Of a stretch of DNA of 48,914 nt, positions 1 to 48,914 are shown one piece after another. The DNA is from Desulfuromonas sp. TF. GTDB lineage: Bacteria > Desulfobacterota > Desulfuromonadia > Desulfuromonadales > ATBO01. Each line of letters opens with the position of its first letter. Position 1 is the stretch's first letter. The notes beneath the pieces were generated by a model. That model saw only the letters and a program-made list of their open reading frames with translations. It did no database searches and had not been told where the DNA came from. The translations under genes and the position numbers were made by a program. Location: the NCBI RefSeq assembly GCF_000472285.1, contig NZ_KI421421.1:570163-619076 (forward strand), read 5' to 3'.

Positions 1-134
1 AGCTCGTCGATCCCGGCGAGACATTTCCCCTCGAAACAGTCCGGCTCGAGGCCCTCCTCGCGGAGAGCCTCGGCGCAGTTGCCGCAGTCGACCCCTTGAA
101 AATCCGCGCTCGCCAGGAGGAACGCGGTTAGCCG
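1..134 (-). CDS. Frameshift extension of tail assembly chaperone (gpGT-like), partial
   Basis: This frame has no good start of its own. It is open from the slippery site at 134-143 to the window edge (44 codons) and is in the -1 frame relative to the 131-aa chaperone gene. The translation looks like real protein and holds a Cys-rich knuckle (CGNC near residue 17 of the extension, then two further Cys spaced five apart). In lambda-like phages the G and T frames are joined by -1 frameshifting to give a minor GT product that chaperones tail tube assembly; the same is inferred here. The product continues beyond base 1. Confidence 0.6.
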
Positions 135-523
135 TTTTTTCCCGCCTCGAGCTCCTCCTGGTCGTCGTCGAGAAACTCTTTCGCCTCGACCGCGTGAGCG
201 TTGACGAAAGCGCAAAAGTCGAGGCTGTGTTTCATCAGGAGCGCGCGGTTTTCCTCGGTAAAGGGAAAAGGCTCGCCGCCGACGATAAGGCCGGGATGAT
301 CCGGCGCGCCGATCTTGCGCCACCCCTTAACGGCGCGCTCGGCGAGCTTGAGGTTAAAGAAATCCTTGGGATCCGCGCCGCCGAGCCGCGCCGCCTTGTC
401 GGCCTTGCGCTGGATCTCCTGGAGCTCCTGTTTTCCGACGAAGGCGATCAAGACCTCCGTGTCCTCGTCGAACTGGATCGCCTTCTCCGGCTTCTGATTG
501 ATAAAAAGACCTAATCGCGCCAT
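128..523 (-). CDS. Phage tail assembly chaperone (gpG-like)
   Basis: A 131-aa acidic protein encoded directly after the tail tube gene (26-base gap), with a clear AAGGAG ribosome site before ATG. Its size, acidic C-terminus (run of Asp/Glu near residue 120) and position fit the lambda gpG family, which holds the tape measure protein in solution during tail assembly. The last codons sit on a slippery sequence that leads into a longer -1 frame product. The family is assigned from position and the frameshift signal; sequence similarity to named tail chaperones is not obvious by eye. Confidence 0.65.
   Translation of the reverse strand: MARLGLFINQKPEKAIQFDEDTEVLIAFVGKQELQEIQRKADKAARLGGADPKDFFNLKLAERAVKGWRKIGAPDHPGLIVGGEPFPFTEENRALLMKHSLDFCAFVNAHAVEAKEFLDDDQEELEAGKNG
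134..143 (-). promoter_or_regulatory. Programmed -1 frameshift site (GGGAAAAAAC)
   Basis: The minus strand reads GGGAAAAAAC three codons before the stop of the tail chaperone gene. In the zero frame this gives GGA AAA AAC, so the classic heptamer A AAA AAC is in the correct phase, and G GGA AAA overlaps it in the same phase. Slipping back one base enters the open frame that runs to the window edge. Position next to the tail tube gene matches the known G/GT arrangement. I saw only a very weak 3-bp hairpin immediately downstream, so a stimulatory structure is not established. Confidence 0.65.
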
Positions 524-549
524 AACAAAAACTCCTTTTCTCGTTTGGT

Positions 550-1605
550 TTAAGCCAGAGGATCGGCCGCGTTTTGATTGATCCCGCCGATCTCGAAAGG
601 CTCGGTAAAATCAAAGCCGGCCGGAGCGACTTCGGCCGCGTGGACCAGGTACTCGAGAGGCTCCTTGATGATCCCGCGCTCGTCGGCCGGATCGTCGTTT
701 AACGGCTGGAGGTGCGGGAGGGAGAGGGAAAACGTCCGCTTGTGCGCCGTCGCGCCGATCGTCGCGCCGGTAAAGACGGCGTCAAACTTCTTTCTCTTGT
801 CGTTTGCCAGGTCGAGGAGAAAGGCGTTTGACGAATGGCGCGGAAACTGGAGCTTAAGCCGGACCTCGGGAGCGCCGTCGTTTAGCGGCTCGTCGATTAA
901 CTCCTGGACGTTTGGCTCGGCCGTCCGATATTCGCCGGTATGGACGCCGGCGAGCTTTCGCATATAGGAAAACTCGAAGCTCGACGGATAGATCTTGTCC
1001 CCGGCCGCGAGAGCGACGGCGTCGCGATCGTTCATCCTAAAAACGCCGTGAGCGAAGCGGACCGGATTCGCGACCTCGGGGATCGTGACGTTGACGAAGG
1101 TCGCCGGCGTGTTGACTCCGGAGACCGTGATCTTGTTTATCCCGATAACCTTAAGGACGAGCTGGAGCTTTCCCCCCGCGTCGCCGCGAAGGGTAAAGCC
1201 GGCGAGCTTGGCGCTCGGGATCTCCTCGACATAGTTTTTCATATCCTTGGCGAAGGTCCCGAAATATCCCTTGATATCTTTCGCCGGCCGGTATTTGTAC
1301 GCATAGGCCGGATCCGCCCCCTGCTGGACCGGCGCGCCGGCGATCCCGCAGACCAGAGCGAGGAGCGGATCGAGGCCGTCATAGCGCAGATAAAGAGGGA
1401 GATCCCCCTCGACCGTGATCGCGCCGGGATCCCCGTCGCTCGAGTGATAGGTCCCGAGGGAGTCGTCGCTCTCGACCCCGCTATCCTTGCGGATCGAGGT
1501 CGGGAGGATCAAAAGGCCGTGACCGGCCCCACAGGCGACCGCCTGGCCCCATGCGACCGCCCGAACAAAAGCGGCCCTAATTTCGGCTCCTGAAATTCCA
1601 TTCAT
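550..1605 (-). CDS. Major tail tube protein
   Basis: A 351-aa protein preceded by a near-perfect AAAGGAGGT ribosome site. It lies between the small tail genes (terminator-like, linker) and the tail chaperone, the usual place of the tail tube subunit in siphophages and myophages. It is Gly- and Val-rich with many predicted beta strands, as expected for a tube protein that stacks in hexameric rings. It is longer than lambda gpV (246 aa), so an extra domain is possible. The call rests mainly on gene order and general character. Confidence 0.6.
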   Translation of the reverse strand: MNGISGAEIRAAFVRAVAWGQAVACGAGHGLLILPTSIRKDSGVESDDSLGTYHSSDGDPGAITVEGDLPLYLRYDGLDPLLALVCGIAGAPVQQGADPAYAYKYRPAKDIKGYFGTFAKDMKNYVEEIPSAKLAGFTLRGDAGGKLQLVLKVIGINKITVSGVNTPATFVNVTIPEVANPVRFAHGVFRMNDRDAVALAAGDKIYPSSFEFSYMRKLAGVHTGEYRTAEPNVQELIDEPLNDGAPEVRLKLQFPRHSSNAFLLDLANDKRKKFDAVFTGATIGATAHKRTFSLSLPHLQPLNDDPADERGIIKEPLEYLVHAAEVAPAGFDFTEPFEIGGINQNAADPLA

Positions 1606-1634
1606 AACGAAAAACCTCCTTTAAAAAATGGTGT

Positions 1635-1829
1635 TTACTTTTTGACCCTGGAGCCGTCGCGGACCTGCTCCGGCGCGGCCGGCCTGGTAAAGAGTTGATC
1701 GGGGAAAGGCCGCTCGGGGACCTGGTAAGCCCTCCCCTTAACGATCCGGCCGAAATCGGGATGATAACCGGCGTCCGCTTTCGCGATCGCCTCGATGATT
1801 TTCGGTTTTTCCTGTTTCGTTTCTGCCAT
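1635..1829 (-). CDS. Small phage protein in tail module
   Basis: A 64-aa basic protein starting MAETKQEKPK. The start at 1829 is preferred over an upstream in-frame ATG because it follows GGGAGG at good spacing and lies two bases after the stop of the tail terminator gene. I do not recognise a family. Small proteins in this place are often tail-completion or linker proteins, but nothing in the sequence proves it. Confidence 0.6.
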   Translation of the reverse strand: MAETKQEKPKIIEAIAKADAGYHPDFGRIVKGRAYQVPERPFPDQLFTRPAAPEQVRDGSRVKK

Positions 1830-1831
1830 TG

Positions 1832-2320
1832 TCAGACCTCCCATAATTTCGATTGATATTCGATCTCGAGCTCGACGTTAGCCGCCGCCCGAAATCCATT
1901 CGGATCGACCTCGATCGAAACCGACCCGAGCCGAGCCCAGGCCTCGGCCAGGCCGTCGAACTCCGGATCCTTGCCGATCGCCGCCAGGATATCGGCGAGA
2001 GCGGCCGTCGCCAGGTCCTCCGGCTTCTCGAGCGCCGGATCCGCGACCTTGACGAGGCCGGTTATCCCGACGGCGAGCTTGTATCGCTGGAGGCCGGCCC
2101 CCTCGTCCGACTCGTCGGCCGGCGACTCCTGGTCGAGAAACCCGACGCAAGGGATCTCCTCGTCGGGAACGTCGTCGGATCGGAAGGGATAGATGCGGAC
2201 CCCCAGGTCGGAGGCGAAGGCGTGGACCTTGCCGGAGTGAGCCAGGACGACCTGGCCCCCGACGCGGATCTCGCCGAGGCGCGCCTCGATCTTTTTTCTA
2301 AGTTGCTCGCGGATCGTCAT
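1832..2320 (-). CDS. Probable tail terminator protein (gpU-like)
   Basis: A 162-aa protein starting MTIREQLRKK, with the start placed just after the stop of the head-tail joining gene. Length, mixed alpha/beta look (helical N-terminus, a DPALEKPEDLATAALADILA helix, beta-rich C-terminal EVDPNGFRAAANVELEIEY) and place between a gpFII-like protein and the tail tube fit the tail terminator family, which caps the tube and joins it to the head. Assignment is by position and fold character, so it is moderate. Confidence 0.55.
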   Translation of the reverse strand: MTIREQLRKKIEARLGEIRVGGQVVLAHSGKVHAFASDLGVRIYPFRSDDVPDEEIPCVGFLDQESPADESDEGAGLQRYKLAVGITGLVKVADPALEKPEDLATAALADILAAIGKDPEFDGLAEAWARLGSVSIEVDPNGFRAAANVELEIEYQSKLWEV

Positions 2321-2322
2321 AA

Positions 2323-2637
2323 TCAGGCCCCGAGATAAAGAGTCGTCCACCCTGGCGCGAGCTCGTCGGCTTTGGGCTCCTGGACGCGGTAAATTTTGCC
2401 GGTAATCGTCAGAGTCCCCCGCCTGGCGTTGACGCCGGCCAGGTCCTCGGAGAGACAGTGAAAACGATAAGCGCCCCCTCCGGCGCTCAGGTCCCCGAGC
2501 TTCTCGGCATTATAGGGGGAGCGAAAGATCCCCCGGATCTCGACGGCCGCTCCGCCTCCGGCCGGTTGCAGAGCCCCCGCGACGGAGAGCTCACTCTCGA
2601 CCAGGTCGCGCGCGTCTTGCTCCAAAAACTCCATCAT
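2323..2637 (-). CDS. Head-tail joining protein (gpFII-like)
   Basis: A 104-aa protein with a short N-terminal helix and then beta-rich sequence (EIRGIFRSPYNAE, then GTLTITGKIYRVQEP, ending GWTTLYLGA). This pattern matches the lambda gpFII / phage head-tail attachment family, where the protein forms the surface on the connector that the tail binds. It starts inside the stop of the lipoprotein gene (ATGATG overlap) and is followed at once by the tail terminator gene, the expected order. Confidence 0.6.
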   Translation of the reverse strand: MMEFLEQDARDLVESELSVAGALQPAGGGAAVEIRGIFRSPYNAEKLGDLSAGGGAYRFHCLSEDLAGVNARRGTLTITGKIYRVQEPKADELAPGWTTLYLGA

Positions 2638-2822
2638 CGCGGATGCGCCTCCCGACAGGCCTCGAGCTCCTGGAGGAGGAGCTCGTTATTTCGATACAAC
2701 TCGTCGAGCGTCCCTTTCGGGACCTCGATCGTCTCGCCCTCGGGGATCGGAACGTAAGAGCGCGCGCACCCGGTCAGACTGGACAGAAGCAAGAACGCTA
2801 AGACGACGAGCGTCGTCCTCAT
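2634..2822 (-). CDS. Outer-membrane spanin candidate (Rz1-like lipoprotein)
   Basis: A 62-aa protein beginning MRTTLVVLAFLLLSSLTGC, a textbook lipoprotein signal with lipobox LTGC and predicted cleavage before the Cys. The mature part is about 44 aa, rich in Pro near its start and with a short charged helix at the end. Its gene is out of frame within, and extends past, the 93-aa membrane protein gene, the arrangement seen for Rz/Rz1 spanin pairs that fuse inner and outer membranes at lysis. It follows holin and transglycosylase genes. An upstream in-frame ATG at 2855 was rejected because it would bury the signal peptide. Confidence 0.6.
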   Translation of the reverse strand: MRTTLVVLAFLLLSSLTGCARSYVPIPEGETIEVPKGTLDELYRNNELLLQELEACREAHPR

Positions 2823-2967
2823 ACAGCATTTCCCGAAAGAGCTCGATGTTTTCATTTGTCGTTTTTCTCCTCGCGCTCTCCTCCCGGCGCTCGACGGCGC
2901 CGGGAGAAAAGAACGCTTTCAAGGCAAAGAGCAAAAGCTCCAGGATCCCGCCGGCCAGGGAAAGCAC
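2686..2967 (-). CDS. Inner-membrane spanin candidate (Rz-like)
   Basis: A 93-aa protein with a GTG start (AGGGG ribosome site) seven bases after the holin stop. It has one hydrophobic segment at residues 3-21 and then a highly charged stretch likely to form a long helix, the topology of an i-spanin. Its last 45 codons overlap the lipoprotein gene in another frame. Overlap constrains sequence in both frames, so the low-complexity Arg/Asp-rich tail may reflect the lipoprotein frame. It could instead be a second holin-like protein. Confidence 0.5.
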   Translation of the reverse strand: MLSLAGGILELLLFALKAFFSPGAVERREESARRKTTNENIELFREMLYEDDARRLSVLASVQSDRVRALLRSDPRGRDDRGPERDARRVVSK

Positions 2968-2976
2968 GGCGCGCCC

Positions 2977-3456
2977 CTATTTGATCGCCTGGCGGCCGGT
3001 CGCGCCGGCGCCCTCGGATCGGCCGAGGACCGCCTCGATCCGCTCGCGGACCTCGACCGGATCGATTTTCGGGAAGGCGGCCATGACGCGCGAGGCCGCA
3101 AGATCGAGCTTGTCCGACCCGGTAAGCCGGAAACTCTCCCCCTTTTCCTTGAGTCGTTTCGCGGCGTACTCCTCGACGAACCCGACCGCGTTTTTCGCGG
3201 TCGCGAGGATCAGGTCCTCCTGGTTTTTCAAAAAATCGAGCTTGAACTTGTCGCCGGCCTTCTTCGCGAGCCATGAAAGCAAAAAGGAGAGGAGAGCGAC
3301 GGCCAGGGGAGCAAGGACGTCGCGGACGAAGGAGAGAACACCCGCGACGACCAGGTCGCCGCCCTCCTCCATTGCATAGCACGGCGCGACCAGGAGGGGG
3401 AACGCGGCCAGAGCGAGGACCAGACACAGAACCAGGACAGAGAAAAACCTTTTCAT
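2977..3456 (-). CDS. Holin, LLH-type candidate
   Basis: A 159-aa protein with an AAGGAG ribosome site before MKRFFSVLVL. It has a signal-peptide-like or first membrane segment (residues 4-27), a second membrane segment around VLAPLAVALLSFLLSWLA, then a soluble charged part with NAVGFVEEYAAKRLKEKG. This resembles the phage LL-H holin family, which has an N-terminal membrane part followed by a helix with a valine-glutamate repeat. It lies directly after the transglycosylase gene (4-base overlap), consistent with timing lysis. Confidence 0.6.
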   Translation of the reverse strand: MKRFFSVLVLCLVLALAAFPLLVAPCYAMEEGGDLVVAGVLSFVRDVLAPLAVALLSFLLSWLAKKAGDKFKLDFLKNQEDLILATAKNAVGFVEEYAAKRLKEKGESFRLTGSDKLDLAASRVMAAFPKIDPVEVRERIEAVLGRSEGAGATGRQAIK

Positions 3457-4049
3457 TTGTTGAGCTCCTTTCCTTGTGTGTAGTAATGGAACCGGCCCTC
3501 GATCTTCTCGACATAGTCGAAGATCTGGACCCAATCGGGATTCTTGCCTTTGACCCGGCACTCCGGCCGGACGAGCGCCTCGCGCGCGACCTTCCAGAGT
3601 TGCCACTCCCCGGCCGGCCGGCCGGAGCGAACCCATTCCGAATAGGAACCGAGAAGGCCGGAGGCGCTCCGCGAAAGCTCGAGCGCCTTATTGATATAAC
3701 CTCGGCCTCCGTTGTAAGAGGCCAGAGCGAACTTAAGCCGCTCCTCGAAAGTCGGGATCTCGCCAAAACGGCCGTAAAGGAAAGCGAGGTACTTAACCCC
3801 GTTGTCGATATTGCCGACCACGTCCGCGCCGTCGAGATCCCCGTCGATCTCGAGATCGGTCGCCGGCATGAGCTGGAGGAGGCCCGCCGCTCCGACCGGA
3901 GAGACGGCGTCGGGACGCATCCGGGATTCCTGCCAGACTTGCGCCTTGATCCAGAGCCAGGCAAAAGGCCCCAAATCTCGCAAGAGCTCCGGAAAATGAG
4001 CCTCGATCTCTCCATAAATCACCAGGTCGAAACGGTCCTCGGGTTTCAT
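3453..4049 (-). CDS. Lytic transglycosylase (phage endolysin, SLT domain)
   Basis: A 198-aa protein with the Slt70-like signature: catalytic Glu in QVWQESRMRPDAVSPVGAAG, followed by GLLQLMPAT and the ASYNGGRGYI motif. Such enzymes cleave the MurNAc-GlcNAc bond of peptidoglycan with formation of anhydro-MurNAc. It has no signal peptide, so it needs the neighbouring holin for export. The gene overlaps by four bases both its upstream small membrane protein gene and the holin gene, so the lysis genes are translationally coupled. Confidence 0.85.
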   Translation of the reverse strand: MKPEDRFDLVIYGEIEAHFPELLRDLGPFAWLWIKAQVWQESRMRPDAVSPVGAAGLLQLMPATDLEIDGDLDGADVVGNIDNGVKYLAFLYGRFGEIPTFEERLKFALASYNGGRGYINKALELSRSASGLLGSYSEWVRSGRPAGEWQLWKVAREALVRPECRVKGKNPDWVQIFDYVEKIEGRFHYYTQGKELNK

Positions 4050-4291
4050 GGTTTGCCTCCCTTGTCCAGAGCCTCGCCGACCTTGAGCGCCTCATGCACC
4101 GGCACCCCGGCCTTAATGGCGAGCTCCCGAACCATTGAGCGGATCTCTCCCACCGCCCGGCGGGTTTCGCAGTTGGCACAGTCCTTTTCCGTCCGGTAGC
4201 GAGTGCCGACCGTGCTCCGATTGAGCAATCGAGGAACCGCCCATCCGGCACAGGCGCTAAAGACAGAAGCGAGGACTATTTCGACGGGCAT
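4046..4291 (-). CDS. Small membrane protein of the lysis module
   Basis: An 81-aa protein with one N-terminal hydrophobic segment (residues 3-20), then a CxxC pair (DCANCE) and a C-terminal helix. It overlaps the transglycosylase start by four bases, so it belongs to the lysis module. It may be an antiholin or accessory holin, but no family is recognised. Confidence 0.55.
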   Translation of the reverse strand: MPVEIVLASVFSACAGWAVPRLLNRSTVGTRYRTEKDCANCETRRAVGEIRSMVRELAIKAGVPVHEALKVGEALDKGGKP

Positions 4292-4348
4292 ACCATTCTC
4301 CAGAAAGGCGGCGAGGACCTGGACGGTCCCCGCCGGCTAGAGCCTTCC

Positions 4349-4732
4349 TTATTTCTGCTCGAGAGCCTTCTCGCGCTTTTCGAGAGCGGCCTCCCTCTTG
4401 TCGAGCGCGTCGGCGCGATCCTCGAGCACGGCAAGGCGCTTCTCGAGATCGGCGAGCGCCTTGTCGCCCTTCTTTCCGCCGCCGGCGGATCCGCCGGACT
4501 TGCCGGCGTCCTGGTCCTTGGTGGCCGCCCTGGCCGCAACCTGGTTCTTGACGAAGGCGATATTCTCCTCGGTCGCCGGCAGAGCCTTACCCATGCCGAC
4601 CAGGGATAAGAGCTCGTCGCGAGCCTCCTTTTCCGTCTTTTCCGAGGGGAGCTCGATAACCCTCCCCGGCTCGGCGAGTTTTCCCCGGATCTTCGTCGGC
4701 CGGGAAATGACGATCGCATTGATTTTTTTCAT
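4349..4732 (-). CDS. Phage structural or scaffold-like protein with coiled coil
   Basis: A 127-aa protein with an AAGGAG site. Residues 1-75 look globular; a Gly/Ser/Lys linker follows; residues 90-127 are a heptad coiled coil (LADLEKRLAVLEDRADALDK). It comes right after the capsid gene, 67 bases downstream, where decoration, scaffold or head-completion proteins are found. I do not recognise the family. Confidence 0.6.
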   Translation of the reverse strand: MKKINAIVISRPTKIRGKLAEPGRVIELPSEKTEKEARDELLSLVGMGKALPATEENIAFVKNQVAARAATKDQDAGKSGGSAGGGKKGDKALADLEKRLAVLEDRADALDKREAALEKREKALEQK

Positions 4733-4799
4733 CGTGGAAACTCCTTGTCAGGAAAGAGAGAGAGCGAGGCGACTTTCGCCGCCTCGCCGGTTTCATTGC

Positions 4800-6764
4800 T
4801 TACAGAGCCGGATTGATCTCCTCGCAGGAGGCGAACCCTTGAGGATGGCCGAGAGCCGTATCGGCGAGGAGCGTCGAGGTAATCTCGATCATCCCCTGCT
4901 TCTTGAGCGCGTAGGGATCGGCCAGGATCTCTAGGACGCCCCACTCCCCGATATAGAGCTCCTCCCAGTTGCCGAAGATCATCGCCGCCAGGATCCCGTT
5001 AGATCCGCCTTTCGAGAGGTCGGTCGGGACGTTGGTCGAGACGCCGGCTCGGTAGCCGTTGAGCTCTCCGATTCCATCTTTCATCGCCTTGTCCGGCCAA
5101 ATCGGCTGACCGGAGCCGGAGAACTTCTCGAGCTCCTTCGCGCGCCCCTTGACCTGCGGAGCGGTCAGATAGGCGAGTTTTCCGAAATCGGCGTTGTCGA
5201 TCTCGACCTCTGTCTCGAGCCCGACAACGACCGGCCAAGACAGCGCGCCACCGTCCGCGCCGATAACGACCGCGCCGATCCCGGTCGTGTTGAGGATCCC
5301 GAGCGGCTCGTTTCCTCCCGGTCCGTTAATCGCGGCCTTATCCAGACCGCCGGCGTTGACCTTTCCGAGCATCTGGCGGACATGGTTCTCGATCGCGAGG
5401 GAAGTCTGAGCGATAAGCTGTTTCGAGAAAGGGACGGTCGCGATCGCCTGGCGCGGCCTGAGCGTGGTTTTCCCCCACATGCCGGTTGCATCCGTATCGG
5501 CCGCGTCGGCACCGGGATTCTCGCCCGTCCAGTTGAGCGCCGCCGTCTTGAGCTGGCGCGGGAGGGGGACCTCTCCGACAAGGTTGTCGAGGACCGTCGC
5601 GCCGAGCTGCTTGACCAGGGAGCGCGCATAGAGGTACTCGATCAGGGTCATCGCCCCGCCGCCGACCGTGACGAGCTCGGCGCCCTGGCCGGCGTCGCCG
5701 GCGGTCATGGGAGCGCGGACGCCGACCCGGATCGAGGTCGGGACGAAAATCCCCTCCGTCTCGCGGCCGAGCTTCTTCCCGATCTCGTCGGAGAGCTCGC
5801 GCTCGAAACCGCCGTCGCCGCCAAAGGCCGCGTAATGGATCGCGCGCTGGAGCGAGAACTGGCGATCCTCGCCCTCATTGAGGCTGAGACGGACGGGATC
5901 GGGGACGTCGGCCGTCTCGGTCGGCGCCAGGCGCGCCAGGACCGCCCCGCGAAACTCCTCGACGCTCTTTCCGTTTTCGCGGAACTGGCGCGCGAGATCG
6001 CCGATTCCGGGGACCTTGCGGAACTGCCCCGCGATCGTTTCAATCGCGGCGATCCGCTTCCTCTCTCCCGCGACGACTTCCTCGCGGTTGACCTCGATCC
6101 GACGGTCCCCGCCGGAGGGATCGCCATTCCCGGTGGCCGCCCTGGCCTCCGGACAGGTGCAGGCCTGGCCGTCCTGGAGCTCCCTTTGACAGTGTTTGCA
6201 TTTCATTTTTCTTTCCTCCTCTTCTCGGGTTGAAAAAATAACCGTCTCGTGGTCGAAACTTGTATCCTCCGAGCGGCCGACTCCGACCGTAATGTCGGCC
6301 GGCATGGATACGCTTGAAATTTCATAGGGCTCCCAATCGGTCGCCCGATAGGTGCAAAGCCCGTTTTCCTCTTTCTCGAGAATCATTTCGTGAATCAGGT
6401 AGCCAACCGAGATATTCGGCCGGATCCCGTCCGCGATATCCTGGAGGAGCTCCTCGCCGCGATCGCTCCGGCTGAGACGGACGACCGTCCGGCCGGTCCG
6501 GTTGTCGATCCAGACTTTTTCGATTACTCCTCGCTGGTCGCTCGCCCTGTGGTCCATCAGAAAAGGACCGCCGGCGCGGACCCGGTCCCACCTCACCGCC
6601 TTGGGACCGTGATCGAGGATCTCGACGCCGAACCATCGCTCGACGGGAGCCTCGGAGGAGAACGAAAACTCGACCGTCCTTCCCTCCAGGTCGACCGCCT
6701 CGCGGTTGAGGGAAAGACTCCGAAAGAGCTTTCCGGTTTTAAGTCGCGGGCTGTTTGCTGGCAT
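4800..6764 (-). CDS. Prohead protease fused to HK97-fold major capsid protein
   Basis: A 654-aa protein. Residues 1-180 match the HK97-type prohead protease (peptidase S78): the presumed catalytic His lies in FLMDHRASDQRG and the Ser in RPNISVGYLI. Residues about 188-210 carry a Cys-rich knuckle (CKHCQREL...CTCPE). Residues 235-330 look like the helical delta/scaffold region, and 330-654 read as an HK97-fold capsid subunit (GGAMTLIEYLYARSLVKQLG, ALNWTGENPG, GNEPLGILNTTG). In most phages protease and capsid are separate genes. Start chosen on GGAGG; the gene overlaps the portal end by 26 bases. Confidence 0.85.
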   Translation of the reverse strand: MPANSPRLKTGKLFRSLSLNREAVDLEGRTVEFSFSSEAPVERWFGVEILDHGPKAVRWDRVRAGGPFLMDHRASDQRGVIEKVWIDNRTGRTVVRLSRSDRGEELLQDIADGIRPNISVGYLIHEMILEKEENGLCTYRATDWEPYEISSVSMPADITVGVGRSEDTSFDHETVIFSTREEEERKMKCKHCQRELQDGQACTCPEARAATGNGDPSGGDRRIEVNREEVVAGERKRIAAIETIAGQFRKVPGIGDLARQFRENGKSVEEFRGAVLARLAPTETADVPDPVRLSLNEGEDRQFSLQRAIHYAAFGGDGGFERELSDEIGKKLGRETEGIFVPTSIRVGVRAPMTAGDAGQGAELVTVGGGAMTLIEYLYARSLVKQLGATVLDNLVGEVPLPRQLKTAALNWTGENPGADAADTDATGMWGKTTLRPRQAIATVPFSKQLIAQTSLAIENHVRQMLGKVNAGGLDKAAINGPGGNEPLGILNTTGIGAVVIGADGGALSWPVVVGLETEVEIDNADFGKLAYLTAPQVKGRAKELEKFSGSGQPIWPDKAMKDGIGELNGYRAGVSTNVPTDLSKGGSNGILAAMIFGNWEELYIGEWGVLEILADPYALKKQGMIEITSTLLADTALGHPQGFASCEEINPAL

Positions 6765-8214
6765 TTTTTGCGCCTCCTTCCAAAATTGTCTTTAAGTCCA
6801 GACCGTAAGAATCGAAAAGCCGCTCCTCCTCCTGGAGAGTCTCCAGGTGCTCCTCGAGATCCTCGCCCTGCTCGGCGAGAACCTTTGTAAAGGATTTTGT
6901 CCGCGCCTTAAGGGCTCGCTCGTTTGCCATCTGGTCCTTGAGCGGATCGACCCAATCCCACCCGCGAGCGCGCCAGAGCGCCGCCAGGAGACGCTCGATC
7001 TCCCAAATCTGGAGCCCCTCGACGCGGTCGCGGATAAGCGCGTTTCGCAGCCAGACGGAAAAGACCCGATCGAGGAAACTCTCGATAACGAAACCCTGGA
7101 GATCGCGCCAGACGTCGCGCGCCTCGAGCGTCCCCTGGCGGATTGAGCTGAACGAGACGCCCTCAAGGTCGTTTGCGAGACTGTGATAAGAAACGCCGAG
7201 GCCGGAGGCCGTCCCTCGAATAAGCGCCTTGATGAACGGATCGAGATCGCCGTTGGGAAACTGAGGATTCCATTCCTTGAAATCCCATCCGGCCGGGAGC
7301 TGCTGGAGGACCCCCGGCTCGACCTCGTCGATAAAGTCCCCCTCCTCGTCCTCGAAATCGCCGAGGAACTCCCCCTCCCCAGGCTCGACGACGCCGGACC
7401 GATGGATATAGAAACCCATCTTCGAGGCGGCCGTCCGCGCGTTGACCAGAGCGGCCTCCTCGAACTTGTCGAGGCTCTCCATCCGTTGACAGGCCGTGTG
7501 AGCGGTAGGAACCCCGCGCCCCTGGCGAGGGGACTCGACCAGGTATTCGTGAATGATCTCCTCGGCCGGGATCCGCTGGTATTTCTGCGTGATCGAATAG
7601 CCGGAGAGCCCCATGTCCCCCGGATGATCCCGAAACAGCCAGTAAGCGACCGGCCGGTCGAGCTTGTCGTATTCGACGCCGAGGCGGATCTGGTTTCCGT
7701 TTGGCGCCTTGCCGTTAAGCCTTTCATCCAGGTGGTCGGCCTGGAGGAACCGGACCGCGAAACCGAAATCGTTATCAAACCCTTCGACCAGGTGGACGAG
7801 AACCTCGCCGTCCTTGGCGAGCGTCTCGACATAGAGCTTTGAGGCGTCGCGGCCGGAGAGCTTCCCCGTTACGTCGAAAACGCCTTTTTTGTTGAAGCGT
7901 TTCCAGGCTCCTTGAATTTTCCGCCGGTCCTGCCGGCTCGGCTTGCCGGCCGCGTCGACCGCCTTCGACTGGAGGCGGATCCCCTGCGGTCCGACGACAT
8001 GGATCTTCAGGAGCCGGAGGAAGTGCTTGAAATAGTCGTTATTCTCCGCCAGGTGCCGCGACTTGGAACGCAAGACACGGAGCGAACCCCTTAGCTCGGC
8101 GTCGGCCGAGAGCGAGGTCATTCCCCAGGAGCCGAGCCGGCCGCCCTTGCCCGCCTCATAGGCGCGCGCGCCGGCGTGTCGCTTGCGGATCATTGCGCGG
8201 GGAGAAATTCCCAT
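6739..8214 (-). CDS. Portal protein (lambda gpB family)
   Basis: A 491-aa protein with typical lambda-type portal features: basic N-terminus with HAGARAYEAGKGGRL, helical wing region (FKHFLRLLKIHVVGPQGIRLQ), PRQGRGVPTAHTACQRMESL, GVVEPGEGEFLGDF, and GTASGLGVSYHSLANDL. The portal forms the dodecameric ring through which DNA enters the capsid. The start ATG shares its A with the stop of the upstream small membrane protein (TGATG), so translation is coupled. Confidence 0.85.
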   Translation of the reverse strand: MGISPRAMIRKRHAGARAYEAGKGGRLGSWGMTSLSADAELRGSLRVLRSKSRHLAENNDYFKHFLRLLKIHVVGPQGIRLQSKAVDAAGKPSRQDRRKIQGAWKRFNKKGVFDVTGKLSGRDASKLYVETLAKDGEVLVHLVEGFDNDFGFAVRFLQADHLDERLNGKAPNGNQIRLGVEYDKLDRPVAYWLFRDHPGDMGLSGYSITQKYQRIPAEEIIHEYLVESPRQGRGVPTAHTACQRMESLDKFEEAALVNARTAASKMGFYIHRSGVVEPGEGEFLGDFEDEEGDFIDEVEPGVLQQLPAGWDFKEWNPQFPNGDLDPFIKALIRGTASGLGVSYHSLANDLEGVSFSSIRQGTLEARDVWRDLQGFVIESFLDRVFSVWLRNALIRDRVEGLQIWEIERLLAALWRARGWDWVDPLKDQMANERALKARTKSFTKVLAEQGEDLEEHLETLQEEERLFDSYGLDLKTILEGGAKNASKQPAT

Positions 8215-8549
8215 CAGTTGCCGCCTTTCGAGATTTCAGGCTTGAGAGGAAAACAGAACTCGCCGCCCTCGACCGGCTCCTCGGGGAGCTCCTGGTCGAG
8301 AGGCAGTGCGAAATAAAAATAATTCGGCTTGCGACAGGCCTCGATCGCGGCCTCTTTCGAGGTGAAAACGCCTTGGACGTCCCAGGCCATCGCGCGGCCG
8401 ACGACGCGCCCGACCAGGTAGAGCCGGCCGGCGCGGACGGCCAGGATCCGGCGGAGCGTCCCGCGCAAGAGGAAAAAGACGATCGCCAGGCCGGCCAGGT
8501 TGAGCGCGAACCAGGGGAGCCAGGTCGGAAGATGAAAAGAGACGTCCAT
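8214..8549 (-). CDS. Small phage membrane protein
   Basis: A 111-aa protein with one membrane segment (residues 10-28, WLPWFALNLAGLAIVFFLL) followed by a basic stretch and a soluble domain. It lies between the gpW-like connector gene and the portal gene and is coupled to both by TGATG-type overlaps. A membrane protein in the packaging module is unusual. No family recognised. Confidence 0.55.
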   Translation of the reverse strand: MDVSFHLPTWLPWFALNLAGLAIVFFLLRGTLRRILAVRAGRLYLVGRVVGRAMAWDVQGVFTSKEAAIEACRKPNYFYFALPLDQELPEEPVEGGEFCFPLKPEISKGGN

Positions 8550-9088
8550 CAGAAAGAAACCCTTATCTTGTTTCCGGAGCGCCGGCCCTTTTTACGGCCC
8601 TCGCTCTTGAGGTGGTTATTCCACTCGACCCGGTACCGCCGCCGCCACTCCAGGAGATCGAGGGGAGGGATCCGGTCGATCCGGACGCCGTCGATCGTAT
8701 AGGCGAGCTGGTCCCGCGTCGCCTTGCCCTCGAGGACCGCCTCGATCGCGTCGAGGACCTTCTTGACGTGCGGCCGGAGATCGGTCCCGTCTGCGATATG
8801 TGTCGGATCGGGGAGGATCTCGAGCTCGACCTGGTCGATCGTGTACCGCTTGCCGTCCTTTGCGACCTGGAGGAACATCCGATAAACGCCGGCCAGCCAG
8901 CTTGCCGAAGTGCCCGAGTCGACGTCGACCAGGTGGTCGTCGTCATCGGCTGCCGTGGCTATGTCGATTTGTTTAGGTCCGCGAAGGGCGTAGGAGAGGG
9001 ACCATCCGGCCGAGGCCGGATAGTCGGGGAGGGAGCGTTTCCAGGAGATCGCGTCGCCGGCGATGATTTGGGAGGGCTCGTTTTCCAT
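8549..9088 (-). CDS. Head-tail connector protein, gpW-like C-terminus
   Basis: A 179-aa protein. Residues 1-95 are beta-rich and unknown. Residues 105-160 (VKKVLDAIEAVLEGKATRDQ, then YTIDGVRIDRIPPLDLLEWR) resemble gpW, the small lambda protein that binds the portal and builds the platform for tail attachment. The last 20 residues are strongly basic. Lambda gpW is only 68 aa, so this would be an N-terminally extended form. It lies just upstream of the portal gene, as expected. Confidence 0.5.
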   Translation of the reverse strand: MENEPSQIIAGDAISWKRSLPDYPASAGWSLSYALRGPKQIDIATAADDDDHLVDVDSGTSASWLAGVYRMFLQVAKDGKRYTIDQVELEILPDPTHIADGTDLRPHVKKVLDAIEAVLEGKATRDQLAYTIDGVRIDRIPPLDLLEWRRRYRVEWNNHLKSEGRKKGRRSGNKIRVSF

Positions 9089-9294
9089 AGCCCGATTTTC
9101 GGACGGGGACGATTATCCGTAAACCGGGCTTTTCCCGGCATTTCCGGGCATTCCGAAGAAAACGAATTGCATCCGAATGCTTGACCGGTAATTCAACTCA
9201 AGCTACATTTTGATTTGCAACCAAATCCAGTTTCCAAACAAGTGCAGCAATGATTCGAGTTGAACGAGTATATTAATTCAATTTCAGAGGACAT
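9089..9294. other. AT-rich intergenic region before HEPN-like gene
   Basis: A 206-base gap between the start of the connector gene (minus) and the HEPN-like gene (plus). Composition shifts here from GC-rich to AT-rich. It contains an inverted repeat (TTCAACTCAAG at 9192-9202 and TTCGAGTTGAA at 9254-9264, one mismatch), a TATATT -10-like box close to 9268, and an AGAGGA ribosome site just before ATG at 9295. The region likely carries the gene's own promoter. Confidence 0.4.
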
Positions 9295-9798
9295 ATGGAA
9301 GCTTCAAAGAAGTTGCAAATAACAACAAATTCTATTAGAGAACATGGCTTTAAGTTTTTAGAACTTATTCCTGACACAGAAGATTTAACTCTAATTACAC
9401 TTAAAGGGCATTTGATAATTGAGGAGATATTATATTTCATTGTAATTAAACATTGCCAATTTCCTAAGTATATTGCAGAAGCCAGATTGTCTTTTTCACA
9501 ATTGTCTAGCCTTACGAAGGCAATGATTAATGTTCCCATTCATGATTGTGTATTTCCTGCAATTGATAAATTAAATAAATTAAGAAATAATTTGGCCCAT
9601 AACATCACTCCTGATAAAGCTATTAAACTGGCAAAAGAATTTGTCAATCTATGCGATCCACAGCGCAATAAAGATCTAACACTTCCTCAGCAAGTAAGAT
9701 ATTCAATTGTTTATGTATTGGGTCAACTTACTGCAATAGGTTCTGTATCGGAAAAATTAAAAGGCTTGGATCTCAAAAACGATATCAATTTTGTATGA
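9295..9798 (+). CDS. HEPN-like protein (phage moron)
   Basis: A 167-aa, mostly helical protein. It contains KLRNNLAHN, an exact R-x4-H motif of the HEPN RNase superfamily, followed by a short helical tail. HEPN proteins act as toxins and abortive-infection RNases. The gene is AT-rich, encoded on the plus strand inside a GC-rich minus-strand morphogenesis operon, and has its own ribosome site. These are signs of a recently acquired moron. The N-terminal half is not recognised. A non-catalytic HEPN role, such as a nucleotide-binding partner, cannot be excluded. Confidence 0.65.
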   Translation: MEASKKLQITTNSIREHGFKFLELIPDTEDLTLITLKGHLIIEEILYFIVIKHCQFPKYIAEARLSFSQLSSLTKAMINVPIHDCVFPAIDKLNKLRNNLAHNITPDKAIKLAKEFVNLCDPQRNKDLTLPQQVRYSIVYVLGQLTAIGSVSEKLKGLDLKNDINFV

Positions 9799-9814
9799 CA
9801 AAACCGCCCCGAGT

Positions 9815-10288
9815 TCATCCCGCCCGGCTCCGCTCAAGGCTTCGCCCCACCTTCTGAAACACCACACTTGAAACAGCAAAATCCGACTGAGCTCGGCGAA
9901 GCCAGGGGAATCCAAACGAGGCCGCCGCCTCTCCCTCGGATTCGAGGATAACCTCGACCTCCAGGACAACCTCGTCGAAAGATGGTTCCATCTCGACCTT
10001 AAGTGACTGAAAGCGGGGATCTCCCAGACAGTCACTCCCCGCACCGGCCTCGGCCAGCCAGACGGAGGGCCGCCCGAGTGCCGCGCCCACGTATCGGAAG
10101 ACCTGAGCCGCCGCCATGAAATCCGCCCCCGGCCCCCTGGACACCTGAAACCGGAAAGGCCGCTCCGCCTCGCCGGTCAGGAGGAGTAAACCGTCGACCT
10201 GGAGCGTCCGGCCGTCCCGATCGGGAGCGATGGAAAAGGCGAGCCGGCGAAACCGCTCGTCATTCAGAGCTTCCCCGCCCATCTTCAC
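9815..10288 (-). CDS. Unknown phage protein downstream of terminase
   Basis: A 157-aa protein in the packaging operon whose start overlaps the stop of the small HTH gene by four bases. It looks alpha/beta with several VEVxLE-type strands (VEMEPSFDEVVLEVEVILES). I do not recognise a family. It ends 17 bases from the end of the convergent HEPN-like gene. Confidence 0.5.
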   Translation of the reverse strand: MKMGGEALNDERFRRLAFSIAPDRDGRTLQVDGLLLLTGEAERPFRFQVSRGPGADFMAAAQVFRYVGAALGRPSVWLAEAGAGSDCLGDPRFQSLKVEMEPSFDEVVLEVEVILESEGEAAASFGFPWLRRAQSDFAVSSVVFQKVGRSLERSRAG

Positions 10289-10506
10289 GCTTGCACCTCG
10301 AAATAATCGTCAACGTCGACCAGGTGCCGCTCGATATATCCCTCGATCGATTTCCCCGTTATCCTCATCCCCTTTTGCCCCGGCGCGCGGTTGTGGGCCT
10401 GGAGCTCCTTGATTTGGACGAGGGTGTAAACCGTGTCGACGTGAACGCTCAAAAGGTCGGCCACTTCCGAGACACGGTAAAGGACTTTCTTTGACTTCCA
10501 GACCAC
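10285..10506 (-). CDS. Small helix-turn-helix protein (excisionase/MerR-like fold)
   Basis: A 73-aa protein with YRVSEVADLLSVHVDTVYTL and RITGKSIEGYIERH, the pattern of HTH_17/excisionase-like winged DNA-binding domains. In this place, right after the large terminase, it may act in packaging or late regulation rather than excision. It overlaps the downstream gene by four bases. Confidence 0.7.
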   Translation of the reverse strand: MVWKSKKVLYRVSEVADLLSVHVDTVYTLVQIKELQAHNRAPGQKGMRITGKSIEGYIERHLVDVDDYFEVQA

Positions 10507-10518
10507 AACACACCTCCT

Positions 10519-12591
10519 TTATTTCTTAAATCCACCGACAAAAGACCCGCTCCGCGATCGCCGTCGACCTCGCGCCGTCCGCGTCTTTGAATGGGACTCG
10601 CCGGCCTGGTCGCTTTCCTCTTTCAGGTCGTTCAAGGCCTTAACCATCTTTACGGCCGTCTCGGCGACCGTCTTTGCGAAGTCGCTCCCCCCCTCCGCGA
10701 CCTCCTCGATTTCCTCCTGGTCGACCTGGTCGGCCGGATCCTCCTCGAGGCCGAGATCGAGGGCGCCCTGTGCGTTTTCTTGCGCTTGGCGCTCCAGGTC
10801 GCGGACGAGCTTTTCGAGATTCGGATTGAGGATCGAGAGGATCGCCAGGTTTCCGACCCAGAGGTCGAGCGTCTCGTTTCTCTCCCTTGTCTGGACAAAG
10901 ACCCGCACCGGCCGGCCGCGATAGTGCTTAACCGACGGCTTTTCGCTGATAAGCTGTTTGTAATATTCCTCGTCGTACTTCTGCGGAAAATGGATAAAAC
11001 CCTCCTCGCCCTGGTCGAGATTCAGGCGCGAGAAAATCGTCTCCTTTGCCGTCTCGGTCCCGACGATGAAAAGCGGGATCTTCCCAAGGTTGCTCTTTGT
11101 CGGCCGGCCGACGATCCCCTTGCCAGGGACGCTCGAGCCCTTTGTCCCGTAGATCCTCCGGTGATAGCGTTTTTTGACAAAGGCGTAAGCCTGTTTCGTG
11201 TAATGTCCCCCGGTGTCGACTCCGGCCGAGGCGATCCGCATTTTCGCCCCGCTTTCGTGCCGCCACTCGCGACGGAGATATCGGTCGAGCTCTTGCCAGA
11301 CACTCGGGAGAACGGGGACACCGGGGATAATATGCCGGTCGATCGACCAGGCCTCCTCGCCGCGCCCCCAGGCGACGACCTCGACCTCGAGGCGGTCGTC
11401 TTGGACGTCGGCGAAGGCGGTCAGGACGCCGGCGCGCATCGGGACGGCCGGACCGTAATTCTCCGCCCTGGCCTGGATCTTTTCCCACTCAGGGACCTCG
11501 CCCTCCTCCTCCTTGTAGGCCTCGGCCGCGTACTGATTGAGGAAGTTGATCCAGGCTAGACGGTTGACGATCTTCCCCTCACGGACCGGCCGAGCCTCCA
11601 CATAGGCGGCCGCGCACTCGGAGAGCGAGACAAAAGGGGAATACCAGGCCGGAAGGTGAAAGCCGACCGATTTCGGATTCTTCGCTTTTTTCCGAGCGAC
11701 CCAGGACCCCGCGCGGACCGCCTGGTCGCGCCGGTGATCGTCCCAGGCCTCGCCGCAGTCGGCGCACTCGTACCAGGCGAGATTCCCGTCCTTGATCGCC
11801 TCGGGATCCTTCTCCTCGGCCGGCCACTTGATCCGGTCAAAGGTCATTTTCTGCCACCCTCCGCAGAGCGGACAGGCGACCCAATAGTCGCGGATCTCTG
11901 AGCACGCGTTAAGCGCGAGCCAGATCGGACCGGTCGTCAGAGTCGGCGTCGAGCTATCGACGATCTTTCGCTTTCCTCGATAGACATTCGTCCGGACGAA
12001 AGAGAGCTTAAGGGGATCGGTTTCCTTGCCGCATTGCTCGGCCCATTTGTCGATCTCGTCCCGAAAGAGGTATCGGATCGAGATCATGGAGAGCATCGCC
12101 GGCGAGCTCGCCCAGGAGAGATACCAGTCGGCGCCGTTCTTGAGATGGACCTCGTAGGTCTGCTTGTCGTCGGGATTGTCGGTTATCAGCTCGGCCAGGC
12201 GCGGCGAGTTTTCGAGCATCGAGAGAAGCCGGTTTTTGCTCACCCTCTTGCAGAGGTTTTTATCCGGCATGACGACCAGCGCCGGCCCTGGAGCGTAATC
12301 GGTGACGTAGCCGAGGAACCCGTTAGCGATATCGGTTTTCGCCGTCTGAGGCGTCCAGCACATGACGACCCGCTCGACGGACTTTTCGCCGATCGTGTCG
12401 AGGACCTCCGGAGCATAAGGAACCGTCTCCGGCCGCCAGAGCCCCGGCCGGCTCCCCTGGACGACGACCCGGTTTTTACTGTTCCACCGGCTCGGCGTGG
12501 TCGGATCGCGCCGCTTGAAAATGCGTCCTTCGCCTTCCGTCCAGATCGGCCGGCCGGTCGGCTCGGTATATTTGAGCGCGGCGTTACTCAT
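10519..12591 (-). CDS. Terminase large subunit (gpA family)
   Basis: A 690-aa protein with the lambda gpA layout. The ATPase has a Walker A-like CWTPQTAKTD near residue 80 and Walker B in YLFRDEIDKW. A zinc finger follows (CPLCGGW ... CADCGEAW). The nuclease domain shows FADVQDDRLEVEVVAWG, SAGVDTGGHYTKQAYAF and later DLWVGN. It cuts and pumps DNA into the capsid through the portal. The C-terminal 110 residues are acidic, then Arg/Ser-rich. The ATG at 12591 is preferred because GGAGGT precedes it; it overlaps the small-subunit gene by eight bases. Confidence 0.9.
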   Translation of the reverse strand: MSNAALKYTEPTGRPIWTEGEGRIFKRRDPTTPSRWNSKNRVVVQGSRPGLWRPETVPYAPEVLDTIGEKSVERVVMCWTPQTAKTDIANGFLGYVTDYAPGPALVVMPDKNLCKRVSKNRLLSMLENSPRLAELITDNPDDKQTYEVHLKNGADWYLSWASSPAMLSMISIRYLFRDEIDKWAEQCGKETDPLKLSFVRTNVYRGKRKIVDSSTPTLTTGPIWLALNACSEIRDYWVACPLCGGWQKMTFDRIKWPAEEKDPEAIKDGNLAWYECADCGEAWDDHRRDQAVRAGSWVARKKAKNPKSVGFHLPAWYSPFVSLSECAAAYVEARPVREGKIVNRLAWINFLNQYAAEAYKEEEGEVPEWEKIQARAENYGPAVPMRAGVLTAFADVQDDRLEVEVVAWGRGEEAWSIDRHIIPGVPVLPSVWQELDRYLRREWRHESGAKMRIASAGVDTGGHYTKQAYAFVKKRYHRRIYGTKGSSVPGKGIVGRPTKSNLGKIPLFIVGTETAKETIFSRLNLDQGEEGFIHFPQKYDEEYYKQLISEKPSVKHYRGRPVRVFVQTRERNETLDLWVGNLAILSILNPNLEKLVRDLERQAQENAQGALDLGLEEDPADQVDQEEIEEVAEGGSDFAKTVAETAVKMVKALNDLKEESDQAGESHSKTRTARGRRRSRSGSFVGGFKK

Positions 12592-13291
12592 CGCCAGGAG
12601 CACCTCCGGTCAATTTCGGTTTCGGGTAGTCGATCGGCCGAGAATAGCGATCGAGCCACTCCAGGACGAACTCCTCGCCGCGCTCTATCAGAGCAGGGAC
12701 CTTTTTCGGATCGCCGGCGACGAGCTCGACGATCGTCAAGGCATGAACCGACCAGAACGTCTCGAGGTCGGATTTAAGAAAAGCGGCCCTTGAGGAAAAC
12801 TCGCGCTCCATAAAGGACTTTTCGACGTAATCCCCCCGGAGGATCGCGTTTCGGATCCGCCAGTTTTCCGCTTGCTCCTCTTTAACCGCCGTGTCGGCGA
12901 CCTGTTTTTTACGTTGCGCCTCGGCGCCCTCCTCGTCTCCGTCGCTTCCGTCGAGCCGGCGCAGATTGCCGCGAGCGTATTCGTCGAGGTCGGCCGCCAG
13001 GTAATAGCCGGAGCCGTCCGCGCGAGGGAGGACCTCGCGGTCCCTGTGCGCGTAGAGCGTCGAGGTCGACACCTTCCATCCGGCATCTGTTAAATAATCG
13101 GCCGCGCCGGCGATCCCCTTGATCCGGCGCGCTCCCGGCTCGACCGCGCCGGCGAGATCGGCCTCGGCCTCCTCGAGAGCCTTGGTCGACTCGCGCCAGT
13201 TTTTGAGATTCTCGGCGGTCGGCGACTCCTGGACCTTCTCCAGGTTGACCGCGACGGCTTTTCGTAAAATCTCGATAGGCGTTCCGGTCAT
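12584..13291 (-). CDS. Terminase small subunit-like DNA-packaging protein
   Basis: A 235-aa protein directly upstream of and overlapping the large terminase gene. The N-terminus is a helical coiled region; residues 60-105 resemble a winged HTH (AADYLTDAGWKVSTSTLYAH, then a basic wing); residues 130-200 match the helical part of Nu1-like packaging proteins. It probably recognises the packaging site and recruits the large subunit. Confidence 0.7.
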   Translation of the reverse strand: MTGTPIEILRKAVAVNLEKVQESPTAENLKNWRESTKALEEAEADLAGAVEPGARRIKGIAGAADYLTDAGWKVSTSTLYAHRDREVLPRADGSGYYLAADLDEYARGNLRRLDGSDGDEEGAEAQRKKQVADTAVKEEQAENWRIRNAILRGDYVEKSFMEREFSSRAAFLKSDLETFWSVHALTIVELVAGDPKKVPALIERGEEFVLEWLDRYSRPIDYPKPKLTGGAPGDE

Positions 13292-13725
13292 TTCCCCCGC
13301 CCCCCCCGCGCGAGCGCCGCGAACTTAAGCCGCCAGAGTCGGACCGTCTCGGGATCGACGGAGGCCGCCCTGGAGATCTCGACCAGGTCGACCTCGAGCG
13401 CCAGGAGATAGGCGATCAGGACGATCTGACTCGGCGAGATCTGGACCTTATGGAGAGCGGTCCCGGCCGTCGCCGTGAAGAACTTCCCGCACTCCCGGCA
13501 ATGGACGCGGCCGAAGGATTGGAACCGCGCCAGGCTCCGCCCCTCGAGGACGAGGCCGCACCGGGGACAGACGGCCGGCCCTGGATGGATCCAGGCGAGG
13601 ACGATCTCGCCGCATCGCTCCGGATCCAAGAAGTCCGCACCGAACGCCTTCGCGACCTCGGCCGGGAAGGAAATCCCCGTCGGTCTGGCCCGGTCAGATA
13701 TTGCGGTCGTTTCGAGAGATTCCAT
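13288..13725 (-). CDS. Zinc-ribbon plus HTH protein (IS1595/InsA-like)
   Basis: A 145-aa protein. Residues 50-80 hold two CxxC knuckles (CPRCGLVLEG ... CRECGKFFTATAGT), the zinc ribbon seen at the N-terminus of IS1595-type transposases and in InsA-like proteins. Residues 85-140 form an HTH (SRAASVDPETVRLWRLKF). No DDE catalytic domain follows, so it is not a transposase. It overlaps the small terminase gene by four bases and may bind DNA at the packaging site. ATG at 13725 is preferred over an upstream TTG. Confidence 0.6.
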   Translation of the reverse strand: MESLETTAISDRARPTGISFPAEVAKAFGADFLDPERCGEIVLAWIHPGPAVCPRCGLVLEGRSLARFQSFGRVHCRECGKFFTATAGTALHKVQISPSQIVLIAYLLALEVDLVEISRAASVDPETVRLWRLKFAALARGGRGK

Positions 13726-13796
13726 TTTTCCAGCCTTCAAAAAAGTCCAAAAGTAGACGTTTATCGGGCGCTTGCTGCCCGTATGGCTCCAGGTCG

Positions 13797-14417
13797 TCAG
13801 GAGGACCCGAACCGCCTCGCGACCGCGCGGTCGATGTGATGCTCGAACCGTTGCGGAAACTTCTCCTCGACGACCTGGACGATCGCGCGGAACACCGGCT
13901 CTTGCTCGAACATACTCGGGACCGAGATAACCCGCTTCTTGATGATCGGGAGCCGGCCCTTTCCCGCGCGGACGAACACCCCCATATGCGTCGCGCCCTT
14001 TGTCCCGGCCGCGACCGTGGCGATAAAGCCGGAGGGGATTCTCTCTTTTTTCCCGCGCTCGGCCTCATAGAAGACCCCGCCTTGTCCTTTCGATCTCTTG
14101 AGGACCTTAACCCCCGCGCGGCTTACGACCTGATTCCCCCGGACCCACCGCGCCCCGAAATGCGTCAAGTCGATCGGCCGGCCCTTCGCCTGGAGAACGA
14201 CGGAGAGATCCCACTCGTCAGCAAAGCTCGAGATCCTCACCCGCTCATTGATAAAGCCGGCCTTGAGATTCCACCTCGCGCGGATCTCTTTCCTCGCGGC
14301 CGTGTTGCCCTGGCGGCCGGAGTCGTTAAGCGCCAGGCGCGCCGCCGGACGGACGAGGTCCTCGGAGAGATACTCGAGCGCCTCGCGGAGCTCCCTATCG
14401 CCGACCTGAATCCTCAT
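13797..14417 (-). CDS. Minor tail protein Z-like (gpZ family)
   Basis: A 206-aa basic protein with ARLALNDSGRQGNTAARKEI near residue 26 and VFVRAGKGRLPIIKKR near residue 147, which resemble the prophage minor tail protein Z family acting at head-tail joining. It has an AGGAGG site before ATG. Its place is odd: in lambda, Z lies in the tail cluster, while here it lies upstream of the terminase genes, next to the repeat block. Confidence 0.6.
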   Translation of the reverse strand: MRIQVGDRELREALEYLSEDLVRPAARLALNDSGRQGNTAARKEIRARWNLKAGFINERVRISSFADEWDLSVVLQAKGRPIDLTHFGARWVRGNQVVSRAGVKVLKRSKGQGGVFYEAERGKKERIPSGFIATVAAGTKGATHMGVFVRAGKGRLPIIKKRVISVPSMFEQEPVFRAIVQVVEEKFPQRFEHHIDRAVARRFGSS

Positions 14418-14438
14418 TACTTGCGCCTCCTCTCGTTT

Positions 14439-14729
14439 GTCCGGGCTCTGTCCGGGCTCTGTCCGGGTTGTTTTCTTTCACCCGGACACGGTTTTTATTT
14501 GCAGTTTCGGCCTTTTATCCCTTTTGTCCGGGTTGTCCGGGTAAAACCTTAAAAGGAATAAGAGAGAAAAACCCCTCCGCTCTACCGTCTTTCCATCCCT
14601 TCGCGCGCGTGCGCGCATGCGTCATACCTTCCAATTCGCCCGGACAGCCCGGACATTCCCCTAAATCCTTATCTGGTCGGCGTTTTTTCCGTCCGGGTTG
14701 CCCGGACACGGCCCGGACAGAGCCCGGAC
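14439..14729. repeat. Twelve GTCCGGG/CCCGGAC iteron-like heptamers
   Basis: The 320-base non-coding gap between the gpZ-like gene and the primase-helicase holds twelve exact copies. Plus orientation starts at 14439, 14450, 14461, 14526, 14535 and 14691. Inverted copies start at 14481, 14639, 14648, 14701, 14712 and 14723. Spacing within clusters is 9-11 bases, about one DNA turn. The outer clusters mirror each other (GTCCGGGCTCTGTCCGGGCT versus its reverse complement), making a long-range inverted repeat. The middle holds a C/G-alternating stretch (14600-14620) and an A-rich stretch (14541-14571). A replication origin or multi-site operator is inferred. Confidence 0.7.
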
Positions 14730-14738
14730 ATTCCCTTT

Positions 14739-17330
14739 TTAGACAGCCTCGCGCTCCTCCGGAGGGGGGGGAGGGGGGGAGCCGCCGGCGGCGAGCTCGG
14801 CGCGCTCCTGGAGCCCGATCCCAAGATAAGCGCGCGCCCGGTCGGCGTCCTTCATTCGCCCCTCGCTAACCTTGACGACGGTCCGGAGCGTCGCGCCGAA
14901 ATTCGGTTTCGCCAAGGGCTTGTGTCCGTTCCTGGAGCAATAGGCCTTGTAAAGGTTATAGACCCGATCGACGGGGACTCGGAGGTCCTCCCCCGGCTCC
15001 GCCAGGCGGAGATCCTCCTCGAAAAACGCTTGGACCGGATTATTATGTCGCTTGTACGCCTGGAGGAACTCCCGCGACCTCTCCGCGTCGATAAAGCCGT
15101 CGTGCTCCCGCAGGAGCTCCAGGCCGGCAAGCGACCAGAGGAAGATTCCCGGCAGCTCGGAGAGGAGCTTGTCCTCGAGAAACTTGTCCTCCTCGGCGTC
15201 CAGGCCCGGCCCGAACTGCTTTGTAAATTGAATTCCCAGGATCCGCCGATAATAGCCGTCCGTATTGTCCGAGACATTCGGATAGAAATTCGAGGCAAAG
15301 GCCAGTTTGGCGTAAGGCCGATAGGTGAAGAAGTCCTTATGCTTGAAACTGGCGTTGACGAAATCGCCGGTCACGATCGCCTTGAACAGAGCCGAGCCGA
15401 AGGCGGCCTTTTCCGTCTCCGTCCCGATATTGAGGAGCTTCCCGTACAGCGTCGCTCGCTCGAAAGGATCCTCCAAGCGCGACATCTGGACGGCCGAGCA
15501 GTTGTGAGAGCCGATCATCGCCTGGAGGACCTTCAGGATCGTCGATTTCCCATCCGATCCCGGCCCGTGCAGGAGGAGGCATTTCCCATAGCGGGTTTCC
15601 CTGGTCAGGCAATACCCGAAAAACTGTTGAAGCTGAGTCCGGACCCGCTTGTCCGGGATAACCTCCTCGAGGAACTGGAGCCAGCGGGGACACTCCGCCG
15701 ACTCCTCGTAAACAAAGTCGAGGATCTGCGTCGCGAAATAGCGCGGATCGTGCTCAAGGAAATCCCCCGTCTCGATATTCAGCATCCCGTTAGCCAGGCA
15801 GATAAGAGCATGATGATCGTCGAGCTCCCGCTCCTCCGGCAGAAGCGAGCGGAGATAAACCTGGCGCGCCGCGTTTGCCGCGTGCTTCGACTCCCCCTCC
15901 TCGCCGAGCATCGCCAGAGCGAGCGCCTGGAGCCGGTCGATATGGAACTCCTGCCAGTTTTTGCCCGACCATCGAAAGAGCCGGCCGGTCAGCGGCTCGG
16001 CGATAAACTGCATATCCGAGAGCAAAGCGTCGGCCAGGAGCGCCGGCCGGAAGGATCGGCCGCGATAGAACCGCCGAGGCCCTGGAGCGATCTCCCGCTC
16101 CGGCGCCGGCTTCTCGATCGTGACGGCCGAGGGGAGCAGGTCCTGGAGCTCCTTGATCCCCTGGCCGTGCTTGTGGAAAAAGTCCGTCAGGTCCTCGCCC
16201 TTGTCGACGGGATATTTCGAGCCGTGCTCTAGGACGAAGTCGCTAAACTCCTTTTTCGGATCCTCGAGCGGCTGAGTCGTCCCCTCGTACATGCGCGCCG
16301 GCCAGAGAAAGATCCGGACCGAGCGCGCGACCTTGGCGAGCTCTCTCGCCGCCTTCTCCGCGCCGGCAAGTCCCGCCTTGTCCGCGTCGTAAGCGATAAT
16401 GACGTCACGGTCCTTGAACTTCTCCGTAAAGGCCTTTTTCCAGGTCCCCGCCCCGGCCGTCTGCGTCGTGACGTTCAGGCCGCGCGAGATCCCCGCGACC
16501 AGGTCCGGCTCCCCCTCGACTATCCATATCGGCCCGGAGCTCCAGGAGGGGGGAGGGGGGAGGAGGCGCGACTCGCCAAAGGTCCGAGGCTCGACCCCGC
16601 ACTCGAAACAGAACCGGACCCCCTTTTTTTCCTCCTCCTTCTTCCATTTCCAGCCCGCGCCGCATTTCGGACACTCCGGATCGCTCCAGGAAATGACCTT
16701 GTAATTCTTCGCTCCCGGCATATAGAGCCGGATATTGACCAGGCGCCCCTCCTCGTCGCGGACCGGGATCGCGATCCGCTCCTCGTCCCTGTGCGACTTC
16801 CAGAGCCGGAGATCCGCGCGCTCGATCCCGGCGCGAGTCCACCCTCGACCCGCTTCCATCTGGCGGACCTTCTCAAGGGGGAGGGGGGGGAGCGCCGCCA
16901 GGAGCCGCTCCTCGATGAAATCGCCCGATCCCGCGTTTTGTGCGGATTTCGCGCCTTTTTTGGCCTCCGTATTTGCCCCAGGAGCGGCCTTTTTCGATCG
17001 GCCCTTGTCTTGGTATTCGCCCGACCAAGGGGGGAGAGTGCTCTCGATCCCGAACTCGCGCCGAAACTCGACCAGGCCGCCCGATCGCGCATCGAGGCCG
17101 CGATCGCGACACCAGAGATCCGCCAGGTCGCCGGACGCTCCGCACCCCAGGCAGTTGAAAGCGTCCAACTCCGGATTATAGGAAAACGAGGGCTCCTGGT
17201 CGTCGTGTAACGGACAGAGGCCGACAAGCTCCGGCCCCTTCTTTCCCCGCCTGGCCGACTTGACGACAAAGAGAGCGCGCGCGATCGCCTCTCGGCGCTC
17301 CTCGCTTAGATGATCTTTAGCGATTCCCAT
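14739..17330 (-). CDS. Phage primase-helicase (zinc finger, TOPRIM, D5/SF3 helicase)
   Basis: An 863-aa replication protein. Residues 30-75 form a CHC2-type primase zinc finger (CPLHDDQEPSF ... CLGCGASGD). Residues 200-260 carry a second Cys-rich region (CPKCGAGW ... CFECG). A TOPRIM-like domain follows (WIVEGEPDLVAG, IIAYDADKAG). Residues 430-800 form a D5_N/SF3 helicase with Walker A GPGSDGKST. The end is a Pro tract. It should open and prime the phage origin, and the iteron block lies immediately downstream. A 17-codon ORF (17371 to 17321) overlaps both the upstream stop (ATGA) and this start and may couple translation. Confidence 0.9.
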   Translation of the reverse strand: MGIAKDHLSEERREAIARALFVVKSARRGKKGPELVGLCPLHDDQEPSFSYNPELDAFNCLGCGASGDLADLWCRDRGLDARSGGLVEFRREFGIESTLPPWSGEYQDKGRSKKAAPGANTEAKKGAKSAQNAGSGDFIEERLLAALPPLPLEKVRQMEAGRGWTRAGIERADLRLWKSHRDEERIAIPVRDEEGRLVNIRLYMPGAKNYKVISWSDPECPKCGAGWKWKKEEEKKGVRFCFECGVEPRTFGESRLLPPPPSWSSGPIWIVEGEPDLVAGISRGLNVTTQTAGAGTWKKAFTEKFKDRDVIIAYDADKAGLAGAEKAARELAKVARSVRIFLWPARMYEGTTQPLEDPKKEFSDFVLEHGSKYPVDKGEDLTDFFHKHGQGIKELQDLLPSAVTIEKPAPEREIAPGPRRFYRGRSFRPALLADALLSDMQFIAEPLTGRLFRWSGKNWQEFHIDRLQALALAMLGEEGESKHAANAARQVYLRSLLPEERELDDHHALICLANGMLNIETGDFLEHDPRYFATQILDFVYEESAECPRWLQFLEEVIPDKRVRTQLQQFFGYCLTRETRYGKCLLLHGPGSDGKSTILKVLQAMIGSHNCSAVQMSRLEDPFERATLYGKLLNIGTETEKAAFGSALFKAIVTGDFVNASFKHKDFFTYRPYAKLAFASNFYPNVSDNTDGYYRRILGIQFTKQFGPGLDAEEDKFLEDKLLSELPGIFLWSLAGLELLREHDGFIDAERSREFLQAYKRHNNPVQAFFEEDLRLAEPGEDLRVPVDRVYNLYKAYCSRNGHKPLAKPNFGATLRTVVKVSEGRMKDADRARAYLGIGLQERAELAAGGSPPPPPPEEREAV

Positions 17331-17366
17331 CCTCGCCCCATTCGTCCTTATCTTTCCTGCTCAGAG

Positions 17367-17795
17367 TCATAGCGCCCCCCTGTGCGACGAGGTCGTCTCC
17401 CGAGCCCGGTCCTCCTCGGGGAAAAGGCTCTCCGTCTCAGGCTCGACCTGGTCGACCTGGATCTCGGGGAGCGCCTCGTCCGAGGCCTGGAATTGAGGCG
17501 AGCCGCGAAACATCAAGACGATCTCCCGCGCGGCCGCCGCCCAATTCCTCAGAGCGGCATCAACGGCCCGGTGATCCTCCCGATCGAAAGCCGTATCGAC
17601 AGCGCGGAACGCCGTCCGGAGGCGGTCGACCAGGTCCGGCCGCTCCTCGCGCGCCCACTCCATCGCGCCGGCCTCATAAAAAGACTGGATCCGGTCGAGC
17701 GTCCGGCCGAGATCCCGATAGGCGAGCTCGTAATGAAACCGCCGTCCCTCCGTCCCGAGGTCCTCCTTGAACCGATCGAGAGCCGCCTTAACCAT
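17367..17795 (-). CDS. Unknown early phage protein
   Basis: A 142-aa charged helical protein starting MVKAALDRFKEDLG. It overlaps the upstream 176-aa gene by eight bases and precedes the primase gene. No recognisable domain. Context suggests a replication accessory role, which is only inference. Confidence 0.55.
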   Translation of the reverse strand: MVKAALDRFKEDLGTEGRRFHYELAYRDLGRTLDRIQSFYEAGAMEWAREERPDLVDRLRTAFRAVDTAFDREDHRAVDAALRNWAAAAREIVLMFRGSPQFQASDEALPEIQVDQVEPETESLFPEEDRARETTSSHRGAL

Positions 17796-18318
17796 GAGGT
17801 CCTCCCGGCCGGCCGGCCAGACCGCAGAAGCCGAACCGATTCCCGGCCGGCCTCTCCCGCTCGTACCGGGCATAGATCCGCCCCTCGTCCTCGTCGTAAT
17901 CCGTGGCGACGATCCGCCACCCTTCCAGGACCGGAGGCGTCCAGGCCTCCATGAGCGCGCCGATCCCTCGCAGATAGCGAGACTCCGCCTCGGCCTCCGC
18001 CGCGAGCTCCTCAGGCGACCAAGTTCCCGCGCCGAGATAATCCGGCTGATCGGGATAGTCCGCCTCGAGATACTCGAACCGCTCCTCCGTCGCGCTCCGG
18101 TCGTTCTCCCCTCTCCATCGCCAGAACCCGCACCGATCGGCGCGGCAACAGGGAGAGAGCTCGAGCCCGTTGATCGGCTCCGGCCTTTGCGCGCCTGGCG
18201 GAGGCGAGGGGATTCCCGGCGACCAGGCCGGCAAGGCTCCAGAGGTTAAAAAGTGATAAAGCGCCCCATAAATCGGGCAAAGAATCCGGCTCCTCGCGTC
18301 CTCGATAGAGACAAACAT
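17788..18318 (-). CDS. Unknown early phage protein
   Basis: A 176-aa protein with start MFVSIEDARSRI preceded by AGGGG at good spacing. It has a short Pro-rich stretch, then Cys residues (LSPCCRADRCGFWRW), an acidic middle and a C-terminal beta-like part (GWRIVATDYDEDEGRIYARY). Not recognised. Confidence 0.55.
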   Translation of the reverse strand: MFVSIEDARSRILCPIYGALYHFLTSGALPAWSPGIPSPPPGAQRPEPINGLELSPCCRADRCGFWRWRGENDRSATEERFEYLEADYPDQPDYLGAGTWSPEELAAEAEAESRYLRGIGALMEAWTPPVLEGWRIVATDYDEDEGRIYARYERERPAGNRFGFCGLAGRPGGPHG

Positions 18319-18335
18319 TTTCGACCCCTTTCTCC

Positions 18336-18530
18336 TTACGGCCGGCTGTGATCGACTCCCGTCCAAGCGGCCCAGGTGTCACCAGACACAAAAACGGCTC
18401 GAACCTCCGAGCGCCGGTCCAGATCCCCCGCTATCCCCGCCAGGAGGAGAACGAGAGAAAAGAACAGAGCCGCCCAAAGGAGCGAGCCGAGATCCTCTTT
18501 CCTGCCTTTACCACCGCAATTCAACTGCAA
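18336..18530 (-). CDS. Small membrane protein of the early region
   Basis: About 60 aa with one membrane segment (LLWAALFFSLVLLLAGIAG). The start is a TTG; the second of two in-frame TTG codons is the better spaced from GGAGGT. The function is not known. It could be a superinfection-exclusion or host-takeover peptide. Confidence 0.4.
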   Translation of the reverse strand: MQLNCGGKGRKEDLGSLLWAALFFSLVLLLAGIAGDLDRRSEVRAVFVSGDTWAAWTGVDHSRP

Positions 18531-18572
18531 ACCTCCAAAATCACAAAAACAACAAGGAATTAAAAGACAACC

Positions 18573-18779
18573 TCAATTCATAATATTCGCCGCCGACCAG
18601 AGCCGCCGGCGCAAAAGCTTTTTCTTCTCCGGAGTCGGATTTACCAGGACGAGCCGGTCCTCGATCTTGCCGAGGAGGTAAACCAGCTTTCGGCAGTTGT
18701 CCCCGCAAAAGGCCCGAGGACGGCCGGTCTTCTTCGCCTCGGGGAGCTCTCGGCCGCAGAATTCACAGTTTCGATTCAT
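18573..18779 (-). CDS. Small zinc-finger protein
   Basis: A 68-aa protein with four Cys in a finger-like pattern (CEFCGREL ... FCGDNCRKL) and a basic C-terminus. Related short proteins occur in phages and plasmids, but I cannot name a function. The start at 18779 overlaps the upstream 52-aa gene and has a GGAGG site. Confidence 0.6.
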   Translation of the reverse strand: MNRNCEFCGRELPEAKKTGRPRAFCGDNCRKLVYLLGKIEDRLVLVNPTPEKKKLLRRRLWSAANIMN

Positions 18780-18921
18780 TGCGCTTCGCCTCCTCCGCCG
18801 CCTGGCGCCGCTCGTAAGCGATCCGCGCGAGCTCCTCCATCCGGGGAAAGAAGACGTTGAACATATAGTCCCGCTCCTTCTCCGTGAGTTGCTCAAGCTT
18901 TACCTGGTAGGGCTTGCCCAT
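18763..18921 (-). CDS. Small helical phage protein
   Basis: A 52-aa protein starting MGKPYQVKLEQLTEKERDYM, with a GGAG site. It is mostly charged helix. It overlaps the zinc-finger gene by 17 bases. Function unknown. Confidence 0.45.
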   Translation of the reverse strand: MGKPYQVKLEQLTEKERDYMFNVFFPRMEELARIAYERRQAAEEAKRNESKL

Positions 18922-18989
18922 TGACCGGCTCCGTTTTTTTGTTTGCCTATTGGCCTGCCTTCTGTCAGAATGCACCTTCACCTCTAACT

Positions 18990-19205
18990 ATGGGAAATCA
19001 TTGGATGCACCCAAGAAAGTCCGGTCTGACGCCCGAAGAACATCAAGCCTCGGTCGAAGAGCTGAAATCGCTCTTTGATCGAATTTTTAAACTTTCCATG
19101 CTCTCCATGAATGCCTACGGCAAATCCTCCGAGATCGGGAAAGCCGCACTAAAGGCAGAGTCCGCAACGAGAGAGTTTCTCTTCCACCTCGAGGACAAAG
19201 GCTAG
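18990..19205 (+). CDS. Small helical protein on the opposite strand
   Basis: A 71-aa candidate starting MGNHWMHPRKSGLTPEEHQA. The sequence looks like real amphipathic helical protein, but no clear ribosome site was found, so confidence is low. It is convergent with the stand-alone SF3 ATPase gene, and the palindrome CTAG at 19202-19205 supplies the stop codon of both genes. Confidence 0.4.
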   Translation: MGNHWMHPRKSGLTPEEHQASVEELKSLFDRIFKLSMLSMNAYGKSSEIGKAALKAESATREFLFHLEDKG

Positions 19206-19801
19206 CCTCCAAACCCGCCGCGCTTCCGAAGCCGCTCCAGTCCCTCCTCCAGCCAGGCCAGAATTCCCTCCCGCTCCTCGGCCAGCTTCCGGTCCAGGTC
19301 GACGCTCATATCTTCCCGCCTGAACTGGCGCGGACAGTGAACGACCAGGAGCCGGCGCGCAATCGCCGGAGGGTTCTCGGGGAGGTAGTTCAGCATCGAG
19401 ACGAATTTCGTCTCCGGACGGAAAGAAAAATACGGCTTGTACTTGAAAGAGGCATTAAGAAGATCGCCGGCGATAAAAGCCTTGAGGTAAGATTGATCGA
19501 TCCCCTTGGCCACGTCCTCGCAAGAAACATTCAGGCGCTTCTCCGAGAGATCCGCGCGGACAAAAGGGTCCTTGAGATGAAAGAGCGGATGATATCCGAC
19601 TCTCTCACTCCCCAGGACGGACGCGACCACCGAGACCAGCACGCTTTTCCCGCTCGCGGCCGACCCCACCATCAACAACATCCGGCCATAGGTTTCAGGC
19701 GCGAGACAGCTCCCGAAAAACTCCTGTAAGAGCCGGATCTCCTCCTCGTTACCGACGACCTCCTCCAGAAACTTCAACCAATTCGGACAACTCGTTTCCA
19801 T
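19202..19801 (-). CDS. Stand-alone SF3/D5-type helicase domain protein
   Basis: A 199-aa protein that aligns end to end with the SF3 core of the prophage's own primase-helicase: NWLKFLEEVV versus RWLQFLEEVI, Walker A GSAASGKS versus GPGSDGKS, and LLNASFKYKPYFSFRP versus FVNASFKHKDFFTYRP. It lacks the primase, D5_N and C-terminal domains. It may be an early regulator, a decoy that poisons hexamers of incoming related phages, or a degenerate duplicate. Ribosome site GGGAGG. Confidence 0.75.
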   Translation of the reverse strand: METSCPNWLKFLEEVVGNEEEIRLLQEFFGSCLAPETYGRMLLMVGSAASGKSVLVSVVASVLGSERVGYHPLFHLKDPFVRADLSEKRLNVSCEDVAKGIDQSYLKAFIAGDLLNASFKYKPYFSFRPETKFVSMLNYLPENPPAIARRLLVVHCPRQFRREDMSVDLDRKLAEEREGILAWLEEGLERLRKRGGFGG

Positions 19802-19818
19802 TCTTCCCTCCCTCTGCT

Positions 19819-20394
19819 CTAGGCCTTGGCCGCCGAAGCCTCGCGCGTAGGCGGCTTATGGTGTCCATTGCGCTCGCATTTCTCCTGCTGGCGCCGGTGG
19901 ATCTCCTTGCGATCCTCCTCCGTCATGATCCCGGCGGCGATCAGGGCGAAAAACATTTCCTGAGAACAGCGCTCCACGTCGACGATCTGCTCCAGCTTGG
20001 CCTTAAAGGTCTCATCAAAATTCGGGACGCTGCGCGGATCGGTGCGGCTGAATATCTCCTCCAGGACCTCGGCGGCATCGATGGCCTCCGACGCCTCGCG
20101 CCGGAATTTGCCGAAAATGATTGCCGGGTCCCGACGGATGTTGTTCAGGTCGGGGAAGATCTTCGGGATGATCGATTTGTAGACGGGATTTTCCTCCAGG
20201 TAGTGCAGGAGGATGGAGGTATCGTTCAGGGCCTCGGAGATCCGGACGACCGTCTCGGGATCAGGGCCACCCTTGAGCTGGTCGTTTTCGATTTTCCAGA
20301 TGGCACCTTTGGATAGTCCGATCATTACCCCGAGGGTTTCAGCAGTCATTCCTTTATTTTTTCTGGCCTCTACGATTCTTTTTCCCATCGACAT
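19819..20394 (-). CDS. XRE-family regulator (Cro-like), first gene of the leftward operon
   Basis: A 191-aa protein with an N-terminal HTH_3 domain (residues 5-60: GKRIVEARKNKGMTAETLGV, then GLSKGAIWKIEND). The remainder is helical and unknown, ending in a basic tail. It is the first gene of the leftward lytic transcript and is divergent from the repressor gene, so it probably plays the Cro role. Its promoter has a TTGACA -35, 17-base spacer and TAATTT -10 with an operator-like repeat inside the spacer. Confidence 0.7.
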   Translation of the reverse strand: MSMGKRIVEARKNKGMTAETLGVMIGLSKGAIWKIENDQLKGGPDPETVVRISEALNDTSILLHYLEENPVYKSIIPKIFPDLNNIRRDPAIIFGKFRREASEAIDAAEVLEEIFSRTDPRSVPNFDETFKAKLEQIVDVERCSQEMFFALIAAGIMTEEDRKEIHRRQQEKCERNGHHKPPTREASAAKA

Positions 20395-20421
20395 TTTCGG
20401 CTCCGTTCTCGTTTAGTAAAC

Positions 20422-20450
20422 AAATTAGTTCTCAAAAAGAAAACTGTCAA
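20422..20450 (-). promoter_or_regulatory. Leftward early promoter with embedded operator
   Basis: On the minus strand, -35 TTGACA (20445-20450) and -10 TAATTT (20422-20427) are separated by 17 bases. The spacer contains TTTTCTTTTTGAGAA (20429-20443), which matches 13 of 15 bases of the two direct repeats near the repressor gene. Repressor binding here would block transcription of the lytic operon. Confidence 0.6.
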
Positions 20451-20531
20451 TAGAAAAGTTTGCTAAAGGACAACATAGAGGCGCTTGAATAGGCATATCA
20501 TCTATTTTAAATAGCCGAAAATGCTAGTTTG

Positions 20532-20565
20532 TTTGCTTTTTGTGAATCTATTTACTTTTTGTGAA
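20532..20565 (+). promoter_or_regulatory. Tandem operator-like repeats upstream of the repressor
   Basis: TTTGCTTTTTGTGAA (20532-20546) and TTTACTTTTTGTGAA (20551-20565) differ by one base and are 19 bases apart. A third, inverted copy lies in the leftward promoter. Between them is a perfect 13-bp palindrome, CTATTTTAAATAG (20502-20514). The set looks like the immunity operators bound by the two XRE proteins. The repressor promoter itself is not clear. Confidence 0.55.
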
Positions 20566-20577
20566 AAAAGTTGTTAA

Positions 20578-21018
20578 ATGTGCCCCATGAGCGATTTAAG
20601 AGAGGCGGTTGGCGAGAGAATTCGGGAAGTCAGGGAGAAAGCCGGGCTGAGCATGGAGGCTCTAGGCAGCATTCTTGGCAAAGGTAAAGGCGCTGTCTTT
20701 AAATACGAGAAAGGACAGTCAGACCCCGAGACCTTGACCCTTGCAAGGATCGCTGAAATAGGAGACGTAAGCCTGGATTGGCTAATCACGGGCAAGGAAA
20801 GGGTAAGGACTCAGGAGCCGGCAAGGCTTGCCGAGGGATTGGAAAAGGATCTTGTCCGCATTGTGATCGAGGCGGTCGAGGAGGGACTCGGGGATCTGCA
20901 CCTGGAGCTAAAGCCCGACAAAAAGGCCCAGCTCGTTATCACTCTTTGCGAGATGTTCGAGGAAGAGAAGCAGATCGATAAACCGACGATATTGAGGTTG
21001 ATTAAATTGGCAGCTTAG
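20578..21018 (+). CDS. Phage repressor (XRE family, CI-like)
   Basis: A 146-aa protein with an HTH_3 domain (residues 10-66: GERIREVREKAGLSMEALGS, KGKGAVFKYEKGQ, SLDWLITGKE) and a C-terminal helical domain without the Ser-Lys dyad of LexA/CI autoproteases. Induction may therefore not use RecA-stimulated self-cleavage. It is divergent from the Cro-like gene and heads the lysogenic operon. Two starts (20578 and 20587) are possible; neither has a clear ribosome site, so a leaderless message is possible. Confidence 0.75.
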   Translation: MCPMSDLREAVGERIREVREKAGLSMEALGSILGKGKGAVFKYEKGQSDPETLTLARIAEIGDVSLDWLITGKERVRTQEPARLAEGLEKDLVRIVIEAVEEGLGDLHLELKPDKKAQLVITLCEMFEEEKQIDKPTILRLIKLAA

Positions 21019-21031
21019 AGTAGGAGGGGCA

Positions 21032-21901
21032 ATGAAATTTGAATTGATTATAACAAGACTTCACTTCGATATGGGTCTGTTTTCACATCAAGTTGAAGAT
21101 AAAAAAACATATATAGAGGATTTGTTTTTTTATCTAAGCTCAAACCCTATATGGTATCCAGAAATAGAAGAAGAAAAATTAAAATATACAATTACAAACG
21201 CGAGAAGATTGGCTGATGATTTGATATGCTGTGATTTTATTAGAAAACATGATATCAAACATAACATTATCATCGATAACGAAACAAAGGAGATAGAGCA
21301 GCAGGTTGTTCAAAATGTCGTCGAAAATGTAAAAATGTATTACAATAAATCAGACATGCTGCTATTCTTCGAAGAAAAAACGGGTTACGGTCTCGACAGA
21401 AAAAAAGTAAAATTTTTAATTCAAAAATTAATTGGCAAAGCCACAGGAAGCAAAAACAATCCGGCAGATGTCGATATTACTTTTTTGGGAGAAGAAAGAA
21501 AGTTTAAGAACGAGGTATTAGGGCTAACTAGAATTTTGTCCTCAAACATGGTCCTGTTTCCGTCTAATCCATCTGCCAGAATTTGGGACGAAATTGATAA
21601 AGACCTTAAAGAAACCAATACAGAGAAAAGAATAATAAAAGACAAGGCTCCGCCCAAAGGAACTCTCAATTATGGGCAGGGGACAAAGTCTTATCAAATG
21701 TTAAATATGATTGAGGATGGATATGGGGAAGGATCAATTAGAGGCATAAGCGATACAGGCGAATTGGTTAGAATACATTCAAAAGATCTTGTTGAAAAAA
21801 TAACGGTTAACGACAAAAAAGAAAATGACCTTATTACAAGATTACTTCTAAAAGTTAGTTATATACGAGATAGATTCAGGATAAATCACGATAATGAATA
21901 A
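21032..21901 (+). CDS. Unknown AT-rich cargo protein, partner of 4-TM protein
   Basis: A 289-aa soluble protein, AT-rich with codon use unlike the late genes. It follows the repressor by 13 bases with a GGAGGGG site. The N-terminus is beta-like (MKFELIITRLHFDM), the middle helical (residues 60-150), and the C-terminus holds a small beta domain (GEGSIRGISDTGELVRIHSK). No family is recognised by eye. It overlaps the next gene by eight bases, so both are made together. The pattern of soluble sensor plus membrane effector suggests an abortive-infection or exclusion system, which is inference. Confidence 0.65.
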   Translation: MKFELIITRLHFDMGLFSHQVEDKKTYIEDLFFYLSSNPIWYPEIEEEKLKYTITNARRLADDLICCDFIRKHDIKHNIIIDNETKEIEQQVVQNVVENVKMYYNKSDMLLFFEEKTGYGLDRKKVKFLIQKLIGKATGSKNNPADVDITFLGEERKFKNEVLGLTRILSSNMVLFPSNPSARIWDEIDKDLKETNTEKRIIKDKAPPKGTLNYGQGTKSYQMLNMIEDGYGEGSIRGISDTGELVRIHSKDLVEKITVNDKKENDLITRLLLKVSYIRDRFRINHDNE

Positions 21902-22451
21902 AAGGTTTTTCCAAAATTTATATTTATTTATATTTTCTTGGGACTTTTTGTTGTCATTTTTTTTGTCTGGACTGTTTTTGATTCTTATATTTAGCAATGA
22001 CAACCATAACCTTCTCTATAAAGATGTAAAAAACAATTTCCAATTATACATACCATTACTTAGCATCTTTATAACTTTGTTCACACTTTCTATGACCATA
22101 TTGGTTACATCTACACCTGATGATTTTATTGAATATTTAGAAAGTTCTGGACAAGTATTTACTTCTCTTAAAAACTACCATTTTGTAGGATTTTTCATAT
22201 ATTTATATGCCCTTTTTAGTAACATAATATTGCAAAATTTTTTTATATTTAAATCGGAAATTGCTAATTTGATTGTCGATAATTATCATTTAAATCTTAA
22301 CGTAATTAAGCACATATTAAGTCTTTTTTATTCAAGTAGTATATTTTTTACAGTATGGTCTTTCTTTTATACGATAAGTCTCCTTTGGCATCTATCAAAG
22401 CTATTAACCGTTAAGACAACATATTATAAAAAAAGAAAACACAAGGCTTGA
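21894..22451 (+). CDS. Four-TM membrane protein, candidate effector
   Basis: A 185-aa, very AT-rich protein with four predicted membrane helices (about residues 17-34, 50-72, 97-120, 141-168), a cytoplasmic-looking loop (STPDDFIEYLESSG) and a basic C-terminus (YYKKRKHKA). The start codon lies within the end of the 289-aa gene (ATGAATAA). Small multi-TM proteins paired with a soluble partner are common as pore-forming effectors in anti-phage systems. No named family is recognised. Confidence 0.65.
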   Translation: MNKRFFQNLYLFIFSWDFLLSFFLSGLFLILIFSNDNHNLLYKDVKNNFQLYIPLLSIFITLFTLSMTILVTSTPDDFIEYLESSGQVFTSLKNYHFVGFFIYLYALFSNIILQNFFIFKSEIANLIVDNYHLNLNVIKHILSLFYSSSIFFTVWSFFYTISLLWHLSKLLTVKTTYYKKRKHKA

Positions 22452-22472
22452 TTACCTTTGGAGGGGGAGCGA

Positions 22473-23021
22473 ATGCCGCACGGCAGCACCTATCAGAAAA
22501 AAAAAGACGAAATCATTCGTCTCATCAAGGACTCGGCTGCACCTAAGCCGCAAGTCGATACACCGGCCGATCGGCCGCGATCGGCGCTAGTCTGTTTCCT
22601 GATATTTACCCTCTGCCTCCTCGGCACCACAATCCCCCACGCAAACCTCAACACCTTCTTCTCCATCGCCGCAATCACAAGCGGCCTGGTCTGGTTTCAC
22701 CTCTGGTGGAGATCCGGCCGGCGCTTCAATTTCTCCGGATGGAAAACCGCCGCTCTCGCCGTCGCTCTCGTCTCCCAGGTCGCCGGCTGCGCCGGACTCA
22801 TGATGAACGACCAGCCCCTCGACCTGGTCGCCCTCGGCATCCAATCCGACAAGATCAAGGTCGGCGAAGCCCAAGGCCTCGGCATCGCCGGCTTCGGCCT
22901 CCAGGACGTCACCCCTCAAGCCGCTATGCAGAACGGCAATATCCAGAAAGCAATCGGGACGCAGGAGCTGCGGAGTTATGCGCTTGTTTCGATGGTAAAG
23001 ATCAGGGTTTATGGGGAATGA
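22473..23021 (+). CDS. TRL-like domain protein with internal lipobox
   Basis: A 182-aa protein with start MPHGSTYQKKK behind GGAGGGGGAG. Residues 40-75 are hydrophobic (one or two membrane segments). At about 93-112 comes TAALAVALVSQVAGC, which looks like a lipoprotein signal with lipobox VAGC. The C-terminal 70 residues (KVGEAQGLGIAGFGLQDVTP, NGNIQKAIGTQEL, MVKIRVYGE) match the TRL-like lipoprotein family, whose role is unknown. It may be a fusion of a membrane domain with a TRL lipoprotein. It is GC-rich, unlike its upstream neighbours. Confidence 0.6.
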   Translation: MPHGSTYQKKKDEIIRLIKDSAAPKPQVDTPADRPRSALVCFLIFTLCLLGTTIPHANLNTFFSIAAITSGLVWFHLWWRSGRRFNFSGWKTAALAVALVSQVAGCAGLMMNDQPLDLVALGIQSDKIKVGEAQGLGIAGFGLQDVTPQAAMQNGNIQKAIGTQELRSYALVSMVKIRVYGE

Positions 23022-23066
23022 TTCTCAGATATTCGGCTGCTTTATACGTTTTTGGGGAGCCTTAAA

Positions 23067-23528
23067 TTGTCCAAGTTAAATCAAATTGTCTCCGACAACT
23101 GGCATGTAATAAAGCTGTTTATCCTGATCTTATCGGCCTTGGCCGCGTTTGTAACATTCGATCAATATATGGATACAAAAGTGGAAACAAGGATCAATGA
23201 TCCTGCTTACATTTCCAAAATTTCAAAAGAGCTAAGGCCTTTTCTTATTTTTGACGACAATGGCACCGTCACTTACGATCATGGCGCAGCACAAGCTGTC
23301 AAAACCATTCACGTTGACAAAAAGGATAGAAAAATTCTAATCGGGATGAAAGAATTCACTCAAAATGCACCTTTGCTCATAACTGTAGGTGCAACCCAGT
23401 TCTCTTTTACTACCAAAAGAGAGAGAGATAATATCTGGGCTTTTCACATTTCAAATATTACGACAATGGATTGGGCGGCACCACCCGAGGCACTCTCTAG
23501 TACTTATGTATTAGAACTGCTGCAATAA
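23067..23528 (+). CDS. Single-TM anchored protein of unknown function
   Basis: A 153-aa protein with a TTG start seven bases after GGGGAG (an earlier TTG at 23052 lies on the ribosome site). It has one membrane anchor (residues 15-33, VIKLFILILSALAAFVTF) and a beta-rich extracytoplasmic domain (LIFDDNGTVTYDHGAAQAVK, TVGATQFSFTTKRERD). Not recognised. Being in the lysogenic operon suggests a surface role such as exclusion. Confidence 0.5.
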   Translation: MSKLNQIVSDNWHVIKLFILILSALAAFVTFDQYMDTKVETRINDPAYISKISKELRPFLIFDDNGTVTYDHGAAQAVKTIHVDKKDRKILIGMKEFTQNAPLLITVGATQFSFTTKRERDNIWAFHISNITTMDWAAPPEALSSTYVLELLQ

Positions 23529-23557
23529 GGAAGCGACTAAGGATCAGACAGCATCTA

Positions 23558-23573
23558 TATCCTCATGAGGATA
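23558..23573. repeat. Perfect 16-bp palindrome
   Basis: TATCCTCATGAGGATA lies in the gap between two cargo genes (23529-23635). It could be a regulator site or a small hairpin. There is no T-run after it, so it is not an obvious terminator. Confidence 0.5.
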
Positions 23574-23635
23574 ATTCGGAGGGCCTCAAATAGAATTCAG
23601 TCGCGCCAGAACGCGGCCGCACTCAGGAGGGAATC

Positions 23636-23938
23636 ATGAAGAAAGCTGCAATCGCCATTATCGCCTTGTACCTCTTCGCACTGCCCGCTTTCGCCCAAAA
23701 TATCAACGGCGAATATCCTATCTGCAAGACACAGCAGGACATCATGGATTTCGCTCAGGCAAAGGTGTTCAGCGACATTGAGAAAATGACGGAAATGGTC
23801 GTGGACGGCAGATGTGTCTTCGTCGAACCAGACATAAAGGCCCAGATCCTGGAGCCCAACATGTTCCCCAAAGTGCTGGTCTTTATCCCCTATAAATCGC
23901 CAATCACCGGCTACACCTCGCAAGACAACTTCAAATAA
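23636..23938 (+). CDS. Small secreted protein
   Basis: A 100-aa protein with GGAGGGAATC before ATG and a clear signal peptide (MKKAAIAIIALYLFALPAFA, cleavage after AFA). The mature part is about 80 aa with two Cys and no recognised domain. It is followed by a strong GC-rich stem, suggesting an independently expressed moron. Confidence 0.6.
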   Translation: MKKAAIAIIALYLFALPAFAQNINGEYPICKTQQDIMDFAQAKVFSDIEKMTEMVVDGRCVFVEPDIKAQILEPNMFPKVLVFIPYKSPITGYTSQDNFK

Positions 23939-23949
23939 TATTTACAGTT

Positions 23950-24010
23950 GCGCCGGCCGGGCGGCCACAACCCTCCGGCCAGGGTCCCCCTCCCCGTGCC
24001 CGGCCGGCGC
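23950..24010 (+). terminator. Long GC-rich stem-loop, possible terminator
   Basis: GCGCCGGCCGGGC (23950-23962) and GCCCGGCCGGCGC (23998-24010) form a perfect 13-bp stem with a 35-base loop, followed by CTCTTTATCTC. It lies just after the secreted-protein gene and before the putAbiC-like gene. The tail is only weakly T-rich, so it could instead be a processing or protein-binding site. Confidence 0.45.
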
Positions 24011-24038
24011 TCTTTATCTCCTCAAGGTAAAAATCAGC

Positions 24039-24806
24039 ATGCCAGAGAATAAAAACTCAAGAAATCGGATAGTAAATAGGCTCACCGCTATTTTTACAGT
24101 TGCTGTTTTAGCCGCATGTATTGCAATCGGTGCATACGTCCTCAAGTTTGACGCCGGCCTCTCAAGCAATCCAGAGATATGGGGCCAGTTTGGTGATTAT
24201 ATCGGAGGAGTTTTAAATCCCTTTTTCGCTCTTCTCGGTTTAATAGCACTTCTCCTTACAATCGTTCTCCAATCTAGGGAACTTGAATATACAAGACAGG
24301 AACTGAGGAATTCCTCTATTGCGCTTGAAGGTTCAAGAGAAATTGCCCAACAGCAAAAGGACCTTTTAAATACTCAAGATCAAAAGGAGGATATTTACCG
24401 AGTAATCAACTTCATTTACGAAGAAATTAAATTAATTTTATCGCGTAGAATAAATTTCAACCTCATTATAAATGAGACGATTGATCAGAGAAAGATGAAA
24501 ATAGAGGATATATTTGGAAGAAGGAAAGAAATTTTAAACGAGTCAATTCGGTTATTAAGTCCAAGATTTCATGTTCAGGAGGCCGATTATTTTAATGTTA
24601 ATAAAGATAATTTGAATGATTTTATCATGAGGCTGAGAGAGCTATCCTTTTATTTGAACATATTCGATTCCTTGTCCGGTAAATATTATCTCACAGATTT
24701 TTATAGGCAAAGATTGTTCGATATAATAATGGATATGCATGGTCAGGAATATATCGAAGTCGATCTGGTAGATAATTTTCAAGTTAAAACATCATCCCTT
24801 GCTTAA
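24039..24806 (+). CDS. putAbiC-like phage abortive infection protein
   Basis: A 255-aa membrane protein with two N-terminal membrane segments (about residues 17-36 and 58-77) around the motif WGQFGDYIGGVLNP, followed by a coiled coil (LQSRELEYTRQELRN) and a long helical cytoplasmic domain. The WG-x-FGD-x2-GGxLNP motif and this layout are typical of proteins annotated as putative phage abortive infection proteins (putAbiC). In a prophage it would protect the lysogen from other phages. AT-rich composition marks it as cargo. Confidence 0.7.
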   Translation: MPENKNSRNRIVNRLTAIFTVAVLAACIAIGAYVLKFDAGLSSNPEIWGQFGDYIGGVLNPFFALLGLIALLLTIVLQSRELEYTRQELRNSSIALEGSREIAQQQKDLLNTQDQKEDIYRVINFIYEEIKLILSRRINFNLIINETIDQRKMKIEDIFGRRKEILNESIRLLSPRFHVQEADYFNVNKDNLNDFIMRLRELSFYLNIFDSLSGKYYLTDFYRQRLFDIIMDMHGQEYIEVDLVDNFQVKTSSLA

Positions 24807-24827
24807 GCAAATTTCCGCCTTTTAATA

Positions 24828-26309
24828 ATGACTCGAAGTGCCATTTACATCCGCAAATCCCGCGAGGACCGCGATAAACCCTCCCACCGCCTCACCGTCC
24901 AGCGCGAACAGCTCCCCGCCCATGCCCGCGCGCAAGGCTGGAGCGTCGAGGTTTACGACGACGGCCACGCCTCGGCCGCCAGAGGGAAGGCCGAGGACCT
25001 TAAAGAACGCGCGCGCCTCGAGGCCGACGTCCGCGCCGGCAAGATCGACGTTATCCTCACGATCGAGCTCTCCCGCCTCTCCAGGGATGAAACCCTCGAG
25101 GACTATCTCGCCTGGCTGAACCTCTGCTCCTCGCACGGCGTCAAGCTCGCCACCCCCTCCCGCATCCTCGACCCCAGCCAGCACTCCGACTGGATGCTCC
25201 TCCTCATGGAGGGAGGATTCTCCTCCGTCGAAATGAAGGTCCTCCAGGCGCGCATGAAAGAGGGGAGGGCGGAAGCCTTTCGCAAGGGGAAATGGCTCGG
25301 AGGATCTCCGCCGCCTCCCTATGTCTACGACAAGGCGACCGGCTGTCCCCAGGTCGACCCCGACCAGCTCGCCAAAATGCGCCGCCTCTGGAAGATGGCC
25401 GAGACGAAGAGCACCCGCGATATTGCCGAGGCCTTCGATATGCCGGTGATCGCCGCCCGGCGAGCGATCTCCGAGGAGCGGCTCCTCTTCTATCAGGCCT
25501 TGCGCGAAGATCCCCAAACCGGCGAGCTCATCCCCTGCGAATGGGAGCCCGTCATGAAGGCTGACCAGACCGAACGCATCCGCCAAGGTCGCCGCACCCG
25601 CCGTCGCGCCCCGAAACGCGTCGCCGCCGGCCTCTTCTCAAACCTGTCCATCTTCACGTGCGGCTATTGCGGCCGCACCGTCCGCGCCTGGAAGAATCAC
25701 CGCACCCGCAAGGACGGATCCCGAATCGATTATTACGGCTGCACCGCCAAGGACACCCGCCGCAAATGCGAAAAAAGCCGGATGTTCCCCCAGACCATCA
25801 TCGACGAAAGAATCCTTACAAACTTCTTCGGCACCCTGGAGCGCGTCGAGGAGCTTAAAGTCTGGTGGAAGGACAACGACAAGACCGGCCAGGCCCTCGA
25901 CCGGCTCGCCGACCTCGAGGCCGAGGAAACCACTCTCACCACCCAAAAACGCCGCCTCATCGCCGCGATCGCCGAAGGCGTCATCGACTTCGCCGACGCC
26001 CGGCAAAAACGAACCGAGATCGAAACCCGACTCGGCGAGATCCGAGCCCGCCGATCCGAGCTCGCAGGCGCGCAACGCCCCGAGCCAAACTGGAAAGCCC
26101 TCGCCATTTCCAGGGAAACCTTCGACTTTCTAGGCTTCGAAGAGCAACGCGAATTCCTCTCCCTGGCAATACAAAACATCCGCCTTTTCTCCTCCTATCT
26201 GATAATCGAATACAACTTCCCCCGAGCCTCAGACGGCCGAAAAGAGGCCCGAATCCACCTTCCGCCCCCACCAAAACCCGCCGGAACCCGCCAGGTCTAC
26301 AAAGCTTAA
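24828..26309 (+). CDS. Large serine recombinase (prophage integrase)
   Basis: A 493-aa protein. Residues 1-140 are the resolvase catalytic domain (AIYIRKSREDRDKPSHR, with catalytic Ser in YIRKS, and LSRLSRDETLEDY). Residues 150-250 are the recombinase domain. Residues about 270-320 are the zinc ribbon (CGYCGRTVRAW ... YYGCTAKDTRRKC). Residues 345-410 form a coiled coil. It catalyses integration and excision through a 5'-phosphoserine linkage. As the last prophage gene it marks the right end, with the attachment site just beyond. Confidence 0.9.
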   Translation: MTRSAIYIRKSREDRDKPSHRLTVQREQLPAHARAQGWSVEVYDDGHASAARGKAEDLKERARLEADVRAGKIDVILTIELSRLSRDETLEDYLAWLNLCSSHGVKLATPSRILDPSQHSDWMLLLMEGGFSSVEMKVLQARMKEGRAEAFRKGKWLGGSPPPPYVYDKATGCPQVDPDQLAKMRRLWKMAETKSTRDIAEAFDMPVIAARRAISEERLLFYQALREDPQTGELIPCEWEPVMKADQTERIRQGRRTRRRAPKRVAAGLFSNLSIFTCGYCGRTVRAWKNHRTRKDGSRIDYYGCTAKDTRRKCEKSRMFPQTIIDERILTNFFGTLERVEELKVWWKDNDKTGQALDRLADLEAEETTLTTQKRRLIAAIAEGVIDFADARQKRTEIETRLGEIRARRSELAGAQRPEPNWKALAISRETFDFLGFEEQREFLSLAIQNIRLFSSYLIIEYNFPRASDGRKEARIHLPPPPKPAGTRQVYKA

Positions 26310-26373
26310 GTTGTTGAAAAATAATAGCTTTGTGGTTTTGTCAAAAATGTCCCTGTAGAAACAAACAAAAAGA

Positions 26374-26405
26374 AAAGGCCGCAAGGTAAATACCTTACAG
26401 CCTTT
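26374..26405 (-). terminator. Rho-independent terminator after the tRNA fragment
   Basis: On the minus strand a 15-bp stem (AAAGGCTGTAAGGTA pairing with TACCTTGCGGCCTTT, two G-U pairs) is followed by TTCTTTTTGTTTG. It would end a leftward transcript starting at the promoter near 26500, giving an RNA of about 90-100 nt. Confidence 0.75.
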
Positions 26406-26406
26406 G

Positions 26407-26452
26407 TGGTTATAATCGGGCTCACTCGCTCTACCAGCTGAGCTAGGGCGGC
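26407..26452 (-). tRNA. Truncated tRNA, 5' part only (probable attR)
   Basis: The minus strand from 26452 reads GCCGCCCTAGCTCAGCTGGT and continues AGAGC, a complete acceptor 5' strand and D-arm. After that, GAGTGAGCCCGATTATAACC has no proper anticodon stem-loop, T-arm or CCA, and the terminator follows at once. A promoter lies upstream. The simplest reading is that the prophage entered a tRNA gene near the anticodon arm, leaving this half at attR. The isoacceptor cannot be told; the GCCG start is common in tRNA-Thr. Confidence 0.55.
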
Positions 26453-26475
26453 GTGTGTGCGCTTGCAGGGGATAT

Positions 26476-26504
26476 TTATTAACCTATCCCGCCGAGAGTG
26501 TCAA
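26476..26504 (-). promoter_or_regulatory. Sigma70-type promoter for the tRNA
   Basis: On the minus strand, -35 TTGACA (26499-26504), a 17-base spacer and an AT-rich -10 region TAATAA (26476-26481) lie about 25 bases before the tRNA 5' end. A direct repeat ACAAGAGATT sits upstream (26505-26527). Confidence 0.6.
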
Positions 26505-26553
26505 CAAGAGATTATCACAAGAGATTGTCCCCTGGATCTGGCGTTCGTCCACT

Positions 26554-27222
26554 CTACCTGACCACCTCAAACTTATACCCCACACTGTACACGGAGTGGA
26601 TCAGCTCCGCATCGGGCGAGGCGACTTCGATCTTCCGGCGCAGCTTCTTGATGTGGCTGTCGATGGTGCGGTCGCTGACGATGCGCTGGTCGGGGTAGAT
26701 CCGGTCCATGAGCTGGGTGCGCGAGTAGATGCGCCCGGGATGCGCGGCGAGAAAATCGAGGAGCTTGAACTCCACCGCGGTGAGGTCGAGATCGCGGCCG
26801 TGCAGGGTGGCCTTGAGGCGGGAGGGGTCGAGAATCAGCCCCTCGTTCTGCCCCGCGCTGTGGGAGCGGCGCAGCACGGCCTTGACCCGCGCCACCACCT
26901 CGCGGGGGCTGAAGGGCTTGCAGACGTAGTCGTCGGCCCCCAGCTCCAGGCCGAGGAGGCGGTCGATCTCCTCCACCCGGGCGGTGACCATGATGATCGG
27001 CACCTCGGAGAAGGAGCGGACCTCTCTGCAGATCTCCATGCCGTCCCTGCCGGGGAGCATGAGGTCGAGCAGGATCAGATCGGGTGAATGCTCCCGGACG
27101 GCGGGGGCTGCTTCCAGGCCGTCGTCGACATGGAAGGTCTCGAAGCCGGCCTGCCTCAGGTAGTCGCCCAGCACCTCGGCCAGCTTTTTCTCGTCCTCGA
27201 CGATCAGGATGGTTCCGTTCAC
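26554..27222 (-). CDS. OmpR-family response regulator (BaeR-like)
   Basis: A 222-aa protein: receiver domain (VEDEKK acidic pair, phospho-acceptor Asp in LILLDLMLPG, TAR and KPF motifs) and a C-terminal winged helix (VEFKLLDFLAAHPG, RTIDSHIKKLRRKIE, VYSVGYKFE). It overlaps the RND pump gene by four bases, so it is the last gene of the efflux operon and probably controls it. No histidine kinase gene lies next to it; the tRNA fragment and prophage come directly after. Confidence 0.9.
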   Translation of the reverse strand: MNGTILIVEDEKKLAEVLGDYLRQAGFETFHVDDGLEAAPAVREHSPDLILLDLMLPGRDGMEICREVRSFSEVPIIMVTARVEEIDRLLGLELGADDYVCKPFSPREVVARVKAVLRRSHSAGQNEGLILDPSRLKATLHGRDLDLTAVEFKLLDFLAAHPGRIYSRTQLMDRIYPDQRIVSDRTIDSHIKKLRRKIEVASPDAELIHSVYSVGYKFEVVR

Positions 27223-30200
27223 AGGCCAGGCTCCTTCTGCGGCAACGCATTTTCTGCGTGGGAAGTTTCATCTCCGAAACGGCTGATCCAGATCCGCAGA
27301 TCGTCGATGAGCAGATACAGGCAGGGGACCAGCAGCAAGGCGATCACGGTGGCGAAAAGGATACCGAAACCGAGGGAGAGGGCCATGGGGATCATGAACC
27401 GGGCCTGGCGGGAGGTTTCGAAAATCATCGGGGCCAGGCCGCCGAAAGTGGTCAGGGTGGTCAGGATGATCGGCCGGAAACGACGGGTGCCGGCGGCGCT
27501 GATCGCCTCGAAGGGGGTGTCGCCCTCCCGGCGCCGGCGGTTGGCATAATCGATGAGCACCAGCGAGTCGTTGACCACCACCCCCGAGAGGGCGACGATC
27601 CCCATCATGCTCATCAGGCTCAGGTTGTAGCCCATGAACAGGTGGCCGAGAATCGCGCCGACCAGGCCGAAGGGGATGGCGATCATCACGATCATCGGCT
27701 GAATATAGCTTCGGAAGGGGATGGCCAGGAGAAAGTAGATGCCGATCAGCGCCAGGCCGAAGCCGCCGAGGAGGCCCATGGAGCTCTCCTTCATGCTGGC
27801 CTGTCTCCCCTGGTACCCGTAGGAGAGGCCGGGATAATCGCGCGCCAGCTGGGGCAGGACGCTGTCGTTGAGCGCCGCCATCACGCGCCCGGTCTCGCCA
27901 AGGGGCTCGACATCGCCTGAGACGGTGACGGTCCGCCGGGCGTCCCGGCGGTCAATGCTGTTGTAGGCCCGGCCCCTCTTGATCTCGGCCACTTCAAGCA
28001 AGGGAACGAAAGCGCCGGCAGGGGTGCGGATCATCAGGTTTTCGATATCGAACTCGCTGCGGCGCTCGCTCTCCGGCAGGCGCACGCGGACCGTGACCTC
28101 GTTGCGGCCCCGCTGCTGGCGCAGGGCCTCGATTCCCGAGAAGGCATGGCGCACCTGCCGGGCGATTTCGATCGATGTCAGCCCCAGAGCCTGCCCTTCG
28201 GGGCGGATGCTGAGATCAAGCTGCTCCTTGCCCGGAGTGAAGCCGTCGTTGATGTCCTTGACGTTGGCAAACTCGTCCAGCCGCTCCGCCAGGGCCGCAC
28301 TGGCCCGGTCGAGGACGGCGGTGTCGCGGTGGGAGAGCTCCACGGTGAGGGCGGCGCCCCCTCCCGGGCCGCCCCGGTCCGATTCGAAACGCAGGGATTC
28401 GAGGCCGATCAGGGTGCCGGTCCGTTCGCGCCAGAGGCGGGTCACCTCGGCGGTGTTCAGGGGCCGAACCCCCGGCGGAGTGAGGTAAACGGTCACCTCG
28501 ACCTGGTTTTCGTCAACCAGGGAAAAGATCCCCTCGACGAGCCGCTCCCCGCCATGTTCAGCCGCGAGTTCTTCCATCGCGCCGACCAGCCGGTTCTGGA
28601 CCTCCGCACTTTTTTCCAGGGGGCTGCCCGCGGGGAGGACCGCAGTCACCACGGCCTGGTCGGATTCGACCCGCGGCGTCAGAATGATTCCGATACGGCC
28701 GCTGAATACGAAGCTGAGGACCAGGAGCATGACCGCAATGCCGACGGCGACGGTGAATCCGCGCCACCGGATGCACAGCTCCAGAAAGGGGCGGTAGCGT
28801 TTCTCGATGAAGCGCACAAGCAATCGGCTGAAGACCTGCTGCCACTCGTGCAGCCGGGCCGTCAGGCGGCTGCGGGGACGGCTGCGAGTGTGGGCCAGGT
28901 GGGCGGGGAGAATGAAGAGCGACTCGACCCAGGAGATCAAAAAGACGGTGATGACCACCACGGGAATGACCTTCCAGATCTTGCCCATGGTGCCGGGGAC
29001 GAAGTAGAGGGGAAGGAAGGCCGCCACGTTGGTGAGAATGGCATAAGTGATGGGAACCGCAACATCGCGGGCGCCGAGGACCGCCGCCTTTTCCAGGCCC
29101 ATTCCCAGCTGGCGGTATTCATAGATATTCTCGCCGGCGACGATGGCGTCGTCGACCACGATTCCCAGGGCGACGATGAAGGCGAACATGGAGATCATGT
29201 TGATCGACACGTCCATGCCCGGCAGAAAGAGAAGGCCGCCCAGAAAGGAGATGGGAATCCCCATCGTGACCCAGAAGGCCAGCTTGAATTCGAGGAAGAG
29301 TCCGAGGAAGAGCAGGACGAGGATAAGGCCGTAGCAGGCGTTCTTCAGCAGCAGCTGCAGGCGCTGCTCGTAGATCTCGGAGCGGTCGCGGTTGACGTCC
29401 CAGGCGATCCCCTCCGGCAGGTCGGCTTCGATCTCCTCCATGGCGCCGCGGGCGGCCGCGGATACTCCGACGGGAGTCTGGCCGCCCACCCGGTAGACGT
29501 CGATGCCGATGCTGCGTTGGCCGTTATAGGTGGCGAAGCGGTTGCTGTCCTCGAAGGTCTCACGCACTTCGGCGATGTCTTCCAGCCGCACCACGCTTCC
29601 GCCGGCATTGGTGACGATGGGGATCCTGGCGAATTCCCGGGCCCAGTCCCGGCGATCCTTGACCCGCAGCAGGATATCGCCGCCAACAGTCTCGACGCTG
29701 CCGCCGGGAACCTCCGCCGAAGCCGTGTCGATCCGGCGGGCGATGTCGGAGAGGGTCAGTCCGTAGGCCCGCAGGTTGGCCTGGGGGACGTCGACATGGA
29801 TTTCCACGTCCCGCGCTCCGGAGAGGTCGACCTGGGTAATCTCCGGGTTCTGCAGCAGGCGGTCGCGCACCTGCTCCACCGTCTCGCGCAGCACCGTTTC
29901 CGAAACGTTGCCGTAGATCTGCAGGTTGAGGACCTCCCGTCGGCGGGTGAGGAGGGAGACCTGCGGCTCTTCGGCATCGTCGGGAAAGGTGGTGATCCGG
30001 TCGATCTCCTGCTTGATATCCTGGTAAGCTTTCTGCTGGTCGGCGTCGGCGAGCAGCTCGGCCCGGACGCTCCCGCGCCCCTCGGCGGCGTTGGCGGTCA
30101 GTTCCTTGATCCCCTCCAGGCCGCGGACCGCTTCCTCCACGACCAGGATGATCCCCTTTTCCACCTCTTCGGGGCTGGCGCCGGGATAGGCGACGCTGAC

Positions 30201-30368
30201 CGTCACCATGTCGAGTTCGAATTCGGGAAAGACTTCCTTCTTGATCCGGGAGGTCATGAAGAGGCCTCCCAGCAGCAGAAAGATCATAAGCAGGTTGGGA
30301 GTAACCCGGTTTCGGACCATCCAGGCGAGTGGCCCCCTCTGCCAGGCTTCGAGGCGGGTTGATTTCAT
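27219..30368 (-). CDS. RND-family multidrug efflux pump, inner-membrane permease
   Basis: A 1049-aa HAE-1/AcrB-like transporter with an N-terminal membrane helix, two large periplasmic loops and two blocks of membrane helices. The conserved helix-4 motif IVVDDAIVAGENI carries the proton-relay Asp pair. KEVFPEFELDMVTVSVAYPG near residue 45 is also typical. It works as a trimer with the membrane fusion protein and outer membrane factor encoded upstream, overlapping the fusion protein gene by four bases. Substrate cannot be told from sequence. Confidence 0.9.
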   Translation of the reverse strand: MKSTRLEAWQRGPLAWMVRNRVTPNLLMIFLLLGGLFMTSRIKKEVFPEFELDMVTVSVAYPGASPEEVEKGIILVVEEAVRGLEGIKELTANAAEGRGSVRAELLADADQQKAYQDIKQEIDRITTFPDDAEEPQVSLLTRRREVLNLQIYGNVSETVLRETVEQVRDRLLQNPEITQVDLSGARDVEIHVDVPQANLRAYGLTLSDIARRIDTASAEVPGGSVETVGGDILLRVKDRRDWAREFARIPIVTNAGGSVVRLEDIAEVRETFEDSNRFATYNGQRSIGIDVYRVGGQTPVGVSAAARGAMEEIEADLPEGIAWDVNRDRSEIYEQRLQLLLKNACYGLILVLLFLGLFLEFKLAFWVTMGIPISFLGGLLFLPGMDVSINMISMFAFIVALGIVVDDAIVAGENIYEYRQLGMGLEKAAVLGARDVAVPITYAILTNVAAFLPLYFVPGTMGKIWKVIPVVVITVFLISWVESLFILPAHLAHTRSRPRSRLTARLHEWQQVFSRLLVRFIEKRYRPFLELCIRWRGFTVAVGIAVMLLVLSFVFSGRIGIILTPRVESDQAVVTAVLPAGSPLEKSAEVQNRLVGAMEELAAEHGGERLVEGIFSLVDENQVEVTVYLTPPGVRPLNTAEVTRLWRERTGTLIGLESLRFESDRGGPGGGAALTVELSHRDTAVLDRASAALAERLDEFANVKDINDGFTPGKEQLDLSIRPEGQALGLTSIEIARQVRHAFSGIEALRQQRGRNEVTVRVRLPESERRSEFDIENLMIRTPAGAFVPLLEVAEIKRGRAYNSIDRRDARRTVTVSGDVEPLGETGRVMAALNDSVLPQLARDYPGLSYGYQGRQASMKESSMGLLGGFGLALIGIYFLLAIPFRSYIQPMIVMIAIPFGLVGAILGHLFMGYNLSLMSMMGIVALSGVVVNDSLVLIDYANRRRREGDTPFEAISAAGTRRFRPIILTTLTTFGGLAPMIFETSRQARFMIPMALSLGFGILFATVIALLLVPCLYLLIDDLRIWISRFGDETSHAENALPQKEPGL

Positions 30369-31648
30369 CGCTGCACGTCCTTTTCCGGAGCCACCGATGC
30401 GCTGCGCCCAACGGAAGAGGCGTCCCCGGGGCTCTCCTCCAGGCGCAGGGCCATTCCCGGCACCGGCCCCGGAAGGGGGGAAACCACCAGGCGTTCGCCG
30501 GCTTCGATCCCCCCGGTCACCAGCACCTGCTCCCGGCCTCGGAAGGCGATCTCGATTTTGCGGACGTCCAGGCGGTTTTCGTCATCCATGACCCACAGGG
30601 TGTCGCCGTCGCGAAGCACGTCCCGTTCGATGGCCGTGGCCGAGGGGAGCTCCTGTCCCTCGATCTCCACCTGTAAGTAGGAGTCGATGAGCATTCGCGG
30701 AGCGCCGGCGTTCTCCTGCAGGAGGGCAAGGGGATCGGCAACCTCCACCAGCAGGCGCGCCATACGCCCCTGCTCCTCCAGACCCGCCGAGAGGCGGATC
30801 ACCTTCCCGGTTCGCCAGGCGCCTTCGCCCCACGCCGCCCGGTCGTAGATACGGACCCTGGAACCCGCTTCATTTTCCGAGTTGGGAATCCGAATCCAGC
30901 GAAGCTGGCTCACCGGCACGGAAACCTCCACCCAGTAGGAATCCGTGCCGATCAGGGTGGTCAGGGCCGTACCTTCGCTCACGCGGGTGCCGATGTTGAT
31001 CTCGCGGGTCTGAACCACGGCGTTGAAAGGGGCGGCTATCTCCGTGCGCCTGAGATTGATCCTGGCCTGTTCGAGCCGGGCCTGCGACGCCTCGAGAGCC
31101 GCACGCAGGTTGTCGAGCTGGGGCCGGCGCAGCATCAGGGAGGTTTCCTCCTCGCTGACCGTCTCGCCGAGCAGCTCGTATTCCTTCTGTGCCACCAGTT
31201 GATTTCCCTGTTCGATCTGAAGCTCCGATTCGGCCCTGGCAACTTCGCTGGCCAGCTGGCGGACCGCCAGGCGGTAGTCGGTGGGATCGATCCTGAGAAG
31301 GGTTTCACCCTTTCGGAAATGCCCTCCCGGCAGGAAATTGCCGGACATTTCGATGATCTCCCCGCTTACCTGGGGCCTGAGGCTCACCTCCCGGCTCGGC
31401 TTGACCGTCCCCATGGCGGACACGATGGACTTCTGCGGGGCGAATTCGATGGTCCGGACCTCGACCAGGGCGGCATTGCGCGTCTTTGGCTTCGGTCGTG
31501 CCTGGGGACTTGTCTCCATCAGCCAGAGGCTCAGAGCCACGCTGACGGCCAGCACGGCGAGCGGCAGAATGATCCGAAGCGCCAGCGCGGGGCGGCGTCG
31601 GGTCCGGCGGTCTGCGGTTCGTTTGTCGGAATCAGGTTGCTGCGACAT
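30365..31648 (-). CDS. RND efflux membrane fusion protein
   Basis: A 427-aa periplasmic adaptor (HlyD/AcrA family). It has a membrane anchor (residues 22-46), then VSLRPQVSGEIIEM and FRKGETLLRIDPTDYRLAV (lipoyl domain half), an alpha-hairpin (residues 105-180), RTREINIGTRVSEGTALT and beta-barrel domains. It links the pump to the outer membrane factor. There is no lipobox, so it is anchored by its N-terminal helix. Ribosome site AAGGTGA. Confidence 0.9.
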   Translation of the reverse strand: MSQQPDSDKRTADRRTRRRPALALRIILPLAVLAVSVALSLWLMETSPQARPKPKTRNAALVEVRTIEFAPQKSIVSAMGTVKPSREVSLRPQVSGEIIEMSGNFLPGGHFRKGETLLRIDPTDYRLAVRQLASEVARAESELQIEQGNQLVAQKEYELLGETVSEEETSLMLRRPQLDNLRAALEASQARLEQARINLRRTEIAAPFNAVVQTREINIGTRVSEGTALTTLIGTDSYWVEVSVPVSQLRWIRIPNSENEAGSRVRIYDRAAWGEGAWRTGKVIRLSAGLEEQGRMARLLVEVADPLALLQENAGAPRMLIDSYLQVEIEGQELPSATAIERDVLRDGDTLWVMDDENRLDVRKIEIAFRGREQVLVTGGIEAGERLVVSPLPGPVPGMALRLEESPGDASSVGRSASVAPEKDVQR

Positions 31649-31694
31649 GTTTATTCACCTTGTGCAACTTCTTATCACACGGAAAATGAAACGA

Positions 31695-31798
31695 GGTTCC
31701 CCTCTCTCTGTGGGAGAGGGTGCCCGAAGGGCGGGTGAGGGCTGCTTTTTGGGTGCGGTTCCCCCTCACCCTGGCCCTCTCCCTCAGGGAGAGGGAAC
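31695..31798. repeat. Inverted intergenic repeat in the efflux operon
   Basis: Two palindromic units face each other: one around CCTCTCTCTGTGGGAGAGG (31700-31719) and one around CCCTCTCCCTCAGGGAGAGG. The outer arms GTTCCCCTCT and AGAGGGAAC are complementary, and GGGTGAGGG pairs with CCCTCACCC. It looks like a dispersed bacterial REP-type element, lying between outer membrane factor and fusion protein genes, where it could lower downstream expression. Confidence 0.6.
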
Positions 31799-31817
31799 AA
31801 ATCTCTACGGGAATGTC

Positions 31818-33206
31818 CTACCCCGCTGCAACTTCGGCATTCGACCGCTTCATCTCCCATCCGCCGCCGAGGGCCCGGTAGAGATCGATACGGAACTCGA
31901 AGAGCTCGCGCAGGGCGGTGAGGCGGGTGCGCTGGAGGCGCTGGTAGGAGAGGAGGGCGTCCAGCACCCGCTGGTAATCGACGGCGCCGTTCAGGTAGCG
32001 GTCGCGCACCCTTTCGATGGCCCGCTTGGCCAACTCCAGCTGCTGATCGAGGCTGGCGATGTAAACCTTCTGCCACTGCTCCCGGGAGAGGGCGTCTTCG
32101 ACTTCGCCGAGGGAATCGAGCACGGTCTGGCCGTAAGTGTGCAGCGCTTCGGCGGCCACGGCTCGGGTCCGCTCGACCTCCGCCCGGCGCCGGCCGCCGT
32201 CGACGATGGGGCCGACCAGATTGGCCGCCAGCGAGGCCAGCCAGTTATCGAAGAGGTCCCGCACCTCTCCCCCCGAGGTGTCCAGGCCGGCGGCCAGGCT
32301 CAGCCGGGGAAAGCGGTCGGCGATCGCCGCGGCCACCCGGTGGTCGGCGGCCTGCAGGGAGTACCAGGCGCCGCGGACGTCGGGACGGCTGCGGACCAGT
32401 TCCGCCGGCAGACCCGTTTCAGGCAGGGGAGGGAACTTTCCGAATTCCACTTCGGCCGGCGCCACCTTTCGCAGGGGCGGCGCGCCCAGGAGAATCGCCA
32501 ACTGATGCTCCAGCACTTCGGCACGGCCTTCGACCAGGGCGATTTCACCGCGGTTCGATTCGACGAGCTGCCGCTGCTGAAGGACGTCGGCAATGCCGGC
32601 CCGGCCGGTACGGAACCGGAGGGTGATCAGCTCCAGAACCTTGTCGTTGATGTCGAGCTGTTCCTGCAGCAGGCGGATCTGGCCGTACTGTTCGATCAGC
32701 TGGTACCAGGTCGCGGCCACCTGGGACGACAGCGTAAGGGCTGCCGTCTGGAGGTCTTCGGCGCTGGCGCGGGCGTCGAGGTCGGCGGCGTCGCGGCTGG
32801 AGCGGATGCGCCCCCACAGGTCCGCTTCGTAGCCGGCCGCGACACCCAGACTGTAGTTCTCCCGCGTGCCGGTCAGCCCGTCTTCCCGGCCGCGGGTCTC
32901 GGCCACGCGGGCTTCGGCGTCCAGAGAGGGATAAAGATCGGCTCCGGCCCGGCGGGCAGCGGCCCGCGCCTGCTCCAGCCGGTCCCAGGCGCTCTGCAGG
33001 CTCAGATTGCCTTCCAGCGCCCGGTCGATGAGCCCGGCGAGGGTGTCGTCGGCGAAGGCCTGCCACCAGCGCTCCGGCAGCGGCGCTGCGCCGGAGATTG
33101 AAAAGGGCATTGAAGCGTCGACCGGCGCGGGACGATCGGGGAGCGCCGGTGCGCAGGCCGCCATCAGCACCGAGGCTGCGGCCAGTATCAGAATCTTGCC
33201 CTTCAT
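31818..33206 (-). CDS. RND efflux outer membrane lipoprotein (NodT/OprM family)
   Basis: A 462-aa outer membrane factor. The signal peptide ends in a lipobox (VLMAAC), and the mature part starts APALPDRP. Two repeats of helical/beta hairpin sequence follow, including LSLQSAWDRLEQARAAARRA, LEVELITLRFRTGRAGIADV-like segments and RYLNGAVDYQRVLDAL near the end. It forms the trimeric channel of the efflux pump. The start MKGKILIL has an AAGGAC site and is preferred over an upstream in-frame start. Confidence 0.9.
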   Translation of the reverse strand: MKGKILILAAASVLMAACAPALPDRPAPVDASMPFSISGAAPLPERWWQAFADDTLAGLIDRALEGNLSLQSAWDRLEQARAAARRAGADLYPSLDAEARVAETRGREDGLTGTRENYSLGVAAGYEADLWGRIRSSRDAADLDARASAEDLQTAALTLSSQVAATWYQLIEQYGQIRLLQEQLDINDKVLELITLRFRTGRAGIADVLQQRQLVESNRGEIALVEGRAEVLEHQLAILLGAPPLRKVAPAEVEFGKFPPLPETGLPAELVRSRPDVRGAWYSLQAADHRVAAAIADRFPRLSLAAGLDTSGGEVRDLFDNWLASLAANLVGPIVDGGRRRAEVERTRAVAAEALHTYGQTVLDSLGEVEDALSREQWQKVYIASLDQQLELAKRAIERVRDRYLNGAVDYQRVLDALLSYQRLQRTRLTALRELFEFRIDLYRALGGGWEMKRSNAEVAAG

Positions 33207-33513
33207 GTCGGTCCTTCTTGTCGCCATTCGATTTGATCCGGGACCCCGCTTGAGATGCTATTCATCTTACTAGCACGAATGCGGTCAGGAATTCCACAGG
33301 AACCATCCACCCCTTTTGCATTTCCATATTTCTTGCATATTTCCGGGCTCTCAGGGGAAAACGCACAGAGGAGGGAAGGTCGATTCCGGACTCCGCCTGG
33401 AACAATATTCTTGCGGGGCCGGGCCGTCACTGATACCATACCGCCCTTGACGGCACACAAGTTCACGGCACCCGGATACGGGATGATGGCTTTTCGCTCA
33501 GGAGACGCAACAG
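33207..33513. promoter_or_regulatory. Divergent promoter region, efflux operon / lipoprotein
   Basis: A 307-base gap between the leftward efflux operon and the rightward lipoprotein gene. Two copies of CATATTTC (33325-33332 and 33336-33343) stand 11 bases apart, a spacing expected for tandem OmpR-type regulator sites. No strong promoter is evident by eye. Confidence 0.35.
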
Positions 33514-34698
33514 ATGAAGATGGCAGTCTGGTTTTCGGGATACAAAAAATTTCTCCTCGTCTTGATGGGACTGGCCCTTCTGGGCGCCTGCGGCAGCGAG
33601 ACCGACGAGGATCTTACGACGCCGGCGCTCACCATGGATGCGATCGACCCCTCGACGTTCGACAAGGAGAAAACCCTCTCCGGTACGATCGAGGCCGGCG
33701 CCGGGCTCGATGTTTTCGTCAGCAGCAGCGCAAAGGTTGGGGAGATCAATATCGAGGATGGGACATGGAGCTGCACGATCAGCGATCTGGCGGTGGGGAA
33801 CAACCTGGTTACCGTCAGCGCCGACGACAGCCAGGGCAACACCAGCTCGCTGCAGTTCCTGCTGCTCTACGAAGTTATCAAGATCGACCAGGCCGACACA
33901 ACCACCGCGCAGCCCACCTCGACGGTTCACGGCCGCCTGGCTCCCGGCGCGAGCATCACCTCGGTCACCCTCAACGGGGACCCGGTGCCATCGCCGGTAC
34001 CAGAAAACGATGCCTTCAGTCTGTTCCTCGTGGGTCTTGTCCCGGGCAACAATGCGGTAAAGATCACCGCTCAGGACACCGAGACCGACACCCAGACAAT
34101 CTCCTTCACCATTGTCAGCGATGAAAATGCGGTTTCCCTGGCCATCGACAAACCTGTTATCCCCATCGAGGAGCACAGCCTGGTTTTGACGGGAACAGTG
34201 GGTGAGGGCGGGGAGGTCGCCGTTTCGGTGGAGCCTCAGGCGACCGTGGGGACTGTTGCATACCCAACGACAACCTCCTGGCAGGTCACCATTGACGATC
34301 TGGAGGAACGAGACAATATTATTACCGTAACCGCTGCGCAGGCAGAGAAAACGACCGCATCGGCCTGGACTCGGGTGGTTGTTGCCGATCCAACGCCGAC
34401 GGTGCTCACAACGGAGCCGGCGAATCTCGCCGAAAATGTCCTTCCCGACACCGTCTTGAAGGCCACCTTCAGCGAAGCCGTGGTCGCCTCCTCGGTCAAT
34501 GCAGCCACCTTCCTGCTTGCGAACGCGGGCGGTGCGGTTGCGGGAGAGGTCGCCTACAGCGCCGCCGATACATCCGCCACCTTCACCCCGGCCGCTCCTC
34601 TGGCTCCCGGCCCCTATACCGCCACCATCAGCGGCATAAAGGACCCGAACGGTAATCTCATCAATCACCCCTGGAATTTCACTGTCGTCGTCCAGTAA
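33514..34698 (+). CDS. Lipoprotein with Ig-like repeats and Big_5-like end
   Basis: A 394-aa protein with a lipobox (LALLGAC, Cys near residue 26) after a signal peptide starting about residue 11. Residues 45-300 contain roughly three beta-rich Ig-like repeats with the recurring GxNxVxVxAxD theme (GNNLVTVSADD, GNNAVKITAQD, RDNIITVTAAQ). Residues 305-394 resemble a Big_5/SbsA Ig-like domain (VLTTEPANLAENVLPDTVLK, ATFSEAV, YTATISGIKDPNGN). It is probably an outer-membrane-anchored adhesin or binding protein. A terminator follows. Confidence 0.75.
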   Translation: MKMAVWFSGYKKFLLVLMGLALLGACGSETDEDLTTPALTMDAIDPSTFDKEKTLSGTIEAGAGLDVFVSSSAKVGEINIEDGTWSCTISDLAVGNNLVTVSADDSQGNTSSLQFLLLYEVIKIDQADTTTAQPTSTVHGRLAPGASITSVTLNGDPVPSPVPENDAFSLFLVGLVPGNNAVKITAQDTETDTQTISFTIVSDENAVSLAIDKPVIPIEEHSLVLTGTVGEGGEVAVSVEPQATVGTVAYPTTTSWQVTIDDLEERDNIITVTAAQAEKTTASAWTRVVVADPTPTVLTTEPANLAENVLPDTVLKATFSEAVVASSVNAATFLLANAGGAVAGEVAYSAADTSATFTPAAPLAPGPYTATISGIKDPNGNLINHPWNFTVVVQ

Positions 34699-34745
34699 AG
34701 GCACCGGGAAAATTCCCGAAAAAAAACGCCTGGGAGTAAAAACAG

Positions 34746-34777
34746 AAAGGCCCACCCTGAAACAGGGGTGGGCCTTT
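34746..34777. terminator. Bidirectional terminator
   Basis: AAAGGCCCACCC (34746-34757) pairs perfectly with GGGTGGGCCTTT (34766-34777) across an 8-base loop. It sits between the ends of the convergent lipoprotein and helicase genes and can serve both. Confidence 0.85.
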
Positions 34778-34801
34778 GACTTATAGCTGTAGTCTGAAAC
34801 G

Positions 34802-36115
<1,314 letters not shown>

Positions 36116-36447
36116 GAATCAATCCTTCTCGTAACGCCGCAGGCGCGGATCGACCGGGGTCGGGCGCTTTGAAACGAAACGAACGGTGAAGTGGGCGTGC
36201 GCGACCGCAGGGACAAACGGCTGTACCTGAAAGGAAGGACGGCATGGCGCAACAGGTCTGGCATGAACGCATCGTCGCCAACCTGGAGTGCTGCCTGTTT
36301 CAGAAGGGAACTGAATTGCAGAAGGGTCAGGGATCGATGAAGCGGCGTCGGTAGCCGGATATGCCGGCACCGGTGAAAAATTGAATGGTAACGCCTGTCG
36401 TTAACGCTGAACTGCGAATGATACACCCTTCTGCGGAAAAGACAAGT
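36116..36447. other. Long leader of the helicase gene with a small opposite-strand ORF
   Basis: A 332-base gap upstream of the helicase gene. On the plus strand a 36-codon ORF (36244-36354) starts after GGAAGGACGGC and reads MAQQVWHERIVANLECC and onward; it could be a small protein or chance. For the helicase, the gap would be a long 5' leader, as is common for cold-regulated DEAD-box genes. No terminator or riboswitch was recognised. Confidence 0.3.
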
Positions 36448-36828
36448 TTATTTTCTTACCACCTCGACAAGATAGCCGTCGGGGTCGGCAATGAAATAGA
36501 ATTGCGCCGGTGCGCCAGGGAGTCCCTTGAGCGGCTTGGGTTCGAGGCCCAGCTCCTGGTGTTTCCGGTGCGAGGCCTCCAGGTCTTCAACCCCGACCGC
36601 CAAGTGTGAATAGCCGTCCCCCATCGTGTAGGGTTCGCTCCGGTCATGGTTGTGGGTCAGTTCCAGCTCGAAGTCTCCTCCCGGAGCGCGCAGGTAGCTG
36701 AGGGTGAACTTGTGCTCGGGAAAGTCCCGGCGCCGCGCGATCTCGAAGCCGAAGGCCTTCTGATAGAACGTTTCCGACGTTTCCAGGTCCAGCACCCGGA
36801 TGCAGGTGTGAATCATCTGATAGGTCAT
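36448..36828 (-). CDS. gloA: Lactoylglutathione lyase (glyoxalase I)
   Basis: A 126-aa VOC-fold protein close to E. coli GloA. It starts MIHTCIRVLDLETSETFYQK (metal-ligand His), has FELELTHN (Glu ligand), GYSHLAVGVED (His ligand) and DPDGYLVEVVRK (Glu ligand). All four metal ligands are present. It converts the hemithioacetal of methylglyoxal and glutathione to S-lactoylglutathione. The gene appears to stand alone. Confidence 0.9.
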   Translation of the reverse strand: MTYQMIHTCIRVLDLETSETFYQKAFGFEIARRRDFPEHKFTLSYLRAPGGDFELELTHNHDRSEPYTMGDGYSHLAVGVEDLEASHRKHQELGLEPKPLKGLPGAPAQFYFIADPDGYLVEVVRK

Positions 36829-36863
36829 GAGAAGTGCTCCTGTTGAGTTTGAAACCGCTGCTT

Positions 36864-37796
36864 TTAAACGGGCTCTCTGCCGAGGAATCGTTCAACCAGG
36901 GCCAGGAATTCCTCACACTTGAAGGGTTTGGCCAGAAAGGCGTCCATTCCTGTCTGTAGACACTTTTCCGGTTCATTCTTCATGGCATGGGCGGTCAGTG
37001 CAATGATCGGGACATGCCGGGATCCGCCTTCTTCCTTTTCCCTGATGCGCCGGGTCGCCTCGAATCCGTCCATCAGCGGCATCCGCAGGTCCATGAGGAT
37101 GAGATCGAACCGTTCCGATTCCCAGGCGGCCAGCCCCTCTTCCCCGGAAGTCGCCGTGACGACCTCCCACCCTTTGTTTTCGAGCATAATGCTGATCAGT
37201 TCGCGGATATCCGGCTCGTCCTCGAGCAGGAGAATACGAAGAGCCTGTTCCTGTTTATCAAGCTTTTCCCCTGACGGGTTCTGCGTCGCCTGTTCTGCCT
37301 CTTCCTTGGCCCGGCGAAATGTCTCCACTTGGATGCGGTCGGTAACGTCCTCGAAGGAGAGAAGGATTTCCTCCGATCCGTCGCATACCGTGATCTCCCG
37401 GGCATTCAACAGAAGGCTTCGCTGGCCCAGGAGCGGAAACTCATAAAGAAGCTCGAAATCCCGGATCTCTTGTTTTTTAGACAGCATATTTTCAAGCATC
37501 TCCTGCAGTCCCGGGAGATTCCATTGGCGCCTCCCCTGATCGTCGAGCAATTGGTCTTCCGTCTCCGAGGCCTTGGCATAATAGAACTTGTAAAAGGATC
37601 TGTTGGCCGAGACGATCCGCAGCTTTTTATCCAATATCAGCATGGGGGTGCGTACGGTGTCGATGATGCTATCCACGAGTCGGCGGGCGGTCTGGGTGGA
37701 AAATTCGATCTGATCGAAGATCTTTTCCCCTGCCGAAGTGCCATGAAAAGTGGCTGGAATGTAGGCTTGTTTACAACTGGATTCACCATCCGACAT
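36864..37796 (-). CDS. PAS domain-receiver protein lacking a kinase core
   Basis: A 310-aa protein. Residues 30-165 form a PAS domain (VDSIIDTVRTPMLILDKKLR, ending SFEDVTDRIQ). A short linker (FRRAKEEAEQATQ, then NPSGEKLDKQEQALR) leads to a full receiver domain (LLLEDEPDIRE, phospho-Asp in LILMDLRMPLMDG, ALTAHA, KPF). In hybrid kinases AKEEAEQAT normally leads into the HisKA domain; here the HisKA/HATPase part of about 240 residues is missing in frame. It may be a deletion product or a natural PAS-receiver protein. MSDGESS start chosen on GGGGGA. Confidence 0.8.
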   Translation of the reverse strand: MSDGESSCKQAYIPATFHGTSAGEKIFDQIEFSTQTARRLVDSIIDTVRTPMLILDKKLRIVSANRSFYKFYYAKASETEDQLLDDQGRRQWNLPGLQEMLENMLSKKQEIRDFELLYEFPLLGQRSLLLNAREITVCDGSEEILLSFEDVTDRIQVETFRRAKEEAEQATQNPSGEKLDKQEQALRILLLEDEPDIRELISIMLENKGWEVVTATSGEEGLAAWESERFDLILMDLRMPLMDGFEATRRIREKEEGGSRHVPIIALTAHAMKNEPEKCLQTGMDAFLAKPFKCEEFLALVERFLGREPV

Positions 37797-38012
37797 GAAA
37801 TATCCCCCATTCATACGAATTCGGCAAAGCCGAGTGCATCAGTTGCTCACCCTCCATTTATTTCATTATTCACGGACGCTAAGAAATACTAACGTCAAGA
37901 AATGCATTGTCAATCCTGACAAACGTCCAAATGTGCCAAGTAGCGAAGTTTTTACGGCCGAGAAGGAATCCAGGATTCACGGATGACTTGCGGCACCTGC
38001 GGCAATAAAATC

Positions 38013-38042
38013 TTGACAGCTTTTTTTCTGTTGTTTTACTAT
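38013..38042 (+). promoter_or_regulatory. Promoter of the leader/acetolactate synthase unit
   Basis: -35 TTGACA (38013-38018) and -10 TACTAT (38037-38042) with an 18-base spacer lie 27 bases before the leader peptide start. AGGAGAG follows as ribosome site for the leader. Confidence 0.7.
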
Positions 38043-38068
38043 GAAGACCACACAGGAGAGATAAAGCG

Positions 38069-38128
38069 ATGTTTCATCAAACAATAAAGATCAGTCTTCT
38101 TCCGGTAGTCGTAGTCGTCGTAACCTGA
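38069..38128 (+). CDS. ilvL: Valine-rich ilv leader peptide
   Basis: A 19-aa reading frame, MFHQTIKISLLPVVVVVVT, with six Val codons in a row plus two Leu and two Ile. It sits between a promoter and a Rho-independent terminator upstream of acetolactate synthase. This is the classic branched-chain amino acid attenuator: with charged Val-tRNA plentiful the ribosome runs through and the terminator forms; when Val is short the ribosome stalls on the Val codons and the synthase is transcribed. Confidence 0.85.
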   Translation: MFHQTIKISLLPVVVVVVT

Positions 38129-38163
38129 CGGCTCGCCGCTACCGACGTCTGACCAAACACGAC

Positions 38164-38198
38164 AAGGAGCGCGGGCAAAATCCCGCGCTCCTTTTTTT
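38164..38198 (+). terminator. Attenuator terminator
   Basis: GGAGCGCGGG (38166-38175) pairs with CCCGCGCTCC (38182-38191) across a 6-base loop, followed by seven T. It lies 37 bases after the leader stop and 72 bases before the synthase start, so it is the regulated terminator of the leader. Confidence 0.85.
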
Positions 38199-38210
38199 AA
38201 TCGTAAAAAA

Positions 38211-38245
38211 GGGCCGCGGGATCTGATCCTCGCGGCCTTTGCTTT
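38211..38245 (+). terminator. Second hairpin of the leader
   Basis: GGCCGCG (38212-38218) pairs with CGCGGCC (38231-38237), extendable through GGAT/ATCC-like bases, followed by TTTGCTTTT. It follows the attenuator closely and may be a second, weaker terminator or a leader structure that affects ribosome access to the synthase start. Confidence 0.5.
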
Positions 38246-38270
38246 TACAACCCGAAAGAGGAGGATTTCA

Positions 38271-39956
38271 ATGATGAAAACCGGAGCTCAAATCCTGCTG
38301 GAATGCCTCAAGCGCGAAGGGGTGGATACCATTTTCGGATATCCCGGCGCCCGAACCCTGCTGGTGCACGACGCCCTGCACGGTAACCCCGATTTCCGAC
38401 ACATCCTGGTGCGGCACGAGCAGGGGGCGGCCCATGCCGCCGACGGCTACGCCCGCAGCACGGGGAAGGTCGGCGTCTGCCTGACCACCTCCGGCCCTGG
38501 GGCGACGAACCTGGTGACCGGCATAGCCACCGCCTACATGGACTCGGTCCCGATGGTGGCCCTGACCTGCCAGGTGACCACGGCCGACATCGGCAACGAC
38601 GCTTTCCAGGAGGCGGACATGGTGGGGATTACCCGTCCAATCACCAAGCACAGCTACCTGGTGACCGACGTCAAGGACCTGGCCCGCATCATCCGCGAGG
38701 CATTCCACGTCGCCAGCACCCGCCGCCCTGGGCCGGTGCTGGTCGACCTGCCCAGTGACGTGCTCGCGGCAATGGCGGACGGTAAGATTCCCGATCGGGT
38801 CGGCCGACGGGGTTACCAGGAGGCTCCCATGCTGAACAAAAGACAGCTCGTGAGAGCGGCGGAGGTCATCAACGCGGCCAGGCGCCCGCTGATCTACGCC
38901 GGAGGGGGCGTCATCATGGCCGAGGCGGTTTCCGACCTGCGAAACCTGGCGGAGAAGGGAGGGATTCCGGTGACCCACACCCTGATGGCCATCGGGGCCA
39001 TGGATACCTCATCCCCACTGTCCATCGGCATGCTCGGGATGTACGGAGCCTGGTACGCCAACAAGGCCGTCGATGAATGCGACTGTCTCATTGCGGTCGG
39101 CGCCCGCTTCGACGACCGGGTGACGGGCCGGCTCGACTCCTTCGCCCCCAACGCCCGCATCATCCACATCGACATCGACCCGTCGAGCATCCGCAAGAAT
39201 GTTCAGGTGGAAGTCCCCATCGTCGCCGACGCCCGGCAGGCTCTGGAGGGACTGGTGGAAATGATCGAGGAAAAAAGGCACGAAGGATGGATGGGCGAGA
39301 TCCGCGCATGGAAACAGGAGGCGCCGCTTCCCCGTCCGCAGAGCGATACGCCGGTCCCCCACGAGATCATCGAGGCCATCTCCGCCGTGGCCGGCGAGAC
39401 CCCGGTGGTCGCCTCCGACGTCGGTCTGTCGCAGATGTGGACGGCCAACTATTTCGGTTTCCCGGCTCCGCGCCAGTACATCACCAGCGGCGGACTCGGC
39501 ACCATGGGGTTTGCCCTGCCGGCGGCTCTCGGGGCGGCCATCGGAAATCCCGGCCGTCCCGTCTTCGCCATCAACGGCGACGGCGCCTTCCAGATGAACG
39601 TGCAGGAGCTGGCCACCTGCTCCCACTACATGATTCCGGTCAAGACCATCATCCTCAACAACGGCAAGCTCGGCATGGTGCGCCAGTTCCAGAAGGTCTT
39701 CCTCAAGGAGCGCTTCGCCGCCACCTGCCTCGGCCGGGGAGTCGACTTCTGCATGGTGGCCCGGGGCTTCGGCGTCGCGGCCTTCAAGGTCACCCGCAAG
39801 GAGGACCTGGTCCCGACCCTGGCCAAGGCGGTAGCGACGCCCGGACCCGTGGTGGTCGATGTGGATATCCACCCCGACTGCTACAGCTTTCCCATGGTGC
39901 CCCCGGGGAAGAAGGCGATCGAGGCGATTTTCTCTCCCGAGGAGTGGGAAGGGTGA
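38271..39956 (+). CDS. ilvB: Acetolactate synthase, large (catalytic) subunit
   Basis: A 561-aa ThDP enzyme making acetolactate from pyruvate, first step of Val/Leu synthesis. The catalytic Glu is in VRHEQGAAHAADGYAR. FAD-region sequence is RFDDRVTGRLDSFAP; the ThDP/Mg motif is NGDGAFQMNVQEL ... NNGKLGMVRQ. The N-terminal motif reads GYPGARTLLVHDAL instead of the usual GYPGGAVLPIYDAL, a noticeable variation. AGGAGG site; either of two adjacent ATG codons may start. No small regulatory subunit (ilvN/ilvH) gene follows; the next gene is convergent. Confidence 0.9.
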   Translation: MMKTGAQILLECLKREGVDTIFGYPGARTLLVHDALHGNPDFRHILVRHEQGAAHAADGYARSTGKVGVCLTTSGPGATNLVTGIATAYMDSVPMVALTCQVTTADIGNDAFQEADMVGITRPITKHSYLVTDVKDLARIIREAFHVASTRRPGPVLVDLPSDVLAAMADGKIPDRVGRRGYQEAPMLNKRQLVRAAEVINAARRPLIYAGGGVIMAEAVSDLRNLAEKGGIPVTHTLMAIGAMDTSSPLSIGMLGMYGAWYANKAVDECDCLIAVGARFDDRVTGRLDSFAPNARIIHIDIDPSSIRKNVQVEVPIVADARQALEGLVEMIEEKRHEGWMGEIRAWKQEAPLPRPQSDTPVPHEIIEAISAVAGETPVVASDVGLSQMWTANYFGFPAPRQYITSGGLGTMGFALPAALGAAIGNPGRPVFAINGDGAFQMNVQELATCSHYMIPVKTIILNNGKLGMVRQFQKVFLKERFAATCLGRGVDFCMVARGFGVAAFKVTRKEDLVPTLAKAVATPGPVVVDVDIHPDCYSFPMVPPGKKAIEAIFSPEEWEG

Positions 39957-40001
39957 GAGGGCGGAAGGGCGACGGGTAACGGCGGTTAATAACCAGAAAG
40001 G

Positions 40002-41522
40002 CTAATCTGCGGGTCGCAGGCGTTCGGGGCCTGTGACGACCGTTGCTCCGACCGACGCCGCGATTCCCCGCAGCATTCCGTTGAAGACATAGTTGTGAAA
40101 AGGGTAGACGGCATACCAGTAGAGGATGCCGAAGAGGCCGCGGGGCATGAAGCGGGCGATCTGAAGAAGCTCCGTCCCCTGATCGGTCCGGTTCAGATGG
40201 AAGGCGAGGACCGCCTGGCCGGGCAGCTTCATCTCGGCGGCCAGAAGCAGGCGCGTTGGCCGTTGGACCTGCACCACCCGCCAGAAGTCGAGAGCGTCGC
40301 CGGGACGGATCTCCAGTTTGCTTCGCCGTCCCCGGCGCAGGCCCACTCCCCCCGCCACCCGGTCGATCTTGCCCCGCAGGACCCAGAGCCAGTCAGCGTA
40401 GTACCAGCCGGTGCTGCCGCCGATCCCTGCCACGGCCGGCCAGATCTCCTCCGGCGACGCTCTCAGGACCACCCGCCGCGAGTCGTCGTAGATGGTGCCG
40501 CCCGCCCACCCCGGGTCGCCGGAGATGCTCCATTCAGCCTGCGGCACCAGTCCCGAATCGGTCCAGGAGGTTTCCACCTGCTGCTGGCGCATGCGGTCCA
40601 TGGCCCGGCGTATGGCCTCGCGGCAGTCGAGGAGCTGCTGGGGGATGAGCTCGCGGATGCGAAAGTCGCGGCAGACCACCGGGTTGCTCAGCCCTTCGGC
40701 CAGGGGGCGGGCGAGGGCCGCCGGCAACGGGGTCACCAGGTGAATCCAGTAGGAGCTCAGCCGGGGAGTCAGAAAGGGGACGGGTATGATCAGGCGGCGG
40801 GGGAGGCCGGCCTCCTCGGCGTAGATCTCCATCAGGCGCCGATAGGTGATCACTTCTTCCTGCCCTATGTCGAAGGTCTGTCCGATCGTCTCGGGGACGT
40901 CGAGACAGGCAATCAGGTAGTGCAGCACGTTTCTAACGCCGATGGGCTGGCAGAGGGTGGAGACCCAGCGCGGAGTGATCATGACCGGCAGGCGGTCCAT
41001 CAGGTAGCGCAGGATCTCGAAAGAGGCGCTTCCCGATCCGATGATCATGGCGGCGCGGAAGACGGTGACGGGAACCGGGCCCTCGCCCAGGATCCGAGCC
41101 ACTTCGGTTCGAGAGCGCAGATGGCGGCTCAACCCATTGTCCTCCTCGCCGAGGCCGCTCAGGTAGATGATCCGCTCAACGCCTCCGGCGGCCGCGGCGT
41201 CGGCCATGTTTCGGGCGGCCCGGCGGTCCGTGTCGGCAAAATCGGAGACCTGGCTCTGCATCGAATGCACCAGGTAATAGGCCGCCCGGCAGCCCCGGGC
41301 CGCCTCCATCATCGATTCGCGGTCGAGGAGATCGCCCCGGACCACCTCCAGGGCCGGGTGATGCGACCAGGGGCGGTCGTCGAGCTTGGCCGGAGTACGC
41401 ACCACCGCCCGCACACGGTGCCCGGCTTCCAATAGGCGGGGGACCAGGCGACCGCCGATATATCCTGTGGCGCCGGCGACCAGGACCGGTCTGCTGATTT
41501 CGGAAAGTTGCACGTCGGGCAT
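40002..41522 (-). CDS. SDR/NmrA-type NAD(P)-binding protein with DUF2867
   Basis: A 506-aa protein. Residues 10-300 form an extended SDR Rossmann domain (VLVAGATGYIGGRLVPRLLE nucleotide motif, RGDLLDRESMMEA, RIIYLSGLGEE) that lacks the Tyr-x3-Lys dyad. Residues 345-500 match DUF2867 (ISGDPGWAGGTIYDDSRRV, GGVGLRRGRR, MPRGLFGILYWYAVYPFHNY). Such fusions are widespread but poorly characterised. Start MPDVQL chosen on GGAG. It is divergent from the DUF523/DUF1722 gene with about 60 bases between. Confidence 0.8.
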   Translation of the reverse strand: MPDVQLSEISRPVLVAGATGYIGGRLVPRLLEAGHRVRAVVRTPAKLDDRPWSHHPALEVVRGDLLDRESMMEAARGCRAAYYLVHSMQSQVSDFADTDRRAARNMADAAAAGGVERIIYLSGLGEEDNGLSRHLRSRTEVARILGEGPVPVTVFRAAMIIGSGSASFEILRYLMDRLPVMITPRWVSTLCQPIGVRNVLHYLIACLDVPETIGQTFDIGQEEVITYRRLMEIYAEEAGLPRRLIIPVPFLTPRLSSYWIHLVTPLPAALARPLAEGLSNPVVCRDFRIRELIPQQLLDCREAIRRAMDRMRQQQVETSWTDSGLVPQAEWSISGDPGWAGGTIYDDSRRVVLRASPEEIWPAVAGIGGSTGWYYADWLWVLRGKIDRVAGGVGLRRGRRSKLEIRPGDALDFWRVVQVQRPTRLLLAAEMKLPGQAVLAFHLNRTDQGTELLQIARFMPRGLFGILYWYAVYPFHNYVFNGMLRGIAASVGATVVTGPERLRPAD

Positions 41523-41584
41523 GAAAGTCTCCATTTTTTAATTATTATTATCCCAGATTGTGGGATCATGACAATGGAGAACGT

Positions 41585-42538
41585 ATGGAAGACAAAATAA
41601 GGATCGGAATCAGCGCCTGTCTGCTCGGGGAAAAGGTCCGCTTCGACGGCGGGCACAAGCTCGACCGCTTTCTGGCGTATACCCTGGGCGAGTACGTCGA
41701 CTACGTGCCGGTCTGTCCCGAGGTGGAGGTCGGCCTTCCCACTCCCCGGGAAGCCCTGCGTCTGGTGAGGGGGGAGGCAGGGGAGGCGCGCCTGGTCTTT
41801 TCCCGAAGCGGCGGGGACATCACGGCCAGGATGACCGACTGGGCGCGGCGGCGGGTGCGGGACCTGGAGGGGGAGGGGCTCTGCGGGTTCATCTTCAAGG
41901 CGAAGTCGCCGAGCAGCGGCATGGAGCGGGTCAAGCTCTACGACAGGAACGGGGTGCCGAAGAAGGAAGGGGTGGGGATCTTCGCCCGCGTCTTCATGGA
42001 GCACTTTCCCCTGCTGCCGGTGGAGGAGGAGGGCAGGCTGCACGATCCCCGGCTGCGCGAAAATTTCATCGAGGCCGTCTTCACTTTCAGGCGCTGGCGC
42101 GATTGCCGGAAAGACGGGTTGGATGCGGGCCGCCTGGTCGACTTCCACACCCGGCACAAGCTGCTCCTTATGGCGCACAGCGTCGAACACTATCGCCGGA
42201 TGGGAAAGCTGGTGGCGGAGGCCGGAAAACGGCCCCTCTCAGAACTCTTTGAGGAATACCAGCGGCTGCTGATGGAGGCGATGCGGCTCAAGGCCACGGT
42301 CAGCAAGAACGCCAACGTCCTGATGCACGCCATGGGATACTTCAAGAAAGACCTGAGTCCGGACGAGAAGCAGGAGCTGCTGGAGGTGATCGGAAATTAC
42401 CAGCGGGAGCATGCGCCCCTCCTCGTCCCCGTCACCCTGGTGAACCACTACGTGCGCAAGTACGACGAGCCCTACCTCAAGCGGCAGCACTACCTGAATC
42501 CCCATCCGCTGGAGCTGCAGCTGCGCAATCACGTCTGA
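41585..42538 (+). CDS. DUF523/DUF1722 (YbgA-like) protein
   Basis: A 317-aa protein. Residues 1-145 are DUF523 (GISACLLGEKVRFDGGHK, PVCPEVEVGLPTPREALRL, FKAKSPSSGME); the conserved Cys residues may hold a metal. Residues 175-315 are DUF1722/YbgA (FHTRHKLLLMAHS, GKLVAEAG, NVLMHAMGYFKK, YLNPHPLELQLRNHV). It is known as a common two-domain fusion of unclear function, in E. coli represented by YbgA next to photolyase. Start chosen on GGAGA. Confidence 0.85.
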   Translation: MEDKIRIGISACLLGEKVRFDGGHKLDRFLAYTLGEYVDYVPVCPEVEVGLPTPREALRLVRGEAGEARLVFSRSGGDITARMTDWARRRVRDLEGEGLCGFIFKAKSPSSGMERVKLYDRNGVPKKEGVGIFARVFMEHFPLLPVEEEGRLHDPRLRENFIEAVFTFRRWRDCRKDGLDAGRLVDFHTRHKLLLMAHSVEHYRRMGKLVAEAGKRPLSELFEEYQRLLMEAMRLKATVSKNANVLMHAMGYFKKDLSPDEKQELLEVIGNYQREHAPLLVPVTLVNHYVRKYDEPYLKRQHYLNPHPLELQLRNHV

Positions 42539-42567
42539 CTTGCCTCTGGAAGGGATAAAAGGGTAGC

Positions 42568-43263
42568 ATGCTCTCCATGGACGATCTCCTCGTAGAGTAT
42601 AAGAATCTCCTCGCCCGCATCGACGGCTGGTTCGACCGCTCTCTGGCGGCAGCAGCCCCCGGGCAGATCGCCTGCGCCCGTGGCTGCAGCGCCTGCTGCC
42701 GCGGGCTGTTCGACATCACCCTCCTCGACGCCCTCCTTCTGCAGCAAGGGCTCGGGACCCTTCCGGAAAAGGTCCGGAAAGCTTCCCTTGAAAAGTCCCG
42801 GCACCGTCTGGACGAACTCAGGGGCCGATGGCCGGGCTTTGCCGCCCCCTACCTTCTCAACGCCATGCCCGATGAAGAATGGACCGAGATGCCCGAGGAC
42901 GACGAGACCCCCTGTCCCCTCCTCGGCGCCGACGGCGCCTGCCTGGTCTATCCCTGGCGGCCGATGACCTGCCGCCTCCACGGCCTGCCGAACATCGACC
43001 TCTCGGGAGAGAGCTTCTCCGACGAATGGTGCACGAAGAACTTCCCCGGCGTCGACCCTCTGGCCATGCCGGAGCTGCGCTGGGAGTTCCGCCGGTCCTT
43101 CGAGGAGGAAATCCTACTCTTCCGCACCTTCGCCGCCCGCCTCCTCGGCGCTCCCGTCAACGAGCTCGACACCTTCATCCCCACCGCGCTGCTCATCGAC
43201 TTTGGCGGGATAGACTGGAAGATTGAAAATCTTTGCCAACAAGACACCCTGGCGCCAGGATGA
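42568..43263 (+). CDS. YkgJ-type CxxCxxCC cluster protein
   Basis: A 231-aa protein with the N-terminal Cys cluster ARGCSACCRGLFDIT, a downstream Cys pair (CPLLGADGACLVYPWRPMTC) and RLHGL, the pattern of the YkgJ / zinc-or-iron-binding family. The cofactor and reaction are unknown. It is 30 bases after the DUF523/DUF1722 gene and 50 before the QueG-like gene, probably one operon. Confidence 0.8.
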   Translation: MLSMDDLLVEYKNLLARIDGWFDRSLAAAAPGQIACARGCSACCRGLFDITLLDALLLQQGLGTLPEKVRKASLEKSRHRLDELRGRWPGFAAPYLLNAMPDEEWTEMPEDDETPCPLLGADGACLVYPWRPMTCRLHGLPNIDLSGESFSDEWCTKNFPGVDPLAMPELRWEFRRSFEEEILLFRTFAARLLGAPVNELDTFIPTALLIDFGGIDWKIENLCQQDTLAPG

Positions 43264-43312
43264 GACTTTGACTTCTAACGGGATTGTACAGAGTTCGGGA
43301 GGGAAGTGGGTG

Positions 43313-44179
43313 ATGGGCACCATCTGTGAGGTTGAAAGGATTGTCAACGAATTCTGGGAATCCGCTCCAAGCAACAGCCTGCATCTCGAAACCGGAGAGA
43401 AGGCTTGGGCAGAGCCGCATGTAGCGATAGCGCGGGGCGATGATCCCCTGTTTCTCCGCAACAAAGAGATGATCGGCCCCTTCCTCTGGACGCCTGAAGA
43501 GGCCTATGCCCTTGCATTTCCCGACTCCCCGGTGCCTGCCTGCGAGCTGCGAGTCATCAGCTATGTGTTGCCCCAGACTCCTAAAACGCGTGCCGACCAG
43601 CGCCTGGAGGATAGAATGCCAGCCGAACGCTGGGCGCGCTCGCGGTTCCATGGCGAAGAGTTCAACTGCGACCTGCGCCTGCACCTGGCAGAGACTCTCA
43701 CCAGGGCAGGATATCCCTCGGTAGCGCCCGAGCGGTTGCCCGGCTTCGGATATCAGCATTCGGAGCGCTTCGGTCTAGCCTCCAACTGGTCGGAGCGACA
43801 TGCCGCCTTCGTCGCCGGACACGGCACCTTCGGTCTCTCGGATGGAATGATCACCCGTTGGGGCAAGGCGGTTCGCTTCGGCTCGGTCGTGTCGCGCATC
43901 GATTTGCCGGTTAGAGAGCGAGCTTACGGCGATGACCATCACGCGTGGTGCCTCTGGTATGCCAAGGGGACTTGCGGTGCTTGCGCCAAACGCTGCCCGG
44001 CCGACGCCATCACCACCAGCGAGGGGCACGACAAACAGGCCTGTTTCACCTATATCCGCGAGACAACCACACCATACGCTACCAAGACCTACGGCACCGG
44101 CGCCACACCCTGCGGCCTGTGCCAGGTTAAGATCCCCTGCGAGTCCCAAGTGCCACCAGCGTTGCTCCCAAAACCATGA
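43313..44179 (+). CDS. QueG-like 4Fe-4S protein
   Basis: A 288-aa protein whose C-terminal half resembles epoxyqueuosine reductase-type proteins: RHAAFVAGHGTFGLSDGMIT, then a ferredoxin-like cluster GTCGACAKRCPADAI and a second set (TPCGLCQVKIPCES). The N-terminal half differs from QueG, so it is likely a paralogue (a reductive-dehalogenase/QueG-like iron-sulfur protein), not queuosine biosynthesis itself. Start at 43313 chosen because GGGAGG precedes it; an upstream frame overlapping the YkgJ gene is rejected. Confidence 0.75.
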   Translation: MGTICEVERIVNEFWESAPSNSLHLETGEKAWAEPHVAIARGDDPLFLRNKEMIGPFLWTPEEAYALAFPDSPVPACELRVISYVLPQTPKTRADQRLEDRMPAERWARSRFHGEEFNCDLRLHLAETLTRAGYPSVAPERLPGFGYQHSERFGLASNWSERHAAFVAGHGTFGLSDGMITRWGKAVRFGSVVSRIDLPVRERAYGDDHHAWCLWYAKGTCGACAKRCPADAITTSEGHDKQACFTYIRETTTPYATKTYGTGATPCGLCQVKIPCESQVPPALLPKP

Positions 44180-44466
44180 AATCCGCTCTCCAAATCAGCC
44201 ACCTGAGTCCCCGGCAGTGGAACAGATCCTGGCTGTTCCAAATGGGAGTCCCTCCGGAACAGATATGACCGGTCCTGAAGTGCCGAGACATTTCGGACTC
44301 GGAGAAAGGGCCAAACGCGTAGAAGGCCGAAACCCTGGCTACGCCCTTCCCGCCTTTTATAGTCCTTGCGATGAGAAACAGCGTCTGCTGATCATCCTGC
44401 CGATTAAACTTGCGCAACTCCGGCAGTGTTTTTAGGATTGCTATCAAAACTAGAGAGAGGATGGCC
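44180..44466. other. Intergenic region without recognised gene
   Basis: About 290 bases. I see no convincing gene or RNA. A 36-bp stretch at 44200-44255 has a loose inverted repeat (GGAACAGATCC / GGAACAGATAT direct copies). Minus-strand translation is protein-like in part but without start, stop or family. Confidence 0.3.
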
Positions 44467-44766
44467 ATGTCAAAGCGCAATCAGGTCAACATCACCCTCG
44501 ATGAGACGGATATGCATAATGTCAACGAATACTGCCGCGTCCACGGCATGACGCCGCAAGGCTTTTTCAAGGCCGGTGCACAACGGCTCATCGACGAGGA
44601 AATCCTCGAACAAAAAGCCGATCTCATGACCATACAGGCGATGCGAGAGATCAGGGCAGGTCTTTCCGCGCCGATCGATGATCTGCTCGAAATGATCGAG
44701 GAGGATAAAAAGATCGGGGAGGAAATGGTCAGAAGCGGTCATCTCCCGGCCAAGAAGAAGAGGTGA
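44467..44766 (+). CDS. Ribbon-helix-helix DNA-binding protein (antitoxin-like)
   Basis: A 99-aa protein. Residues 5-45 (VNITLDETDMHNVNEYCRVH, GMTPQGFFKAGAQRLID) fit the RHH fold with a beta strand followed by two helices. The remainder is an acidic helix ending in a basic tail. RHH proteins usually repress their own operon, often as antitoxins. AGAGAGG site. The next frame starts within its stop codon (TGATG), as in toxin-antitoxin pairs, but that frame looks broken. Confidence 0.6.
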   Translation: MSKRNQVNITLDETDMHNVNEYCRVHGMTPQGFFKAGAQRLIDEEILEQKADLMTIQAMREIRAGLSAPIDDLLEMIEEDKKIGEEMVRSGHLPAKKKR

Positions 44767-45023
44767 TGGCCGGCAAATACAAAAAAATCCACCGTACCCC
44801 AACCTTCATCGCCGTTTTTCCCGAATTGAGGACCCATCTTAGGGAGAAAAGCCCGGTGGCATACCTGGCGTTGCCATCCGAAACTGTCCAGGCCATTTTT
44901 GGTCAATTTCGGCTTGGCTCCGAATTCCACCCCGCGAGTAATGGCTTTCAGGCGCCCCTCCATGGAGCGCTCCTTGATCAATTCCCGCTCAAACTAACTC
45001 ATCGATGGCGGCGAGAATGTTGA
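44766..45023 (+). pseudogene. Coupled small ORF running into resolvase remnant
   Basis: An 85-aa frame starting MAGKYKKIHRTPTF, coupled to the RHH gene by TGATG. Its second half (from about 44900) is antisense to a decayed resolvase, so the original downstream partner, possibly a toxin, appears replaced or truncated. Not recognised; low confidence that any functional protein is made. Confidence 0.3.
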
Positions 45024-45123
45024 ACTGCAGGCGGCCGTACATGGTCGTGGTATCGATCCCTTGGTCCATGACAATGAGGTCGACATTTTTCGCCCACATA
45101 TGCACCAGCAAAGAATGGATCGT
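44901..45123 (-). pseudogene. Serine resolvase/invertase pseudogene fragment
   Basis: On the minus strand, NVDLIVMDQGIDTTTMYGRL and FNILAAIDEL are followed, after a frameshift near 44998, by ERELIKERSMEGRLKAITRG and GVEFGAKPKLT. These are the well-known motifs of the catalytic-domain end and helix E of Tn3/Hin-type serine recombinases. The N-terminal catalytic Ser region and the full HTH are missing, so it is dead. It is a remnant of a mobile element. Confidence 0.8.
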
Positions 45124-45296
45124 TGGACATAAGGACTGTCATCCTTTGCCATCCCCTGGAAGTCGCTGCCTGGGAGTGCCGGTGCCAGCGAGTATGCTGC
45201 CTGCTCCGGTTTCTATCTTCAGAAAGCGGACAAAAGTGGTATAGTATTAAAATTCCGCTTTATGGCAACCGCTCACAGCATTGGTATATTAAAAAG

Positions 45297-46739
45297 ATGG
45301 CATACCTCAACACGAAACAGGTCGCTATCAAAGTGGCCGCAATATATATGGCAGTAGCCGGGGCATGGATTCTGTTCTCCGATCAGTTTTTGTTGTGGAT
45401 GGTACACAATCCCGCATGGCTGACCCGCATGCAAACAGCCAAGGGCTGGCTCTTTGTTGCTGCATCAGCTGGAATGCTTTATTTGCTGATTAACCATTAT
45501 GTCTCGATTCTGCGAAAAGAGGATAAAAAGCTTCGGGAGATCACTGAATCTTTGCGCTTGAAACAGATAGATCTTGATCAGGCCCAAGCGGTTGCGCATA
45601 CCGGGAGTTGGCGCCTGAATGTCATGCGCAACGAGCTGTTTTGGTCTGACGAGGCCTATAGGATCTTCAAGGTAGATGTGGGCACTTCTCTTACATATGA
45701 GGATTTTATTGGCTTTGTGCATCCAGAAGACCGGTCTTCCGTGGATAACCAATGGAAAGCCGCCCTCAAAGGGAAACCCTACGATATCGACCATCGAATC
45801 ATAGTGGATGGCTCGATTAAATGGGTCCGGGAAAAAGCAGAGCTGGAATTCGACGGGGAGGGAAATCTTCTCGGAGGCTTCGGTACAGTCCAGGACATTA
45901 CTGATCGAAAACAGTTGGAATTCGATCTCTTATCCGCCATCAGAGCCGCCGAAGAGGCTAACCGCATAAAAAGCCAGTTTTTGGCTAACATGAGCCACGA
46001 ACTTCGCACCCCCTTAACAGGGATTATGAGTTCGCTGGAAATGATGCAAACCGAGGTTGAATCTTCAGACCGTCAGAGACTTTTGGAGATTGCCGATGAA
46101 TCCGCCCATCGATTATTGCGAATCATTAGTGACTTGCTCGATTTCTCGATCCTCGAGAACTGTCGGCTAAAAATAGAAGAGCAACCTTTTTCCCTCCGAA
46201 ACTGCATAAACAATTCTGTGGAGATGTTCAGCACTGCGGTGCGGAAGAAAGGAATAGAAATCGACTCGACGATCAGTTCCGCGCTTCCTGATCGGATCAT
46301 TGGCGATCCTCATCGACTCGGACAAGTGCTGCTCAATTTGGTGGGAAATGCCGTGAAGTTTACTGAGAGGGGGAAGATAACGGTTTCAGTTGAAAAACAT
46401 GGAAAGGACATTGTCTTTACTATTGCCGATACAGGGATCGGCATCGTCCCAGCGAATTTGAATAAGCTCTTCGAACCCTTCACCCAGGCTGACGGTTCCA
46501 TCACACGCCGCTATAGCGGGACCGGGTTGGGACTGGCCATCAGTAAAGAACTTGTGGAGCTTATGGGTGGTAAAATCTGGGCGGAAAGTGAATTCGGCCT
46601 AGGGAGCACCTTCTCTTTTTCTCTTCCGCTTAAAACGGTGCAAAAAGGGGAAGAAGCTAGGCCCCCTGGTAAAATTGAAGGAGAATTCAGTCCCATCCGG
46701 GTTCTGGTGGCGGAGGACGACCCAGCAATCAGGACCTGA
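45297..46739 (+). CDS. Hybrid histidine kinase, receiver domain disrupted
   Basis: A 480-aa membrane sensor kinase: two membrane segments (about residues 8-32 and 47-68), a PAS_3 domain (residues 90-205, ending GGFGTVQDITDRK), HisKA (NMSHELRTPLTG with phospho-His) and HATPase_c (LVGNAVKFTERG, ADTGIGI, RYSGTGLGLAISKELVELMGG). It then enters a receiver (VLVAEDDPAIRT) and stops. The rest of the receiver follows in another frame with about 35 residues lost. The kinase core is complete and may still act. Start MAYLNTKQ is preferred but lacks a strong ribosome site. Confidence 0.8.
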   Translation: MAYLNTKQVAIKVAAIYMAVAGAWILFSDQFLLWMVHNPAWLTRMQTAKGWLFVAASAGMLYLLINHYVSILRKEDKKLREITESLRLKQIDLDQAQAVAHTGSWRLNVMRNELFWSDEAYRIFKVDVGTSLTYEDFIGFVHPEDRSSVDNQWKAALKGKPYDIDHRIIVDGSIKWVREKAELEFDGEGNLLGGFGTVQDITDRKQLEFDLLSAIRAAEEANRIKSQFLANMSHELRTPLTGIMSSLEMMQTEVESSDRQRLLEIADESAHRLLRIISDLLDFSILENCRLKIEEQPFSLRNCINNSVEMFSTAVRKKGIEIDSTISSALPDRIIGDPHRLGQVLLNLVGNAVKFTERGKITVSVEKHGKDIVFTIADTGIGIVPANLNKLFEPFTQADGSITRRYSGTGLGLAISKELVELMGGKIWAESEFGLGSTFSFSLPLKTVQKGEEARPPGKIEGEFSPIRVLVAEDDPAIRT

Positions 46740-46984
46740 TCCTCATGGATCTTCAGATGCCGATAATGGACGGTCTTGAAGCGACCCGCCAGATTCGGGA
46801 ACTGGAGGATCACCAAGAAGAAAAAACCTGCATTTTCGCTTTGACTGCTCATGTTCGCCCCGAAGATAAAGAGGAATGCCTTCAGGTGGGAATGGATGGA
46901 TTTTTGACAAAACCATTACGATCAGACGAACTGGACACCCTGATAAAAAACCGGTCCGCGCCAACCCGTCGCTGTCAGGTTTGA
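46733..46984 (+). pseudogene. Detached C-terminal half of the receiver domain
   Basis: The frame reads DLILMDLQMPIMDGLEATRQ, then FALTAHVRPEDKEE and DGFLTKPLRSDELD, the phospho-Asp region to the end of a receiver. It is one frame away from the upstream kinase gene. Joining the two ends shows that the segment between the acidic pocket and the phospho-Asp, about 35 residues, has been deleted. Without it the receiver cannot fold. Confidence 0.8.
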
Positions 46985-47089
46985 ATTCATTGCTCCCACC
47001 GACACCCTCAGAAGTCACCTCTTCCTTCAGCAGAACTTAATGCCACTTTGCCCCCTTGATCGCGCGAAAATTGATAAGTCTAAGAAGCC

Positions 47090-47259
47090 TTTTTCTTTCT
47101 AAACCACACAAGACCTGCAAGTCCGGAACCGAGAAGAAGCAAGGCGGAGGGTTCGGGAACGGGAGTTAGTGTGGCAGATACCTCGGTAGTCTTGTTTGCA
47201 GTGTTGTTTCCCCACACGATGAAGTCGAGCGTCTGGCCCGCCGACACCGTAAGAGTCTG
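47090..47259 (-). pseudogene. C-terminal fragment of a PEP-CTERM protein
   Basis: The minus strand encodes TLTVSAGQTLDFIVWGNNT, then LTPVPEPSALLLLGSGLAGL and VWFRKKKAS before a stop. This is a complete PEP-CTERM sorting signal: PEP motif, membrane helix and basic tail. These signals direct surface proteins to the exosortase. The gene is cut upstream at about 47260, where unrelated sequence begins. Confidence 0.8.
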
Positions 47260-47261
47260 GT

Positions 47262-47340
47262 GGTGATGGCGTGCTCGCCGCAGAAGTCGAGCAGCCCCTG
47301 GGTTTCTTTGATGCCGAATGAGTGAGCCGGAGAGGCTCTT
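47262..47340 (-). pseudogene. Fragment of a zinc-type alcohol dehydrogenase
   Basis: The minus strand encodes SLSGSLI, then after a frameshift GIKETQGLLDFCGEHAIT, which closely matches the C-terminal region of YahK/cinnamyl-type alcohol dehydrogenases (typically SLIGGIKETQEMLDFC). Only about 25 residues remain and they are joined directly to the PEP-CTERM fragment. Confidence 0.7.
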
Positions 47341-47600
47341 GCGGGAAGCCCGTTGCAGCCTTATGACGCAGAACCTAAGACATTCTTGGAAATGAGATGG
47401 TGCCAGAAGTGCCCAACAAGGCCTGGCAGGAATCCATCATCTCTTGCAGCATAAAATGAATTCTTGGGCACGACAGCGCGATGGAGGGTTTTCGCGATAA
47501 TGGAATTTACATTCGGCATGAAAATGGCAGGTCTCTCATCTCGGCATCCTTTACTTTTTGAGTCAGCTCTACTAGAGGGATTCGGCTCTCTTGACATAGA
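47341..47600. other. Degenerate intergenic stretch
   Basis: About 260 bases with no gene I can support. It continues the decayed region. A minus-strand frame is open here but has no family, and it is antisense to the better-supported gene further right. Confidence 0.3.
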
Positions 47601-48128
47601 GTGTACCTGGGAGTGGTTCCGGCAGTTTTGATTGCCGCATGTATTTCGGTCCATGGTGACGATGGCAGGGAAAAGAAGTTGGCTGCGGCTCGTAAGCGGG
47701 CTGAGGATGCCAAAGGGGAAACGAAGGGAGGTCTCACTCAAATGATGAATTTGGTGGTCGTCCACTATTCCGACGGAATGCTTTTGAAGGGAGAAACCGG
47801 GAACTTTTTCCCAAACAAGAATCTCTTTCACCTTCAGGAGCGAGACAGTGCAGAAATGAGGCAAATCAACATGCAGGACCTCAAAGCGGTTTATTTTGTG
47901 AAAAGTCTTGACGGCAAACCCGGGTACACCGAGAAAGATGACGTGGAACGTGCCGGTTTCGGCAGGAAAATCAGAGTTCATTTCAAGGACGGGGAAGTCC
48001 AGTACGGCTACACCCAGGGCTACGCCCCCAATCGACCCGGTTTCCTCATTTTCCCCTGTGACCCGGACAGCAACAACGAGCGCATTTTTGTTGTTACTGG
48101 CGCCACCGAAGAAGTTCACTTTATCTGA
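47601..48128 (+). CDS. Conserved protein of unknown function (DUF6982-like)
   Basis: A 175-aa frame. The region from about residue 50 (VVVHYSDGMLLKGETGNFFP, then MQDLKAVYFVKSLDGK and IRVHFKDGEVQYGYTQGY) is beta-rich and resembles a domain common in Geobacter-type genomes. The first 47 residues are a charged helix with a GTG start and weak support. The ATG at 47742 with GGGAGG upstream may be the true start, giving a 128-aa protein. The end (PDSNNERIFVVTGATEEVHF) looks complete. Confidence 0.65.
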   Translation: MYLGVVPAVLIAACISVHGDDGREKKLAAARKRAEDAKGETKGGLTQMMNLVVVHYSDGMLLKGETGNFFPNKNLFHLQERDSAEMRQINMQDLKAVYFVKSLDGKPGYTEKDDVERAGFGRKIRVHFKDGEVQYGYTQGYAPNRPGFLIFPCDPDSNNERIFVVTGATEEVHFI

Positions 48129-48579
48129 ACAAGGTCGGTTCAGCGGGCCGGAATTCTGCTGACGCCATACTTAATCCCTGTCCACTCTCCCGTTCCAAAA
48201 ATAGAGCAGCCCTGTTAGGCATTCTGCCACGGCGGCTCTTTCATAGGAACCCATCTGAAGATTACCGCATAGATCCTGTCTGGAAAATCAGGGTTTTTGA
48301 GAACGTGCATTGCCATGTTTTCTTCGCTCCCCAACAATCTGGGATAACTTGTCGGGCAAACCACATGCTTGAGCTATGATGTCGTCGGCTTGCAAGGCAG
48401 CGGAAAAGCTATATGCTCACGCCACACCGCAATCCTGTCATCGATCTGGAGTCTTGCGCGGACTTGCAGGGGAAGGGGTTTAGGGGTAAAATGCCCTGCT
48501 TTTGAGGCCGATAATTCTCAGATTCTCTCTGCTCCTCAGCGCCTCTGCGTTGAAGCCCCTGTTTTTGCGAGGTAACCCC
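48129..48579. other. Intergenic region before serB
   Basis: About 450 bases. No gene or RNA recognised. A short minus-strand frame (about 48215-48316) reads MAMHVLKNPDFPDRIYAV and onward with a weak ribosome site; I do not consider it proven. The last 30 bases hold the GAGGTAACCCC leader of serB. Confidence 0.3.
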
Positions 48580-48914
48580 ATGGACACCCGAATGGTTCTC
48601 ATCACCATGACCGGTCAGGACGCTCCAGGCATTATCGCCGCGGTCACTGCGGAGATAGCCGCCGCCGGCGCGCGCATCCGCGACATCGAGCAGACCGTAA
48701 CCCACACACTGCTTTCCCTTTCGGTGCTCATCGATTTCCCCACCGGGGAGAGCGACCGCAAGCCCCTGATCAAGGATCTTCTCTTCCTGGCCAAGGAACT
48801 CGGACTCGACCTCGATTTCCAGGTGCTGGACGAGTCCGAGTACCGGCGCAAGACAGCTCAAAATACTTACGTAGTCACCATCATGGGAGGGGAGGTGAGC
48901 GCCGCCGCCCTGGC
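48580..48914 (+). CDS. serB: Phosphoserine phosphatase SerB with ACT domains, N-terminal part
   Basis: The frame is open to the window edge (111 codons). It begins MDTRMVLITMTGQDAPGIIA, an ACT domain with the typical GxDxPGI core, and a second one starts near residue 95 (NTYVVTIMGGEVSAAAL). This two-ACT start is characteristic of deltaproteobacterial SerB, in which a HAD phosphatase domain follows; that part is outside the window. It could be a free ACT-ACT regulator (GcvR-like), so the SerB call is probable, not certain. Confidence 0.7.
   Translation, partial: MDTRMVLITMTGQDAPGIIAAVTAEIAAAGARIRDIEQTVTHTLLSLSVLIDFPTGESDRKPLIKDLLFLAKELGLDLDFQVLDESEYRRKTAQNTYVVTIMGGEVSAAAL

Follow-up and report, generated by a model that had tools for sequence, protein, structure and literature searches.

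Known origins and the array in the window

In origins of the lambda-O type the iterons lie inside the initiator gene. The annotated record of the satellite P4, from which the P4 features used in this work were drawn, lists 'ori type 1 repeats' at 9310, 9320, 9331, 9353 (inverted), 9396 and 9406, with gaps of 10, 11, 22, 43 and 10; the P4 initiator, alpha, is a D5-family primase-helicase, the ori is one unit far from its gene, and crr, made of two direct 120-bp repeats, sits directly behind the alpha gene. According to PMC6092414, PICI and SaPI origins lie directly 3' of the rep gene, and PICI origins always consist of two iteron sets around an A/T-rich region, an arrangement given there as common to no other known replicon. 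PMC7581432 describes direct binding of the origin by the helicase in SaPIs and SCCmec; the SCCmec helicase Cch2, of D5_N type, does so through its C-terminal domain, which binds repeats downstream of its own gene.

The window analysed here is the whole stretch of 48,914 nucleotides (48.9 kb) from Desulfuromonas sp. TF. The preliminary description had reported twelve exact heptamers (GTCCGGG/CCCGGAC) in 291 bases, with the outer clusters in inverse orientation. An exact search of the window recovered every copy in its place within 14439-14729, starting at 14439, 14450, 14461, 14526, 14535 and 14691 on the + strand and at 14481, 14639, 14648, 14701, 14712 and 14723 on the - strand. The inverse orientation is right and was understated, as the site order of the whole array on the + strand (+++ - ++, then -- + ---) is mirror-symmetric and forms two six-site units. 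Eleven of the twelve sites carry the octamer TGTCCGGG, which in its inverse-strand form at 14481 reads CCCGGACA; the exception, at 14690, is CGTCCGGG. Gaps between octamer starts are 11, 11, 21, 44 and 9 in the distal half and 11, 11, 11, 42 and 9 in the helicase-proximal half, with the single inverted site 21 bp from its own triplet in the former versus 11 bp in the latter. The array fills a 321-bp gap between a neck-type gene and a primase-helicase gene, both on the - strand, and a lambda-O type origin was rejected because the array sits between ORFs 13797-14417 and 14739-17330. The features of the locus are as follows.

13288..13740, - strand: zinc-ribbon protein; possible accessory factor and rival binder (relatives in close-clade array loci)
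13797..14417, - strand: phrog_27 neck / GPZ-like protein; next gene downstream, opening the head-packaging side
14438..14467, + strand: distal outer triplet of three TGTCCGGG iterons, 11 bp apart (sequence; recovered by letter-blind geometry scan)
14481..14488, - strand: distal single inverted iteron CCCGGACA, 21 bp past the last site of the triplet (sequence and scan)
14525..14541, + strand: distal inner iteron pair, 9 bp apart (sequence and scan)
14542..14601, no strand: A/T-richer stretch, putative melting region (58% A+T versus 41% in the window)
14602..14622, no strand: 21-bp alternating purine-pyrimidine tract, predicted to be Z-DNA-prone, with a putative role
14639..14655, - strand: helicase-proximal inner iteron pair, 9 bp apart (sequence and scan)
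14690..14697, + strand: helicase-proximal single inverted iteron CGTCCGGG (sequence and scan)
14701..14730, - strand: helicase-proximal outer iteron triplet, 11 bp apart, 8 bases from the primase-helicase ORF (sequence and scan)
14739..17330, - strand: primase-helicase, 863 aa, proposed initiator (Pfam, profile and fold matches)

Heptamer counting, which had been suggested as a check, gave a divided result. Over the whole window the excess is weak (21 copies versus 14.5 expected), since at least 21 copies were reached in 5 of 100 shuffles; the distinctive trait is not overall enrichment but the crowding of 12 of these 21 into 291 bp, for which the density elsewhere would predict 0.05 (Poisson P ~1e-24). 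Clustering of the spaced octamer pair was borne out genome-wide, as all six matches in the host's own genome (4.4 Mb, 17 contigs) fall inside the array and a backward control gave none. Searches of the array DNA for similarity to named phages returned no match, and a literature search for the octamer letters returned no phage-origin title among the matches listed.

The primase-helicase carries Pfam matches to a CHC2 zinc finger, Toprim, D5_N, the DUF5906 helicase and a C-terminal Pox_D5 domain. The last of these, at residues 761-821, corresponds to a winged helix that also matches an RFX5 profile, and helices and strands are present in this region at 420-476 of the AlphaFold2 model; as modelled, the protein is predicted to have the make-up of an initiator with a C-terminal winged-helix domain. 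Its best solved profile match is 7ola, the SaPI5 primase-helicase (E 2.9e-50), which also ranked first in a fold search with the AlphaFold2 model (mean pLDDT 84, E 3.2e-23), and P4 alpha aligns to its helicase portion and to some of its C-terminal region with a probability of 99.5. At this locus the iterons follow immediately on the 3' side of a D5-family primase-helicase/Rep gene, with two iteron sets flanking an A/T-richer region as in PICIs and SaPIs. Unlike those elements, the element in the window is a prophage with matches to terminase, portal, major head protein, head-tail joining and minor tail genes and with an integrase gene; classification as a PICI or a P4-like satellite was rejected because it has its own head and tail gene set. 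Cch2 of SCCmec shares the D5_N-type helicase that binds downstream of its gene, but has three AAGTG iterons only and another polymerase and primase partner.

Relatives and the letter-blind geometry of the units

Relatives were collected by a protein-profile search alone, blind to repeats, which yielded 39 viral contigs. The close set comprises 22 contigs at ~38% identity or more (L185-L206, of which L185 is the window's own phage); L191, L192, L196 and L199 were treated as copies of L190, L193, L195 and L198, leaving 18 non-redundant arrays with the window included. That related phages keep repeats at the same place, named in the preliminary description as a point to examine, was confirmed in all 22 close relatives, whose helicase gene is followed immediately on its 3' side, within a few hundred bases, by repeats. 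The iteron is TGTCCGGG in most of them, CGTCCTAG in L203 and L204, TTGTCCG in L187, TGTCCGG followed by C or another base in L197-L200, and GTGTCC in L205, where the array is degenerate; in some relatives the letters are changed with the lattice kept (CGTCCTAG, TGTCCGGC, GTGTCC). Two arrangements were seen. The first (3+1+2) has usual gaps of 9-11, 9-11, 21-22, 42-45 and 9, and the second (2+1+3) occurs in L203, L204, L066 and L170, with both halves complete in L203 and L170 and one in L204 and L066. Wherever both halves can be read (the window's clade, L203 and L170), each has six sites in either arrangement. Twelve sites are not universal, as L194 (also numbered L180) has extra sites, 15 in total.

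The geometry scan uses site orientation and gaps, ignores letters and allows at most one mismatch per site, a threshold adopted because two mismatches per site gave a spurious match (L238). Gap ranges were set after the P4 coordinates were known; the inner gap had its range extended (to 9 or 10) to take in P4, the others fit the phage arrays, and a template for a shifted single site was added after the proximal half of the window had been seen. Since the scan reports 7-mer starts, opposite-strand sites are offset by one relative to octamer starts. It recovered the distal half of the window at 14438/14449/14460, 14482 and 14525/14534 (gaps 11, 11, 22, 43, 9) and the proximal half at 14723/14712/14701, 14691 and 14648/14639 (gaps 11, 11, 10, 43, 9); compared with most relatives, the proximal single site is shifted by about one helical turn towards its triplet, a shift also present in one half each of L186 and L200. 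Both complete halves were found in 15 of the 18 non-redundant close-clade arrays (window, L186, L188, L189, L190, L193, L194, L195, L197, L198, L200, L201, L202, L203 and L206), or 12 of 18 without the added shifted-site template, and one complete half only in L187, L204 and L205. Shuffled regions gave no unit, either with the first templates (0 of 90) or with the widened ones (0 of 90), and when ten sequences, window and P4 included, were tiled (323 tiles, first templates), units appeared solely at the arrays and at the P4 ori. No six-site unit was found in the 16 of 17 distant relatives whose sequence continues past the gene (that of L214 stops there), in seven named phages downstream of the helicase or in five further phage regions; some distant loci have other kinds of repeats behind the helicase. 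Behind the helicase gene of L216-L219 lie repeats of GGTGAAAG or GAAAGTA, near the P4 iteron GGTGAACA in letters and different in layout.

The annotated P4 ori was picked out by the scan as one six-site unit. It shares with the window octamer iterons, the 3-1-2 layout and closely similar gaps (10, 11, 22, 43, 10 versus 11, 11, 21, 44, 9 in the distal half), the single site of the proximal half being about one turn off, and the iteron letters differ (GGTGAACA versus TGTCCGGG). Whereas P4 has one unit far from the gene and direct repeats at crr, the window has two mirrored units together behind the helicase gene. A diverged copy of the P4 ori with the gaps kept is present in E. coli MB20. In E. 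coli CREC-629, a capsid-encoding element with integrase, capsid and small-terminase genes, which we read from its gene list as PICI-like, has two units behind the primase gene, one obtained when the scan accepted inner gaps as short as 8 and the other read by eye with one degenerate site; this double unit has the gaps of the window but places the triplets inside and the pairs outside. A search of the open-licence literature found no earlier report of the six-site lattice among the matches listed.

Because these loci had been collected through the helicase, its presence in them proves nothing, and a reverse test was therefore begun from the DNA core pattern alone. A D5 helicase gene adjoins the array in all seven viral contigs that carry the core pattern. 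With a looser half-pattern, D5 relatives adjoin 15 of 16 viral contigs (L066 by Pfam, L181 by a weak match), the exception being L175. Among 11 genome-contig matches to the half-pattern the sole real array was that of L170 (Magnetospirillum fulvum); the other ten were rejected, having three or four exact octamers at best and no D5 gene in the examined stretch. Of 277 genomes from the host's class, two (G000 and G048) contain the half-pattern, and a third, G046, has a degenerate array of which both halves were recovered by the geometry scan (L130). Clusters in L018, L024, L033, L038, L055, L071, L091, L103, L114 and L119 were set aside, as they are without the six-site unit; in L114 (2593-2997) nine copies of TGTCCGGG nevertheless lie directly behind a D5 gene, which shares ~28% identity with the helicase of the window, and are arranged differently from that unit. 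The TGTCCGGG clusters in L018 (7419-7647) and L103 (4985-5150) adjoin AAA_25-type helicase genes, not D5, have another layout and are perhaps unrelated origins.

Central region and alternating tract

The centre of the array in the window is moderately enriched in A+T (58% versus 41% for the whole window). Beyond the tract, the 17 relatives of the close clade have 51-79% A+T, L066 has 80% and L170 has 31%. A feature beyond those covered by the preliminary description is the alternating purine-pyrimidine tract at 14602-14622, the sole such run of at least 15 bp in the 48.9-kb window and hence the longest there, which begins 16 bp inside the helicase-proximal inner pair. All 18 close-clade loci have an alternating run in the centre on the helicase-proximal side, and in 13 of them the distance from the inner pair inward to its start is 14-16 bp; the offset for L194 was taken from the incorrect pair of its two. 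Run length is 15-30 bp in 15 of 18 loci and 11-13 bp in L186, L190 and L205, where the same length was reached by 42, 22 and 27 of 300 shuffles, respectively. The longest run in 14 distant loci is 12 (L213) or less, and it is 8 bp at the P4 ori, 7 bp at crr and 6 bp in the E. coli element; L066 and L170, whose helicases are diverged, reach 30 and 14 bp. The tract is specific to the window's phage clade. Alternating purine-pyrimidine sequence favours Z-DNA under negative supercoiling, and the tract may have a role at the origin. As a separate observation, a box like TTGGGAGTT precedes the distal inner pair in the array centre of L193, L195, L197, L198 and L206, and in some of these it is mirrored as AACTCCC after the proximal pair.

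Origin reading, its alternatives and neighbouring genes

The array is very probably a start site of phage DNA replication, because distant phages and P4 keep the spacing despite a different site sequence. We consider it highly likely, on comparative grounds, that it is the prophage's replication origin and is recognised by its own adjoining D5-family primase-helicase. The origin proposed in the preliminary description thus gains support from the clustering of the heptamer at this place only, from the repeats kept by relatives and from the match to the annotated P4 geometry. The array is best read as a candidate P4-alpha/PICI-type origin that belongs to a complete prophage, in which the two mirrored six-site units and the clade-specific tract would be new, and such a prophage would widen the known occurrence of these origins. 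Of the binders proposed earlier, the primase-helicase is the better candidate, with a D5 gene beside the array in seven of seven contigs, and the small zinc-finger ORFs (18573-18896 and 18763-18981) fell away, since among 27 loci tblastn found no relative of the first and a relative of the second in one.

By comparison we infer that the array functions as an origin and is bound by this helicase, with one subunit per iteron and a double hexamer. Each half, of six iterons (three, one inverted, two), faces the other across the central A/T-richer stretch and the tract. Every initiator subunit would take one iteron with its C-terminal winged helix, which under this proposal gives one hexamer per half; the two hexamers would then open the central region and depart in opposite directions, while the CHC2/Toprim parts would make primers as the hexamers leave. 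To our knowledge, how self-loading viral helicases load two opposed hexamers on duplex DNA is still open. A broader generalisation, which we offer tentatively and rate as somewhat less than an even chance, is that D5/alpha-type initiators share one six-site docking cassette (3-1-2 or 2-1-3), with spacing fixed across phages, P4 and PICIs and letters changing together. Letter change would leave the spacing untouched, since a unit would accommodate one hexamer and no more, held in register with the helix; facing units would preassemble the double hexamer, and in this clade the Z-DNA-prone tract would store or buffer unwinding. Since many origins keep site number, spacing and symmetry while the sequence is replaced, the subunit-per-site idea is directly testable, and a geometry scan could annotate origins without knowledge of the iteron.

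One comparison runs against recognition by the helicase. The window and L195 share the iteron TGTCCGGG and have C-terminal domains 28% identical, and the L195 domain is 35%, 26% and 22% identical to those of L203, L204 and L205, which have different iterons; no simple covariation of the domain with iteron letters was seen. Judged from these sequences, the C-terminal domain does not appear to track the iteron letters, which counts against a helicase-bound origin. Also against the reading are the departures from twelve sites (L194, and the single complete half in L187, L204 and L205), the late addition of the shifted-site template, the modest A+T content of the window's centre and the low one of L170, and the lack of the unit in the distant loci, the named phages and L114.

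A different binder, the zinc-ribbon protein (13288-13740) or another accessory protein that then recruits the helicase, is an unlikely alternative. Relatives of the zinc-ribbon protein accompany 16 of the 17 other close-clade array loci by iterative profile (14 of 17 by tblastn), even on the opposite side of the helicase gene in L203 and L205, and occur in 0 of 6 distant loci compared, a distribution that makes the protein a possible replication partner. Against its being the binder, no relative was found in L204, in the examined stretches of L066 and L170, in P4 or in the E. coli element, all of which have the same kind of unit, and the binder in SaPIs and SCCmec is the helicase (PMC7581432).

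We regard as still less probable, and very unlikely, the late-operon alternative that the preliminary description had also raised, in which a phage regulator would bind the array to control transcription at the border of the early (replication) and late (head) genes. The location of the array between the primase-helicase and neck genes, with the distal triplet 20 bp upstream of the neck start codon, would suit such a region, but a pattern search of 14300-14900 for sigma-70 type promoters found none, recognisable relatives of the neck gene are limited to 11 of the 17 other loci with close-clade arrays whereas the array remains beside the helicase, and the P4 ori has the same lattice. That the inverted sites work as RNA hairpins (for termination or processing) and not as protein sites on duplex DNA is scarcely credible: both single inverted sites are able to pair with a neighbour and one terminator-like match lies on the + strand at 14450-14468, but two terminator-like sites stand against 1.0 expected, same-direction sites change letters along with inverted ones in L203/L204, and an Rfam search of the array gave no match.

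Primase and helicase are fused in the window and in L008 and are encoded by two genes in L109, L160, L177, L178 and L179. A second, short D5-like ORF (19202-19801, - strand, 199 aa) has a DUF5906 and AAA match and is ~39% identical to the helicase core; its wider genome match holds one TAG stop, and the ORF is a truncated paralogue or remnant.
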